From positions 1-52,880 of the forward strand of contig JAITUT010000034.1 in NCBI GenBank assembly GCA_031286325.1: a DNA stretch of 52,880 nucleotides, given 5' to 3'. The translations under genes were made by a program, and so were the position numbers. Every line of letters begins with the position of its first letter. The stretch's first letter is position 1. The stretch is from Helicobacteraceae bacterium (GTDB lineage: Bacteria > Campylobacterota > Campylobacteria > Campylobacterales > SZUA-545). Below, piece by piece: positions 1 to 52,880 of this stretch. The notes beneath the pieces were generated by a model. It had not been told where the DNA came from and searched no databases. It saw only the letters and a list, made by a program, of their open reading frames with translations.

Positions 1-278
1 ATCGGGCAGACGAAAGAGCAAAATACCCTGCCGCCTACGATCGCGTAGAACGCCAGCACGATCAAAGCGCCAATCGCAAATTCAGCCGCGATCGCGCTCC
101 CCGCCAAAACCGCCTGCAAAAAGCCGAACGGATCAGCGATGTTAAGCGAGCCTAAGAGACGCGCCGCGCTCAAATTGCCCTCCAAAACTTTCACGCCCGC
201 GTAGTTGCCCAGCGCAAATAGGAACAAAGTCCCGATCTGAACCAAGCGGCGGAGAATTAAAAAGCGATACTTTTTCAT
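1..278 (-). CDS. napH: NapH, quinol dehydrogenase membrane component (N-terminal part)
   Basis: The gene runs off the left edge, so only about 92 N-terminal residues are visible. They start MKKYRFLILRRLVQIGTLF, followed by two hydrophobic segments, and end just after the first cysteine pair of a CxxxCP ferredoxin-like motif (FCSFVCPI). NapH is a four-span membrane protein with cytoplasmic [4Fe-4S] clusters; with NapG it passes electrons from the quinol pool to periplasmic nitrate reductase. The ATG lies one base after the napG stop, so it is in the same minus-strand operon as napA and napG. Campylobacterota usually continue with napB, napL and napD, which would lie outside the window. Confidence 0.9.
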   Translation of the reverse strand, partial: MKKYRFLILRRLVQIGTLFLFALGNYAGVKVLEGNLSAARLLGSLNIADPFGFLQAVLAGSAIAAEFAIGALIVLAFYAIVGGRVFCSFVCP

Positions 279-279
279 C

Positions 280-1044
280 TTAAAACTCCCCGCTGTTTAA
301 GCGATCAAGCGTTTTTTTAGAGTTGGGCTTTTTGTGCGCTTCGCCGCCTTGCCCTTCAACGCGCTCCTGATCTTTTTCGTCCCAGCCTCTAGCGTAGTGC
401 GCGCCGAAGCTGCCCGCGAGTTCGGTTGGAACTACAAATATCGCTGCTTTCGCGGTAACGCAACGTTTTTCGCATTTGCCGCAACCCGTGCAAAGTTTGT
501 GATCCACGACGGGAATAAACATAGCGTGCCGCATCGTGCGCTCATTTTGGCGGAAATCCAAAGTGATCGCGCCTTGCACTGGACACTCGCGGTAACAGAC
601 TTCGCAGCGCAAACCCTCAAAAGCTATGCAGTGCTCGCTGTCTATGATCGCGATTCCCATTTTGGAGTTGTCTATGTTCATCTTGCCGTCGTCGCCTTTG
701 ATCAAATCCTCGTTTAAGGCGTTTGTCGGGCAAATCGGGACGCACGGCACATCAGGGCACATAATACAAGGATTCGATCGCGCCGTGAAAAACGGCGTGC
801 CGAGCGGCGCTTTGTCGCCGAAGTCGGCGAGCTTTAAAATTTTGGGCGGGCACGCTTCCACGCAAAGTCCGCAACGAATACAAGCCGCGACAAACTCCTT
901 TTCGGGCAGAGCCGCCGGCGGGCGCAGCCAAATCGCGTTAGGCTTCGCCTTTGCCGCCGCGCTCCAGACCATAGAACCCAGCGCCGCCGCGCCTACGATC
1001 TTAAACGCTCCCGCAATCGCCCTCCTGCGCGCTTTATCCATCAT
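280..1044 (-). CDS. napG: NapG, ferredoxin-type quinol dehydrogenase subunit
   Basis: A 254-residue periplasmic iron-sulfur protein. An N-terminal twin-arginine-like leader (KARRRAIAGAFKIVG) precedes four cysteine clusters: CIRCGLCVEACPP, CIMCPDVPCVPICP, CIAFEGLRCEVCYRECP and CTGCGKCEKRCV. These match the four [4Fe-4S] sites of the NapG/MauM family. It relays electrons from NapH towards NapB/NapA. The start overlaps the napA stop by one base (TAATG), so translation is coupled. Length is normal for the family. Confidence 0.95.
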   Translation of the reverse strand: MMDKARRRAIAGAFKIVGAAALGSMVWSAAAKAKPNAIWLRPPAALPEKEFVAACIRCGLCVEACPPKILKLADFGDKAPLGTPFFTARSNPCIMCPDVPCVPICPTNALNEDLIKGDDGKMNIDNSKMGIAIIDSEHCIAFEGLRCEVCYRECPVQGAITLDFRQNERTMRHAMFIPVVDHKLCTGCGKCEKRCVTAKAAIFVVPTELAGSFGAHYARGWDEKDQERVEGQGGEAHKKPNSKKTLDRLNSGEF

Positions 1045-3827
1045 TAAGCCTTAGAAACCTTGACCGCGCATTTCTTGAAGTCGGTTTCTTCCGAGATCGG
1101 GCAGGTCGCGTCAAGGCAAACTTTGTTGATAAAGACCTTCTCGTCGAACCACGGAACATAGATTAGTCCCTCCGGCACGCGGTTTCTGCCGCGCAGATCC
1201 ACTTTGACATTCACATTGCCGCGTCGGCTTTCAATTTTAACGGTGTCGTTTTGTTGAACGCCGAGTTTTTTCGCGTCATTTTCGTGCATATAGCAGAGCG
1301 CGGAAGGAACGGCGTTCGCTAGCTCGGGTACTTGCATAGTCATCGTGCCGCTATGCCAATGCTCCAACACGCGACCCGTGCAGAGCCAGAGCGGATATTC
1401 TCCGTCAGGCATCTCGGGCGGATCCATATAGGGGCGGAGGAAAATTTTGGCTTTATTTGCCAACTCGACTTTTGTGTCTGGGGTCGGTTTGCTCAAGTTG
1501 CCGCTTGGAATCTCTTTAAAGAGTTTGCCGTAGAAGGCGAACTTCTCGCCGCGAGCCGCAACTTTTCTGGCATACGGATCGTAAGCGACATTGAAACGCC
1601 ATTGAGTCTCTTTGCCGTTGACGACGGGCCAGCGCAAGCCGCGAACGCGGTGGTAGGTGTCGAAATCGGCGAGATCGTGTCCGTCTCCCAAAGTAAATTG
1701 GCGATATTCCTCAAAGATAGACTTCTGAATAAAGAAGCCGTAGCCAGTCCACTCTTTGCCGTCAGAACCCATAATTTTGCGTTTGTCGCCGACTGCTTCG
1801 GTATTCAAAACGTCCTTCATTACGGGGTCTTTTACGGAGTATTTTTTCTTAGCTTCGGGGTATGCGAAAAGGACGTCAAAGAGGGTGTCCGTCTCTTTAT
1901 AGCCCATTTTTTTAGCGGCTTCGATCACATCGGGGAGCTCTTTGCCGTTCCACATTTTTTTGCCCCAGCACTCTTTGATCGTGAAGCGTTTCGCGAACTC
2001 AAGCATATGCCAAGTATCGCTCATAGCCTCGCCGACCGGAGTAACGGATTGTTTCCAGTGTTGCGTGCGGCGCTCGGCGTTGCCGTATGAGCCCCATTTC
2101 TCGTAGATCATCGCGCAAGGCAGAATGAGGTCGGCGACTTTGGCGCTGATACCCGGATACGAATCGGCGCAAACAATGAAGTTGTCCATCTCGCGAGCCG
2201 CTTTGAGCCAGTGGTTCGCGTTCGCGCTGTTGTGCCACGGGTTATTCACTTGAATCCAAGCGAATTTGACTTTACCGTCCTCAATGGCGCGCATAATTTT
2301 CATATACGCCAAGCCCGGAGTAGGCGCGATCGTCCCTGCGGGAACTTTCCAGAGCGTCTCTGTTTTTTCGCGGTGTTTCGGGTTCGGGATAAGCATATCG
2401 CTGGGGAGGCGGTGGCAGAATGTGCCGACTTCGCGCGCGGTGCCGCACGCGGAGGGTTGCCCTGTGAGCGAGAACGCGCCGTTGCCCGGAGCCGCTTGTT
2501 TGCCGAGCAGCAAATGCACCATATAGGCGCACTCATTTACCCAAGTGCCGCGCGTGTGCTGGTTCATACCCATTGTCCAGAAGCTCACGACTTTGCGCTT
2601 CTTATCTATATAATAGGAAGCGAGGTCTTTGAGTTTCTTTTTGAAAGACTCTATGTTCTCATTAGGATCGCCCTTTGCGAGAGCGGCGGTGTATTCCAAA
2701 GTGTAAGGCTCTAAACCCTTTTTGAAGTCCTCAAACGAGATCGCCCAATGCGCGGCGTTTCTAGAGCCGTCATTCTTCATCTCGTCTCCCTCTTTCACGC
2801 CTAAATAGCCGAGAGTGATTCCCTCGTCTTTGCTGACGATCTTAGAGACTTCTTTCATCGTGGTTTCGCGCTCTTTGGCGGAGTAGTTCGGCGAACCGTC
2901 CGGGCGCAAGCCGTAACCAATGTTGTGGAAACCTGTAGCGAAGATCGTATGCTTCTTAATGAAGTCTTGATCCATCGCGCTTGGGTTGTTATACACGATC
3001 TCGCGGGCGATATAGTTCCAGATCGCCACATCGGTGTGCGGTTTGAAGACTATGTCAAAGTCAGCGATGTCGCTGGTACGGTTCGTGTAGGTAGAGAGAT
3101 TGACGAGTTTGACTTTATCCGGGCTATTGCGCTTGCGTTCCGAAACGCGCGCCCACAAAACGGGGTGCATCTCAGCCATATTCGCGCCCCACGACACGAT
3201 CGTATCCGTTAGCTCAATATCGTCATAGCAACCGGAGGGTTCATCAACGCCGAAAGTTTGATAGAAGCCCACGACGGCGCTTGCCATACAGTGGCGAGCG
3301 TTCGGGTCAAGGTTGTTGGAGCGGAAACCCGCTTTCATCAGTTTAGTCGCTACATAACCCTCTTGGATCGTATATTGCCCCGAACCGAAGATCGCTACGG
3401 AGCCAGGACCGTTTTGGTTGTAGGTTTCTTTGAACTTCTCAGCCATTACATCAAAAGCTTTCTGCCAGCTAACGGGACCGAATTTGCCGCTTTTGCTGAA
3501 TTTGCCGCTGGAGTCCATACGCAAAAGAGGCTGCGTAAGGCGATCTGCGCCATACATAATTTTTGCGAGGAAGTAGCCTTTAATGCAGTTGATACCGCGA
3601 TTCACGGGCGCGAGCGGATCGCCTTTCACGGCGACGATCTTATCGTCTTTCGTGGCAATCATGACGCCGCAACCTGTTCCGCAAAACCTGCAAACGGACT
3701 TATCCCACTTCCAACCCGCTTCCGCTTTGTTGGCTGCCGCAAGCGCCTCTTTGGGGGTGCTTATGCCTGCCGCGACCGCCGCCGAAGCCGCCGCCGCGCT
3801 CTTTAAGAAATCCCGCCTTGTTTGCAT
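1044..3827 (-). CDS. napA: NapA, periplasmic nitrate reductase catalytic subunit
   Basis: A 927-residue molybdopterin oxidoreductase, the long form usual in Campylobacterota. It begins with a Tat signal ([17 protein letters not shown]). A [4Fe-4S] motif follows at Cys46, Cys49, Cys53 and Cys81 (CRFCGTGCG...NCIKG), and the likely molybdenum ligand is Cys180 in [12 protein letters not shown]. The C-terminal part carries the molybdopterin dinucleotide-binding domain ([16 protein letters not shown]). It reduces nitrate to nitrite in the periplasm. The start is supported by an AAGGAG ribosome-binding site about 8 bases upstream. It is the first visible gene of the minus-strand operon, so its promoter lies in 3828-4334. 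Confidence 0.97.
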
Positions 3828-3892
3828 TGGCGTTCTCCTTATAATTTTTTGAAGGTCGTTTTTTGTCCAAGATTAAACCAGCGTTTAACGTC

Positions 3893-3924
3893 CGCGCAAA
3901 TTAAATGTACATTTAATTTGCGCG
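3893..3924. promoter_or_regulatory. Perfect 32-bp palindrome upstream of napA
   Basis: The left half CGCGCAAATTAAATGT is followed directly by its exact reverse complement, with the centre between 3908 and 3909. It lies 66 to 97 bases upstream of the napA ATG. The AT-rich core TTAAATGTACATTTAA suggests a dimeric regulator site; the CRP/FNR superfamily members that control nap genes in this phylum bind related TTAA-type half sites. Because it has no loop, an operator is more likely than a terminator. Which protein binds is not visible. Confidence 0.6.
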
Positions 3925-4060
3925 CGACAGATATCAAAATCAGCCCTTACACGCGCGACGTTAAAAGGCTGATTTGATTTTGACTAAAACAACTCGCGAA
4001 CCTCGGCAAAATACGCCGACCTCCTAGCGACAATTTTGGCTTTTTTTGAGGGTCTTTTAC

Positions 4061-4074
4061 TTGACAAAAGTCAA
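4061..4074. promoter_or_regulatory. FNR/CRP-like palindrome TTGAC-AAAA-GTCAA
   Basis: A perfect 5+4+5 inverted repeat, one base per half site away from the classical FNR consensus TTGAT-N4-ATCAA. It lies about 235 bases upstream of napA and 260 bases upstream of coaE. Anaerobic or nitrosative-stress regulators of this family commonly act on nap promoters. The distance from napA is long for a simple activator site, so the assignment is tentative. Confidence 0.4.
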
Positions 4075-4323
4075 ACAAACCGCGCCGTTGCGTTATTCTT
4101 TTGATAATAACGACCTTCGCTTTAAAGCAAAATTTTATAATCGCCGATTCACGCGGGGTAAAACGACCCGCGATCTCGCTTGCGAACAGGCTGTGTTTTA
4201 GAGTTACAAATACCAAACAAAAGGCTATTTTTCCCGCGATCGCGCGGAGCTTAACGGTAAATTTATTGGGTTTCTAAAAGGGTCGGAGCTTTTGGTCGGA
4301 GCTGAAGATTTGCTTTTACAAGA

Positions 4324-4329
4324 TATAAT
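4324..4329 (+). promoter_or_regulatory. -10 box of coaE, probably leaderless transcript
   Basis: TATAAT ends five bases before the coaE ATG. A start site the usual 6-8 bases downstream would fall on or next to the ATG. There is no ribosome-binding site between the box and the start codon. Confidence 0.45.
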
Positions 4330-4334
4330 TTTAT

Positions 4335-4910
4335 ATGCGACAAATTTCTCACGGCATAGTAGTTACGGGCGGTATCGGCAGCGGCAAGAGCGAGGCGGCG
4401 AATTATCTGCGCTCGCGCGGTTTCGCGCTTGTGGATAGCGATCAAATTTCGCGCGAGGTATTCGCCGCCAAGACAGGCGAGATCGTTTCGTTTTTTGGTA
4501 CCACCGATCGCAAAAAGATCGGCGCGCGCATCTTTGCGGACGATTGGGATCGCGCCAAATTGGAGGCGCTTTTGCACCCAGAAATCCGCGCCAAAGTCTG
4601 GGCGCAATGTCTGGATTTGGATCGCGCGGGCAAGCCGTTTTTCGTAGACATTCCGCTCTACTTTGAAAATCGCGCCGACTATGGGTTTTTGCCTCGCGCG
4701 ATCCTTATTTACGCGCCGCTCGAGACTCGCATCGCGCGCCTCGTGCATTACCGCAAAATGAGCGAGGAGGAGGTCTTTGAGCGCATAGACGCGCAGATTC
4801 CGCTGGAAGAAAAACGCTCTCTCGCGACTTGGATCATAGAAAACGACAGCACCAAAGACGCCCTCCGCGCGGAATTAAATACTTTTATTTCCACGATCGC
4901 GAAGCCTTGA
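4335..4910 (+). CDS. coaE: Dephospho-CoA kinase
   Basis: A 191-residue P-loop kinase that phosphorylates the 3'-hydroxyl of dephospho-CoA, the last step of coenzyme A synthesis. The Walker A motif GGIGSGKS sits at residues 12-19. It is followed by the family's ALVDSDQISREV acid-rich stretch and, near the middle, DIPLYFEN, which corresponds to the lid region. Length fits the family (about 190-205). It reads away from the nap operon and stands alone, followed by a gap and the convergent nadC. Confidence 0.93.
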   Translation: MRQISHGIVVTGGIGSGKSEAANYLRSRGFALVDSDQISREVFAAKTGEIVSFFGTTDRKKIGARIFADDWDRAKLEALLHPEIRAKVWAQCLDLDRAGKPFFVDIPLYFENRADYGFLPRAILIYAPLETRIARLVHYRKMSEEEVFERIDAQIPLEEKRSLATWIIENDSTKDALRAELNTFISTIAKP

Positions 4911-5234
4911 TCGCGCCGTTTCAAAAATAAGTTTCGCGTTAAAACTCTGATCGCAAATGAAAATTGTCATTGCAAATCGCGCTCCGCACGTCATAAATTG
5001 TGTTCGCGATTACGCCGAAGCCTAAACTGAAAGCCGTTATTTCCGTTGCGATCACGGCTAGCAAGCAACAGAGCTGACGCGCCCAGACGTTACCGCGCAG
5101 GCGAGCAAACCGCCGCGATATTTGCGAGGCGATAACGCCAAATTTCGCGGGCTTCAAAGAGCCAGAGTTTTTTGATTGCGAAAGCGAGTTTTGTTCGTTT
5201 TTCCAAAATAAATTCTTGCGAAATTCGCGAGAAA
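4911..5234. other. Non-coding gap between convergent coaE and nadC
   Basis: No supported gene. The frames crossing it (minus 4939-5493, plus 5172-5804) overlap nadC in other frames and lack start signals. At 4959-4990 the sequence reads like the edge of a dispersed intergenic repeat: a GTCATTGC core also turns up, in one orientation or the other, near 43194-43206 and 44612-44620. The minus-strand translation here also has the look of the low-complexity peptides such repeats encode. No clear terminator was seen. Confidence 0.35.
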
Positions 5235-6080
5235 TTAAATCATCTTCATAGAAAAATCCAGAAAAACCGCGTGATGAATTATCGCGCCCGCGCTGATCGC
5301 GTCTACTCCAGCAGCGGCGTATTTGGCGATATTCTCCAGCGTAATATTTCCGCTCGCCTCGATCTTCGCGGAGGGCGCGATTTCGTTGCGCAGAGCCACA
5401 ACTTCGCGCACTTGATCGGCGCTCATATTGTCGCACATTACGATCTCCGCCCCCGCCGCAAACGCCTCGCGAACTTGCGCGATCGTCTCGCACTCCACCT
5501 CGATTTGGCTAGTCCAAGGAATCGCCCGCCGCGCCGTCCTTACAAACGCCGCGAGGTTTTCCGCGCCGATCGCCGCCCAATGCGTATCCTTGATCATCAG
5601 GCAGTCGTCAAGCCCCAAGCGGTGGTTTTTCGCCCCGCCGATTCGCGCCGCGTATTTCTCAAATTCGCGCAAGAGCGGGCGCGTCTTGCGCGTGTCCAAA
5701 ACCGCCGTTTTGCCGCCCGCGAGCTCTTTAGCGTAGGCTCTGGCGTTCGTGGCGATCCCGCTCGCGTGCTGGAGGGTGTTCAAAAGCGCGCGCTCAATCT
5801 GTAAAAGGCGCGCGGCGTTACCCGTAAGCTCGAGCAAAACATCGCCCTTTTTGATCGCCTCGCCGTCCGCGACTTTTGCCGCGAGCCTTACGCCCAACTC
5901 CTTAGCGATCGCCTCCGCGTAGGGCAAACCCGCGAAAATTCCCTCCGACTTCGTCTTTACGATCGCCCTGCGATCAGCGCTTGAAAGCGCCGCGCAATTT
6001 TCAAACGCGCACTTCTCAAATAGATCGCCGCGCCCTAAATCCTCAGCGATTACCCGCTTCGCAAATTCGCAAGTTTCCAT
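5235..6080 (-). CDS. nadC: Nicotinate-nucleotide pyrophosphorylase (quinolinate phosphoribosyltransferase)
   Basis: A 281-residue enzyme that converts quinolinate and PRPP to nicotinate mononucleotide in de novo NAD synthesis. Family motifs are clear: LLNTLQHASGIAT, DTRKTRPLLREFEKYA, GGAKNHRLGLDDCLMIKDTH (the basic residues that bind quinolinate and PRPP), and the C-terminal EASGNITLENI and GVDAISAGAII phosphate-binding loops. Length is normal. It is a single gene on the minus strand, divergent from the subtilase operon; its start lies 60 bases from that operon, so the two promoters share a small region. Confidence 0.96.
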   Translation of the reverse strand: METCEFAKRVIAEDLGRGDLFEKCAFENCAALSSADRRAIVKTKSEGIFAGLPYAEAIAKELGVRLAAKVADGEAIKKGDVLLELTGNAARLLQIERALLNTLQHASGIATNARAYAKELAGGKTAVLDTRKTRPLLREFEKYAARIGGAKNHRLGLDDCLMIKDTHWAAIGAENLAAFVRTARRAIPWTSQIEVECETIAQVREAFAAGAEIVMCDNMSADQVREVVALRNEIAPSAKIEASGNITLENIAKYAAAGVDAISAGAIIHHAVFLDFSMKMI

Positions 6081-6101
6081 AACGCGCCTTTGGAACGATT
6101 T

Positions 6102-6132
6102 TTGCGAGCAATCTTAACTTAAAGGATATAAT
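6102..6132 (+). promoter_or_regulatory. Promoter of the subtilase operon
   Basis: TTGCGA at 6102-6107 and TATAAT at 6127-6132 are separated by 19 bases. The -10 box ends seven bases before the ATG at 6140, so the predicted RNA would begin at or within a couple of bases of the start codon. AAAGGA at 6121-6126 lies just before the -10 box and would not be in such a transcript. Confidence 0.45.
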
Positions 6133-6139
6133 TTAGCCA

Positions 6140-7711
6140 ATGCGATCGCTGAAAATTTCGCTAATTTACGTTGTTTTTTGCGTCTTTTTCTGCGCGTTTT
6201 CGCTAGGTTGCGGCGAGACGAGCGAGAAGCCGACAGACGCCGCCGCGCCGTTTTCTACGGACATAGAAGCGTTTGACCTCGCCGATTACGCTGGATTTCG
6301 CGCAAGCGCGGGCGATCCGCTCTCCGCCTACCAGTGGCATCTCAAAAATTTCGGGCAACTTGCGGGTAAAAGCGGCGTGCACGCGGCTAAAATAGGCGCG
6401 GACTTAAATGTAACGCCGCTCTTTGAGCGCGGCGTTTTCGGCGCCGGATCGCGCGTGGCGATCGTAGATACCGGCGTGGAGATAACGCACCCCGATCTGG
6501 CGGCGAACATTGATCTCGCCGCGAGCGTTTCGTATATCGGCGGCGGCGCGGAACCGCGCGAAAAATCCGCCCTATGCGCTCACGGCACGGGCGCGGCGGG
6601 GCTGGCCGCGGCGGCAATCAATAACGGCGGCGTAGTCGGCGTGGCTCCTAAGGCGAAGATCGCGGCGATCAACATAGGTCTAGGTTGCGGCGGCAACGCC
6701 TACGATTCGACGCTTTTGTCGGCGTTTATGGGCGATCTTGAAATTTACTCCAATTCGTGGGGTTATGACGATTTTTTCACGCGCGATCGCTTCGGCGAAG
6801 CACTTGCCGAGGGAGTTCGCAACGGAAGAAACGGGCGCGGATCGCTTTACTTTTTCGCGGCGGGCAACTCGCGATCAGCGCGTCATAGAGCCGATTACAA
6901 CGAACATTTAAGCAATTTTGAAGTAATGCCGATCGCGGCTTTGGAGTCCAATGGCGCGTACGCGCCATACTCCGCGGCGGGCGCGAACATTCTCGTCAGC
7001 GCGTTCGGCGGCGCGAACAGCCTTGACAAGGCTCTTGTGGTTACGACCGCTCTTACGGGTTGCGAGGCGAGCAAATTCGGAGCTTTTTCGCACGAACTTA
7101 ACGCGGGTTGCGCCTACGGCTTTATGAACGGCACGAGCGCGGCGACTCCGCAGGCTGCGGGGGCGGCGGCTCTGATTTTAGAGGCGCGGCGCGATCTTTC
7201 GTGGCGCGAGGCGCGATACATTTTGGCGGCGAGCGCGCGGCAAAACGACCCGCGCGAGGCGGATTGGACGAGAAACGGCGCGGGTTTTTGGATAAATCAC
7301 AACTACGGATTCGGCGCGATTGACGCCTTTAGCGCGGTTCAAATGGCTAAAAATTTTCGCAAATTCGGCGCGTTAAAAAGTTACGAGCGAAACGATATAA
7401 TCTCCGCTGATTTTCTAGCGCAGAATGATATAAACAAAATTGAATTTGTGAATGTTTCAGCGGATATTAACAATGCTAGAAACTGCTCATTTAATCTCGC
7501 GCTTTTTTCGCCCGCGGGGACGATCGCGGAGTTTGTTAAAAACGATATTATAATTACGAGCGATTTTACGTTGCGAGATTTTGTCTTTGGGACGCCGAGA
7601 TTTTTAGACGAAAACGCTAATGGAATTTGGCAACTTGCGATTAGCGACTCAAGTTGCAATAATTTGAGTTTAGAGAGCTGGAGTATTTCTATTAAAGGGA
7701 GATCGGAGTGA
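6140..7711 (+). CDS. Subtilisin-like serine protease (S8) lipoprotein with C-terminal P domain
   Basis: A 523-residue exported protease. The N-terminus is a hydrophobic signal ending in the lipobox SLGC (Cys24), so it is probably lipid-anchored. The S8 catalytic triad is intact: Asp110 (VAIVDTGVEITHPDL), His148 (CAHGTGAAGLA) and Ser333 (NGTSAATPQAAGAAAL), with oxyanion Asn243 (FFAAGNS). The last 120 or so residues (SFNLALFSPAGT...GIWQLAISD...LESWSISI) look like a P/Homo B beta domain of proprotein convertases. A short region precedes the catalytic domain but no obvious I9 propeptide; that role may be played by the next gene, which overlaps its stop by GTGA. Substrates are unknown. Confidence 0.9.
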   Translation: MRSLKISLIYVVFCVFFCAFSLGCGETSEKPTDAAAPFSTDIEAFDLADYAGFRASAGDPLSAYQWHLKNFGQLAGKSGVHAAKIGADLNVTPLFERGVFGAGSRVAIVDTGVEITHPDLAANIDLAASVSYIGGGAEPREKSALCAHGTGAAGLAAAAINNGGVVGVAPKAKIAAINIGLGCGGNAYDSTLLSAFMGDLEIYSNSWGYDDFFTRDRFGEALAEGVRNGRNGRGSLYFFAAGNSRSARHRADYNEHLSNFEVMPIAALESNGAYAPYSAAGANILVSAFGGANSLDKALVVTTALTGCEASKFGAFSHELNAGCAYGFMNGTSAATPQAAGAAALILEARRDLSWREARYILAASARQNDPREADWTRNGAGFWINHNYGFGAIDAFSAVQMAKNFRKFGALKSYERNDIISADFLAQNDINKIEFVNVSADINNARNCSFNLALFSPAGTIAEFVKNDIIITSDFTLRDFVFGTPRFLDENANGIWQLAISDSSCNNLSLESWSISIKGRSE

Positions 7712-8127
7712 AAAGCTTTTTGATTTTTGGCTTATTTTGTTTTTCTTTGATCGCCGCCGATATTGTAATTAAAGATGAAAAGGGGCGATTAGAGAGTTAT
7801 ACGATCGTGCCCAAAGGTATGCAAAAAAAATCGCTTGAAATTGAAAGCGGCAAAGAAAACCGCTATTATTTATACGGAGACCCCAATATGGAAGCAATCT
7901 CAAACGGTTTTATTATTATCGCTTTCAAAACTCCCGTAAACATAGATGAGTTTTCGGCGAAGTATAATTTGCTTAAAGCGGGAGCGATAAGCGAAAAAAA
8001 GCTGTTATATTTATTTGAAAATAAAAGCGCTTTTAACGATCTATCTTTATGCGCTGAAATCACAGCGCAAAATAGCGAGATTCGCTACGCCAGACCCGAC
8101 TTCAAATCAAACGCGAAGATAGAATAA
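7708..8127 (+). CDS. Small secreted protein, possible trans-acting subtilase propeptide or inhibitor
   Basis: A 139-residue protein with a signal peptide (MKSFLIFGLFCFSLIAA) and an otherwise compact alpha/beta pattern. It starts at GTG inside the protease stop (GTGA overlap), with GGGAG upstream, so it is translationally coupled to the protease. Its core reads GFIIIAFKTPVNIDEFSAKYNL and it ends with IRYARPDFKSNAKIE. This resembles the layout of subtilase propeptides, which carry a late A-x-P-[DN] motif just before the catalytic domain. I infer that it folds or inhibits the neighbouring protease in trans. The family is not certain. Confidence 0.55.
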   Translation: MKSFLIFGLFCFSLIAADIVIKDEKGRLESYTIVPKGMQKKSLEIESGKENRYYLYGDPNMEAISNGFIIIAFKTPVNIDEFSAKYNLLKAGAISEKKLLYLFENKSAFNDLSLCAEITAQNSEIRYARPDFKSNAKIE

Positions 8128-8128
8128 T

Positions 8129-9112
8129 ATGAAAAAAGGCGCGGCGTTAATAATTTCAATGGTTTTTATACTTTTAATGCTCAGTTTCGCGGCGGTATTT
8201 TACAACCGCACATCAACGGCATTCGCGAGAGCTTCCGCAAAAGACGCGGCTATCAGCGCGAACACATTATTATTTTCATTCGCGAAATCCGCGCTAGACG
8301 AGTTAATAAGGACGATCAAAACCGAAGCCGTAGCGTTTTGCTCTTTCGTTGAAGATAAAAGCGGCTGCCAAGAGGAAATTTTAATAGAAGCTTTTGATAT
8401 TTTATACAAAATTCCGATATTTTTGGATATAGGCGGCTGGCATATATCAATCGCGTGCGCGCCGCAGGGGTTAAAGGTAGATATAAATTCGCTGAAAATT
8501 GAGCCTAAAAGCGACTTAAGCGATCGCGCAAATCCGATCGTGAGGCGCAGAGAAATTGTGGAAAAATTTTTGCGAAACGAATATAAATTATATTCGTCTT
8601 GGCAGTTTTTTGAGCTTTTAGATTTTGTTTTTGACACAACCTCTCAAGTGAATAGTTATTTGCGCGGCGATACTAGATTGAATATCACAAATCCCACATT
8701 AGAGAGAGGACGTATCTCATCGCCTAGAGTTTTACGTTTGATCGCGCGCGATTATGCGGCGAGAACGCACGATGAAGCGGCGTTAAAAATTGAGTGGGAG
8801 GATATATTTACATTTGAAAATCCGGGCGGCAAAATCGACTTTAATAATATGTCAAAAGAATCGTGCGAAATGCTCTTTTACGATATGCCCGATCTATGCG
8901 CGCGCAATCCGGAAAGACGGGCTAGATACGAGGATTTAACCACGCGCTTTAGAGACGCTAACGAGACAATCGCGGATTTTAATCTATTTTTCGGTTTTAA
9001 CCCGAAACTAAATTGCCGCGTGGCATATAGATCGCAAAACGCCGATTTGAAATACTCGTTTTATTATGATTCTAATTTAGGCGAAGTAAGCGGTTTTGTA
9101 ATAGGAAATTAG
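8129..9112 (+). CDS. GspK-like minor pseudopilin (type II secretion)
   Basis: A 327-residue protein starting two bases after the previous stop. The N-terminus MKKGAALIISMVFILLMLSF has a short basic leader and a hydrophobic helix, like type IV pilin/pseudopilin signals, without an obvious Glu at +5, as in GspK. The large body, with SAM-like helices (SSWQFFELLDFV...ITNPT...GGKIDFNNMSKESCEML), is typical of GspK, which caps the pseudopilus and recruits substrate. No other type II secretion gene is in the window. Its place directly behind an exported protease suggests a role in presenting or releasing that protease, which is inference. Confidence 0.7.
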   Translation: MKKGAALIISMVFILLMLSFAAVFYNRTSTAFARASAKDAAISANTLLFSFAKSALDELIRTIKTEAVAFCSFVEDKSGCQEEILIEAFDILYKIPIFLDIGGWHISIACAPQGLKVDINSLKIEPKSDLSDRANPIVRRREIVEKFLRNEYKLYSSWQFFELLDFVFDTTSQVNSYLRGDTRLNITNPTLERGRISSPRVLRLIARDYAARTHDEAALKIEWEDIFTFENPGGKIDFNNMSKESCEMLFYDMPDLCARNPERRARYEDLTTRFRDANETIADFNLFFGFNPKLNCRVAYRSQNADLKYSFYYDSNLGEVSGFVIGN

Positions 9113-9181
9113 TCATTTTTTGCAAAAAAGCATTCCTTGCGCAACGTCCTAAAGCTAAAATATTGTTTGACAAGGAATTAA

Positions 9182-9850
9182 TTAACACACCAATTGAAAA
9201 TCGGCAAAACTTTCTAACTTATATTTGTGTAACTGTCTTTCCACATTAGCCTTTAATATATCCATATTCATTAGTTGCCTTACCTGCTGTTCCCAACCGC
9301 TTTCTCCATTAAATTGTTGTTTATCAATCTCGTCCCATTGCGATATAATCTTTTTCGCGTTTTTTATTTCTTGCTCTGCTTCCGCTATCCTGCCGCGCCA
9401 AAATAACGCAAGCGCAATATCCTGAAATAAATCTGATGGATAGGGGTGATGGATTGAATCTTGGGAGGTCTTTTTTAAGAACGCAAGAAATTCTTGACAA
9501 CTGAATGTATCCTTTTGAAGCAAAGAAACTTGTTGTTTCAATCGTTCCGCATAACAGCCAAAATTTTCTTTGTGTTGAACAAGCGTTACCCTGTCCCTCG
9601 CCCCCTTATTATTCAATAAATATGTAGCCGCTCCAAACGCAATAACAGGAAGCTCTATCATCAAGTTATAAATGTGAAAAATCGGCTCATAGTTTATATT
9701 TCCGTAGCGTCTTTGCAAATGTATTCCGCACAAAAACGCTCCATTCCTGCGTATTAACCACATTGGTTTATACTCCTTAAACGCAGGAAAGCGAGAGAGC
9801 CAGTCTTTTGTAATTTGCCTTTTGTCTTTCGTTTCTATTTTCTTATTCAT
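9182..9850 (-). CDS. Unknown protein, putative immunity-type gene
   Basis: A 222-residue soluble protein of unknown family. The preferred start MNKKIETKDKRQITKDW has AAAGG seven bases upstream; a longer frame to 10027 would overlap the neighbouring gene. Recognisable stretches are DWLSRFPAFKEYKPMWLIRR, FLCGIHLQ and YEPIFHIYNL, a pattern I associate with small immunity-like proteins of polymorphic toxin loci, without a family name. The C-terminal half is helical (LALFWRGRIAEAEQEIKNAK). Base composition is AT-rich and GATC-free, unlike the flanks. It is the last of three co-directional genes, each preceded by a related leader sequence. No toxin partner is present. Confidence 0.6.
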   Translation of the reverse strand: MNKKIETKDKRQITKDWLSRFPAFKEYKPMWLIRRNGAFLCGIHLQRRYGNINYEPIFHIYNLMIELPVIAFGAATYLLNNKGARDRVTLVQHKENFGCYAERLKQQVSLLQKDTFSCQEFLAFLKKTSQDSIHHPYPSDLFQDIALALFWRGRIAEAEQEIKNAKKIISQWDEIDKQQFNGESGWEQQVRQLMNMDILKANVERQLHKYKLESFADFQLVC

Positions 9851-9880
9851 TTTCTGCCTTTCTTTTTCTTTGTTTTTCAT
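9851..9880 (-). repeat. Degenerate copy of the leader repeat
   Basis: On the minus strand this 30-base stretch shares ACAAAGAAAAAGAAAGG with the two exact copies at 10292-10328 and 11164-11200, then diverges. It places AAAGG directly before the ATG at 9850, so it serves as that gene's ribosome-binding region. Confidence 0.55.
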
Positions 9881-9993
9881 TGCGATTTTATTCTTTACTC
9901 GTTCAATAATTTCCAAAACATAACCGTCTGACTTAACTTTTACATTATTTTGCTCTACCCGCTCATTTGCGTAGGGAGCTAAATAAAAAGTAG

Positions 9994-10266
9994 CTAATTG
10001 TAATAAAAAGCGTAAATCACAAACCAAACAATTCCCCCCAAAATAACAAACGAAGAAAGAATACCAAACAGAATACGAGCCGTTTTGCGCCCAAACATAT
10101 TTACCCAGCCGTCAATTTTTTTCAAATTGTAGGCTATTCCGCTAACATCGCCAAATATCCAACTCCAATCAAAGATAGAGGCTAACAATCCGCCCACTCC
10201 GATAATTACAAACAATAATCCGAAATAATGCGGATTTGCTGCCAAAAATTCTTTTATCTGTTCCAT
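9994..10266 (-). CDS. Small two-span membrane protein, Imm17-like
   Basis: A 90-residue protein with two hydrophobic segments (YFGLLFVIIGVGGLLASIF and ILFGILSSFVILGGIVWFV) separated by a conserved-looking loop, YNLKKIDGWVNMFGRKTARI. The size, two spans and the GW-N-FGRK-AR loop resemble the Imm17 family of immunity proteins linked to polymorphic toxins, often in Bacteroidota. That match is from memory. It would protect the inner membrane or bind a toxin there. It sits in the GATC-free AT-rich island between two other putative immunity genes, with an exact leader repeat about 26 bases upstream. Confidence 0.55.
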   Translation of the reverse strand: MEQIKEFLAANPHYFGLLFVIIGVGGLLASIFDWSWIFGDVSGIAYNLKKIDGWVNMFGRKTARILFGILSSFVILGGIVWFVIYAFYYN

Positions 10267-10291
10267 TGATTTTTCTTAACCATATTGGTTG

Positions 10292-10328
10292 TTTTCAACC
10301 TTTCTTTTTCTTTGTGGGTTTATTTTAT
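10292..10328 (-). repeat. 37-bp leader repeat, copy 1
   Basis: Identical over 37 bases to 11164-11200 (minus strand core ACAAAGAAAAAGAAAGG). It lies upstream of the 90-residue membrane protein gene. Its purine-rich core contains AAAGG, a possible ribosome-binding site. Confidence 0.85.
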
Positions 10329-10349
10329 TGCTTGGCGAAGGCATTTTCG

Positions 10350-11108
10350 TTAGTCTATCGTTTCGCCTGTAAATTGTTTTAATTCTTTCCAAAACTCCTC
10401 CAAGATTTTTTTCGCCGCGGGTTCTTCAATTTCTCCCCAAGTGCTCCAATTTCTATCAAAACGGTATAATCTATCCCAGCTAACAAACTCGCCTGTCAGT
10501 TTTAAGTCTTTGCAAATTATACCCTCTGTAAATTTTCTCACTTTCGTTTCAAATGTTGTAAGCGGTATGTTATATTCTTTTTTGCAAAGAAAATAACCGT
10601 CTAAAAATGCGCGAAGATACGAAATGTTGTAATAGTCAAAATACATAGGAAAGCGCGCCATTATTCCTATCAGCCATTCTTCGAGCGTACAAGGTCTCTC
10701 TGGAACTGTAAAATAATCAGGTTTTTTCTGCTCTGAAGTCAATTCCGCCGAAGTTTCTCTTAAAATATAGGAAATGGATTCCTGAACGGGAAACTTCTGT
10801 TCATACTCTTTCAAAAAGTCAAAATATTTGTCAAAGAAATCCCGTTCGTCCTCACAAGTGAACGAAATAATGCTTTTGAAATTTCGCGTTCCGATATTGT
10901 CCGCATTGTATTTTTTGCGAGCGTATTCCTCTAATGAGGGAATGGCGTCATATTTTGCTTTAAGCTGTTCTTCGTTTTCAAGTTGCAACAAGACGCCTTC
11001 ATAGCCGAGCAGAAAAGCATTTAACAGCGCGACATTTCGCTGTATGATAAATTCTTTCGGAGAGTTCTCTATTCGCAGTAATATGTCCCAATTTATAAAA
11101 CTTCTCAT
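10350..11108 (-). CDS. Unknown protein, putative immunity-type gene
   Basis: A 252-residue soluble protein of unknown family starting MRSFINWDILLRIE; a longer frame to 11204 would begin inside the leader repeat. The chosen ATG overlaps the stop of a possible 19-residue leader peptide (11105-11164, ATGA overlap) with GAGAGG upstream. The protein is rich in aromatic and acidic residues (CTLEEWLIGIMARFPMYF, EEFWKELKQFTGE) with no enzyme motif, a common look for immunity proteins. GATC-free and AT-rich like its two neighbours. Foreign origin is likely; the function is not established. Confidence 0.6.
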   Translation of the reverse strand: MRSFINWDILLRIENSPKEFIIQRNVALLNAFLLGYEGVLLQLENEEQLKAKYDAIPSLEEYARKKYNADNIGTRNFKSIISFTCEDERDFFDKYFDFLKEYEQKFPVQESISYILRETSAELTSEQKKPDYFTVPERPCTLEEWLIGIMARFPMYFDYYNISYLRAFLDGYFLCKKEYNIPLTTFETKVRKFTEGIICKDLKLTGEFVSWDRLYRFDRNWSTWGEIEEPAAKKILEEFWKELKQFTGETID

Positions 11109-11163
11109 CTCTCTAATTTTCCTCTCTTCGGTTGCGGTTGTCGCGCCGCCGCCTCTGTGTTCA

Positions 11164-11200
11164 TTTTCAACCTTTCTTTTTCTTTGTGGGTTTATTTTAT
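11164..11200 (-). repeat. 37-bp leader repeat, copy 2
   Basis: Exact match to 10292-10328. On the minus strand it runs AAAGAAAAAGAAAGG and then TTGAAA directly before an ATG at 11164 that opens a 19-codon frame. That frame ends at the ATGA overlap with the 252-residue gene. Confidence 0.85.
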
Positions 11201-11322
11201 CCATTTTTTATTTTTAAATTTCTATTTCCCTGTTAGGATAGATTTGACTTGGCGACAAACTAAGACTAATAAACAGCGCGATCTATTATAAATACTTTGT
11301 AAATCCGATCTTAATTAACCCA

Positions 11323-11345
11323 ATAGAACTTCGTTCTATGTTTTT
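11323..11345 (+). terminator. Hairpin with T-run (plus strand)
   Basis: ATAGAAC-TTC-GTTCTAT followed by GTTTTTA. It has the shape of a rho-independent terminator for plus-strand transcription, although no plus-strand gene precedes it in this gap between dam and the immunity genes. It may block antisense transcription into dam. Confidence 0.4.
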
Positions 11346-11395
11346 ATTGTCATAATCTAAAATTGAATCATTTGCTCCTCCAATTCCGTCTTTTA

Positions 11396-12301
11396 TCATA
11401 ATACAACTGCCTGATTTGTAATTAATAATTCTGTTAAAAAACCTCTTTTTTCCGGATTTGAATTAATACTTCTTTTCGCGCCAACTCTTTTAATTGTGAA
11501 GTCTGAAAACAGATCATCAAAAAAGTTATCCTCTTTATTTTTACCTTTCACGTCAGAATTGCTTAAAATCCAACTATGCCCCAACTTATCCAATTTGCCG
11601 CAAAATTTTTTGAGTCTAATTTGCTCCTCATCATCAAATTCGTCCTTTGCGTAAGAATTGAAACTTGACGTTTCGCTTAACGGTTTATATGGCGGGTCGA
11701 AATAAAATAAGGTATTTGAGCTTACATAATTAAGCGTTTGCTCAAAATCTCCGCACAGTAATTCCACTTTTTGCAAGGCTTCGCTTACTGCCAAAATGTT
11801 TGATTTATCGCAAATAGTCGGTTTTTTGTAACTCCCCATTGGAACATTAAATTCATTTTTGCGATTTACTCTATACAGTCCGTTAAAACAAGTTCGATTC
11901 AAAAAAATAAATAACGCGGAATGTGTTGCTTGCTCTTGTTGTCTTTTATTAAAAAGTTCTCTTTTTTGGTAATAATATTCTTTTTTTTCTTCTGCGGAAT
12001 CGTCCAATAAATGATATTCATTTTGTAATACATCTAAAATCGAAACAAGTTCTTTCGGCGTTGATTGTATTGTTTTGTAGGTATTTATCAAATCCTCATT
12101 TATGTCGTTCGCCACGACTTTTTTCAATTGTGAAAATTCGTTCAGTACCCAAAAAAGAACCGCGCCGCTACCAACAAAAGGCTCAACATAGGTCTCAATA
12201 GCCGAGTTTGGCAGGTTTTTCTCAATCTCTGAAATCAATTGAGTTTTGCCTCCCGCCCATTTTAGGAATGGTTTTGCGCGATCAAAAGCGAAACTTTTCA
12301 T
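11396..12301 (-). CDS. dam: Dam-type DNA adenine methyltransferase (D12 class)
   Basis: A 301-residue N6-adenine methylase of the Dam/DpnM family. FLKWAGGKTQL is the SAM-binding motif I, YVEPFVGSGAVLFW follows, and FYFDPPYKPL is the DPPY catalytic motif IV. Family members methylate GATC. The start at 12301 overlaps the ridA stop by ATGA; a frame starting at 12316 (MRGFD) would overlap further. The gene is AT-rich and nearly GATC-free, while the chromosome around it is GATC-saturated, which suggests it arrived with the island to its left. It appears to use ridA for transcription and translational coupling. No restriction partner lies next to it. Confidence 0.88.
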   Translation of the reverse strand: MKSFAFDRAKPFLKWAGGKTQLISEIEKNLPNSAIETYVEPFVGSGAVLFWVLNEFSQLKKVVANDINEDLINTYKTIQSTPKELVSILDVLQNEYHLLDDSAEEKKEYYYQKRELFNKRQQEQATHSALFIFLNRTCFNGLYRVNRKNEFNVPMGSYKKPTICDKSNILAVSEALQKVELLCGDFEQTLNYVSSNTLFYFDPPYKPLSETSSFNSYAKDEFDDEEQIRLKKFCGKLDKLGHSWILSNSDVKGKNKEDNFFDDLFSDFTIKRVGAKRSINSNPEKRGFLTELLITNQAVVL

Positions 12302-12669
12302 ATCAAAGCCACGCACTCCATTTCAATCAGCGCGTTTCTCGGCAACTCTTTGACTGCGACCGTGCTGCGCGCGGGCTTGTGATCGCCCAAAAATTCAGCG
12401 TAAAGCGCGTTAACCGCCTCGAAATCGGCGATATTGACGAGAAACAAAGTCGTTTTGACGATCTTGCCCACGCCGCTGCCGCTCGCGTCCAAAACCGCCG
12501 CGATATTCGCGAAAACCTGCCGCGCTTGATCTTCTACGCCGCCCGCGGCAAACTCGCCCGCAGGCGTCAAAGCGATCTGCCCGCTTGTGAAAACAAATCC
12601 GTTCGCGACTAACGCCTGCGAATAAGCGCCGATCGCTTGCGGTGCGTTGTGTGTGGAAATTTTGCGCAT
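12298..12669 (-). CDS. ridA: RidA family enamine/imine deaminase
   Basis: A 123-residue YjgF/YER057c/UK114 protein. It has the standard start IGAYSQALVANGFVFTSGQIAL, the core VFANIAAVLDASGSG, and the C-terminal ARSTVAVKELPRNALIEMECVAL carrying the conserved Arg that binds the carboxylate of enamine intermediates. RidA hydrolyses reactive 2-aminoacrylate produced by PLP enzymes. Composition is GATC-rich, so it belongs to the host chromosome. The downstream dam gene overlaps its stop. An AGGAGG-like ribosome-binding site precedes the start. Confidence 0.93.
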   Translation of the reverse strand: MRKISTHNAPQAIGAYSQALVANGFVFTSGQIALTPAGEFAAGGVEDQARQVFANIAAVLDASGSGVGKIVKTTLFLVNIADFEAVNALYAEFLGDHKPARSTVAVKELPRNALIEMECVALI

Positions 12670-12689
12670 AAATCCTCCTTAAACTAGCA

Positions 12690-13199
12690 TTAAATCCCGA
12701 AATTTAGGCAAAACGCGAGCGAAATTTGATGAACTCGGTCAAATTTGAAGCCCTCGTCAAACGATCCGAATGCTTTCAAATAGCGGTAGCCCAACTCCAT
12801 TTGCATATTTTGGTAGCGATCGTCTAGCAAAATCACGCCGATCGCCGCGCCTGCTAATGTCGCCGACTCGCTTTCGGGCTGGGTTTTATAGCGTATTTTG
12901 GCTCTGCCGCCTTCCAAACCCAAATATGTGTTAATTTTACGATCGGCGCGATTTACCACTTGCGCCGAAAGCGACGCGTAAGTCGAGTCCTTTTCAATGC
13001 CAAAGTCTTCGTAAGCGCCGAAAACGCGCCAGCTTTCGCCCTCATAGCCCAGCACGCCGCCCGCGCCATAAGCGCGTTTATCGTTAGTTTGCCGCTCATA
13101 CGATCCGTTTTGAAAGTTGATCGCGCCGCGCGCGCCGACTAGGACGCCGCCAGCGTTCGCGAGGCTAATTGCCGCTAATAAAATAACTAGGAATTTCAC
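12690..13199 (-). CDS. Small outer-membrane beta-barrel-like protein
   Basis: A 169-residue exported protein with a signal peptide (MKFLVILLAAISLANA) and alternating hydrophobic/polar strands ending in an aromatic-rich C-terminus (HQISLAFCLNFGI). This suggests a small eight-strand barrel of the OmpA/OmpW size class. The start is GTG, overlapping the gatB stop (TAGTG). No specific family recognised. Being coupled to gatB on the minus strand probably reflects genome compaction more than function. Confidence 0.65.
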   Translation of the reverse strand: MKFLVILLAAISLANAGGVLVGARGAINFQNGSYERQTNDKRAYGAGGVLGYEGESWRVFGAYEDFGIEKDSTYASLSAQVVNRADRKINTYLGLEGGRAKIRYKTQPESESATLAGAAIGVILLDDRYQNMQMELGYRYLKAFGSFDEGFKFDRVHQISLAFCLNFGI

Positions 13200-14629
13200 T
13201 ACCCGATCCTCTGTTTTAATAATTCATTCACTTTCGCGGGGTTCGCTTTGCCGCCGCTCGCTTTCATCGCTTGACCCACTAGGAAGCCAAAGAGTTTTGC
13301 CTCGCCAGCTTTGTAACGATCCACGCTCGCGCCGTTTTCCGCTAAAACTTTGTCGATCGCGGCTAAGATCGCGCCGTCGTCGCTGACTTGTTTCAACCCC
13401 AATTTGTCGATCGCGCAGTCAGCTTCGCCGCCGTTTTCAAATATGTAATCAAGCACATCTTTCGCGGCTTTCGCGCTAATCGTGGAATCTTCTATCCGCG
13501 CGATGAGCGACGCCAAAACCCGCGCGGGGACGGGTGAATTTTCTATGGTTTTTTGCGCTTTGTTGAGCCTGCCCAAAAGCTCCGTAGTCGTCCAAGCAAC
13601 CGCGTTTTTGGGCGAGATTTTTGCCGTCATCAGCTCCTCAAAAAACCGCGCCAATTCAATCTCCGCCGTTAAAACGAGCGCGTCATACGCGCTTAAACCC
13701 CACTCTTTAATGTAGCGATCACGCTTTTGATCGGGCAATTCGGGCAGATCGCGCGCCGCCGCCAAAAATTCATCGTCCAACTCCACAGGCAATAGATCGG
13801 GGTCTGGGAAATAACGATAATCCGCCGATTCTTCCTTGCCGCGCATTGAGCGCGTCTCGTTTTTCGCGCTGTCGTAAAGGCGCGTCTCTTGGTAAATTTT
13901 CTCGTCGTAGAGTCCGTCGAGCCACGCCTCTTTTTGCCGCTCCACTTCGTATTCGATCGCTTTCGCGATAAATTTAAAGCTATTTAGGTTTTTGATCTCC
14001 ACGCGCGTATAAAGTTTTAGATCGCCTTTGGGGCGGATCGATACATTCGCGTCGCAACGAAACGATCCCTCTTGCATATTTGCGTCGCTAATGCCGAGAT
14101 AACGCACGATCGCGTGCAGCTTTTTGAGATAACGCACCGCCTCGTCGACGTTTCTCATATCAGGCTCGCTGACGATTTCAAGCAGCGGCGTGCCCGCGCG
14201 GTTCAAATCCACTTTGGAGATCGCGCCGTCGTGGATATTCTTGCCCGCGTCCTCCTCCAAATGCGCGCGCGTGATTCCGATTTTTTTCTGCGATCCGTCG
14301 TCAAAATCTATCATCAGCGATCCCGTTTCTACGATCGGGTGAGGTAATTGGCTGATTTGGTAGCCCTTGGGCAAATCGGGGTAAAAGTAATTTTTGCGAT
14401 CAAAGACGCTGCGTTTATGCACTTTCGCGCCGATCGCTTCGCCAAAGAGCGCGGCTTTTCTAAACGCCTCTTTATTCGGCGCGGGCAGAGCGCCCGGCAA
14501 AGCGAGGCAAGTCGGGCACGTGTGGGCGTTCGCCTCATCGCCGAAGCTTGTCGCGCACGAGCAAAACATCTTTGTTTTTGTGTTTAACTGGGTATGAACT
14601 TCAAGACCTATAATCGTTTCAAATTCCAT
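13199..14629 (-). CDS. gatB: Aspartyl/glutamyl-tRNA amidotransferase subunit B
   Basis: A 476-residue subunit of GatCAB, which amidates Asp-tRNA(Asn) and Glu-tRNA(Gln) in bacteria lacking the matching synthetases, as Campylobacterota do. Signatures: [29 protein letters not shown] with CPTC (zinc site), [28 protein letters not shown] and [10 protein letters not shown], then the C-terminal helical YqeY-like tail. Normal length. GatA and GatC are not nearby. Confidence 0.97.
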
Positions 14630-14866
14630 TTATGTCCTTGTCTTTTAACGTTTTTTGGCAACAAATTAAGTTGCCGCAACGTCCTTTCAGAAACTTGCCC
14701 GCATAGCGAGAACGCCTAGTATTATACCACTAGCGATCCTTGAAAGACGCCCGCGTCCGCGCCTACTACGCTAAACTTCTCCGAGCGTAATCTCATTCGC
14801 TTTTCGCGGGAGCAAAGCTTTTCTCTGAGCAAAGGCTGAGTTTTTATGCGGATTTTCCGTCAATTA

Positions 14867-14882
14867 TAATTAGGCATAATTA
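14867..14882. promoter_or_regulatory. Candidate metalloregulator operator, TAATTA-N4-TAATTA
   Basis: Two TAATTA half sites separated by GGCA, each itself palindromic, embedded in a 9-base direct repeat ATAATTAGG at 14866-14874 and 14876-14884. It lies 27 bases upstream of the ZrgA-like gene, inside the expected promoter. Zinc-uptake operons of this type are usually repressed by a Fur-family regulator (Zur), whose boxes are AT-rich inverted repeats. The match is by position and shape only. Confidence 0.4.
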
Positions 14883-14909
14883 GGTTAAAATTCTCAAAAA
14901 GGAAACAGA

Positions 14910-15410
14910 ATGAGAAAATTATTTTTGATTGCGGCGATCGGGGTTGCGTTATTCGCGCGCGACGCGGACAAAGACCACAAAAATCACGCCGCCCACGAAC
15001 ACGGCAAAGCGACGCTTAACGTCGCCGCGGAGGATTCAAATGTTAATGCGATACTTGAGTCGCCGCTCGCGAACTTTATCTCTTTTGAGAGCGAGCCTAA
15101 AACGCAGGCGGAAAAAGACGAATTCGCCAAAATGGAGGCGGCGATGAAAAATGGGGATTTTTTCGTCTTTCCCGCCGCGGCGAAGTGCAAACTGGGGGAG
15201 GCTTCTGTGAATGCGGACTTCGGCGATCACGGCGATCTTGAAGCCAGTTTTGACTTTGTCTGCGAAAATCCTGACAAATTAAGCGGTATGAAAGTAGAGC
15301 TCTTCAAAATTTTTCCAAATTTGGGCGAAATAGAGGCGAGTATCGTTACCAAAGCGAAAGGGCAAAAAGCCGCCAAACTCACCGCGAAAAAGAACGAGAT
15401 CAAATTTTGA
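14910..15410 (+). CDS. ZrgA-like periplasmic zinc-binding protein (DUF2796)
   Basis: A 166-residue exported protein. After the signal peptide (MRKLFLIAAIGVALFA) comes a histidine-rich segment, DKDHKNHAAHEHGKATLNVA, the typical metal-binding start of DUF2796/ZrgA proteins, which deliver zinc to a dedicated ABC transporter. The later KCKLGEASVNADF and HGDLEASFDFVCENP also fit the family. AAGGA ribosome-binding site. First gene of a four-gene operon with overlapping starts: ZrgA-like, ATPase, permease, DUF3299. The same set occurs in Pseudomonas and Vibrio as a zinc-starvation operon. Confidence 0.85.
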   Translation: MRKLFLIAAIGVALFARDADKDHKNHAAHEHGKATLNVAAEDSNVNAILESPLANFISFESEPKTQAEKDEFAKMEAAMKNGDFFVFPAAAKCKLGEASVNADFGDHGDLEASFDFVCENPDKLSGMKVELFKIFPNLGEIEASIVTKAKGQKAAKLTAKKNEIKF

Positions 15411-16081
15411 GTCAAGCCGCCGCCGTTACGCTGAGCAACATCGCTTTCGCGTGGCGGGGCTCTGATCCTGTACTAAAAATCGCGAATTTCACGGCGGCGC
15501 AAGGCGAGAGACTATTTATTTCGGGCAAAAGCGGCAGCGGCAAAAGCACGCTTTTAGGTTTGATCGCGGGCGTGCTTACGCCAAATGAAGGCGAGGCGAT
15601 CGTCTGCGGCGCAAACCTCAATTCGCTCTCCGCCGCGAAGCGCGATCTGTTCCGCGCGGCGAAGATCGGCTACATCTTCCAGCAATTCAACCTCATAGGC
15701 TACCTTTCAATTTTAGAAAATGTGCTGTTGCCGCGCGGCTTTTCGCTAGATCGCAGAGGCGCGATCGGCGAAGCGGAGGAGCTTTTATCAAGGCTTGGAC
15801 TCGCCGAAAATCTATGGCGCAAAAAAGCCGCGAATTTCTCGGTCGGTCAACAGCAGCGAGTCGCGGCGGCGCGGGCTTTAATTGGCTCGCCGCCGATCTT
15901 GATCGCAGACGAGCCCACAAGCGCCCTTGACTACGACATCAAAGAGGACTTTTTACGCCTTTTATTTGACGAGTGCGATCGCGCGGCTTCGACTTTGCTT
16001 TTTGTGAGCCACGATCGCGAGTTGGCGCGGCGGTTTTCACGCGAGGTGAAACTCGCGGAAATTAACGAGGCTTCGCGATGA
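15407..16081 (+). CDS. ABC transporter ATP-binding protein of the ZrgA zinc system
   Basis: A 224-residue ATPase of the LolD/MacB type. Walker A GKSGSGKST, Q-loop YIFQQFNLIG, signature NFSVGQQQRVAAARAL, Walker B PPILIADEPTSALD and the switch histidine in LFVSHDREL are all present. The start is TTG overlapping the previous stop (TTGA). It powers the FtsX-like permease encoded next. By context it serves zinc uptake together with the DUF2796 protein. Confidence 0.92.
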   Translation: MSQAAAVTLSNIAFAWRGSDPVLKIANFTAAQGERLFISGKSGSGKSTLLGLIAGVLTPNEGEAIVCGANLNSLSAAKRDLFRAAKIGYIFQQFNLIGYLSILENVLLPRGFSLDRRGAIGEAEELLSRLGLAENLWRKKAANFSVGQQQRVAAARALIGSPPILIADEPTSALDYDIKEDFLRLLFDECDRAASTLLFVSHDRELARRFSREVKLAEINEASR

Positions 16082-17352
16082 AAGCGATATTTCTCGCGAA
16101 ACTCGCCGCCAAAAGCGCGTGGAGCAGGCGCGGGACGCTCTTTCTGATCGTATTCGCGATCGCGATCTCCGCCGCCCTTTTGCTCGGCGTCGCGCGAGCG
16201 CGCGCGCAACTCCGCGACGGATTTTCGGGGGCGATTTCGGGAACTGATTTAGTCGTGGGGGCGCAGGGCGGCGACATTCAGTTGGTCTTATACGCGATTT
16301 TTCACATCGGCTCCGCCACGCGAAATATGGGCTGGGAATCGGCGCAAGAGATCGCCAAAACGAGCGGCGTTGCTTGGACGATCCCAATTTCGCTCGGCGA
16401 CTCGCACGCGGGCTATCCTGTGGTGGCGACAGACGCGAACTTTTACGCGCATTACAAATTTCACGGCGATCACGATGTGAAATTCGCCGAGGGGCGCGCG
16501 CCAAACGCGCTCTTTGAAGTCGCGATCGGTAGCGAAGCGGCGAAGCGGCTGGGCTACGCGATCGGCGATCTTGCGGTGTTAAATCACGGCGCGGGTTTGG
16601 CGCAAGCGGCGAAACTTACGGCGCACGACGATATGCCGTTTGCGGTCGTGGGGGTGATCGCGCCGACCGCCACGGCGATCGACAGATCGCTCTTTATCAG
16701 CCTCGAATCTATGGAGGCGATTCATATAAATTGGCGTTTTGGCGCGCCGATGCCGGGTTTCAAAGTGGGCGCGGAGCAAGTTAAAGCAATGAAGCTAACA
16801 CCAAAAAGCATTACCGCGCTGCTTGTCGGCTTGGATCGGCGATCGCAAGTTTTTCATATACAGCGTGAAATCGCCGAAATGGACGAGCCATTGACGGCGG
16901 TAATGCCCGGCGTGGCGTTGGATCAGATTTGGGAAATACTCGCGAATGTGGAGGCGGCGCTTACGACGATTTCGGCGTTTGGCGCGGCGTCCGCGCTTGC
17001 GGGCTTGATCGCGGCGATTTTGGCGGGGCTTAATGAGCGGCGGCGCGAGATCGCGATCTTGCGATCGGCGGGGGCGAGCGCGTTTGATATTTTTACGCTT
17101 CTCGCGTTTGAGGGGATTTTGCTGGTTTTGGGCGGGATTTTTTGCGCCCTCGCGATCGTGTATGCCGCGATCTTGACTTTAGCGCCGTTTTTAGCGGATA
17201 ATTACGGCGTGTTTTTGACTCTCGCGCCGCCGAACGCGGAGGAATTTTTACTTTTGATCTTGATCGCTGGAAGCGGCGTGATCGCTAGTATTTTGCCCGC
17301 GATTCGCGCGTATCGCGCGAGTCTCTCGGACGGATTAAGGATAACGATATGA
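16078..17352 (+). CDS. ABC transporter permease, FtsX/MacB type, of the ZrgA zinc system
   Basis: A 424-residue permease with the four-span layout of the FtsX/LolC/MacB family: one N-terminal span (GTLFLIVFAIAISAALLLGVA), a large periplasmic domain, then three C-terminal spans (ASALAGLIAAILAGL; GILLVLGGIFCALAIVYAAILTL; EFLLLILIAGSGVIASILPAI). The periplasmic domain begins TDLVVGAQGGDIQLVLYAIFHIG, characteristic of the permeases paired with DUF2796/DUF3299. ATGA overlap with the ATPase gene. It is very GATC-rich: about 24 sites in 1275 bases by hand count. Confidence 0.9.
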   Translation: MKAIFLAKLAAKSAWSRRGTLFLIVFAIAISAALLLGVARARAQLRDGFSGAISGTDLVVGAQGGDIQLVLYAIFHIGSATRNMGWESAQEIAKTSGVAWTIPISLGDSHAGYPVVATDANFYAHYKFHGDHDVKFAEGRAPNALFEVAIGSEAAKRLGYAIGDLAVLNHGAGLAQAAKLTAHDDMPFAVVGVIAPTATAIDRSLFISLESMEAIHINWRFGAPMPGFKVGAEQVKAMKLTPKSITALLVGLDRRSQVFHIQREIAEMDEPLTAVMPGVALDQIWEILANVEAALTTISAFGAASALAGLIAAILAGLNERRREIAILRSAGASAFDIFTLLAFEGILLVLGGIFCALAIVYAAILTLAPFLADNYGVFLTLAPPNAEEFLLLILIAGSGVIASILPAIRAYRASLSDGLRITI

Positions 17353-17882
17353 AAAACCTGATTATTTTTGTTTTCGCGGCGGCGGTTATGATCGCCTCGT
17401 CCGCGATCGCGGCGGATTACCGCGAGATAGAATGGGAGGAGCTGATACCAAAGGGTTGGGACCCTACGATAATTTACAAGCGGCTTGGGATCGCGAATAT
17501 TGACGACTACGATCCAAAAGCGTTAAAACTCCTAAAAAGTTTGGAGCGCGAGTGGGCAATGGCGCCGCCGAATGAGGCGATGAGCGGCAAGAGCGTTAAG
17601 ATCGCGGGCTTTATCGCGCCGATTGAGTGGCTTCACGACAAGGAGCTCGGCGAATTTCTGCTGGTGCCGTATTTCGGGGCGTGCATACATTCGCCCGCGC
17701 CGCCCGCAAACCAAATTATTTACATCAAAGCGGAGAAACCGCTTAAAGGCGTGCGCTCAATGGACCTAATTATGGTTTACGGCAAATTAGGTCTTGAAAA
17801 GCGCGTTTCGGGCAGTATGGGTACATCGGGCTACACGATGAAACTTGATAAATTTGAAATTTACAAAGAGCCGAAAAAGTAG
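17349..17882 (+). CDS. DUF3299 periplasmic protein of the ZrgA zinc system
   Basis: A 177-residue exported protein with a signal peptide (MKNLIIFVFAAAVMIASSAIA) and the DUF3299 core: IEWEELIP near the start, KIAGFIAPIEW, and FLLVPYFGACIHSPAPPANQIIY with its conserved Cys and His. DUF3299 proteins are regular companions of DUF2796 and this ABC transporter; the Cys/His stretch is a plausible metal-binding site. It overlaps the permease stop by ATGA and closes the operon. Confidence 0.85.
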   Translation: MKNLIIFVFAAAVMIASSAIAADYREIEWEELIPKGWDPTIIYKRLGIANIDDYDPKALKLLKSLEREWAMAPPNEAMSGKSVKIAGFIAPIEWLHDKELGEFLLVPYFGACIHSPAPPANQIIYIKAEKPLKGVRSMDLIMVYGKLGLEKRVSGSMGTSGYTMKLDKFEIYKEPKK

Positions 17883-17917
17883 CCGCGCTAAATAAAGGCG
17901 TCTTACGATCGCAACGA

Positions 17918-18754
17918 TCAATCCTCTACCCATACATTTATGCCGCGCTGGAGCGCCGAGGCGTAGTCGTTGTCGGTGATTTTAATATACGCCGCAGAGC
18001 TTGGGATCGACGCGCGAAAATCTTTGACAAGCGTCTTGCTCTGCGCGCTTTGGAGCGGGTTTAGCCCCAGATCGTAAAATACCGCATAGACCATCCACGA
18101 TCCGCTCTCTTTTTCTACGTAAATTTTGCTCGCGCCGCGCGGTAATTTGATCCAGTATTCGCCGTAGATATTTTTAATTTTCAGCGGCGAACGTTTGTTA
18201 TTGGACATAGAGAGTAAATACGCGTCGGGAACTGTCGGATTTTTGCTGGAGAGCAAATACTGCCAGCTGTCGTCTTGCTTGGTAATGTCTTCGATCGTTA
18301 CGCCGTATTTGGCGAGCTCTTTTGCGAGCGCGGCGGGATCAATCGCGTGGTTGGATTTGTAGGAGAGCGTCCATTCAAAGAGCGAGTAATCCCAGCTCAT
18401 TTTGCTAATCGGCGTGAATTTGTAACCCAAGCGATCTAAACTCTCGCCGATCGCTTTCAAGAAAAACATTGGATTTTCAGAGGCGCGGAAACTCGCCTGC
18501 AACACGCGGCGATCTTTGTAGAAAATATCCAAAAGCCCGTTTGCTTTCAAATGCTCGGCGATCTTAACGGAGTTTGCTGTGCCCCCCGCCGTCATAAAAT
18601 CTTCGCGGTTTTTGAAAAAGACGTCTAAAAGGCTCCGGTATTGCGAATACTTTTCCGCGTCAACTAGGGCGCGGATTTTGTCGTCTACCGCATCCGCGCT
18701 CATCGCGCCGCAAAGGATCGCGCTAAGTAGTAAAAATTTGAAACAAAATTTCAT
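17918..18754 (-). CDS. Conserved periplasmic protein of unknown function
   Basis: A 278-residue exported protein with a signal peptide (MKFCFKFLLLSAILCGAMSA). The rest is soluble, alpha/beta, without a recognised domain; it has paired motifs YKSNHAIDPAALAKELAKYG and SWQYLLSSKNPTVPDAYLLS. Its start overlaps the stop of the upstream membrane protein gene by ATGA, so the two form an operon and may work together in the envelope. The C-terminus ends in GINVWVED. I know no function. Confidence 0.7.
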   Translation of the reverse strand: MKFCFKFLLLSAILCGAMSADAVDDKIRALVDAEKYSQYRSLLDVFFKNREDFMTAGGTANSVKIAEHLKANGLLDIFYKDRRVLQASFRASENPMFFLKAIGESLDRLGYKFTPISKMSWDYSLFEWTLSYKSNHAIDPAALAKELAKYGVTIEDITKQDDSWQYLLSSKNPTVPDAYLLSMSNNKRSPLKIKNIYGEYWIKLPRGASKIYVEKESGSWMVYAVFYDLGLNPLQSAQSKTLVKDFRASIPSSAAYIKITDNDYASALQRGINVWVED

Positions 18755-19668
18755 TGCGCCGCCGCTTCTTTCGCGCGCGCCGCCGCCGCTTCTTTGGCGC
18801 GGGTTTGCGAGAGCGTGGAAAGTTGCGTTAAAACGCCGCTTCTAAAGCGGATTCGCTGAGTTAATTCCGATCGTGGCTCAATTACCTGATCGCCCAAAAC
18901 CAGCTTAAACTTGCCGTGTCCGAAGAGCATTTCAACAGGTTGCGTAGGATCAAGGTCTATCCTGCGCGCGGTTGTAATGTTGTTGCGGCGATCAGTACCC
19001 AGATAATCAATGCCGATCCAAAGTTCGCGCTCAGGGATAATGTAAAACTGCGGTTTATTGGGGTCTGGCGCGCTTACTACGACTTGCGCCGTGTCGTTCA
19101 AATCAGCCTCCGCCGCCAGAGCCGCCGCCTCTACTGAAATGTTCTCCTCGCTTGCGTTCGCCTCAATCGCCGCTTGCTCAATCGCGATCTGCGCCGATAA
19201 GGCTTCGTTCTCTTTGCGCGTGTTAATCACATTTTGCGCCGCCGAAACGATGTCGCCCGCAACTTTTTTCGCCGCCTCTTTGGGGGTGGTATCCGAAAAG
19301 ATCGCGATCTCGCCGAAATCGCCGTTGATAAGTTTCCAGCCCAAAAAGCCGATGCTGCCTACGATCGCCAGCACAATGAGCGTGATAAACAATCCGGCGA
19401 AACTCTTTTCGCGCTTCGCTACGACAAAAACTTCGTCTTTCGCGGTATGTTGCTGCGGGAAAGATTGCTCAAATTCTGAGATCGCGTCCGAGAGATCAAC
19501 GCCGTATTCGCGCTCTAAAATCTTGAAGAATCCCAGCCCTTTAGCGCGGCTAAACGAGTCGTATTTCCTTGAGAAAAGCGCCTCCAGCTCCGAGACGGAG
19601 ATGCGGGTGCGCTTGTTCATTTCATCAATGTCCTCGTTCCTGAGGCTGTCAAAAGCGTCCATTTGCAA
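18751..19668 (-). CDS. Single-span membrane protein with RodZ-like layout
   Basis: A 305-residue protein: a cytoplasmic N-terminal helical domain (RTRISVSELEALFSRKYDSF, possibly helix-turn-helix-like), one membrane span near residue 90 (FAGLFITLIVLAIVGSIGFLGW), an Ala/Glu-rich probable coiled coil (ENEALSAQIAIEQAAIEANA), and a periplasmic beta domain (QFYIIPERELWIGIDYLG). It ends in an AKEAAAARAKEAAAQ repeat. The order cytoplasmic domain, span, linker, beta domain resembles the cell-shape protein RodZ, but no sequence signature proves it. First gene of a two-gene operon. Confidence 0.6.
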   Translation of the reverse strand: MQMDAFDSLRNEDIDEMNKRTRISVSELEALFSRKYDSFSRAKGLGFFKILEREYGVDLSDAISEFEQSFPQQHTAKDEVFVVAKREKSFAGLFITLIVLAIVGSIGFLGWKLINGDFGEIAIFSDTTPKEAAKKVAGDIVSAAQNVINTRKENEALSAQIAIEQAAIEANASEENISVEAAALAAEADLNDTAQVVVSAPDPNKPQFYIIPERELWIGIDYLGTDRRNNITTARRIDLDPTQPVEMLFGHGKFKLVLGDQVIEPRSELTQRIRFRSGVLTQLSTLSQTRAKEAAAARAKEAAAQ

Positions 19669-19731
19669 ACCTTTGTGATTGCTTTTTTGACAGCTATATT
19701 ACCAAAACTTACTGCAAAGAAAAATGAGGAA

Positions 19732-19748
19732 ATGACAGAGGGGGGAAT
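19732..19748. repeat. att-like direct repeat, distal copy (tRNA-Met 3' end duplicate)
   Basis: ATGACAGAGGGGGGAAT is identical to 19901-19917, which covers the 3' end of tRNA-Met. Duplication of a tRNA 3' end is the mark left by tyrosine-integrase elements, this copy being the far attachment site. Confidence 0.7.
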
Positions 19749-19847
19749 TTAAAGACGATATTTTATGCGGTAGGCAGTCTCGTTATTCTCCATTTTACGC
19801 TTATACACCCCAGCAACGCTGGTTTTGACAAGGTTTGCAGCGTTCAT
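19749..19847 (-). pseudogene. Truncated integrase N-terminus (32 codons)
   Basis: A 32-codon frame starting MNAANLVKTSVAGVYKRK and ending TAYRIKYRL then TAA, immediately before the distal att-like repeat. The pattern G-V-Y-K-R...A-Y-x-I-x-Y resembles the arm-binding start of tyrosine integrases, which normally continue for some 350 more residues. It begins about 55 bases past the tRNA-Met 3' end in the tRNA's direction, the usual place for an island integrase. Two tandem 11-base repeats (TTTATACCGCT, TTTATACCGCC) lie at 19851-19872 in front of its start. I read it as a remnant of an excised or deleted element. Confidence 0.5.
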
Positions 19848-19900
19848 TGGTTTATACCGCTTTTATACCGCCAGAAAAGGGTGAGATATACCAACGAAGT

Positions 19901-19917
19901 ATGACAGAGGGGGGAAT
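19901..19917. repeat. att-like direct repeat, tRNA-proximal copy
   Basis: ATGACAGAGGGGGGAAT, overlapping the acceptor and T-arm end of tRNA-Met; the identical copy lies 169 bases away at 19732-19748. Confidence 0.7.
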
Positions 19918-19975
19918 CGAACCCCCGACCTTAGGGTTATGAATCCTACGCTCTCACCGGCTGAGCTACTCTGCC
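19902..19975 (-). tRNA. tRNA-Met (CAT anticodon)
   Basis: The minus strand folds as a 74-nt tRNA: acceptor GGCAGAG/CTCTGTC with discriminator A, D arm GCTCAG...GAGAGC, anticodon loop TTCATAA (CAT at 19939-19941), T arm GGGGG-TTCGATT-CCCCC. The first pair is G-C, so this is not the initiator; elongator Met is likely, although an Ile2 tRNA (lysidine-modified CAT) cannot be excluded by eye. The last anticodon-stem pair is an A-C mismatch. CCA is not encoded. The 3' end is duplicated at 19732-19748. The AT-rich stretch 19976-20172 holds only the oadG leader. Confidence 0.93.
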
Positions 19976-20172
19976 TCATAAACTTGGGCGCTCTCGCGTT
20001 AAACACAAAATATCCTGCGTATGGGGTGCGTCATTATCACAAAAACGAGGGTGGATTATAGCGAAAGTTTATTAAGCGCGATTTTTTGCGCTGGGTTTTG
20101 CAAATTAGCGCGACAAGCGCAAAGAATTATTATGGTAAATTTTGCCAATCCAAAACAAAGGAGCCTAACCTA

Positions 20173-20406
20173 ATGGATGTGATTTGGAGCGCGACTAAGG
20201 TAATGATCGTTGGTATGACCACGGTCTTTGTCTTTTTGACATTTATGATCCTGTTTTTGAAAGCGCAAGGCGCGGTTTTGACGCGGTATTTTCCGCAGAA
20301 ACCCGCGGCGGCGTCGGCGGGAGCGAAAGGCAAGTTGCAAGGCGATTCCTTGCAAAAGGTGATTTTGGCGGCGATCGCCGAATATAAGAAAAGAAGGAGC
20401 GCGTAA
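20173..20406 (+). CDS. oadG: Oxaloacetate decarboxylase Na+ pump, gamma subunit
   Basis: A 77-residue small membrane protein: one N-terminal span (VMIVGMTTVFVFLTFMILFL) and a charged, Ala/Lys-rich cytoplasmic tail ending EYKKRRSA. This is the OadG layout; the subunit anchors the alpha subunit to the OadB pump. The start at 20173 has AAAGGAG about 9 bases upstream; a longer frame from 20086 lacks a ribosome-binding site. Its stop overlaps the next start (TAATG). First gene of oadGAB. Confidence 0.9.
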   Translation: MDVIWSATKVMIVGMTTVFVFLTFMILFLKAQGAVLTRYFPQKPAAASAGAKGKLQGDSLQKVILAAIAEYKKRRSA

Positions 20407-22244
20407 TGGCAACCAAGAAAAAAATCATTCAAGTAATGGACACGACATACAGAGACGGTTTCCAATCTGTATTCGGCGCGCGGGTCTTTATGAAAGACTT
20501 TATGCCCACGATTGAGAGCGCGATCGCGGCGGGCATCAAGCACTTTGAGATGGGCGGCGGGGCGAGATTCCAATCGCTCTTTTTTTACCTCAACGAAAAC
20601 GCCTTTGAAATGATGGACAAATTCCGCGAAGTCGCGGGCAAAGACGCGATCTTGCAGACTCTTTCGCGCGGCGTGAATTACATTGGGCTTGACACGGGCT
20701 CAAAAGAGATTCTTAATCTCCACGCGCAACTCTTCAAAAAGCACGGCATCACCACGATCCGCAACTTTGACGCCCTAAACGACGCGCGCAATTTGCAGTA
20801 TTCCGCGAAAGCGATCAAAGACGCGGGGCTTAACCACGAGCTAACGGTTACCGTTATGGATTTGCCGCCGGGTTGTACTGGAGCGCACGACGCGGCGTTT
20901 TACGAAAAGACGCTGAAAAGCTTCTTAAACGCCGGAATCCCGCACGATTCGCTTGTATTCAAAGACGCGAGCGGCACGGCGAACCCGCGCAAAGTCTATG
21001 AGACGATCGCGATGGCTAGAAAACTGCTAGGCAAAGATATGCACATTCGCTACCACACCCACGAAACGGCTGGTATCGGTTTGGCTTGTTATTTGGCGGC
21101 GATCGAGGCGGGCGCGGACGGTGTCGATTTAGATCGCGAGCCCGTCAGCGGTGGTACGGCGCATACGGACGTGCTTGTAATGGCGCACGCCTTGCGCGGC
21201 AGCGAGTTCGCGCTGGGCAACCATTTGGGCGAGGAGCTAAAACTTGACAAAGTTTTGGAGAGCGAAAACGTCTTGAAAGAGGCGCTTAAAGACTACTTTA
21301 TCCCGCCCGAAGCGACGCAAGTTTCGGCGATCATTCAATACTCGCCGATGCCGGGCGGCGCATTGACGGCAAACACGCAAATGATGCGCGATAATAATTG
21401 CCTAGATAAATTCCCGGCTGTGATCGCGGAGATGCGCGAAGTCGTTGAAAAGGGCGGCTTCGGCACGAGCGTAACGCCCGTTTCGCAATTTTACTTCCAG
21501 CAGGCGTTTAACAATGTGATGTTCGGCAAGTGGAAAAAGATCGCGGACGGCTACGGCAGAATGGTGCTGGGCTACTTCGGTAAAACGCCCGTTGCGCCAG
21601 ATGAGGAAATTGTGCAACTCGCTTCACAGCAGCTAAAACTCCAGCCCACCACCGAAAACGCGATGGAGATCGCCGATCGCGATGAGAAAAAATCGTCGAA
21701 GTGGGCGCGCGAGCAACTCGCCGAGAATAAAATTGAAATTACCGACGAAAACATTTTCATCGTCCTTTCGTGCGGCGACAAAGGGATTAAGTTCTTAAAA
21801 GGCGAAATGAAAGGCAGCGTGCGCCTTAAAAGCGATGTTCCCGCGGCAAAAGCCGCGGGCGGCATAGAGGAATTTACGATCTCTGTTGAGGGTCAAACAT
21901 ATTTCGTGAAAGTCGCGGAGGGCAAGATCGCGGAGATGGCAAGCGCGGGTGTCGCTCCCGCCCAGCCAGCTCCGACTCAAGTGGCTACTCCAGCGTCTCC
22001 CGCTACCGCTGTGGCGGTCGGCGGCAACCAGCGCGCGATCAAAGCGCCTATGCCGGGATCGGTTACGAAAATCCTGAAAAACGCGGGCGAAAGCGTGAAA
22101 AACGGCGAAGCGGTTTTGGTGATTGAGGCGATGAAAATGGAGAACGAAATTTTCGCGGACGCGGACGGCGTAATCGCTAGCGTAGCGGTCGCGGTAGGCG
22201 CCAAAGTGCAGGCGGGCGATACTTTGCTCGTCATTGCGGCGTAA
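20406..22244 (+). CDS. oadA: Oxaloacetate decarboxylase/pyruvate carboxylase-type alpha subunit with biotin domain
   Basis: A 612-residue biotin carboxyltransferase. The TIM-barrel domain has MDTTYRDGFQSVFG, FDALNDARNL, the likely carbamylated lysine in VFKDASGT, and the metal pair HTH in RYHTHETAG. A conserved mid-domain (YSPMPGGALTANTQMMRD...GTSVTPVSQFYFQQAFNNVM) follows, then an Ala/Pro linker and a C-terminal biotinyl domain with EAMKMEN (Lys577). It moves carboxyl from oxaloacetate or a similar acid to biotin; OadB then decarboxylates it with Na+ export. The DTTYRDGFQS start differs from DVVLRDAHQS of classical OadA, which I take as the Campylobacterota type. Confidence 0.9.
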   Translation: MATKKKIIQVMDTTYRDGFQSVFGARVFMKDFMPTIESAIAAGIKHFEMGGGARFQSLFFYLNENAFEMMDKFREVAGKDAILQTLSRGVNYIGLDTGSKEILNLHAQLFKKHGITTIRNFDALNDARNLQYSAKAIKDAGLNHELTVTVMDLPPGCTGAHDAAFYEKTLKSFLNAGIPHDSLVFKDASGTANPRKVYETIAMARKLLGKDMHIRYHTHETAGIGLACYLAAIEAGADGVDLDREPVSGGTAHTDVLVMAHALRGSEFALGNHLGEELKLDKVLESENVLKEALKDYFIPPEATQVSAIIQYSPMPGGALTANTQMMRDNNCLDKFPAVIAEMREVVEKGGFGTSVTPVSQFYFQQAFNNVMFGKWKKIADGYGRMVLGYFGKTPVAPDEEIVQLASQQLKLQPTTENAMEIADRDEKKSSKWAREQLAENKIEITDENIFIVLSCGDKGIKFLKGEMKGSVRLKSDVPAAKAAGGIEEFTISVEGQTYFVKVAEGKIAEMASAGVAPAQPAPTQVATPASPATAVAVGGNQRAIKAPMPGSVTKILKNAGESVKNGEAVLVIEAMKMENEIFADADGVIASVAVAVGAKVQAGDTLLVIAA

Positions 22245-22253
22245 GGATTGCCT

Positions 22254-23603
22254 ATGAAAAAGCTTTTTTTAGCGCTGGTTTTACCGTTATTTTTGGGATG
22301 CGCTATCGCACTTGCGGACGACGCCGAAAGCGATACGCGAGTCTTCACGGAGGATAACGGGGCGCACTTGGAGGATACGGGTAAGTCAATTGCCGAAATG
22401 TTCGGCGGGCTTATTCATAGCACGGGCGTATACGCGTTAATCAACCCCAAGCCCAAAGAGGCAAAAGCGGAGTCCGCTATGGCGCTTCCAAAGGCGGAAA
22501 AAGAGTATAGCCCTTTCCTTGACGGACCAGGGCGCGTCATAATGTTTATCCTCTGTTTTATCCTCTTCTATCTGGCAATAGCCAAGCAATACGAGCCGCT
22601 TCTATTGTTGCCAATCGCGTTTGGCGGCTTTCTGGCGAATGTGCCTATAGCCGATATTGCAGGACCAGACGGACTGCTAGGCGTCTTATACTCTATGGGT
22701 ATAGAGACGGGGCTATTCCCGCTCCTTATCTTTATGGGCGTGGGGGCTATGACAGATTTCGGACCCCTGCTCGCCAATCCCAAAATGGCGATACTAGGCG
22801 GCGCGGCGCAATTTGGCATATTCGGCACGCTTGTATTGGCGGTTGCGCTAGCTAAGACGGGGCTCTTTGACTTTAGCTTGCAAGACGCGGCGGCTATTAG
22901 TATCATCGGCGGCGCGGATGGACCTACCTCTATCTATGTGGCGCGCCACCTCGCCCCAGACTTACTCGGCGCTATCGCCGTCGCGGCGTATTCATATATG
23001 GCGCTTGTTCCGCTTATCCAGCCGCCTATTATGAGAGCGCTGACCACGGAGGAGGAGCGCAAGATCAAGATGTCGCAACTGCGCGAAGTGAGCAAGGTGG
23101 AGAAGATATTGTTCCCTGTTTCGCTTGTAACGCTCTGCGCCCTTGTTCTGCCCGACGCGGCTCCGCTTATCGGCGCGCTTTGTTTCGGCAACCTCGCTCG
23201 CGAATGCGGCGTGGTAGAGCGTATCAACGATACCCTGCAAAACTCGCTTATCAATATCGTTACGATATTCTTGGGATTATCGGTCGGCTCAAAACTAGCC
23301 GCGGATAAGTTCTTAGTGCCTGAGACGCTCGGCATCGTGGTCTTGGGGCTAATAGCTTTCTCTTTCGGCACCGCCGCAGGGGTGATAATGGCGAAGACAA
23401 TGAACAAGTTCAGCAAAGACCCGATAAATCCGCTTATCGGCTCCGCGGGCGTCTCCGCCGTGCCTATGGCGGCTAGGGTTTCGCAAAAAGAGGCTCAAAA
23501 GGCGAATCCTCACAACTTCGTTCTAATGCACGCTATGGGACCAAATGTTTCAGGCGTGATCGGATCGGCAGTAGCGGCTGGTGTGTTGTTGTCTTTATTT
23601 TAA
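22254..23603 (+). CDS. oadB: Oxaloacetate decarboxylase Na+ pump, beta subunit
   Basis: An integral membrane protein of 449 residues. It starts [14 protein letters not shown] at 22254, six bases into a slightly longer TTG-started frame; AAGGA lies 7 bases before the ATG. Many spans plus hallmark stretches: [60 protein letters not shown] (with the Asp implicated in Na+ binding), and [20 protein letters not shown]. It couples carboxybiotin decarboxylation to sodium export. A signal-like, poorly conserved N-terminal 70 residues precedes the pump core. Confidence 0.93.
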
Positions 23604-23609
23604 CTTCGC

Positions 23610-23630
23610 GGACGGGCAAAACGCCCGTCC
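23610..23630 (+). terminator. Hairpin after oadB
   Basis: GGACGGGC-AAAAC-GCCCGTCC, an 8-bp GC-rich stem starting six bases after the oadB stop and followed by TT only. Its shape and position fit a terminator or mRNA 3' stabiliser. The rest of 23631-23831 shows nothing else clear. Confidence 0.5.
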
Positions 23631-23831
23631 TTGCGATCAAAGGCGTTGCTTTGGGAAACCCAAGAAGTTTGCCGTCGCGTTTCGCGCGGCAAAATTTGTT
23701 CGCCGTAACTTTCGTTCCGTCTTTCACGAGATCAAGATCGCGGCGGGAATAAGCAACGGGAACAACGGGCTTTTTCAGGCAAACAAAACGTATCGCTTCG
23801 CGCGATCGAAACTCTTACTAAAAAGGCGTTT

Positions 23832-24416
23832 ATGTTACGCAAATTTATAGTTTTAGGATTATTTCTATCAACCCTCGCGGCGGAAACTCTAATCCTCCGC
23901 AACGAAATCGTGATCGACAAAGCGGCTGATAAGATCGCCGAAATGACCTCCGAATTGGAGGCGAAAACAGGCGTGAAAGTCTATCTATCGGCGATCCAAA
24001 AGCTAGACGCGGCTGAGACTTTGGGCGCTTTTCACAGCAAGATTGAGGAGAATCTGACCGCGCCTTATGTCCTCGTTTCTTTCAGCGCGGGCGATCAAAA
24101 GATCAAGTGTACGCGATCGGCGGATTTGGCGAAAATTATTGATTGCGACGACGCGGTTGACGACTACATTTTGCCGATCATCACCGAATATCGTAAAGAC
24201 ATTTCCAAGCAAACGCAATACAGCGCGGGGCTTCTAAACGGGATCGCGCATATTTGCGACACAATCGCGGCGGCGAAAGGCGTTCAATTGCTGAGCTCAA
24301 TCGGCAGCGAGAGCAAAAATTTCTACAATGGGCTCGTAACAATCGTTTTGATTATGGCGGCGCTCACAATTTTCGCGCTTTTCTGGGCGCGCAATAGAGA
24401 CAAAGGCGGCAAATGA
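23832..24416 (+). CDS. TPM-domain-like exported membrane protein
   Basis: A 194-residue protein with a signal peptide (MLRKFIVLGLFLSTLAAE), an alpha/beta periplasmic domain (IAEMTSELEAKTGVKVYLSAI...APYVLVSFSAGDQKIKC) reminiscent of the TPM fold, and a C-terminal membrane anchor (GLVTIVLIMAALTIFALFWARN). It overlaps the FixH-like gene by ATGA, so a role in cbb3-type cytochrome oxidase assembly is suggested by context only. Confidence 0.65.
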   Translation: MLRKFIVLGLFLSTLAAETLILRNEIVIDKAADKIAEMTSELEAKTGVKVYLSAIQKLDAAETLGAFHSKIEENLTAPYVLVSFSAGDQKIKCTRSADLAKIIDCDDAVDDYILPIITEYRKDISKQTQYSAGLLNGIAHICDTIAAAKGVQLLSSIGSESKNFYNGLVTIVLIMAALTIFALFWARNRDKGGK

Positions 24417-24949
24417 AAAAGCATTGGGCACCATTCGCGATTTGGGCGGCGTTTATATTTATAGTTTCGGCGCTCCTCTCTATGATCGCGATTTCGTTTA
24501 ACTTCAATCCGGCGCAACCTGAAAACCGCTTTATGAGCGGTTATCACGATGTAGATAAAAATTTCAACAAGATCGCCCAGAGCCAAGCGGAGTTTTTCGC
24601 GCGTTACAACGCCGGCTTTAAATACGAGCCGAAGTCCGCCGCCTCAATCGGCGTGGAGGATATGCGCGGACAACTTGTGATCTACGATCACGCCTTTGAA
24701 GTCGGCGCAAATTCGCTTGACGTGTGGCTGCGCGGCCCGGACGGCGCGGTTGTGGATAATGCGGCGGCGAGCCTATTTGTAAGCCGCGTGGACACGAACG
24801 AATTTGATCAAACTTCGCAGGGCCTCTTTGAAAACGGCGCGTATAGATTCGCCTTTGAAATCAAGGCGCCAGGTCGCTACAAGATCACCGCGCTGATTGA
24901 GACGGGCGATCAGAAAGGCTTTTTAGAAAAAGTCGTCTATGCCAAATAA
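24413..24949 (+). CDS. FixH-like cytochrome oxidase maturation protein
   Basis: A 178-residue protein with one N-terminal span (FAIWAAFIFIVSALLSMIAISF), then the FixH-like NRFMSGYHDVDKNFNKIAQSQAEFFARYNA and a beta-rich periplasmic domain. FixH helps mature cbb3 oxidase, together with the CcoI copper pump encoded further down this strand. The weak conservation typical of FixH leaves some doubt. It overlaps addB by 11 bases. Confidence 0.7.
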   Translation: MKKHWAPFAIWAAFIFIVSALLSMIAISFNFNPAQPENRFMSGYHDVDKNFNKIAQSQAEFFARYNAGFKYEPKSAASIGVEDMRGQLVIYDHAFEVGANSLDVWLRGPDGAVVDNAAASLFVSRVDTNEFDQTSQGLFENGAYRFAFEIKAPGRYKITALIETGDQKGFLEKVVYAK

Positions 24950-27116
24950 CACGCTCTATGTCTTGCCCACGAGCCGCGCGCGCCGCGAGAGATCGGGCGA
25001 GTTCTCTGTCGGCAAGCGGTTTTTGACGATGGAGGAGTTTGAGCAACGTTTAATTTACGCCGAAGATCGCGCGATGGTGGATAAAACCGCGCGGCTTCTG
25101 GCGTTAAAAGCGGCGGCGGAACGTCTGAAAAACGCCGAGAAACTGCATATTTCAAAGGATTTTTTAGTTTTTTTAGATCATGCGGAATTTTTCCTCAAAT
25201 TTTTTGATGAGATCGCGCTGGAGAACGCTAATATAAACGATCTTTTGATCGGCGATTTTTACGCCGAATATGACGAGCATATAAAAGTATTAAACGATCT
25301 GCAAAATTTGTATTATGAAGAGTTAGCGAAAAAGCGTTTTTACGATCGCGGGTTTTTGGCGCGAAATTATATTTTTAATTTAGACTGGCTCGGCGATTTT
25401 TCAGAGATTATAATTGAAGTTGAAGGGGCGCTCACAAAACACGAAATTACTTTGCTGACAAATGCCGCGAACTTCGCTAAAACTACGATAAAATTTGCCG
25501 AAACGCCGTTTGACGAACAGATTTTATCCGCGATCGCGCCGTTAAAAGAGCGCGCGAATGTTGAAATTGAAAAGCTTAATTTAGACGCGAATTTCAGATT
25601 GTTTTTCGTTAAAGAGAGATTAGAGCAGATCGCGGCGATCCAGAGCGAGGTTTTTTATTATATAGAAAACCACAAGATCGAGCCGGAAAAAATCGTCGTG
25701 GTTTTGCCCGATGAAAAATTCGCCGGCTTTATGCAGAGGTTTGATGAATTTAGGCTGTTTAATTACGCTATGGGTTTTGCTTTTACGGAGACGAAATTTT
25801 ATAGACTGTTAAGCGCGTTCGCGGAGCGGAAAAATAATAAGATCGCGCAAATTTATTTAGATCGCGCGAAGTTACCGGAGATAAAGAATTTTAATGATGT
25901 TTTGCAACTGGCTAACGAGAGCGAAAGAGAGATAGCAAAAGACGCTTTTGACGAGGTTAAACCTATTTTAGATTCTTTTGATCTATCGTTTGACGAGGCT
26001 ATTAGTTTATATTTGCAGACTCTCGCTAAAAAAACTTTTGATGATTTTAGCGGCGGGAAGATAACCGTTCTGGGAGCTTTAGAGACGAGATCCGCTAAGT
26101 TTGACGTTGCGATCGTAGTTGATTTTAATGATGAAGTCGTGCCGCATAAAAGCGAAAAAGATATGTTTTTAAACGCGCTTGTGCGAAACAAAGCGGGTTT
26201 GCCTAATTATATTGATCGCGCGGACAATGAACGCGCTATATATTTTAGGCTCTTTTCGCGCGTTAAATTCGCTACGATCTTGTGCGTTAAAAACGATGAG
26301 AAAAACCCAAGCAGATTTATTAAAGAGTTAAATCTGAAAGAGCCGCTAAAAAGCTATGAATACGATAAGCAAATTTTCTTTCCTCAGGCAAATATTAAAA
26401 AACAGCAAGACGAAGAAATAGTTTTAGATATAAATTTGCCCGAGCCGTTGAGCGCGACTAAATTAAAAACTTATTTAACTTGCAAACGAAAATTTTACTA
26501 TCAATATATTAAAGGCTTAAAAGAAAATCCCGCGATCAGAGAGAGCGTTATCTCCCATGAAGTAGGCGTTATTTTACACAACGCGCTTGCTAAAAATTTA
26601 AGCTATAACGACACGATAGAGTTTATTAAAAAGTCTGCCGCAGGAGATCAAAGATTATTGTTTGAAACGCGCCTTTGGGAAGCCAGATTAAAAAGTTTTT
26701 TTATGAAAGAAATAGAACGTAAAAATGAGGGCTGGATACACATTGAAAGCGAGTTAAACTTAGACGGTGAATTTAACGGCATAAAGCTAGAAGGGAGAAT
26801 TGATAGAATAGATCGCAAAGACGATCAATTTGTAATTTTAGATTATAAGAGCAAAACGCCCAAAAACGATGAAAGAGATTTTCAGCTTTTAATCTATAAA
26901 TTGTTATACGCGCAAAAAGCAAAGGGCGAAATTTTAACGGGATATTACGATCTAAGCGCAATGAAAATTAATCTTGTAAATACACACGAAAATTTGGAAA
27001 TTTTTACCGAAAAAATAAATGAATATAAATCGCCGTTACAAAACTTTGTTCAAACAGAAAAAAAGAGCGATTGCATATATTGCCAATATAAAATTTTATG
27101 CGGAAAAGAGAGATGA
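24939..27116 (+). CDS. addB: AddB-like PD-(D/E)XK nuclease subunit of the AddAB recombination complex
   Basis: A 725-residue protein. The N-terminal two thirds is an inactivated helicase-like body. The C-terminal nuclease domain starts LSATKLKTYLTCKRKFYYQY and contains the catalytic set HEVGVILHNAL...GRIDRIDRKDDQFVILDYKSKTP (Asp and Lys of the PD-DxK core) and QLLIYKLLYA. It ends in CIYCQYKILCG, which with the earlier Cys forms the four-cysteine iron-sulfur lid of AddB. The complex processes double-strand breaks for RecA. Composition is more AT-rich than upstream genes. addA overlaps its stop by ATGA. Confidence 0.88.
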   Translation: MPNNTLYVLPTSRARRERSGEFSVGKRFLTMEEFEQRLIYAEDRAMVDKTARLLALKAAAERLKNAEKLHISKDFLVFLDHAEFFLKFFDEIALENANINDLLIGDFYAEYDEHIKVLNDLQNLYYEELAKKRFYDRGFLARNYIFNLDWLGDFSEIIIEVEGALTKHEITLLTNAANFAKTTIKFAETPFDEQILSAIAPLKERANVEIEKLNLDANFRLFFVKERLEQIAAIQSEVFYYIENHKIEPEKIVVVLPDEKFAGFMQRFDEFRLFNYAMGFAFTETKFYRLLSAFAERKNNKIAQIYLDRAKLPEIKNFNDVLQLANESEREIAKDAFDEVKPILDSFDLSFDEAISLYLQTLAKKTFDDFSGGKITVLGALETRSAKFDVAIVVDFNDEVVPHKSEKDMFLNALVRNKAGLPNYIDRADNERAIYFRLFSRVKFATILCVKNDEKNPSRFIKELNLKEPLKSYEYDKQIFFPQANIKKQQDEEIVLDINLPEPLSATKLKTYLTCKRKFYYQYIKGLKENPAIRESVISHEVGVILHNALAKNLSYNDTIEFIKKSAAGDQRLLFETRLWEARLKSFFMKEIERKNEGWIHIESELNLDGEFNGIKLEGRIDRIDRKDDQFVILDYKSKTPKNDERDFQLLIYKLLYAQKAKGEILTGYYDLSAMKINLVNTHENLEIFTEKINEYKSPLQNFVQTEKKSDCIYCQYKILCGKER

Positions 27117-29878
27117 GCTTTAATAAATTTGTAGCGTGCGAGGCAAGCGCGGGAAGCGGCAAAACATACCAGCTCAGCTTGCGCTACGCCGCGCTTTTAG
27201 CAAAAGGGGTTTTGCCTGAAAAAATATTGTGCTTAACATTTACTAAAAAAGCCGCAACAGAAATGCAAAGCAGAATTGAGAGAGTTTTGACAAATCCTGA
27301 AAAACACGAATTAGAAGATATTGCGAAAATGCTGGAACTTGATGTTATAAAAACCGCGCAAATTTTAAGTGAAAAAAACATTATTTTTTTGCGATCCGAG
27401 CCAAAGATAACGACAATAGACGCATTCTTTAACCATATATTAAAACAGTTCGCGCTAAACGCCGGAATTAGCCCGAACTTTGAGATCGCGAATTTTAGCG
27501 AGAGCGATCGTATAGATGAGTTTCTAATAGAGTTAGATCGCGCGAAAAAAACCGAGAATTTAATATCGTTTTTGCTGCAAGAACAGAGCAGCTTGGAAAG
27601 CATATTTGAAAAACTTGAAAGAATTTTTGATGAAGAAATTTCCGCTAAATTCGAAACGGTTTTTGGCAAAAGACTTAACGTGAAAGAAGCGGGGAAAAAC
27701 TCGTTGAAAGAATATGATAAAATAGGAGATTTTATCCGTAAAAATACAGATGATAAAAACGCTATAAAAGCCGTTGCGAAAGTTAATAGCATAAACGACG
27801 CGCTAGAAAACGCCAAAACTTGGATCACAAAAGAGACTTTGAGCGATTACAGATACTTTAAGAAAGTAGCGAATGACGAATTAGATAAACATTTTGCCAC
27901 TTTTAAGATCGCGTTAAAAGAGTATTTTTCTATTAAAGAAAAAGAGGCGGTTTCCCTTTTGTTCAGTCTATACAATTCTTATGAAAAAAGCAGGTTTAAT
28001 ATCAAAAAATTTCGCCGCAAAATGAGTTTTGGCGATATTACGCACGAAGTATATAAACTAATGGTTGAAAATGTATTTGATAAAGACTTTTTTTACTTCA
28101 AAATAGACGCGAAAGCAGAGCACATTTTAATAGACGAATTTCAGGATACTTCAATAACGCAATTTCAGATATTAAAACCGCTAATAGAAGAAATTTTCAG
28201 CGGCGTGGGGACAAAAGAAGAGAGATCGTTTTTTTATGTGGGGGATCAAAAACAGTCTATTTATAGATTTCGTGGCGGAAATCCTCATTTGTTTGAAAAA
28301 GTAAAGAGCGAGTTTGGCGAAAGAATTGTTTCCGAAGTGCTGAATACAAATCGCAGATCGCTTAAAAATATAGTAGATTTTACAAACGATATTTTTATGG
28401 ATAAAATAAACGGATTTGCTCTGCAAAAAAGCATAGAGAGAGACGAAAAGGGTTTTGTGAAAGTAGAGAGCGGTAATTATATGGTGATCGCGCTAAAAAA
28501 TTTAGAGTTTTTGCTAAATAAAAATATCGCGCCAGAGAATATAGCAATTCTTGTGAGAAAAAACGACGACGGTTATAAGATCGCAAATGAAATTGAAGAA
28601 AAATTCCCGCATATTTCAGTTTTAACCGAAACCTCTATGAAACTTACTGAAAGTCGCGAGGTAAAAGCGTTAATAGAGGCGGTAAAATACTATTATTCGA
28701 GCCGTACGCAATACTATTTGAGCAATTTTAACGCCCTGCTTGGATTTAACATATTTAAACGACAAGAAAAACTAGACAATTTATTAGATAGAATAGGAGT
28801 TGATCCTTTACCGATTGATCTTTGTTCAGAGATCGCTAAAAGCTACCATCTTTTTTGCCCAGACGCGCTTTTATTTTTAGAGTTGTGCGGCAGGCTAAAT
28901 ACTATTGAAGAACTAATTTATGACTATAAAAACTTTAACGAAATTGCCGCTTTAGCTGCGCCAAAGGGTATAAGAATTATGACGATCCATAAATCAAAGG
29001 GTTTGGAGTTTGATCATATAATTTTGCTTGATAGCGCAACACAAAGGAGCGATAGCGAAAAAATTATCTTTGATTATGATAAAACCGAATTAAAAGGCAT
29101 ATATTGGAGGCAAAAAAGCAGGGAGTTTTTAGATAATAATTACGCTTTAATTTTGGATCGCGAACGCCAAGAAAATTGGCGCGATCTGATTAACTCATTA
29201 TATGTAGCGATAACACGCGCTAAATATTCGCTGATTATCGCAAAAAATAATGAGGTTACAAAAGAAGAAAAAGAAAAGTCCATATTCGCTCCTTTGGAGT
29301 TGAAAGATTTTGAGATCGGCGAAATTTTCATAGGCGAAAATCAAGAGAAAAAAGAAATTAAAAATATAGTTAAAATTACGCCGAAAAAATTGGGCGATCA
29401 AGCGCTAAAAATAGAAGAAGAAAAGAGAGAGAGCGGCGATATTTTCGCTCGTAAATTGGGCATTGCTTTTCACTACGCTATTGAGATGATGCCGCGCTTT
29501 GAAAATAAATTTATAAACAGCGCGGTTAACGCCGCGATTTTTATATACGGTTTGGGGATAGAAAAAGAAGATATAAATGAAAGATTAAAAAGACTTATCG
29601 CAAATGAAGAGTTTCAAAAAATCGCGCAAAATTACGCTTGTTATAAAGAGCAGCAAATAGTCTATAATTCAAAAGTTTTACGCCTTGATCTATTGGCTGA
29701 AAATGATAAAAATTTTATAGTTATAGATTTTAAAACCGGCACAGCTAAAGATGAGCATAAAAAACAAGTTTTAGAGTATATGATTGCCATTAAAAGTTTA
29801 ACCGCAAAAGAAGTATTGGGCGGCATATTTTACATAGCTAAAAATTCGGTAAAATTTGAGAAAGTTTCGGAGAGTTAA
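27113..29878 (+). CDS. addA: AddA-like helicase-nuclease (UvrD/RecB family)
   Basis: A 921-residue protein starting MSFNKFVACEASAGSGKT at 27113, the ATGA overlap with addB; a frame from 27098 is less likely. Helicase motifs: Walker A ASAGSGKTY, LCLTFTKKAATEM (Ia), HILIDEFQDTS (II), FFYVGDQKQSIYRFRGG (III), LNTNRRS (IV), IMTIHKSKGLEFDHIIL (V) and YVAITRAKYSLII (VI). The C-terminal RecB-like nuclease has LGIAFHYAIE, LRLDLLA and FIVIDFKTGT. It is the motor and second nuclease of AddAB, which resects broken ends. Confidence 0.92.
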   Translation: MSFNKFVACEASAGSGKTYQLSLRYAALLAKGVLPEKILCLTFTKKAATEMQSRIERVLTNPEKHELEDIAKMLELDVIKTAQILSEKNIIFLRSEPKITTIDAFFNHILKQFALNAGISPNFEIANFSESDRIDEFLIELDRAKKTENLISFLLQEQSSLESIFEKLERIFDEEISAKFETVFGKRLNVKEAGKNSLKEYDKIGDFIRKNTDDKNAIKAVAKVNSINDALENAKTWITKETLSDYRYFKKVANDELDKHFATFKIALKEYFSIKEKEAVSLLFSLYNSYEKSRFNIKKFRRKMSFGDITHEVYKLMVENVFDKDFFYFKIDAKAEHILIDEFQDTSITQFQILKPLIEEIFSGVGTKEERSFFYVGDQKQSIYRFRGGNPHLFEKVKSEFGERIVSEVLNTNRRSLKNIVDFTNDIFMDKINGFALQKSIERDEKGFVKVESGNYMVIALKNLEFLLNKNIAPENIAILVRKNDDGYKIANEIEEKFPHISVLTETSMKLTESREVKALIEAVKYYYSSRTQYYLSNFNALLGFNIFKRQEKLDNLLDRIGVDPLPIDLCSEIAKSYHLFCPDALLFLELCGRLNTIEELIYDYKNFNEIAALAAPKGIRIMTIHKSKGLEFDHIILLDSATQRSDSEKIIFDYDKTELKGIYWRQKSREFLDNNYALILDRERQENWRDLINSLYVAITRAKYSLIIAKNNEVTKEEKEKSIFAPLELKDFEIGEIFIGENQEKKEIKNIVKITPKKLGDQALKIEEEKRESGDIFARKLGIAFHYAIEMMPRFENKFINSAVNAAIFIYGLGIEKEDINERLKRLIANEEFQKIAQNYACYKEQQIVYNSKVLRLDLLAENDKNFIVIDFKTGTAKDEHKKQVLEYMIAIKSLTAKEVLGGIFYIAKNSVKFEKVSES

Positions 29879-29887
29879 GGGGTGAAA

Positions 29888-32302
29888 ATGAGGTGCGATC
29901 ACTGTGGTTTAGATATTCCTGAAAACGCTTTGATAAAAGAGGACAATCATAACTTTTGTTGCAAGGGCTGCGCGGGAGTTTTCAGACTCTTAAACGATAT
30001 GAAATTAGAAAAATTTTACGAGTTAAAAGGCGAGCAAAAATTAAATCGCGCGCAAGAGATTAATAAAAGCGCGGCGATGTTTGACAGCGACGCCTTTGCG
30101 AAACGTTTTATCGCGCGGAAAGAAAATAATTTATGCGAGATGAGTTTGGCTTTAGAGGGTGTTCATTGCGCGGCGTGCGTTTGGCTCATTGAAAGAGTGG
30201 TAAATAAATTAGACGGAGCCATTGAAACCGATATAAATTTTACGACAAACAAAGCTAAAATTTTATTTGATGAAAATGTGTTAAAACCCAGCGAAATAGT
30301 TAGCGCAATCAGATCAATCGGCTACGACGCGGCGGCATACGATCCTAAAATAGCGGAAACAAACGCAAAAGCCGAGCGAAAAGAGTATTACACAAGACTC
30401 ATTGTCGCGCTATTCGCAATGATGAATACAATGTGGCTTGCCGTGGCTAGATATTTAGGTTTGTTCAGCGGTATGGACGAAAACCTCGCGAACATTATTT
30501 ATTTAGCGGAATTTCTGCTCGCGACCCCCACATTATTTTTCAGCGGTTGGGTGTTTTATAGAGGCGGATATTTTGGTCTTAAAAACGGCTTTGTAACAAT
30601 GGATTTATTGGTCGCCACCGGCGCCACATTAACATACGCATATTCAATTTATGCAACGTTGATTTCTAAAGCCGAACCATACTTTGATTCCGTTACTATG
30701 ATCATCTCGTTTGTTTTGATCGGAAAATTTTTAGAAGTTAAAGCGAAAAAAAGCGCGGTAGACACATTAGATAAATTGATCGCCCTCGCGCCGAATGAGA
30801 TAATAAGAATTGAGGGCGGAAACCGCATAAAATTATCACCCGAAGAGATTAAAAGCGGCGATATTATAGAGATTGAAGCGGGCGAAAGAATAGTCTTTGA
30901 CGGCGTGATTTTAAGCGGATCGGCCTCGCTTGATATGTCGAGTATTTCAGGTGAAAGCAAACCGCGTTTCTCTGGACCAAACGATAGTGTAATAAGCGGC
31001 GCGATCAACACAGACGGAATTTTGCGAATTAAAGTAGAGAACGATTACGCTCACTCCACATTTTTTCGTGTGATAAATTTGCTTGAAGAGTCGCTGAAAA
31101 ACCGTCCTAATATAGAAAATTTCGCAAACAAAATTTCGCGCAAATTTTCAACCACAATTTTGTCTATCGCGGCAATAACATTTTTGGTCTGGAATTTCGC
31201 TTTAGACGCCACTTTTGATCGCTCGCTTATGATCGCGATCAGCGTGATTGTGATCGCTTGCCCGTGCGCCTTAGCTTTAGCAACTCCAATAGCGTCTGTG
31301 ATCGCAGCGCTTGAAGGAGCTAAAAGATCGGCTCTTTTCCGCGCCACAAAACACATAGAGACATTAGCGAAAGCTAAGTTCATTTTATTAGATAAAACAG
31401 GCACATTAACAATCGGAAAACCGCAGGTGATCTCCTGTGAAACAACAGCTAATTTTAACCCCTCAAAACTCTACGCTTTAATTGTTGCGAATTCGCACCC
31501 GATCTCAAAGGGAGTTTCAGAATTTTTGCCGCAAAAGCACAATATTTTAAAATGCGAATTAAAAGATATAAAAATCATTACTGGTCGCGGCGCGATCGCG
31601 CTAGATCAAAACAATAAAATAGTTTTAGGCGGAAACGCGGCTTTAATGAAAGAAAACAATATAAATGCAGGAAAACAAGATGACGAAAACAGCATATTTT
31701 ATTTCGCCGAAAACGGAGAAATAACCGCGAAATTTTCTCTCGCCGACACAATTAAAACAAACGCCGAAAAAGCCGTAAAATTTTTCAAAAATTTCGGCTT
31801 AAAACCGATCATAATCAGCGGCGATAGTTACGAAATTACCAAAAAAGTCGCGAGCGATCTCCAAATTCCAGATTTTTACGCCGAACTTTTGCCCGATCAA
31901 AAAGCCGAAATCGTACGAAAAACGCGCGAAAACGGCGCGGTGATAATGACGGGAGACGGGCTCAACGACACAGTCGCGCTCGCGCAGGCGGAGATCGCGG
32001 TCGCGATGCATTCGGGCGCGGAGACGGCGGTAGCCGTCAGCGACATCGTTTTATTGCGAGACGACCTCGCCGACCTCGCCCTCGCCATTGCCATCGCGCG
32101 CAAAACCTACCGCGTAATTTTGCAAAACATCGCGATCAGCATCGGCTACAACGCGCTTTTGATCCCGCTTGCGGCGGCGGGCTTCATCACGCCGCTCATC
32201 GCCGCTTTATCAATGTCGTTCTCGTCGCTCCTCGTGGTCGGCAACTCAATGCGCGTTAAAAGCGCCGCCAAAGAGTTCGACAAAATGTTGGCTACGATCT
32301 AA
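29888..32302 (+). CDS. ccoI: CcoI/FixI-type copper-transporting P-type ATPase
   Basis: An 804-residue heavy-metal P1B ATPase; the ATG at 29888 has AAGGGG five bases upstream, while a GTG two codons earlier is too close to it. The N-terminus has the cysteine motif CDHCGLDIPENA...FCCKGCAGVF found in FixI/CcoI, then an HMA domain with CAAC (GVHCAACVWLIE). The pump core has ISGESKP, the CPC metal site (VIACPCALALATP), the phosphorylated Asp in DKTGTLT and TGDGLNDTVAL. It supplies copper for the CuB centre of cbb3 oxidase, matching the FixH-like gene upstream. Confidence 0.92.
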   Translation: MRCDHCGLDIPENALIKEDNHNFCCKGCAGVFRLLNDMKLEKFYELKGEQKLNRAQEINKSAAMFDSDAFAKRFIARKENNLCEMSLALEGVHCAACVWLIERVVNKLDGAIETDINFTTNKAKILFDENVLKPSEIVSAIRSIGYDAAAYDPKIAETNAKAERKEYYTRLIVALFAMMNTMWLAVARYLGLFSGMDENLANIIYLAEFLLATPTLFFSGWVFYRGGYFGLKNGFVTMDLLVATGATLTYAYSIYATLISKAEPYFDSVTMIISFVLIGKFLEVKAKKSAVDTLDKLIALAPNEIIRIEGGNRIKLSPEEIKSGDIIEIEAGERIVFDGVILSGSASLDMSSISGESKPRFSGPNDSVISGAINTDGILRIKVENDYAHSTFFRVINLLEESLKNRPNIENFANKISRKFSTTILSIAAITFLVWNFALDATFDRSLMIAISVIVIACPCALALATPIASVIAALEGAKRSALFRATKHIETLAKAKFILLDKTGTLTIGKPQVISCETTANFNPSKLYALIVANSHPISKGVSEFLPQKHNILKCELKDIKIITGRGAIALDQNNKIVLGGNAALMKENNINAGKQDDENSIFYFAENGEITAKFSLADTIKTNAEKAVKFFKNFGLKPIIISGDSYEITKKVASDLQIPDFYAELLPDQKAEIVRKTRENGAVIMTGDGLNDTVALAQAEIAVAMHSGAETAVAVSDIVLLRDDLADLALAIAIARKTYRVILQNIAISIGYNALLIPLAAAGFITPLIAALSMSFSSLLVVGNSMRVKSAAKEFDKMLATI

Positions 32303-32303
32303 A

Positions 32304-32329
32304 AGGGCTGTTAAGAGCCAAAAAGCCCT
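32304..32329 (-). terminator. Terminator at the ccoI / methylase convergence
   Basis: AGGGCT...AGCCCT inverted repeat with a 14-base loop; on the minus strand it is followed by TTTT. It overlaps the last codons of the methylase gene and begins two bases after ccoI ends. Confidence 0.4.
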
Positions 32330-33183
32330 CTTAGCGACGCTTCCGCCAGCTCGCTTCGTTTCTTTTTGTCGTGGTGATGATAGACGCCGCGATCTTTGCG
32401 TTCTTTGAATGTCTCGCGCACGGTGTGTTTAGCGATCTCATCTTTAAAAACCGCCGTTTCGGATTGATAATTCGCCAGCCTTTCCTCCGCCATTTTGATA
32501 TATGTATCCGAAATCTCTACGCCTATGTAGTTGTGCCCCAGCAATTTAGCGGCGAGCAAAGTAGTGCCGCTGCCGCTATACGGGTCTATCACTACGCAGT
32601 CTTTATTATCGTCCAAAATTGAGTAAATAGCCCGCAAGGGCAGTTGCAGAGGAAACGGCGCCGGATGAGCGCTCTTTTGCTCCGGGGCGAAACGCCAAAT
32701 AGAGGTCATAAGGGCGTGTTTGGAGATTAGCTCTTCGCCGATTAAATTGCCGTTTTTGGGCTTATGCAGCCAATAGATACGCTCCTCAACTTGCCAAAAA
32801 CGCCAGCCGCGCAAATTCGCCGCGATCGCGCGATCCCAGACAATTTCTTGCTTGATCTCCCATTTCGTCTTCAAAAGCCATTCCATAGGGTGGATCATCT
32901 TGCCGCGTTCCCAGCGGGTCTTGTGGTTGTAAAAGAAACTGCCGCCCTCTTTGGTAACGCGCCAAAGCTCGTTTAAGACCTCTATCTGCTCCGCTTGGTA
33001 GGCGCTTTCGTCTCTTTTGTCCGCGGCGTTGTCGTATTCCACATTTTTTACCAGCCAGCCCTTTTGCTTTTCGCCTTTGTTGTATGGCGGGGAAGTTACG
33101 CCGATATCTACGAAATTATCGGGAATTTCGCGTAACTTTATCTTTGTGTCGCCGCGCAAAATAGTGTTTAGAATTTCGCTCAT
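32311..33183 (-). CDS. DNA methyltransferase of a type II restriction-modification system
   Basis: A 290-residue beta-class DNA methylase: the catalytic TSPPY (VDIGVTSPPYNKGEKQ) comes first and the SAM-binding DPYSGSGTTLLAAKLLGHNYIG comes last. TSPPY occurs in both N4-cytosine and some N6-adenine enzymes, so the modified base is open. The WDRAIAANLRGWRFWQVEERIYWLHKP middle is typical of methylases paired with endonucleases. A charged tail (RETFKERKDRGVYHHHDKKK) follows the core. It overlaps the upstream endonuclease gene by ATGA. Confidence 0.9.
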   Translation of the reverse strand: MSEILNTILRGDTKIKLREIPDNFVDIGVTSPPYNKGEKQKGWLVKNVEYDNAADKRDESAYQAEQIEVLNELWRVTKEGGSFFYNHKTRWERGKMIHPMEWLLKTKWEIKQEIVWDRAIAANLRGWRFWQVEERIYWLHKPKNGNLIGEELISKHALMTSIWRFAPEQKSAHPAPFPLQLPLRAIYSILDDNKDCVVIDPYSGSGTTLLAAKLLGHNYIGVEISDTYIKMAEERLANYQSETAVFKDEIAKHTVRETFKERKDRGVYHHHDKKKRSELAEASLRGLFGS

Positions 33184-33851
33184 TTCGCCGCCTCCGTTAG
33201 AATTTTGAAAAAATCCTTGTTAATAAATTCTTTGTAATTTAACAACTCCTCTTTGCTCGCCAAATAATGAATTTTTGTATTCGGATCGTAGGTAAAATTT
33301 TTGTAATCAAAAGACGCGCTGCGCAAATAGTCTCTGCTCTTTCTAACTCTATTTGGAAATTTATTCTCCAAAAGTTTTCGTAGCCTTTCGACAAAAGATT
33401 TTGTTCTGAACTCAAACTCAAAAATGTAAATAAGCTTGCCGCTCACAAAGCCGCTCACCAGCATATTAGGATTATTTTCATAATCTTTGTCAAAGCGATC
33501 CCAAGTGTAATCAGTAAAGTTGCCAGCCGCGTTTAATTTGCCTTTTGCGGGCTCTTTGCCGCTTATATTTTTAGGTTTTACCTCGCAAAACTCATATTTG
33601 GTTTTACCGCCGATCGTGGTTTGCCTATATCCGTTATAGCCTAGTTTGCTTTCGTGGCGTCTATAACCGCAGATCGCAACCCTAATATACTCCCTCAAAG
33701 TAGAGGAGTTTTTATCGTTTATGTATGTAGTTAATAGATCGTTAAATATCGCGATCAAATTGTCTTTTGATTTATCCCGCAAAAAGCCGTTTAACTCTTT
33801 GCGCGATCCCGTAGCGCAGATTTTGATCGCCTCTTGAAAGTCTTTATTCAC
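33180..33851 (-). CDS. Putative type II restriction endonuclease
   Basis: A 223-residue protein encoded directly before the methylase (ATGA overlap), the common order for a restriction pair. The segment KTKYEFCEVKPKN supplies an E-x-K end of a PD-(D/E)xK active site; an acidic partner could be Glu59 or Asp48 upstream. It is otherwise novel to me, with a basic, aromatic C-terminal half (KNKFPNRVRKSRDYLRSASF), suitable for DNA binding. The endonuclease call rests on size, the ExK motif and the neighbour. GATC content is normal, so the pair is not a recent arrival. Confidence 0.65.
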   Translation of the reverse strand: MNKDFQEAIKICATGSRKELNGFLRDKSKDNLIAIFNDLLTTYINDKNSSTLREYIRVAICGYRRHESKLGYNGYRQTTIGGKTKYEFCEVKPKNISGKEPAKGKLNAAGNFTDYTWDRFDKDYENNPNMLVSGFVSGKLIYIFEFEFRTKSFVERLRKLLENKFPNRVRKSRDYLRSASFDYKNFTYDPNTKIHYLASKEELLNYKEFINKDFFKILTEAAK

Positions 33852-33924
33852 AAACGCTCCTTTATTTTCAACAAAATTGCATCGCAGAGAGGTGTTTTTG
33901 CGCGGACGGCGAACAACTTGCCGA

Positions 33925-34581
33925 TCACCGCCCTAACGCGCTCATCGCGAATTTGAAGTCAGCCATCGCCTCTTTTTTGAGGCTTACATTGTGGCGCAAA
34001 AAATTTAACGAATATGTCGGCGCGACATAGCATTTGCTAAACGCGCACTGCCACAACTTGCCGCGCGCCGCGATAATCTCCTCCTCGCTGCCCGTGAGCG
34101 CGAAAAACGCCGCGCCGCCCATCGCGATCACGATCTTGGGCTGAATCATTTCAATCTCCGCCCCCAAAAACGCCTTGCACTTTAAAGCGTAATCGCCCCT
34201 GCTTCCCGCGCTGTGGCACTTGATCGCGGCGGTTAAATAGACGGTTTCGGCGTTCAAACCCAGCGCCTTTTCCACGATATTTCGCGCCATTTCGCCGCCC
34301 GGACCCGCATACCAGCGACACTCTTTATCTTCGTGCGCATTGGGTTCTTCTAATACGATCATAACGCCGCTTGTCCCGCTTCCAGAGCCGAAGAACGCCT
34401 GATTGCGCCGTTTTGAAAGTTCGCACAAATGGCAATTTTCCACAGCGCGTTTTAAGGCGGCGCGGCTTGTGGGCAACTCTTCTTTTGAGGCGGCGCTCTC
34501 GTTTTGAAAGTAGCGCGCGCCGTTTTCGCGCAGGCGGTAGAGTTTGGCGAGGTCTTTTAAGGCTTTTAATTTTCGTTGCAT
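33925..34581 (-). CDS. Divergent uracil-DNA glycosylase superfamily protein
   Basis: A 218-residue protein with the family-4/5 UDG outline: CHLCELSKRR (first cysteines of the iron-sulfur site), motif A as MIVLEEPNAHED in place of the usual GEAPGxxED, IKCHSAGSRGDYALKCKAFL (third and fourth cysteine region), IVIAMGGAAFFALTG, and YVAPTYSLNFLRHN where the usual HPS motif is expected. The catalytic Glu of motif A is retained, but Gly-Gly of that loop and the His of motif 2 are not. It may repair a different lesion or be only structurally related. Divergent from the SPFH gene. Confidence 0.7.
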   Translation of the reverse strand: MQRKLKALKDLAKLYRLRENGARYFQNESAASKEELPTSRAALKRAVENCHLCELSKRRNQAFFGSGSGTSGVMIVLEEPNAHEDKECRWYAGPGGEMARNIVEKALGLNAETVYLTAAIKCHSAGSRGDYALKCKAFLGAEIEMIQPKIVIAMGGAAFFALTGSEEEIIAARGKLWQCAFSKCYVAPTYSLNFLRHNVSLKKEAMADFKFAMSALGR

Positions 34582-34640
34582 TCCGCGAATTTTAGGGAAA
34601 TTTCAATAAGATCGCCGTATTTTAATACAAAGGCAAGAAA

Positions 34641-35564
34641 ATGCTTTCTCTTTCGGGAACATCAGTTTTGGCGATCGCCATCGTAGTCTTGATTGGCTGG
34701 GCGATTTACAGCGCGATCGTCATCGTAAGCCAAGCGGAGGTGCGTATGGTAGAGAGGCTCGGCAAGTTTAACCGCGCCTTGTCCGCCGGTTTTCACATCA
34801 TCGTGCCCTATTTAGATCGCGTATCGGCGGTTTTGAGTACGAAAGAGCACATCATCAACATTCCGCGCCAGCCCGTCATTACGCGCGACAACGTAACGAT
34901 CCAGATTGACGGGATCGTCTTTATTGCCGTAACTGATCCTTACAAAACGACTTATAATGTTACGAACTACCAGATCGCGGTCTCAAACCTCGCGCTAACT
35001 ACGCTTCGCAGCGAAATTGGCTCAATGACTTTGGACGAAATTTTGAGCAATCGCGAGCGGATTAACTCGCGGATTCTTGTGATTTTGGACGAAGCGGGCG
35101 CGAACTGGGGCATTAAAGTAACGCGCATTGAGATCAGCGACATCGCCGTCCCGACCGAGATTCAAGAGGCGATGAGTATGCAGATGAAAGCCGAACGCGA
35201 AAAACGCGCGATTGAGCTCAAAGCGCAGGCGGATAAAGAAGCCGTGATTCGTCAATCCGAAGCCTATCGCGCCGAGCAATTTTTGAAAGCGGAGGCGATT
35301 GAGCGTATGGCGGACGCGCAGGCGTTCCAAGTCAAAGCGGTAGCGAAAGCACAACAAGAGGCGATCGAATCGGTCGGAACGGCGATCGCGAAAAACGCGC
35401 AATCCGCCGAATATCTGCTGGCGAAAGATAGGATCGCGGCGTTTACCGAGCTTGCGAAAAATCCCGCGAAAGACAAAGTCGTGGTGCCTTACGAGGCGGT
35501 GCAGCTGATCGGCTCTTTGAGCGTATTGGGCGACACATTAAAGTCCGCCGTAAAGACGAAATAG
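34641..35564 (+). CDS. SPFH/band-7 membrane protein (QmcA/stomatin type)
   Basis: A 307-residue protein: one N-terminal span (VLAIAIVVLIGWAIYSAIVIV), the SPFH domain (EVRMVERLGKFNRALSAGFHIIVPYLDRV...ITRDNVTIQIDGIVFIAVTDPYKTTYNV) and a long helical, Ala/Glu/Lys-rich coiled coil (MQMKAEREKRAIELKAQADKEA). It forms large oligomeric membrane microdomains and is routinely paired with an NfeD-type protein, here encoded 118 bases downstream. It often modulates membrane proteases. AAAGGC ribosome-binding site. Confidence 0.92.
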   Translation: MLSLSGTSVLAIAIVVLIGWAIYSAIVIVSQAEVRMVERLGKFNRALSAGFHIIVPYLDRVSAVLSTKEHIINIPRQPVITRDNVTIQIDGIVFIAVTDPYKTTYNVTNYQIAVSNLALTTLRSEIGSMTLDEILSNRERINSRILVILDEAGANWGIKVTRIEISDIAVPTEIQEAMSMQMKAEREKRAIELKAQADKEAVIRQSEAYRAEQFLKAEAIERMADAQAFQVKAVAKAQQEAIESVGTAIAKNAQSAEYLLAKDRIAAFTELAKNPAKDKVVVPYEAVQLIGSLSVLGDTLKSAVKTK

Positions 35565-35625
35565 GCGCGCCTCGCGTTTCGCGGCGTTTCGCGCCCTAAG
35601 CAAAGCTCCGCCGCGCCGCTCGCCG

Positions 35626-35644
35626 CCCGCCCGAAACGGGCGGG
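35626..35644 (+). terminator. Strong GC hairpin between SPFH and NfeD genes
   Basis: CCCGCCCG-AAA-CGGGCGGG, an 8-bp stem with a 3-base loop, followed by ATTTAT. No long T-run, so it may attenuate or protect the RNA 3' end instead of terminating fully. Confidence 0.45.
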
Positions 35645-35682
35645 ATTTATAGGCTTTTTCAAATTTCGCGCACGAAAGGTTT

Positions 35683-36093
35683 ATGATGTGGGTTGTGATC
35701 GCGGGAATTTTGCTGATCGCGCTGGAAATTATCACAGGCAACTTTTTCATACTTTGGTATGGAATCGGGCTCGCGCTTGTAGGCGCGATCGGCTGGGCGC
35801 TTGGGTTTGAGAGCGCGCAAGCGATCTTGTGGCAAACCGCGATAGGTTTCGTGATCGGGCATATTTTGCTGGTTTTGCTACGCAAAAAATTTATTTTCAA
35901 ACGCGCCGTCGAGCCGCGCGATGAATTTTTGCTAGAGGAGGGCGAAGGCATTATCAAAGAGGGCGAACTCGTGGAATTTCGCGGCACCCTTTGGCGTTAC
36001 GAGGCGAGCGATCAGGAGTTCGCAATCGGCGAGAGAGTCAAAGTTGAGCCGCTGGCGAATAACAAGGTCGGCGTTAGAAAGCTCCCAAAATAA
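35683..36093 (+). CDS. NfeD-like membrane protein
   Basis: A 136-residue protein with two or three spans (WVVIAGILLIALEIITGNFFILWYGIGLALVGAIGWALG, AIGFVIGHILLVLL) and a C-terminal OB-fold-like beta domain (EGIIKEGELVEFRGTLWRYEA...GERVKVEPLANNKVGVRKL). This is the short NfeD form that partners SPFH proteins such as the one just upstream. Starts at the first of two ATGs after AAAGG. Confidence 0.9.
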   Translation: MMWVVIAGILLIALEIITGNFFILWYGIGLALVGAIGWALGFESAQAILWQTAIGFVIGHILLVLLRKKFIFKRAVEPRDEFLLEEGEGIIKEGELVEFRGTLWRYEASDQEFAIGERVKVEPLANNKVGVRKLPK

Positions 36094-36100
36094 GCCTATT

Positions 36101-37282
36101 ATGAAACTTTTGGCGGCGCTTTTAATTTTTACGGCGACGTTGCAGACTTTGCGACCTTTGATCGCCGACGAGATCGTGAATTTGCCGAGCGAAGCGGAAA
36201 AACTCGCGAAACGTCTAAAAGATCAAAACCCGATCCTTGCGCCGTGTTATCTCAAAAACCGCCTAGCCTACGATCGCGGCGCGGTCGCGATAGACGCCGA
36301 GCGTCTCTTAGTTTCACTAGGGTTTTTGAGTACCCAAACTCTGCAAAAAGATTGGAATTTAACTACTTACGATCGCCTCTCTGGACTCGCGATTGTAAAA
36401 AGCCTCGCGCCGCACGGCAAAACGCCGATCAAAACGCGCCCCGCCGATCGCGCCGCCGAACACGAAAATCTTTTATATATGAACGACGCCGAAGCCGCGC
36501 CGATTCCGACCGCGAAATTCACGCGCCAATTCGGCTCCGAACCCGCCGCCACTTCGCGCCAGATGAGGAGCGGCTCGCTTTTGGTCGCGCCGTGTTACGC
36601 GGTCATTGGCGTTTCGGCTACAGGCGAGACGATTGAGAGCGAATTTCTACAAAAATTCTTCGACTCTAACGAAAGCGCGTTTTTTTGGGGCGATTTGGGA
36701 GCGCGCTTTGACGGCTACGAGGTGGAATTTCTAAACCCGTTTGCCGAAAACGAATTAAAAGTCGGAGATAAAATAATTTCGATTAACGGCAAAACTTTTG
36801 ATTCGCCGCGCGAAATGGAGCGCGAAATAATGTTAATGGATATAGGATCGGACGTAAATATAACAATTGAGAGAAAATCCGCCGAAAAAAGAATAGTCAA
36901 GTTAGATTCAAACGATAGTAGTAATTCCGCGCCGATCGCAAGTGAAAAAACATTGGTAATTTCACGTAAAATCATTAAAAAAACAGGCGGATTTTTATAC
37001 GCGGACACATTTTTAGAGCATTTAGGCTGGTTTTTTGATCGCGATCTATACGCGAGAGGCGTTTATAAACCGAAATACCCGATCGACGCGAATGATAAAA
37101 TAGTAGCGATCAACGGCTTTTTCGTAAATGACGATCGCGATGTCAAAAGGGTTTTAACCGCCCTAGCGGATAAAGCGGGGAAGTTAGGATCAGACCCAGG
37201 TAAAGCGCCGAAGATAAAACTCTTAATGCAGCGCGAAAGCTTTCAATTTTTCATCACAATCGATTTGATTATGGAGCAGTGA
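36101..37282 (+). CDS. Periplasmic PDZ-domain protein
   Basis: A 393-residue exported protein; the start at 36101 gives a clean signal peptide (MKLLAALLIFTATLQTLRPLIA), while a longer frame from 36044 overlaps the NfeD gene. Near residue 210 comes a PDZ-like stretch (FAENELKVGDKIISINGKTFDSPREMEREI) and near residue 330 a second one (YPIDANDKIVAINGFFVNDDRDVKRVL). No protease motif is seen, so it is probably a binding or quality-control protein. Similar PDZ proteins are encoded in Campylobacter. It abuts ispA by one base. Confidence 0.7.
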   Translation: MKLLAALLIFTATLQTLRPLIADEIVNLPSEAEKLAKRLKDQNPILAPCYLKNRLAYDRGAVAIDAERLLVSLGFLSTQTLQKDWNLTTYDRLSGLAIVKSLAPHGKTPIKTRPADRAAEHENLLYMNDAEAAPIPTAKFTRQFGSEPAATSRQMRSGSLLVAPCYAVIGVSATGETIESEFLQKFFDSNESAFFWGDLGARFDGYEVEFLNPFAENELKVGDKIISINGKTFDSPREMEREIMLMDIGSDVNITIERKSAEKRIVKLDSNDSSNSAPIASEKTLVISRKIIKKTGGFLYADTFLEHLGWFFDRDLYARGVYKPKYPIDANDKIVAINGFFVNDDRDVKRVLTALADKAGKLGSDPGKAPKIKLLMQRESFQFFITIDLIMEQ

Positions 37283-37283
37283 A

Positions 37284-38153
37284 ATGGAACAAGAAAAAAT
37301 CAAAAATCTCATAACGCTTTTCGAAGATTTTTTGCAACAAAATCTATTAAAAGCGGAAAGCTTTCACCCGTATTATGAAAAAGCGTTGAACGAAATGCTT
37401 TTAGCCGGCGGAAAACGTTTTCGCCCCGCGTTAGTTTTAGCGGTCGCGGAGGCGATTGATAAGAAACGCGTTGAAGCGGCGTTATATCCCGCGCTGGCGA
37501 TTGAGATGTCGCATACATATTCGTTGATTCACGACGATTTGCCCGATATGGATAACGCCGACTTTCGCAGATCGCACCCGACTTTGCACAAAACTTATGG
37601 CGCGACAGCGGCGATCTTGGTTGGCGACGCGCTGAATACCGAGTCTTTCGCGGCGATCGCAAGATCGCCGCTCGCGCCAGAAAAGATCGCGAAACTCGCG
37701 CGGATTTTGGCGGAGAACGCGGGCGCGAACGGAATGGTTTTGGGTCAGACGTTAGATTGTTACTTTGAAAACCAGCGGCTAAATTTAGAGCAAGTTGAGT
37801 TTATCCACCGCCATAAAACGGGCAAGCTGATCGCGGCGGCGCTTGAAATGGGCGCGGTTGCGGCGGGCGCGAACGACGATCTAGCGCAAAAACTCTACGA
37901 TATAGGCTTGCGGCTTGGGCTTTTGTTTCAAATTCGCGACGATATTCTAGACTTTCAGCCGAATATGGAAGAGCAACTCGGCAAACCGTCAAATCAAGAC
38001 GTTAACAAAAATAGTTTCGTAACGCTTTTAGGCGAAAAAGAAGCGCGCGAAAGAATGAGAAAAACCCGTATTGAAATAGAAGCGCGAATCGCGAGCGAAA
38101 CGCCCCCATCGCTGGCGAAAAATTTAACGGCGATCGCGGATCACTTTTTTTGA
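37284..38153 (+). CDS. ispA: Polyprenyl (farnesyl/geranylgeranyl) diphosphate synthase
   Basis: A 289-residue trans-prenyltransferase. Signature pieces: LAGGKRFRPALVLAV, the first Asp-rich motif HDDLPDMDNADFRRSHPTLHK, GDALNTESF, GQTLDCYFEN, HRHKTGKLI, and the second Asp-rich motif FQIRDDILDFQ. These bind Mg and the two diphosphate substrates. It makes the C15 (or longer) precursor for quinones and undecaprenyl phosphate. Normal length. Confidence 0.94.
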   Translation: MEQEKIKNLITLFEDFLQQNLLKAESFHPYYEKALNEMLLAGGKRFRPALVLAVAEAIDKKRVEAALYPALAIEMSHTYSLIHDDLPDMDNADFRRSHPTLHKTYGATAAILVGDALNTESFAAIARSPLAPEKIAKLARILAENAGANGMVLGQTLDCYFENQRLNLEQVEFIHRHKTGKLIAAALEMGAVAAGANDDLAQKLYDIGLRLGLLFQIRDDILDFQPNMEEQLGKPSNQDVNKNSFVTLLGEKEARERMRKTRIEIEARIASETPPSLAKNLTAIADHFF

Positions 38154-38160
38154 GGGTTTT

Positions 38161-38640
38161 ATGCAAATAACGCAAACCGACTTCACGCGTTTGAGCGAAG
38201 AGGGATTGAGAGAAGTTTTGAAGTGGCGCAATAATCCGTCTGTGCGCGAGGTTTCGCGCGATAATTCGGCGATCGCGTGGGAGGCGCACATAGAATTTGC
38301 GCGAAATCTCGCGGGCAACGCGGCGAAAAAATACTACAAAATAGCGATCGCCGATCGCGAAAATTTCGGCGGCGGCGTGATATTTTTCACGAACATTGAC
38401 GGCAAAAAAGCCGAAATGGGGCTCTACAAAGACTTTAATTCGTCCGTCAAAAATATGGGCGCGATCTTGATGAATATCATCTTTATAAAAGTGCGGGAAT
38501 TAGGCTTGATAGAGTTAACGCTTTGCGCGTTGAAAACCAACAAAATAGCGCGGGAACTTTACGCTAAATTCGGCTTTGAATTAGATCGCGAGGAAGAGAA
38601 TTTAGTTTATATGCGATGCGATCTACGAAACAAATTCTGA
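38161..38640 (+). CDS. pseH: GNAT acetyltransferase, PseH-like
   Basis: A 159-residue GNAT protein with LREVLKWRNNPSVREVSRDN at the start and LTLCALKTNKIARELYAKFGFELDREE at the end, the pattern of PseH, which N-acetylates UDP-4-amino-4,6-dideoxy-AltNAc in pseudaminic acid synthesis for flagellin glycosylation. No other pse gene is next to it, and GNAT specificity is hard to read, so a related sugar or amine substrate is possible. Confidence 0.7.
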   Translation: MQITQTDFTRLSEEGLREVLKWRNNPSVREVSRDNSAIAWEAHIEFARNLAGNAAKKYYKIAIADRENFGGGVIFFTNIDGKKAEMGLYKDFNSSVKNMGAILMNIIFIKVRELGLIELTLCALKTNKIARELYAKFGFELDREEENLVYMRCDLRNKF

Positions 38641-38732
38641 AAGGTTTATGAGCTTAACGGAATGTAATACGCGCTCTTTTAGCGCGATCGCGTAGAATTA
38701 CCTTTAAGAAAGGGGGTTATATTATTGCGGCT

Positions 38733-39641
38733 ATGGAAAAACATTATCAAACATACAACGTCGACTGCCGCGATGGGATAAAAGAGATCGCGGGCGACTC
38801 TATTGACTTTATCGTAACAGACCCGCCGTATTTCATAGACGGTATGGGTAGCGATTGGGACGACAAAAAATTAAAAAAGAAAGCCTCAAAATCGGGGGTT
38901 GTCGGCGGTTTGCCTGTGGGAATGAAGTTTGACAGGGCGCAGGGAGAAGATTTGCAGAAATTTTTAGAGCCGTTATGCGCGGAGTTTTACCGCGTATTAA
39001 AGCCGGGCGCTTTTTGCGTGGTTTTTTCGCAGGGGCGGCTCTATCATCGCGCCGCTATGGCGCTGGATATGGCGGGTTTTGAAATTCGCGATATGTTGGG
39101 GTGGAAATACGAGGGGCAACCAAAAGCTTTTTCGCAAGATCATTTTATTAGAAAAGACAAAAATCTATCCGAAAGCGAAAAAGAGAAGCTTATCGCGGAA
39201 TTAGACGGGCTAAAAACCCCGCAGCTAAAACCTCAAATAGAGCCTATGGCGTTAGCGCAAAAGCCTAAAGAGGGGACTTTTGTGGAGAATTGGAAAAAAT
39301 ATCAAGTTGGGCTTATGAATACGAAAGTATCGCTGGACGGAATGTTTCCGGGAACTATTATGGACGTTTCCAAAAAAGTTCGCCGCGACGAGAGCGATAT
39401 AAAAATAGATCATATGACGATCAAGCCAGTTTGCCTTATATCTCATCTAATCAAATTATTCACAAAAGAGGGGCAGGTTGTTTTTGACCCCTTTTTGGGC
39501 AGCGGCTCGCACGGCGTAGCCGCGATCGCCGCAAACCGAAAATTTATAGGTTTTGAGATTGAGAGAAAATATTTTGATATAGCGAACAAGCGACTGGATA
39601 AAGCGGACTCTTCGGCGGATTTATTCGCTACCGTTCGCTAA
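38733..39641 (+). CDS. Orphan DNA adenine methyltransferase (beta class)
   Basis: A 302-residue N6-adenine-type methylase: IDFIVTDPPYFIDGMGSDWDD has the DPPY catalytic motif, VVFDPFLGSGSHGVAAIAANRKFIGFEIE the SAM-binding motif, in the beta order. The middle part (GTIMDVSKKVRRDESDIKIDHMTIKPVCLISHLIKLF) is typical of stand-alone or phage-borne methylases. No restriction gene flanks it. The upstream 90 bases hold AAAGGGGG and a TATATTAT box. Third DNA methylase in the window. Confidence 0.88.
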   Translation: MEKHYQTYNVDCRDGIKEIAGDSIDFIVTDPPYFIDGMGSDWDDKKLKKKASKSGVVGGLPVGMKFDRAQGEDLQKFLEPLCAEFYRVLKPGAFCVVFSQGRLYHRAAMALDMAGFEIRDMLGWKYEGQPKAFSQDHFIRKDKNLSESEKEKLIAELDGLKTPQLKPQIEPMALAQKPKEGTFVENWKKYQVGLMNTKVSLDGMFPGTIMDVSKKVRRDESDIKIDHMTIKPVCLISHLIKLFTKEGQVVFDPFLGSGSHGVAAIAANRKFIGFEIERKYFDIANKRLDKADSSADLFATVR

Positions 39642-39682
39642 TTTTCAGCGCGAAGCGCAATGCCGCGCTCCCTAGTTTTTTA

Positions 39683-39859
39683 TTACTTGCCTTTAAGGGC
39701 GGCGGTAATCAAAGTTTTACGCGCAAAACTGCTAATAGAGAGCGTTTCGAGTTTTGCGGCGGCGGCGATTGTCTCGTATTCCTCAATGCGCGTAACGATG
39801 TGAACTTGCCGCCCCCGTTTTTTGGCGGGCTTATCGGCGGCTTGATTTTTGTCTTTCAT
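39683..39859 (-). CDS. Small ribbon-helix-helix-like DNA-binding protein
   Basis: A 58-residue frame starting MKDKNQAADKPAKKRGRQV with an excellent GGAGG site 7 bases upstream. After the basic start comes VHIVTRIEEYETIAAAAK and then LSISSFARKTLITAALKG, the beta-strand, helix A and helix B pattern of ribbon-helix-helix proteins (antitoxins, MobC-like, phage repressors). Such proteins bind operators as dimers and often self-regulate; short inverted repeats lie just upstream. It is the last of three very small minus-strand genes. Confidence 0.65.
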   Translation of the reverse strand: MKDKNQAADKPAKKRGRQVHIVTRIEEYETIAAAAKLETLSISSFARKTLITAALKGK

Positions 39860-39948
39860 AGATAGCCTCCAGCTTTTATCGCCCGATCCGCGACATAAAC
39901 ACGGATCTGGTCGTTCTTATAGGGATTAAATCCCGTTTTCGCCTTTAA

Positions 39949-40053
39949 TCAATACAAACCGAGCCGTTTGTCATCGCGCTCGCTTACAAAAAGGACAACC
40001 GCGCATAAAGCTAACGCAAACACGGCGATCATTGCCAAAACAATAGCCGCCAT
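39949..40053 (-). CDS. 34-residue single-span membrane micro-protein
   Basis: ATG at 40053 with AAAAGGAG 6 bases upstream. The peptide is one hydrophobic helix, MAAIVLAMIAVFALALCAVV and LFV, then a charged tail SERDDKRLGLY. Strong ribosome-binding site, in-frame stop and a sharply bipolar sequence support expression. Size and layout resemble small membrane regulators or type I toxins, but no family is recognised. Confidence 0.55.
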   Translation of the reverse strand: MAAIVLAMIAVFALALCAVVLFVSERDDKRLGLY

Positions 40054-40096
40054 TATCGACTCCTTTTCTCTACAATAGCGGTAACCGCTGGCGCGT

Positions 40097-40129
40097 TAAT
40101 CGCCCGATCCGCTATGAATCGGGCGATTA
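40097..40129 (-). terminator. 12-bp stem hairpin between the micro-protein genes
   Basis: TAATCGCCCGAT and ATCGGGCGATTA form a perfect 12-bp stem around a 9-base loop. It overlaps the stop codon of the 39-residue gene. There is no T-run, so it may be a processing or attenuation structure. Fourteen of its bases (ATCGCCCGATCCGC) recur at 39878-39891 in front of the ribbon-helix-helix gene. Confidence 0.5.
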
Positions 40130-40246
40130 TTTAGGGTTTAACCCAACTTCAGCGGCTTGAATATCGCCGCCTTTTGGATCGGGTAAATTTGCGATAATCA
40201 CCCCAAGCAAGCCAACTATAAAACCAATCAAAGCAAAGCCGCTCAT
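40127..40246 (-). CDS. 39-residue single-span membrane micro-protein
   Basis: ATG at 40246 after AAAGGGGGG. One hydrophobic helix, MSGFALIGFIVGLLGVIIAN, then a polar tail LPDPKGGDIQAAEVGLNPK. The initiation site is strong and the stop sits in a 12-bp hairpin. A possible 18-codon GTG frame (MIAKLLLSFYMRGKGGTK) ends by ATGA overlap on its start, which would couple translation. Function unknown. Confidence 0.55.
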   Translation of the reverse strand: MSGFALIGFIVGLLGVIIANLPDPKGGDIQAAEVGLNPK

Positions 40247-40584
40247 TTTGTCCCCCCCTTTGCCTCTCATATAAAAGCTTAAGAGCAACTTCGCGATCAC
40301 TATCGCGCCGCTCTCCTTTTGCCCTCAAACAAAGCCGCGAGAAACGCGCCGACCATCGCAAAATCCGCAAAGCTAAAAAATCGGCGAGTACGAATACGTA
40401 GGAATTTCGCGAATTTCGCTGTAAAATTCAGAGTTGTAATATTGAAAAGAGGCGATTTCTTTTTCCCGTCGTAACAATAAATCACGACGTTCTAATATCT
40501 GCGCTCTACTTTCCGCCTCAATTGTGATTTCGCGCGAACATTTAGGTTAGCTAGTAGCTACATCCTGTTAAATCTCGCTATCTT
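40247..40584. other. Gap between argF and the micro-protein genes
   Basis: About 340 bases downstream of argF (minus strand). A 61-codon frame at 40300-40485 has no ribosome-binding site and odd composition. The 18-codon GTG frame mentioned for the neighbouring gene starts near 40300. Otherwise I see only AT-rich sequence that could carry the promoter for the micro-protein cluster. Confidence 0.35.
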
Positions 40585-41505
40585 TCATTTATCGCCCTGC
40601 TTATTTTGATCGTGTAGCCACACCATAATCCCCTTTTGCGCGTGGAGGCGGTTTTCGGCTTCAGCGAAGATAACATCGGCGTTTGCCTCAAATGTCTCCT
40701 CACTGACCTCCTCGCCGCGATGCGCGGGCAAGCAATGCAATAGGATCGCGCGCGAATCCGCGATCGCCATTAGATCGCGATCCACGCAAAAACCCTTGAA
40801 ATCTTTCAGCCGTTTTGCCGTCTCCTCCTCTTGCCCCATACTCGTCCAAACATCGGTTATAAGGACATTTGCGCCGCGCGCGGCAACTTTGGGATCGCGC
40901 GTGAAACTGATCTTCGCCCCGCTTTTATCCGCGAATTTCGCGCACATTTCGCGCACATTCGCCGCGATCTCATAGCCCTGCGGCGCGGCGATTCGCAACT
41001 CAAAACCTAATTTGCTCGCCAAAACCAATAGGCTGTTTGCCATATTATTGCCGTCTCCAACCCACGCGACCACCGCGTCAGAATCGTAGCCCAACTCCTG
41101 CAAAGTCAAGTAATCCGCCATTAGCTGCGCGGGGTGAAAATCATCGCTGAGACCGTTTATTACTGGTACCGCCGAGTGCGCCGCGAATTCCTCTAAGCGC
41201 GCGTGGGCAAAAGTGCGGATCATCACCATATCTACCATTCGGCTAATGACGCGCGCCGTGTCTTTCATAGGCTCGCCGCGCCCTAGCTGAATGTCTTTGG
41301 ACGACAAAAACAAGGGGTGCATTCCTAATTCCACCGCGCCGACCTCAAAACTTACGCGGGTGCGCGTGGAGGACTTTTCAAAGATCATCGCGAGAGTCCC
41401 GCCCAAATCGCGCGTAATTTTTCTGCTTTTAAGATCGCGGGCGATCTGCAAAATCTCCAAAATCTCCGCGCGATCAAAGTCTTTTAACGATAAAAAATGC
41501 CGCAT
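40585..41505 (-). CDS. argF: Ornithine carbamoyltransferase
   Basis: A 306-residue transcarbamylase of arginine synthesis. Carbamoyl-phosphate loop [16 protein letters not shown], then [14 protein letters not shown] (the HPxQ motif), [13 protein letters not shown] for ornithine, and the catalytic [19 protein letters not shown]. Normal length. Its ATG overlaps the hemB stop (TAATG), so it is translated from the aroK-hemB-argF run. Confidence 0.96.
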
Positions 41506-42488
41506 TAGTCGCCTTTATTCAAAAGTTCGCAAACTTCTTTGGCGTGGTAGGTGATAATAATATCCGCGCCAGCGCGTTTGAACGATGTCATCGTCTCCAT
41601 TAACGCGCGATCGTAATCTATCATTCCCGCGGCGGCGGCGGCTTTGAGCATAGAATACTCGCCGCTAACATTATAGACGGCAAGAGGCAACGTAGTGTTT
41701 TCGCGGATCGTCTTTACGACGTCCAGATACGCCAGCGCGGGTTTGACCATCAAAATATCCGCGCCTTGCGCCTCGTCCTCCATACTTTCGGCGAGGGCTT
41801 CGCGCGCGTTCGCGGGGTTCATCTGATACGCGCGGCGATCGCCGAATGAGGGCGCGGACTCCGCCGCGTCTCTAAACGGACCATAATACGCGCTGGCGAA
41901 TTTTGTGGAATAACTCATAAGCGGCGTATTTTCGCGCCCCGCGTCGTCTAACGCCTCGCGCAAAACCGCGATCGCGCCGTCCATCATTCCGCTGGGCGCG
42001 ATCGCGTCCGCGCCGCATTCGGCGTGAATTAACGCCTGTTTCGCTAAAAGTTCCAAAGTTTTGTCGTTATCTACGGATTTTGTCGCGGGGTTTATCACGC
42101 CGCAATGCCCGTGATCGGTGTATTCGCAGAAGCACAGATCGGTGAAAATAAACATTTCGGGAACGGCGTCTTTGAGGGCTTTTAAGGACTCCGCGATCAC
42201 GCCGCGATCCGACAAAGCGTCGCTGCCCGCGCTATCTTTGGTCTCTGGGATTCCAAAGAGCATTATCGCCTTGACGCCGATCGCGCGGGCGGCTTTCGCC
42301 TCTTTGACGAGTTCGTCAATTGAGAGTTGAAATACCCCCGGCATCGAGGCGATCTCTCTTTTGAAATTTTTGCCCTTGCCGCTTACGGCAAAGAGCGGAT
42401 ATACGAGATCGTTTTTGGCGACTTTTGCCTCTTGGACGAGATCGCGCAAAGTGGAATTTTCGCGTAACCTTCTGAATCTTTTGAACAT
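41505..42488 (-). CDS. hemB: Porphobilinogen synthase (delta-aminolevulinic acid dehydratase)
   Basis: A 327-residue enzyme. The start at 42488 ([11 protein letters not shown]) has TAGGAG 9 bases upstream; a frame from 42530 lacks one and adds a non-conserved tail. Motifs: [23 protein letters not shown] (zinc cysteines), the Schiff-base lysines in [17 protein letters not shown] and [13 protein letters not shown], and [12 protein letters not shown]. It condenses two aminolevulinates to porphobilinogen in haem synthesis. Confidence 0.97.
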
Positions 42489-42533
42489 CCGCGCTCCTAA
42501 ACTCGCCGCGATTTTGCGGCGAAAAAACACGAA

Positions 42534-43028
42534 TTATACTATTTTTTCACGCAAATTTTGTAGACAAATTTCTATCGGATCTTCAGCGTTTATGACGATT
42601 TCGGCGGATTTTTCGTAAATTTTAAGCCGCGCGTCATAGCGTTCGCGCAGGATTTCAAGCGAAGCGGCGAGGGGACGTTTGGACTTTTCGGCGTCTTGCG
42701 AGAGACGTTTTGCTATCGCCTCAAACGAGCACTTTAAGTAGACGACTTTGCCGATTTCGCTCAAATTATCGCAGACGATCGGCATTCCGCCGCCTGTGGC
42801 GATCACGGCGTTTTTTACGGATTTGGCGAGGAACGCGGCGCAATTTTTTTCGGCGGCGCGAAAGGCGGCTTCGCCTTCGCTCGCGAAAATTTCGCCGATC
42901 GCGCGCGCGTAGTGCGACTCAATGAGCGCGTCCGTGTCGAGAAAAAAACGTCCCGTTTCGGCGGAAATTAACCTGCCTAACGAACTTTTGCCGCTACCCA
43001 TAAAACCTATCAAAACCAGATTTTTCAT
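42534..43028 (-). CDS. aroK: Shikimate kinase
   Basis: A 164-residue P-loop kinase: Walker A GFMGSGKSSLGR, DTDALIE for shikimate and magnesium, EAAFRAAEKN with the conserved Arg, VIATGGGMPI (Walker B-like GGG) and the lid segment RPLAA. Fifth step of the chorismate pathway. Slightly short but complete. First gene of the run with hemB and argF. Confidence 0.94.
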   Translation of the reverse strand: MKNLVLIGFMGSGKSSLGRLISAETGRFFLDTDALIESHYARAIGEIFASEGEAAFRAAEKNCAAFLAKSVKNAVIATGGGMPIVCDNLSEIGKVVYLKCSFEAIAKRLSQDAEKSKRPLAASLEILRERYDARLKIYEKSAEIVINAEDPIEICLQNLREKIV

Positions 43029-43383
43029 TCGCGAATTATGCCTTGAGATTGCGGATTAAACACGCGACGACGGACAAAAGGCGGCGTTAAGACTTTAGAA
43101 AGTCAGGCAAAACCTATAAATCCCGCCGCGCCCCTGTTAGCAAATCGGCAGCGAAAATCGCGGCTTTTGCCGCGTTATAGATCGCGAGCTAGAGCCCGCA
43201 ATGACGAAAACAACAAACGCCGTAGGCAAAAGTAGCGGCGATTCTCAGCGGTTTCCAAAAGATTGGGAGCTTTAAGCTCCCCCGCGAAAAGTAATTGGTG
43301 TTCCAATGGGCTTGCCCTCTGATCGTAGCGGCGGTTTTCTGCGCGATGACGGACGCCTTGCCTCCTATCGCCGCCGCGAGAAG
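43029..43383. other. Non-coding gap upstream of aroK, downstream of flgP
   Basis: About 355 bases without a gene. GATCGCGAGCTAGAGCCCGC followed by AATGACG at 43180-43206 resembles a dispersed intergenic repeat; a related fragment (TCATTGCGGCTAAGCCC) lies at 44615-44631. A small inverted repeat GGGAGC-TTTAA-GCTCCC at 43265-43281 could be a weak terminator for flgP on the minus strand, but no T-run follows it. Nothing else is clear. Confidence 0.4.
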
Positions 43384-43893
43384 TTAAAATCCTGATAAAA
43401 CCCTATACCATCTGCGCCCGTCAAGTTTCACTTCCATTTCAACTTGGCACAAGCCGTCTTTGAATACGGTCTCTACGATCTCGGCGTTGCGGATAACCGC
43501 ATACATTTGCGTGCGAACGCTGGAATTTTGCGCGATCGCGTCTTTGAGCGTGTCTTTCGCGTTAATGCGAATACCATACATTTTTTCACCGATTTGGCGG
43601 TAGCCGTCTAAAATCGCGGCGCGTTTGGCGAGAACCAAAGCCTGCGCGGGCGAGATCGTGCTTTCAGGCGCTACGCCCATTCCGATTGCGCGGACGGTTA
43701 TGATGTTTGTCGGCTGCAAGATCGGCGAGTTGGGAATTAAGTATTCCTCTGTGTCGTCGGTGCGCGGCGGCTGGAGGGAAATAGCCGGTGTTTGTGTCGG
43801 CGCTGGTTCATAGACAACCTCTTCGACCACATATTCGGGTTCGGCTGCGAACGCTATCGCGCCCACTAAAACCCACGCTGCAAACTTTCTCAC
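43384..43893 (-). CDS. flgP: FlgP-like lipoprotein-family protein (LPP20 type)
   Basis: A 169-residue exported protein with GTG start at 43893 (AAAAGGAG upstream) and signal MRKFAAWVLVGAIAFAAEP; a longer frame to 44070 would run through the divergent gene's promoter. The C-terminal domain reads ITVRAIGMGVAPESTISPAQ...AKRAAILDGYRQIGEKMYGIRI...NAEIVETVFKDGLCQVEMEVKL, a very good match to FlgP, which forms an outer-membrane-associated disk around the flagellar motor in Campylobacter. No lipobox Cys is visible. The FlgQ partner gene is not adjacent. Confidence 0.82.
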   Translation of the reverse strand: MRKFAAWVLVGAIAFAAEPEYVVEEVVYEPAPTQTPAISLQPPRTDDTEEYLIPNSPILQPTNIITVRAIGMGVAPESTISPAQALVLAKRAAILDGYRQIGEKMYGIRINAKDTLKDAIAQNSSVRTQMYAVIRNAEIVETVFKDGLCQVEMEVKLDGRRWYRVLSGF

Positions 43894-43996
43894 TTTCGCT
43901 CCTTTTTTGACTATTGCGCCAACAAAAGCAATTGTTATTCCAATTTTTATTTCTCGCGATCCAGACAAGAAGAAAAAGAGTTTATTAAGAAAAATA

Positions 43997-44002
43997 TATA
44001 AT
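43997..44002 (+). promoter_or_regulatory. -10 box for the His/Met-tailed membrane protein gene
   Basis: TATAAT 39 bases upstream of the ATG, in a long AT-rich divergent region shared with flgP; the gene also has an AAGGAGG ribosome-binding site. Confidence 0.4.
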
Positions 44003-44040
44003 TCGGTTCTTAAAATTAAAAAGGCAATTAAGGAGGCGAA

Positions 44041-44601
44041 ATGGATCATTCCGCTACGCAAATGACCCACTATATGGAGTTGCTGATGATAAATCAGCCT
44101 TGGAACCTGCTGATATTTATGGCGGGCGTGATTGTGCTGGCGGAGAGCTTGGCGATCACAGAGCTGATTTTGCTCTACGGCGGCGGCAAGCCAAACCCGC
44201 TTGCGGCGCGGATTAACAAGATCGCGGGCGCTTTGGGCGGCGTTTATTTTTTGGGAATTATTATCTATTTAATACCCAAAGTTATAGGTTTTGAATGGCG
44301 CGGGATAATTGATATTGTCGCGGTGATTTGCTACCTTTTGAGCGGGATTCCGCTGATTTTAGTGGCTTTGCAGGACTTCAAAGTTTTGCACAAAAACGCT
44401 AGCGATCGCCTCCGACTCGGCTGGCGCGTAGCTTTTGTGGCGGTATTTCTAGTGGTTTCGCACTTGGCTATGATCGCGGGTATGGCTGATCCGTCTATTT
44501 TGGGCGGCGGCAACCACGCTCAAACGGGTATGCCCGCAATGGAAATGGACGATGATCGGGGATCGCAAGAGGAAGATCACAGCCACCACAATATGCACTA
44601 A
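44041..44601 (+). CDS. Membrane protein with His/Met-rich C-terminal tail
   Basis: A 186-residue protein with four or so spans (LLIFMAGVIVLAESLAITELILLY; ALGGVYFLGIIIYLIPKVI; IDIVAVICYLLSGIPLILVAL; VAFVAVFLVVSHLAMIAGM). The tail is rich in metal ligands: GGNHAQTGMPAMEMDDD then EEDHSHHNMH. It looks like a permease-like family of unknown function; the tail suggests copper or another soft/borderline metal. AAGGAGG site 4 bases before the ATG. Divergent from flgP. Confidence 0.7.
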   Translation: MDHSATQMTHYMELLMINQPWNLLIFMAGVIVLAESLAITELILLYGGGKPNPLAARINKIAGALGGVYFLGIIIYLIPKVIGFEWRGIIDIVAVICYLLSGIPLILVALQDFKVLHKNASDRLRLGWRVAFVAVFLVVSHLAMIAGMADPSILGGGNHAQTGMPAMEMDDDRGSQEEDHSHHNMH

Positions 44602-44710
44602 TAGGCTTTTCCCATCATTGCGGCTAAGCCCAAATCTCGATCGTAATTAAATTTACGAGATCGCGATCCGCAGCCGCAAAGAGGGGAGAGCGAAGTCCTT
44701 TAACCCCAAC

Positions 44711-44741
44711 AAAAACCCCGCGACCCAAGGAGACCGCGGGG
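44711..44741 (-). terminator. Rho-independent terminator
   Basis: On the minus strand CCCCGCG, a 12-base loop and CGCGGGG are followed by TTTTTGTT. It lies 32 bases after the stop of the gene at 44773-45234. The stretch 44602-44710 also contains the TCATTGCGGCTAAGCCC repeat fragment and a short ATCTCG/CGAGAT inverted repeat. Confidence 0.75.
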
Positions 44742-44772
44742 CGTGTAAAAAGCGAAAGCAAAAAGTTGAAGT

Positions 44773-45234
44773 TTAAGCCGCTTGAAACTCGTCGGGCATA
44801 AAGGGACGGTTTTGCGCCTCGCCCAAATTCTCGATCGTCTCCATAGCAACCGCTTTTGCGACCGCGTCTGAGAGCCTGATCTCGCCAAACTCGCCGTGGC
44901 ACGGGCGAATCTCCTCGCACGGCGGCTGCTCTTCCCAATATTTGTTCAAAGCGCCCGTAACGCTCTGCAAAGTCATCGCCCGTTTCTCGCGTTTGCTTAG
45001 CTCGCGCATACCTTTCGGATAGAAAGGGCGGTTTAGATATTCCACGACATCGCGCAAGAGCCAAGTGTTCGGCTTGTCCGACGTGCTGTTGATAATCGTA
45101 GGATTCACGAGGGTTTCCTTCTCGACCTCTTCGGGTGAAAGGAAGACTTTGTTCCCATATTTTCGCTCCAAAATCGCCATTAACTCGCTGTCAAGGCGCG
45201 ATTTAGTTTCAGAGCCCAATCTTGTATTTTGCAT
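44773..45234 (-). CDS. Hypothetical soluble protein
   Basis: A 153-residue cytoplasmic protein with no signal or span and no recognised domain. Distinctive parts: RLDSELMAILERKYGNKVFL, TSDKPNTWLLRDVVEYLNRP, and EEQPPCEEIRPCHGEFGEI with a Cys/His pair. It has a clear downstream terminator and GATC-rich composition, so it looks like a real host gene. Function unknown. Confidence 0.6.
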   Translation of the reverse strand: MQNTRLGSETKSRLDSELMAILERKYGNKVFLSPEEVEKETLVNPTIINSTSDKPNTWLLRDVVEYLNRPFYPKGMRELSKREKRAMTLQSVTGALNKYWEEQPPCEEIRPCHGEFGEIRLSDAVAKAVAMETIENLGEAQNRPFMPDEFQAA

Positions 45235-45299
45235 CTAGCAGTTCTCCGCCGAAAAATTCAAACGCAATTCTAACTTATATTCAAGCGTTTGTAAAGGGC

Positions 45300-45572
45300 T
45301 TAATCGCATTTTTTTATATTTAATCGCTCTAGCACCCGCTCAAAGAACGCGCCGCCCTCGCGATCGTAGTCGTCATCAAACTCCATATAGATCGCGCATT
45401 TGTGGCGTTCGCGCAGATCGCAGTTCTCCATTACCTTTGGCGCGATCTCGCTCTCGGCTTTAACCGCCTCGATCGCCTCCAAAATTTGAGCTTTCGCCGC
45501 TTCGTCCTCGCCATAGACCAGTTGAAGCCCCTCGTAACGCTCCTCGCGCCTGTGATACGCCTTTATCGCCAT
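45300..45572 (-). CDS. Hypothetical small acidic protein
   Basis: A 90-residue soluble protein rich in Glu and Asp with two cysteines (VMENCDLRERHKCAIYMEF). AAAGG lies before the ATG. No family recognised. It reads in the same direction as the next gene, 65 bases away. Confidence 0.55.
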   Translation of the reverse strand: MAIKAYHRREERYEGLQLVYGEDEAAKAQILEAIEAVKAESEIAPKVMENCDLRERHKCAIYMEFDDDYDREGGAFFERVLERLNIKKCD

Positions 45573-45693
45573 TCAAAAACCTTTTTTTGGTTTTAAAACG
45601 GGTGATTTTAGCCTGAAAACGCTGGAAAATCAAGGGAAAATCGGCTCGTGAGCGATATTTTCGCGTTTCGTCATAATTTCTAACTTCCCATTT

Positions 45694-45873
45694 TCAAATA
45701 GATTTAATTTCGCCAATCGTTTTTACCCGCTTTTCGCGCCGCTTGCCCTCGTGTTCGGCGTCAAGCCAAGCGGAAATTATTTTTTCGCCTTGTCCCAAAA
45801 TCCATAAATTTTTATCCAAACGCCAAAACATTGAAATTGTTGTGTAGGCGGGAGATTTTTGCGTATTCGACAC
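45694..45873 (-). CDS. Possible 59-residue protein after the chemotaxis receptor gene
   Basis: GTG-started frame MSNTQKSPAYTTISMFWRLD, continuing NLWILGQGEKIISAWLDAEH and ending in a basic tail (REKRVKTIGEIKSI). Composition looks protein-like and it fills the gap behind the receptor gene, but there is no clear ribosome-binding site; an ATG at 45831 is an alternative start. A longer frame overlaps the receptor's end. Confidence 0.35.
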   Translation of the reverse strand: MSNTQKSPAYTTISMFWRLDKNLWILGQGEKIISAWLDAEHEGKRREKRVKTIGEIKSI

Positions 45874-45925
45874 TGTGGCGAAACGCCGCCCCGCTTTTCT
45901 AAATTTTGTAAACCTTTTTAAGAAA

Positions 45926-47797
45926 TCAATTCTCTTTGAACTCCACAAGCGGTTGCGATGTTTGATTTTCAGGCGTATGCGAGGCGATAGTTTGCGGTAT
46001 GCGTAACGTCTCGCGCTGTAAATCACTATGTTTTCCGTCAATTATGCCGATTAAATCATCGACCAATTCTTTCGTTTTTGTCGCTTGACTCGACAGATTT
46101 TGCGAACTCTGCGACAAACTGCGCGAATCGGTCGCAAGGTTTTGCGTATCTTGCGTCATACCGCCGATACTTGCGTTAATTTGCGAAACGTCTCGCGCCT
46201 GCTCGTCCGCCGCTGTGGAAATTTCGGCGACTATCGTCGCTATTTTGCTTGATGTTTCTGTGATTTTCTGAATTTTTTCCGCCGTCTCTTCCGCTAAACT
46301 CACCCCTTGCGAACTGCTTTTTTGCGAACTTTCTATAAGCTCGGCGGTTTTTTTCGCGCTTTCCGCGCTTCGCCGCGCCAAATTTTTAACCTCTTCCGCA
46401 ACTACCGCAAATCCTTTGCCCGCTTCGCCCGCCCGCGCCGCTTCAACCGCCGCGTTAAGCGCCAAAAGATTGGTCTGAAACGCTATGTCGTCAATATCTT
46501 TAACAATTTTTGCCGTCTGGTTGCTGGAATCTCTTATTTCAATAATCGCGTCTTGCAAACGGTTCATAGCGTCTTGGCTTGCGTTCGCCCTTTCCGCGCT
46601 GTCCTTAACCAAAGCGTCCGCGTTTTTTGAATTGTCGGCTGTTTGCTTGGTCATCAAAGTAATTTCATTTAACGAAGATAACATTTCTTCCAAACTTGAC
46701 GCCTGCCTATCCGACGCGTTGGAGAGCGAATCTACCGCCATCGAGCTTTCGCGCGCGGCGTCCGCAAACACGTTCGCGCCGCTGTTTAAGCCGTCCGCTA
46801 ACCTTTTAAGCTCATTGACTATTGATTTAGAGAACATTCTCGTATATACAATCGCAATCACCAAGAAAAGGATAATGGTGAAGATCGCGCAATAAATCGT
46901 TTGGTTTTGCCTATTTGACGACTGTATAGAAAGTTTTTGCAGGGTTTCCAACTGCGCTTTCGCCAATTCGCCTGTAATCGAAGAAAGTTCGCGGTAATGC
47001 GCGACTCTCTCCGCCGCAAGGGCGTCGGCTTTGGCGTAAATATCTACAAGTTGCGCCATTTCCGAATTGTATTCTTTTATAGCGTTGATTATTTTCTGCG
47101 ACAAATCTTTGAAATATGGAGCGGACGCCGCTCTGTTTATCTCGGCGAATATATTCTCCACCGTCTTCATATTCTCAGTCGCGAAAGCGGCGACTTCGTG
47201 CCTTTGCGCTGCGGTCGCCGCGCGCGATACCGCTAAAGAGGCGATCTCCGATTTTCCGATACCTTTGTAAGCGGCAAACGCCTCTAATAATCTGTTTTGC
47301 GCGACTGACGCTTTTATCGCCTCTCTCCAATATTTTTCAAGGAGGGCTTCAATTTCAACGGTCAATCTCTCTACGTTTTGCTTGTGGCTGTACGACTTTA
47401 TCGCTTGTTCGTTTATTTCGGCGGACAAACTACGATATTCTTTCGTCATTGCAAGTAAGTTATCGATGTTTTTTGCCGTTTGGGGAAGGACATCGGGATA
47501 TTTTTGCGTCAAAACTTTCACTTCCTTAAGCGCCGCGTCCAATTCTTCAAGCGCGCTTAGCCCAGCGTCATAAATGCTTTGGTCGAATGTGTATTGGTAC
47601 GCGCGGAAATTGTATCCCGCGTTCAAAACCGCTCTATTTACGCGGAATGTGCTGTTTGCCGCGGGAGCGTACGCGCTCACTTGCAAATCGGCTTCGGCTT
47701 TTCCTTGCAAATTCAAAAAAACTATCAACGCCGCAAACAGCAGCACCAGCGCGGAAGAAATTATAAACGCCCGATACATCCATAATCTTAAGACCAT
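45926..47797 (-). CDS. Methyl-accepting chemotaxis protein
   Basis: A 623-residue receptor. First span [19 protein letters not shown], a periplasmic helical sensor of about 260 residues, second span [20 protein letters not shown] near residue 300, then a long cytoplasmic coiled coil. The hairpin tip is intact: [45 protein letters not shown]. It controls CheA and so swimming direction. No CheR-tether pentapeptide at the C-terminus. Ligand unknown. Confidence 0.93.
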
Positions 47798-47874
47798 AGA
47801 AACATCCTAATAAATTGGTTGAAAACTCTAAGCATACTGAATTATACAAAAAGTTTTAGCTAAACTGTCGCGCA

Positions 47875-48540
47875 ATGAGCAGGATAATTATTTACGGCGA
47901 TATTCACGGCTGTTTGGACGAGTGGCTGACTTTGCGCGCGAAAGTTAAAGCGGACGCGAACGATCGGGAATTTTGCGTAGGCGATCTGCTGAACAAAGGA
48001 CCCAAGCCGCTTGAGACTTTGCGTTACGCGCAAGAAAACGGCGTGAAATCCGTGCTTGGAAACCACGAGGAGAAGTATTTGGAGATCGCGGCGGCGGCGA
48101 AAATAGGCGATACTATAGGTTTAGAGCGCCACCTTGCGACATTTAAGAAATTTTCACCCGCCGATCTGGATTTTTTATTCGCGATGCCGCGATCTATTAA
48201 AGTCGCCAACCTCGCGATAGTCCACGCCGGACTCACAAATTCTGTGGATTTGGCAAATCTGGCGTCTGAGCAGAGCCAAATTCTAACGCGCCTGCGATAT
48301 ATTTCGCTCGGCGACGATTATAGGTTTTGGGCGGAGCTTTACAACGGCAATCAAGGTTTTGTGGTCTATGGGCACACGCCGGGCGATGTGCGGCGCGACA
48401 AACACGCGATCGGAATCGACACAGGCTGCGTCTATGGCTACTCTCTGACGGCGGCGATCTTTAATTGGCACGGCAAAATTTTAGATGTTTTGAATGTGGA
48501 GACTAAATCCGTCCGCGCCGCGAAAGAATACTCTAAATAG
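47875..48540 (+). CDS. Metallophosphatase (PrpA/ApaH-like)
   Basis: A 221-residue calcineurin-like phosphoesterase with the metal motifs YGDIHGCLDEW, CVGDLLNKGPKPLETL, VLGNHEEKY, LAIVHAGL and YGHTPGDVRR. These fit small Ser/Thr protein phosphatases and symmetric diadenosine tetraphosphate hydrolases; sequence alone does not decide. The visible start has a weak upstream site. Confidence 0.85.
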   Translation: MSRIIIYGDIHGCLDEWLTLRAKVKADANDREFCVGDLLNKGPKPLETLRYAQENGVKSVLGNHEEKYLEIAAAAKIGDTIGLERHLATFKKFSPADLDFLFAMPRSIKVANLAIVHAGLTNSVDLANLASEQSQILTRLRYISLGDDYRFWAELYNGNQGFVVYGHTPGDVRRDKHAIGIDTGCVYGYSLTAAIFNWHGKILDVLNVETKSVRAAKEYSK

Positions 48541-48591
48541 CGGATTTAGATAGACTTTCCTAACTAATACAATATGCCCAAAAGGTGATTT

Positions 48592-49203
48592 ATGTTGCGA
48601 AACGGCGCGGAAATTTTTATGAAATTGCGCTCTATCGGGGTTTTGCCGCGAGATTTTTCGGCGCAAAGTTTTTTACCCCCCAGCCGCGGCGAAATTTATT
48701 TGCTTTTGCGCGCGCTTTTAGATCGCAAAGTAAAAAGCGCGGAGTTAGAAAAATTACTTGATTTTTATAAGCGCGAGGGTTTAAAAAATTTTGCGCCGAT
48801 CGCGGCGAGAATCGACAAACGATATTTTTCGGATTTGGCGCGGTTTTTAGAGAACGCAGATGAGAGTTTCGGCAGTTTTGAGAATTTCAAAGCGAACGTT
48901 TCGCGCGAGTGGCTTTTGGAGCAAAAAGGGGTAGGGCTTAAAACAGCAGATTTCATATTGTTATTTGTCTGCGATCGCGGCGAAATTTTACCCGTTTCGC
49001 CCGAAGCTGTGAAGTTATTGAACAAACTAGGCTATGAGTTTGATGATTATGAAGAGATTCAAAGTTTTCTAACGAGCGGCGATTTTGATAAAGTTTGCTC
49101 TGAAATTAAAGTAGATCGCGAGGAGATTTTTGCCTTTTTTTACGCGGCGATCTCAGAGTTTATTAAAAATAAAAAATACGCGAATATGAAATTAGAAAAT
49201 TAA
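48592..49203 (+). CDS. MagIII-like helix-hairpin-helix protein with altered active site
   Basis: A 203-residue protein with the HhH-GPD outline. FENFKANVSREWLLEQKGVGLKTADFILLFVC matches the hairpin region of Helicobacter 3-methyladenine glycosylase MagIII, and LNKLGYEFDDYEEIQSFL the following helix. Where MagIII has its catalytic Asp (VVDKYS) this protein has LPVSPEA, and the aromatic WWWP platform near the start is replaced by FLPP. It may be a non-catalytic paralogue or act by another mechanism. AAAGGTG site before the ATG. The next gene starts one base after its stop codon. Confidence 0.6.
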   Translation: MLRNGAEIFMKLRSIGVLPRDFSAQSFLPPSRGEIYLLLRALLDRKVKSAELEKLLDFYKREGLKNFAPIAARIDKRYFSDLARFLENADESFGSFENFKANVSREWLLEQKGVGLKTADFILLFVCDRGEILPVSPEAVKLLNKLGYEFDDYEEIQSFLTSGDFDKVCSEIKVDREEIFAFFYAAISEFIKNKKYANMKLEN

Positions 49204-49204
49204 A

Positions 49205-51934
49205 GTGAAAAAGTTTCTTTTTTTAACATTTTTTGCGATAAATTTATTCGCAGTGTCTGGGGATATTGATTACTACATTTCCGATACCAAAAACGGTGAA
49301 ATTATTTTCGGCGCGGATTTATCTAACGAAGCTAACAAAACCGCGGCGGATTTTGACGCCCTAATCGATCTCTACAACCTAGACTTCGGCTACAAACTCG
49401 CAAACCGCCCGATCCTCGCTATGATGAGCTACAAAAACCAAATCGCAAACGCCTTCGCCGCCACCGCGCCGTTTGTGTTAATGACTTATTACAGCGGCGC
49501 GCCGTTAATGATCGACTACTTTGGCTACACCGATTGGGCGCAAGAATTATTAGCCCACGAAGGCTCTCATTTATATCAACTAGACGCGAAAGGCACAGCC
49601 CCGATCGTATGGGAAAAGTTGTTCGGCGCGAATTATATGCCGATCGTTTTAGGAATTATTCCTTTATGGACGTTTCCTAATGATTTTTTACCTGCTTTTA
49701 TCATAGAGGGTAACGCTGTTTTCAACGAATCGCGCGTAACTGGCGGAGGCAGGCTCTACGGCGGTCGCCATAAAGCGTTATTTTTGTCGCTATTAAAGGC
49801 GAATTTACTAACTCCTGAACGCATTATAAATTCGCATAGAAAATTCCCGTTTGGCGAAGAAAAATATATAGTCGGCGGATTCTTTATGGAATATCTCGCG
49901 AATAAATACGGCGCGAAAAATGTAAACAGCTTTTTTTTAGCGCAGGGCGATCGCTGGATAAATCCATTTTTGCTCTCTAGAAGCTACTATGAGAATTTCG
50001 GCTCTGATGCATACTACGATCTGCTCGAATTTTTCGCGTTTTATAAACAAGAAGCGAGCGAATTTAACGAGCAGCGGGGCGTAGTAATTTCGCGCGGCAA
50101 ATCTTTCGCCCCTTTGGGTAAAAACAAATCGGAAATTATTATCTACGAGAGCGATAATCTCTCTTACGGCGATCTGATCGTTTTTAATATCGCGAGCGAC
50201 GAAATCAAAAAAATCAAAGGCGATTTTTACGCGGGAATGCCCTTTAACATTGAGGGCGAGTATTACACCGCCGCCGAAGGCTACGCCGAGACTGACGCGA
50301 TCAAAACTTCGCTCTTTGACGCCTCGCGCGCGCCGAACCACCGCTATGACGGCAAAGTTTTGCTAGATCATTTTTTGGGCAACGACCTATTTTTCAAAAC
50401 GGACGCCGACTTTCGCCGCCCCGCGCTTTACGAAGAGGGCGGCGGCAAACTCCGCTTTCTAGGCGCAAAAGTCTCGCGCGCGATCTACGGGGCGGACGGC
50501 GCGTTATTCACCGTACGCTTTGAACCTGAGACGAACGCGAGTTTCACGGGCGGCGCGAAGGGCAAAAGAGTTTTTTACAGAGACGAAACGCGCCTCTTTG
50601 AAACAACCGCGATCGCGGCTTTAACCGATGTTTTGCCGAGCGGGGCGGCGCTTTTTGTCGCTCCCACGCGGCGCGGCAACGGGCTTTTTATTTTCCAAAA
50701 TAATCGCGTTCTGCGGCTGGGGAGCGCGGACAACATTTTAGACGCGCGCCACATTGAGGGCGAAGATTATATGCTCACCTGCGTTACGGCGGAGGGCTAC
50801 GAGACGATGATCGCTAAATTTCCCGCGCGCTTCGCTACGAACGAGCAGCCGTTTGCGCGCGCGCCTTTAGACGGCGAACCCGCGCCTAAAGTGATAGCAA
50901 ACGTCCCAGAAAAGCCGCTTTCTCCTCGCAAATACTACGCGCCTTTGCAAATGCGCTACTCCTCGGCGTATCCTACGATCGCCTACGAGGACGGCAATAT
51001 CACGGGCTCGATTGATATTAGATTCACCGACCCCTTAATGTTTAACGCTCTTACGATCGGCGGCGGCAAAAACGAGCGCGACTTTTACACGGCGCAATAC
51101 GAAAACATTCGGCATTTACTCTTTTTTGGCGGCGGGATTTACGGCGAGGGCGGGCGAAAGAATCCTATAGAACGCGGCTTCGGCGCGGCTATTTACGCGG
51201 GTTATCAGATTTGGCGGCGCGACACAAGCGCGGCGAATTTAACCCTTTACAAGCTCTTTGACCCAGATGATCGCAACAATTCGCCCGAGATCGCGGCGTT
51301 AAATTACTCATACAGAAAAGCGCACTCGTTAGCGACGTTTAACGAAACGGAGCTATCAATTAGCGCGTATGCGAGGCGCAATGAGCGCGTCGCTCCTGAT
51401 AAGGCTTCAATGGCGGATAAACTCCGCGTTGAAAGCGCGTATAAAGGCGAGATTTCGTTGGGGTCCGCGCTTTACACGGGCGAAATTTTTCAGTCTTTCG
51501 CGAGGATCGGCGGTAGTTACGCGGCGGCGGATTACGAGACGCTTTTTTTGCGCGAAAAACAGAAATTTCCCGTCGATCCGTTAGATTTGCCGTTACTTAA
51601 TATGCCTATGAATTACTACGCAAAGGAGGTTCGCGCAGGTTTTTCTGAACTGCTTTTACACTTTGAGACGCCGTTTGCTGGCTGGACTTTGCCCTTTGGA
51701 TTGCAGTCGATTTCGCCCGGAGCGCGTTATGACGCGGCGAAACTCGCGCTGGACGAAGATAAAATCTATGTGAAAAGCGGCAAAAACTCCATTTTAGTCG
51801 AAGAAAAGAGCGCGTTTGCCGACTTTGAATTTCTCTTCGCGCACAGCGTCTTTTTCAAGGTTCGCGCCGCTTTCGCGCGAAATTCCTTAAATAAAGACGA
51901 CAGATTTTTTATTCAATTGCAAAGCGAGCTGTGA
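49205..51934 (+). CDS. Large exported HExxH metalloprotease-like / beta-barrel protein
   Basis: A 909-residue protein with GTG start and a signal peptide (MKKFLFLTFFAINLFAVSG). Residues around 115 carry ELLAHEGSHLYQLD, an HExxH zinc motif, with a downstream EGNAVFNES that could give the third ligand. The middle third is repeat-like beta sequence (RGKSFAPLGKNKSEIIIYES...), probably a propeller. The last 300 residues alternate in barrel fashion and end KDDRFFIQLQSEL. I infer an outer-membrane-anchored surface protease. Its stop overlaps the glycosyltransferase start (TGATG). Confidence 0.6.
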   Translation: MKKFLFLTFFAINLFAVSGDIDYYISDTKNGEIIFGADLSNEANKTAADFDALIDLYNLDFGYKLANRPILAMMSYKNQIANAFAATAPFVLMTYYSGAPLMIDYFGYTDWAQELLAHEGSHLYQLDAKGTAPIVWEKLFGANYMPIVLGIIPLWTFPNDFLPAFIIEGNAVFNESRVTGGGRLYGGRHKALFLSLLKANLLTPERIINSHRKFPFGEEKYIVGGFFMEYLANKYGAKNVNSFFLAQGDRWINPFLLSRSYYENFGSDAYYDLLEFFAFYKQEASEFNEQRGVVISRGKSFAPLGKNKSEIIIYESDNLSYGDLIVFNIASDEIKKIKGDFYAGMPFNIEGEYYTAAEGYAETDAIKTSLFDASRAPNHRYDGKVLLDHFLGNDLFFKTDADFRRPALYEEGGGKLRFLGAKVSRAIYGADGALFTVRFEPETNASFTGGAKGKRVFYRDETRLFETTAIAALTDVLPSGAALFVAPTRRGNGLFIFQNNRVLRLGSADNILDARHIEGEDYMLTCVTAEGYETMIAKFPARFATNEQPFARAPLDGEPAPKVIANVPEKPLSPRKYYAPLQMRYSSAYPTIAYEDGNITGSIDIRFTDPLMFNALTIGGGKNERDFYTAQYENIRHLLFFGGGIYGEGGRKNPIERGFGAAIYAGYQIWRRDTSAANLTLYKLFDPDDRNNSPEIAALNYSYRKAHSLATFNETELSISAYARRNERVAPDKASMADKLRVESAYKGEISLGSALYTGEIFQSFARIGGSYAAADYETLFLREKQKFPVDPLDLPLLNMPMNYYAKEVRAGFSELLLHFETPFAGWTLPFGLQSISPGARYDAAKLALDEDKIYVKSGKNSILVEEKSAFADFEFLFAHSVFFKVRAAFARNSLNKDDRFFIQLQSEL

Positions 51935-52880
51935 TGTCGGTTAAATTGAAAAATATCGCGTTTTTTATCTCCTCTTTGGGCGTGGGCGGCGCGGAGCGGC
52001 AACTTGTGCTAAACGCGGTCGCGGCGCAAAAAAGCGGAATAAAAACGAGCGTGATTATTTGGTATGGCGAGGCGGTCTTTGATAATGAGCTTTTAGAGGC
52101 GGGGGTAGATGTTTATTATGTACGCAAAAAGTTAGGTTTAATTCATTTGCCTTCCGCGCTTTTTAGGCTAGTTAAAATCATTCGCATAATTCGCCCACAA
52201 GCGGTTTATTCTTTTATGGATATGAACAATGTGCTATTAGCCCTTGTTTCGCCGTTTATAAGCCCAAAAATTATTTGGGGGATTAGAGCTTCAAACATAG
52301 ATCGAGAACAATATGGTTTTTCTTCGGTTTTGCTGGAAAAAATCGAGTTGTTTTTAAGCCCTCTGGCGGATTTAATTATTTGCAACTCAGACGCGGGTAA
52401 AAAGTTATGTATTGAAAGAGGTTTTTCGCCGAAAAAAACGATCGTGATTGAAAACGGCATTGACGTAGATCGTTTCAAATATAGCGCAAAGGGAGCGATG
52501 AAAATTCGCGAGGAATTTAAGATCGCCGATAATGAAAAAATTATTTTATTGCCCGCGAGATTAGATATTATGAAAGATCATAAAAACTTTTTTAACGCGG
52601 CGAAAATTTTGCTGGAGAGTTACGATCGCAGTCTTAAATTTATTTGCGTTGGCGGGGGCGATCAAAATTATAAAAATGAGTTGCTAAAATACGCGGAAAA
52701 TTTAGGAATTTTAGAAAATGTAATTTTCACTAACGCAAGAAATGATATAATAGATTTTTACTCATCATCATCATCATCATCATCGTTCGGAGAGGGATTT
52801 TCAAACGCGATCGCGGAGTCAATGTCCTGCGGGACAATTTGCGCGGTAACGGACGTAGGCGACAGCGCGAAGATCGTAGG
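51934..52880 (+). CDS. GT4-family glycosyltransferase (runs off the window)
   Basis: About 315 residues are visible. The N-terminal Rossmann half reads NIAFFISSLGVGGAERQLVL, the usual GT4 acceptor-side loop; the donor half has VIENGIDVDRFKY, LLPARLDIMKDHKNFFNAAKIL and GEGFSNAIAESMSCGTICAV, the E-x7-E nucleotide-sugar motif. It transfers a sugar, probably for a surface polysaccharide or glycoprotein. Between IDFYS and GEGF the usual hydrophobic ADIFVLPS loop is replaced by a run of serines encoded by a TCA microsatellite. Confidence 0.85.
   Translation, partial: MSVKLKNIAFFISSLGVGGAERQLVLNAVAAQKSGIKTSVIIWYGEAVFDNELLEAGVDVYYVRKKLGLIHLPSALFRLVKIIRIIRPQAVYSFMDMNNVLLALVSPFISPKIIWGIRASNIDREQYGFSSVLLEKIELFLSPLADLIICNSDAGKKLCIERGFSPKKTIVIENGIDVDRFKYSAKGAMKIREEFKIADNEKIILLPARLDIMKDHKNFFNAAKILLESYDRSLKFICVGGGDQNYKNELLKYAENLGILENVIFTNARNDIIDFYSSSSSSSSFGEGFSNAIAESMSCGTICAVTDVGDSAKIV
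52762..52782 (+). repeat. TCA trinucleotide microsatellite (7 units) in a glycosyltransferase gene
   Basis: Seven perfect TCA units followed by TCG, read in frame as eight serines. Slippage by whole units would change the length of a loop close to the donor site without shifting the frame. Confidence 0.95.

Follow-up and report, generated by a model that had tools for sequence, protein, structure and literature searches.

A probable collection of orphan immunity-type genes behind a shared leader in dispersed islands of a Helicobacteraceae genome

Acquired defence against the toxins of rivals is known mainly from the Bacteroidales and from T6SS loci, and chromosomal integrons hold many small cassettes together with a recurring non-coding element. 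The Bacteroidales arrays for recombinase-associated acquired interbacterial defence (rAID) are defined by a tyrosine recombinase upstream, at least two co-directional genes with less than 41% GC and conserved intergenic motifs; their genes, of about 100-300 codons, protect against T6SS effectors (PMC12247911). The T6SS clusters of Vibrio cholerae have orphan immunity genes at their 3' end, which derive from displaced effector-immunity pairs, and homology-facilitated illegitimate recombination has been discussed for these arrays (PMC5361080). No paper on orphan immunity in Campylobacterota was found in the open literature, subscription journals being mostly outside the search. Here it is proposed, with high confidence, that the genome of a Helicobacteraceae bacterium of this phylum holds a collection of orphan immunity genes.

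The window analysed, a stretch of 52,880 nucleotides, contains an array of three genes, all on the minus strand, encoding proteins of 90-252 aa at 37-38% GC. The initial annotation had described three co-directional genes without a toxin; in agreement with this, none of them is a housekeeping gene and no toxin family was found in the flanks of the array. ORF1 (10350..11108, minus strand) encodes 252 aa when read from the start that is probably its own, or 284 aa if the start is taken within the leader described below, and belongs to no known family; its relatives were weak matches only. BLASTP between the two halves of ORF1 gave no support for a tandem duplicate. The second gene (9994..10266, minus strand) encodes an Imm17 immunity protein of 90 aa (PF15562, 34.5 bits against a cut-off of 25), the family that had been suspected for one of the three products. 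ORF3 (9182..9850, minus strand) encodes 222 aa, or 232 aa from an alternative start inside the leader at 9880. The search against immunity families proposed earlier thus succeeded for Imm17 and left ORF1 and ORF3 without a convincing match in Pfam, NCBIfam or PADLOC, and their structure models (pLDDT 38.9 and 48.5, respectively) were too poor for a fold search.

The array lies downstream of the host gene ridA (RidA/L-PSP family, PF01042; 12298..12669, minus strand) and of a gene for a solitary Dam-family D12 adenine methyltransferase (PF02086, TIGR00571; 11396..12301, minus strand), the start of which overlaps the ridA stop. The methyltransferase gene is directly upstream of the array and probably not a member of it; its copies in congeners sit at other genomic places. 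On the other side of the array there is a plus-strand host gene (8129..9112) with 47-49% identity in congeners. Upstream of ORF1 is the 3' remnant of a fourth, lost cassette (11284..11373, minus strand), which has 93% identity over 90 nt to a cassette at another locus (L088, 238-327); its assignment to the Imm44 type rests on that fuller copy. A restriction-enzyme remnant after the methylase, considered for 11284-11395, was ruled out by the same 93% identity, which marks the segment as the terminal part of an Imm44-type cassette. Two further elements, both on the minus strand, are an inter-cassette element (GTTTATTAGTCTTAGTTTGTCGCCAAG...TCCTAACAGGG, 11228..11274), with kinship by eye to elements at loci L078, L079, L083, L085 and L090, and an inverted-repeat element (AATTCCTTG...CAAGGAAT, 9132..9179) that closes the array on its 3' side. 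No clean empty site for this island was found in the congeners, which have a different gene order there; the island lies at a break in gene order. The observations named beforehand as refuting an immunity array, a match to housekeeping families or conservation in place among relatives, were both absent, the latter within the genus.

Each of the three genes is preceded by a repeated leader of about 60 nt, at 11149..11200 before ORF1 (copy 1), 10278..10328 before the Imm17 gene (copy 2) and, in degenerate form, 9842..9896 before ORF3 (copy 3; 70% to the reference copy, profile E 5.5e-9), all on the minus strand. A sequence of 37 nt is identical before ORF1 and Imm17 and degenerate before ORF3, with a chance expectation of nil. 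A search with a short core retrieved the three window copies only, but ORF3 and ORF1 led to two further loci that also carry the leader. Seven copies served to build a sequence profile, which matched 42 copies in this genome and 44 in the stretches then fetched. With the profile and a deeper filter, the leader was absent from 6 congeners and 8 family members, and one marginal match (E 0.005) was obtained in the remainder of a 60-genome draw. A draw of 397 genomes from the whole phylum showed it in this genome only and in 0 of the 396 other Campylobacterota, under a stricter filter that retrieved no more than 13 of this genome's 42 copies. Viral contigs and plasmids gave no leader matches above chance level.

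The consensus of the leader is about ATAAAATAAAAYCRCAATGAAAAMCGAAGAAAAAGAAAGKTTGAAAATRAACACAGRGGC, often followed by a linker whose last bases, CCGAACRGGG, are of ribosome-binding type and directly precede the start of the gene itself. The leader is in frame with the gene in many cassettes (MKNEEKERLKMNTEA...) and out of frame in others; because changes from copy to copy often alter the peptide, it is taken as a conserved nucleic acid rather than a peptide. A known RNA was rejected as its identity for want of a match in Rfam. A hairpin in the linker, present in single sequences, had no consensus fold in 14 copies and was rejected.

Genome-wide, the leaders are grouped in about 20 or more chromosomal islands with more than 40 cassettes, and the array of the window is one of these islands. 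Their number is approximate, since several islands are cut off by the end of a contig and some contigs overlap at their ends. The earlier proposal of a captured immunity-gene array is therefore supported as to its content, but not as to an isolated island, there being about 20 islands and about 44 leaders. Pooled, the islands amount to 23 segments and 29.8 kb with a foreign composition of 33% GC vs 49% in the flanks. The genome is a draft of 96 contigs (98% complete, 0.04% contamination), and the islands are embedded in contigs with host genes, which argues against misbinning.

Among the cassettes scanned, Pfam matches include the immunity families Imm9, Imm12, Imm17, Imm22, Imm26 (one match above the cut-off and one below), Imm44, PoNi_N and SUKH, as well as DUF7710, DUF7716, DUF2695 and ankyrin, HEAT, TPR and pentapeptide proteins. 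Three cassettes have matches unrelated to immunity (pyrimidine-dimer glycosylase, an FGE-sulfatase-like domain and a metallo-beta-lactamase fold), and about half of the cassettes have no family match. No Rhs or other toxin genes were seen adjoining the islands, a result confined to the neighbouring genes that were read. The search for VipB/TssC found none in the genus; its control was positive only in E. coli, and divergent Bacteroidales-type systems could have been missed. Decayed copies exist, including several cassettes, leader remnants and a damaged copy of ORF3 (65% identical, G000:C37:29241-29930) with no toxin families in its immediate neighbourhood, the rest of the genome not being covered; selection accordingly does not act on all cassettes.

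Relatives of ORF3 were found on a contig of Phocaeicola massiliensis (58% identity), in P. plebeius and P. coprocola (40%) and in Acetivibrio straminisolvens (46%). Those of Phocaeicola lie within, or end, long co-oriented series of small low-GC genes that also hold Imm9, Imm22, SUKH and ankyrin proteins and adjoin conjugation genes, with an Imm17 gene slightly further off. Seven cassette families have relatives, at 33-58% identity, in two Phocaeicola series, and the cassette genes would, judging from these similarities, come at least in part from the gene pool that supplies the immunity arrays of Bacteroidales. The Phocaeicola arrays do not have the leader described here, and their motif differs. 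In Acetivibrio (L045), a gene for a protein that combines a core of Rhs type with a variable C-terminus occupies 3116-4717, and the relative of ORF3 starts at 4729, a few bases past its stop. This relative, apparently frameshifted, occupies the position of a cognate immunity gene, and the suggestion that homologues might sit behind toxin C-termini in other genomes is borne out for ORF3. The C-terminal domain of the Rhs-type protein had no family match. From these sequence relationships, ORF3 is a probable orphan immunity protein.

As for their placement, about 18 of the 21 islands with a visible upstream neighbour follow a host gene of their own orientation, often at less than 100 bases (by eye). 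This proportion is close to that expected from the co-orientation usual among bacterial genes. The preceding host genes include sucC, fliF, fusA, mreB and infB. Two placements allowed a comparison with congeners. In several of these, sucC is followed by sucD, and here the sucC stop codon overlaps the start of the leader; likewise, fliG follows fliF in congeners, and here the array begins two bases past the fliF stop. These orders in the congeners apply where the neighbour is visible; here sucC and fliF retain their native stop before the cassettes. The absence of fliG after the array on the fliF contig indicates a rearrangement in addition to the insertion.

The account preferred here, considered likely as a whole, is that about 20 islands hold more than 40 captured orphan immunity-type genes that are linked to a common leader, expressed by read-through and protective. 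A cassette would consist of an immunity gene and the common 5' leader of about 60 nt, often with the ribosome-binding-type end. It would be transcribed by read-through from the preceding co-oriented host gene, the leader would aid its translation, and its product may neutralise, inside the cell, a toxin delivered by a neighbour. Read-through as the mode of expression is inferred, and is favoured by a modest measure over other modes; protection is an inference as well. A constant leader with a variable joint on the gene side fits a recombination that is anchored at the leader and illegitimate on one side, and capture may thus proceed by homologous recombination at the leader and an illegitimate joint, free to vary, at the gene end. 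This leader-anchored capture is inferred and remains tentative, falling somewhat short of an even chance. Still more speculative is a dispersed capture system in which the leader places antidote genes serially behind operons and gives them a ribosome-binding site and borrowed transcription.

The strongest competitor, itself unlikely, is an unrecognised site-specific cassette system, integron-like or rAID-like, that uses the leader as its site, with a recombinase acting in trans on dispersed sites. Such a system would agree with one leader per cassette, the constant 5' leader before a variable gene, the many island sites and the additional inter-cassette elements with inverted repeats. However, none of the 6 matches to PF00589 in the genome is on a leader-bearing contig, and leaderless congeners have about as many. 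Unlike a fixed crossover point, the junction between leader and gene shifts over tens of bases from copy to copy, and the inter-cassette elements have by eye a GTT...AAC order, which is not the attC order of core boxes; the lack of an Rfam match and of a consensus fold in the linker also speaks against this system. A truncated integrase N-terminus is present beside one island on C37, on the opposite strand.

Less plausible again is a leader that is a selfish or structural repeat spreading by itself, with the immunity-like genes as neutral, decaying foreign DNA beside it. The decayed cassettes and leader remnants would be expected in that case, and the absence of the leader from relatives makes a recent spread possible; but most of the 44 copies have an intact open reading frame behind them on their own strand, and the cassette genes are strongly skewed to immunity families, where a free repeat would be less selective.

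The scarcity of GATC, by which the array had first been marked as an island, bears on a third alternative. The GATC at 9030 is followed by the next one at 11280, which leaves 9034-11279 without any, exactly as the initial annotation had stated, and its hand count of about 24 in the comparison gene at 16078-17352 proved to be exactly 24. The interval is the longest GATC gap of the window, followed by gaps of 1412 and 1006 bp. For the expected number, put earlier at about 8 sites, base composition gives 7.3, dinucleotides give 5.2, and the protein sequence and codon usage of the three genes, held fixed, give 2.7 +/- 1.4. Of first-order Markov simulations of the interval, 0.4% were GATC-free, as were 0 of 947 host windows of its size. 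Given the fixed-codon expectation, the gap alone is unusual and not extreme. The pooled islands have 19 GATC vs 87 expected from dinucleotides, and their coding sequence has 16 vs 47.5 +/- 5.7 expected, with a minimum of 29 in 500 synonymous shuffles. The Phocaeicola immunity-gene arrays have 12 where 62 are expected, and the mobile-element backbone adjoining them has 27 vs 35 expected. The scarcity is a trait of the whole cassette pool and no signature of the window stretch alone; the absence reported earlier is real, but not specific to that stretch. It is conspicuous here because the host is 2.6-fold enriched in GATC (1651 vs 637 expected), which sharpens the contrast.

A functional reading, in which the absence of GATC shields the island, for instance against the adjacent Dam-family methylase or a restriction enzyme specific for this site, draws on the methylase gene that adjoins the window island and on the rarity of both GATC and CTAG throughout the islands and also in the Phocaeicola arrays. 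It is very improbable, as the enriched host tolerates GATC everywhere, other islands are equally poor in GATC without such a methylase alongside, and CATG and GGCC are likewise rare (in both islands and host). Low GATC is best read as an inherited property of the mobile gene pool, and the methylase is unnecessary as an explanation. Finally, an isolated chance cluster of hypothetical genes, for which one could cite the lack of relatives of ORF1 and the codon-corrected expectation of 2.7 GATC, is already refuted by the leader: 37 nt of it are identical in front of two genes, where chance predicts none, and it recurs in about 20 other islands.

The preferred account, a leader-linked collection of captured immunity genes, suggests that such genes cross phylum borders inside a shared community; that this community is a gut shared with Bacteroidales is suggested only by the link to Phocaeicola. 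The mechanism of capture is testable, as this one genome offers dozens of junctions and the congeners have none.

Compared with known systems, the islands resemble chromosomal integrons in their numerous small cassettes and in a non-coding element that recurs among them, and differ from them in the lack of a linked integron integrase, in the order and position of the element and in the dispersal of the cassettes. The T6SS immunity islet of Salmonella Typhi is likewise a chromosomal locus of putative immunity genes in a host other than the Bacteroidales, although it is a single islet and, in the part of the source available, no genome-wide leader is mentioned (PMC7400221). With the arrays of V. 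cholerae the islands share orphan immunity genes that are kept or captured, possibly by homology-facilitated illegitimate recombination; those arrays are linked to T6SS, whereas the cassettes here are dispersed and leader-borne and no VipB/TssC was found by the search described above. The islands also resemble rAID, in the short, co-oriented, low-GC orphan immunity genes, the Imm and SUKH families and the relatives of cassette genes in rAID-like Phocaeicola arrays, the rAID status of which is unproved; a conserved intergenic motif is present here too, but it differs from that of those arrays. Gene size, direction and GC below 41% agree with the rAID definition, and the requirement of a tyrosine recombinase is not fulfilled, none being linked to the leader islands. 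The host belongs to the Campylobacterota, about 20 small islands are dispersed in place of one long array, and the repeat is another sequence, placed as a 5' leader in cassettes that stand behind host genes. The islands are not filed as rAID, since they lack a linked tyrosine recombinase and their motif is unlike the rAID-like one. By analogy, they would work like an acquired interbacterial defence array, with protection as the inferred part, and would represent a large orphan immunity collection under one leader in a Campylobacterota genome without a detected T6SS sheath gene.

Three genes at 6140-9112 of the window, for a subtilase, a small protein and a protein of 327 aa, make up a conserved row that was also found in the stretches L095-L098. 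The subtilase and small protein of this row are tandemly duplicated in three congeners and single in the genome under study (G000). The second-longest GATC gap of the window (45471-46883, 1412 bp) lies inside and next to a chemoreceptor-like gene (45926-47797). In the host sequence, GGCC is nearly missing, with 12 occurrences observed versus 564 expected, and GATC is enriched 2.6-fold; several Dam-family methylases are present in the genus.

The window also encodes two N6/N4 DNA methylases of the PF01555 kind, the first together with a neighbouring 223-aa protein (32311-33851) and the second at 38733-39641. The 223-aa protein had no known family; it is perhaps a restriction partner.

Elsewhere in the genome, a serine resolvase gene (PF00239) is found between two inverted repeat copies of ~495 bp each, 91% identical (G000:C30:24161-25851; L092 2162-3852), representing a possible invertible DNA switch.

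On contig C37, a truncated tyrosine-integrase N-terminus (L038 9934-10308; G000:C37:29933-30307) neighbours a tRNA-like sequence and an immunity array, being encoded on the strand opposite to the latter. A tRNA-like sequence also adjoins a small immunity-type pair of the congener G001 (L005/L040, G001:C36:140-812), which comprises a weak Imm17 match below the cut-off and a 117-aa protein, without the leader of the G000 cassettes.

The same contig C37 has IceA (PF05315) adjoining a D12 methylase (L080 390-2065; G000:C37:7889-9564), and immunity cassettes directly follow this pair. The CATG tetranucleotide is nearly missing from the G000 genome (10 observed versus 336 expected), and CATG is the sequence cut by NlaIII, a relative of IceA.
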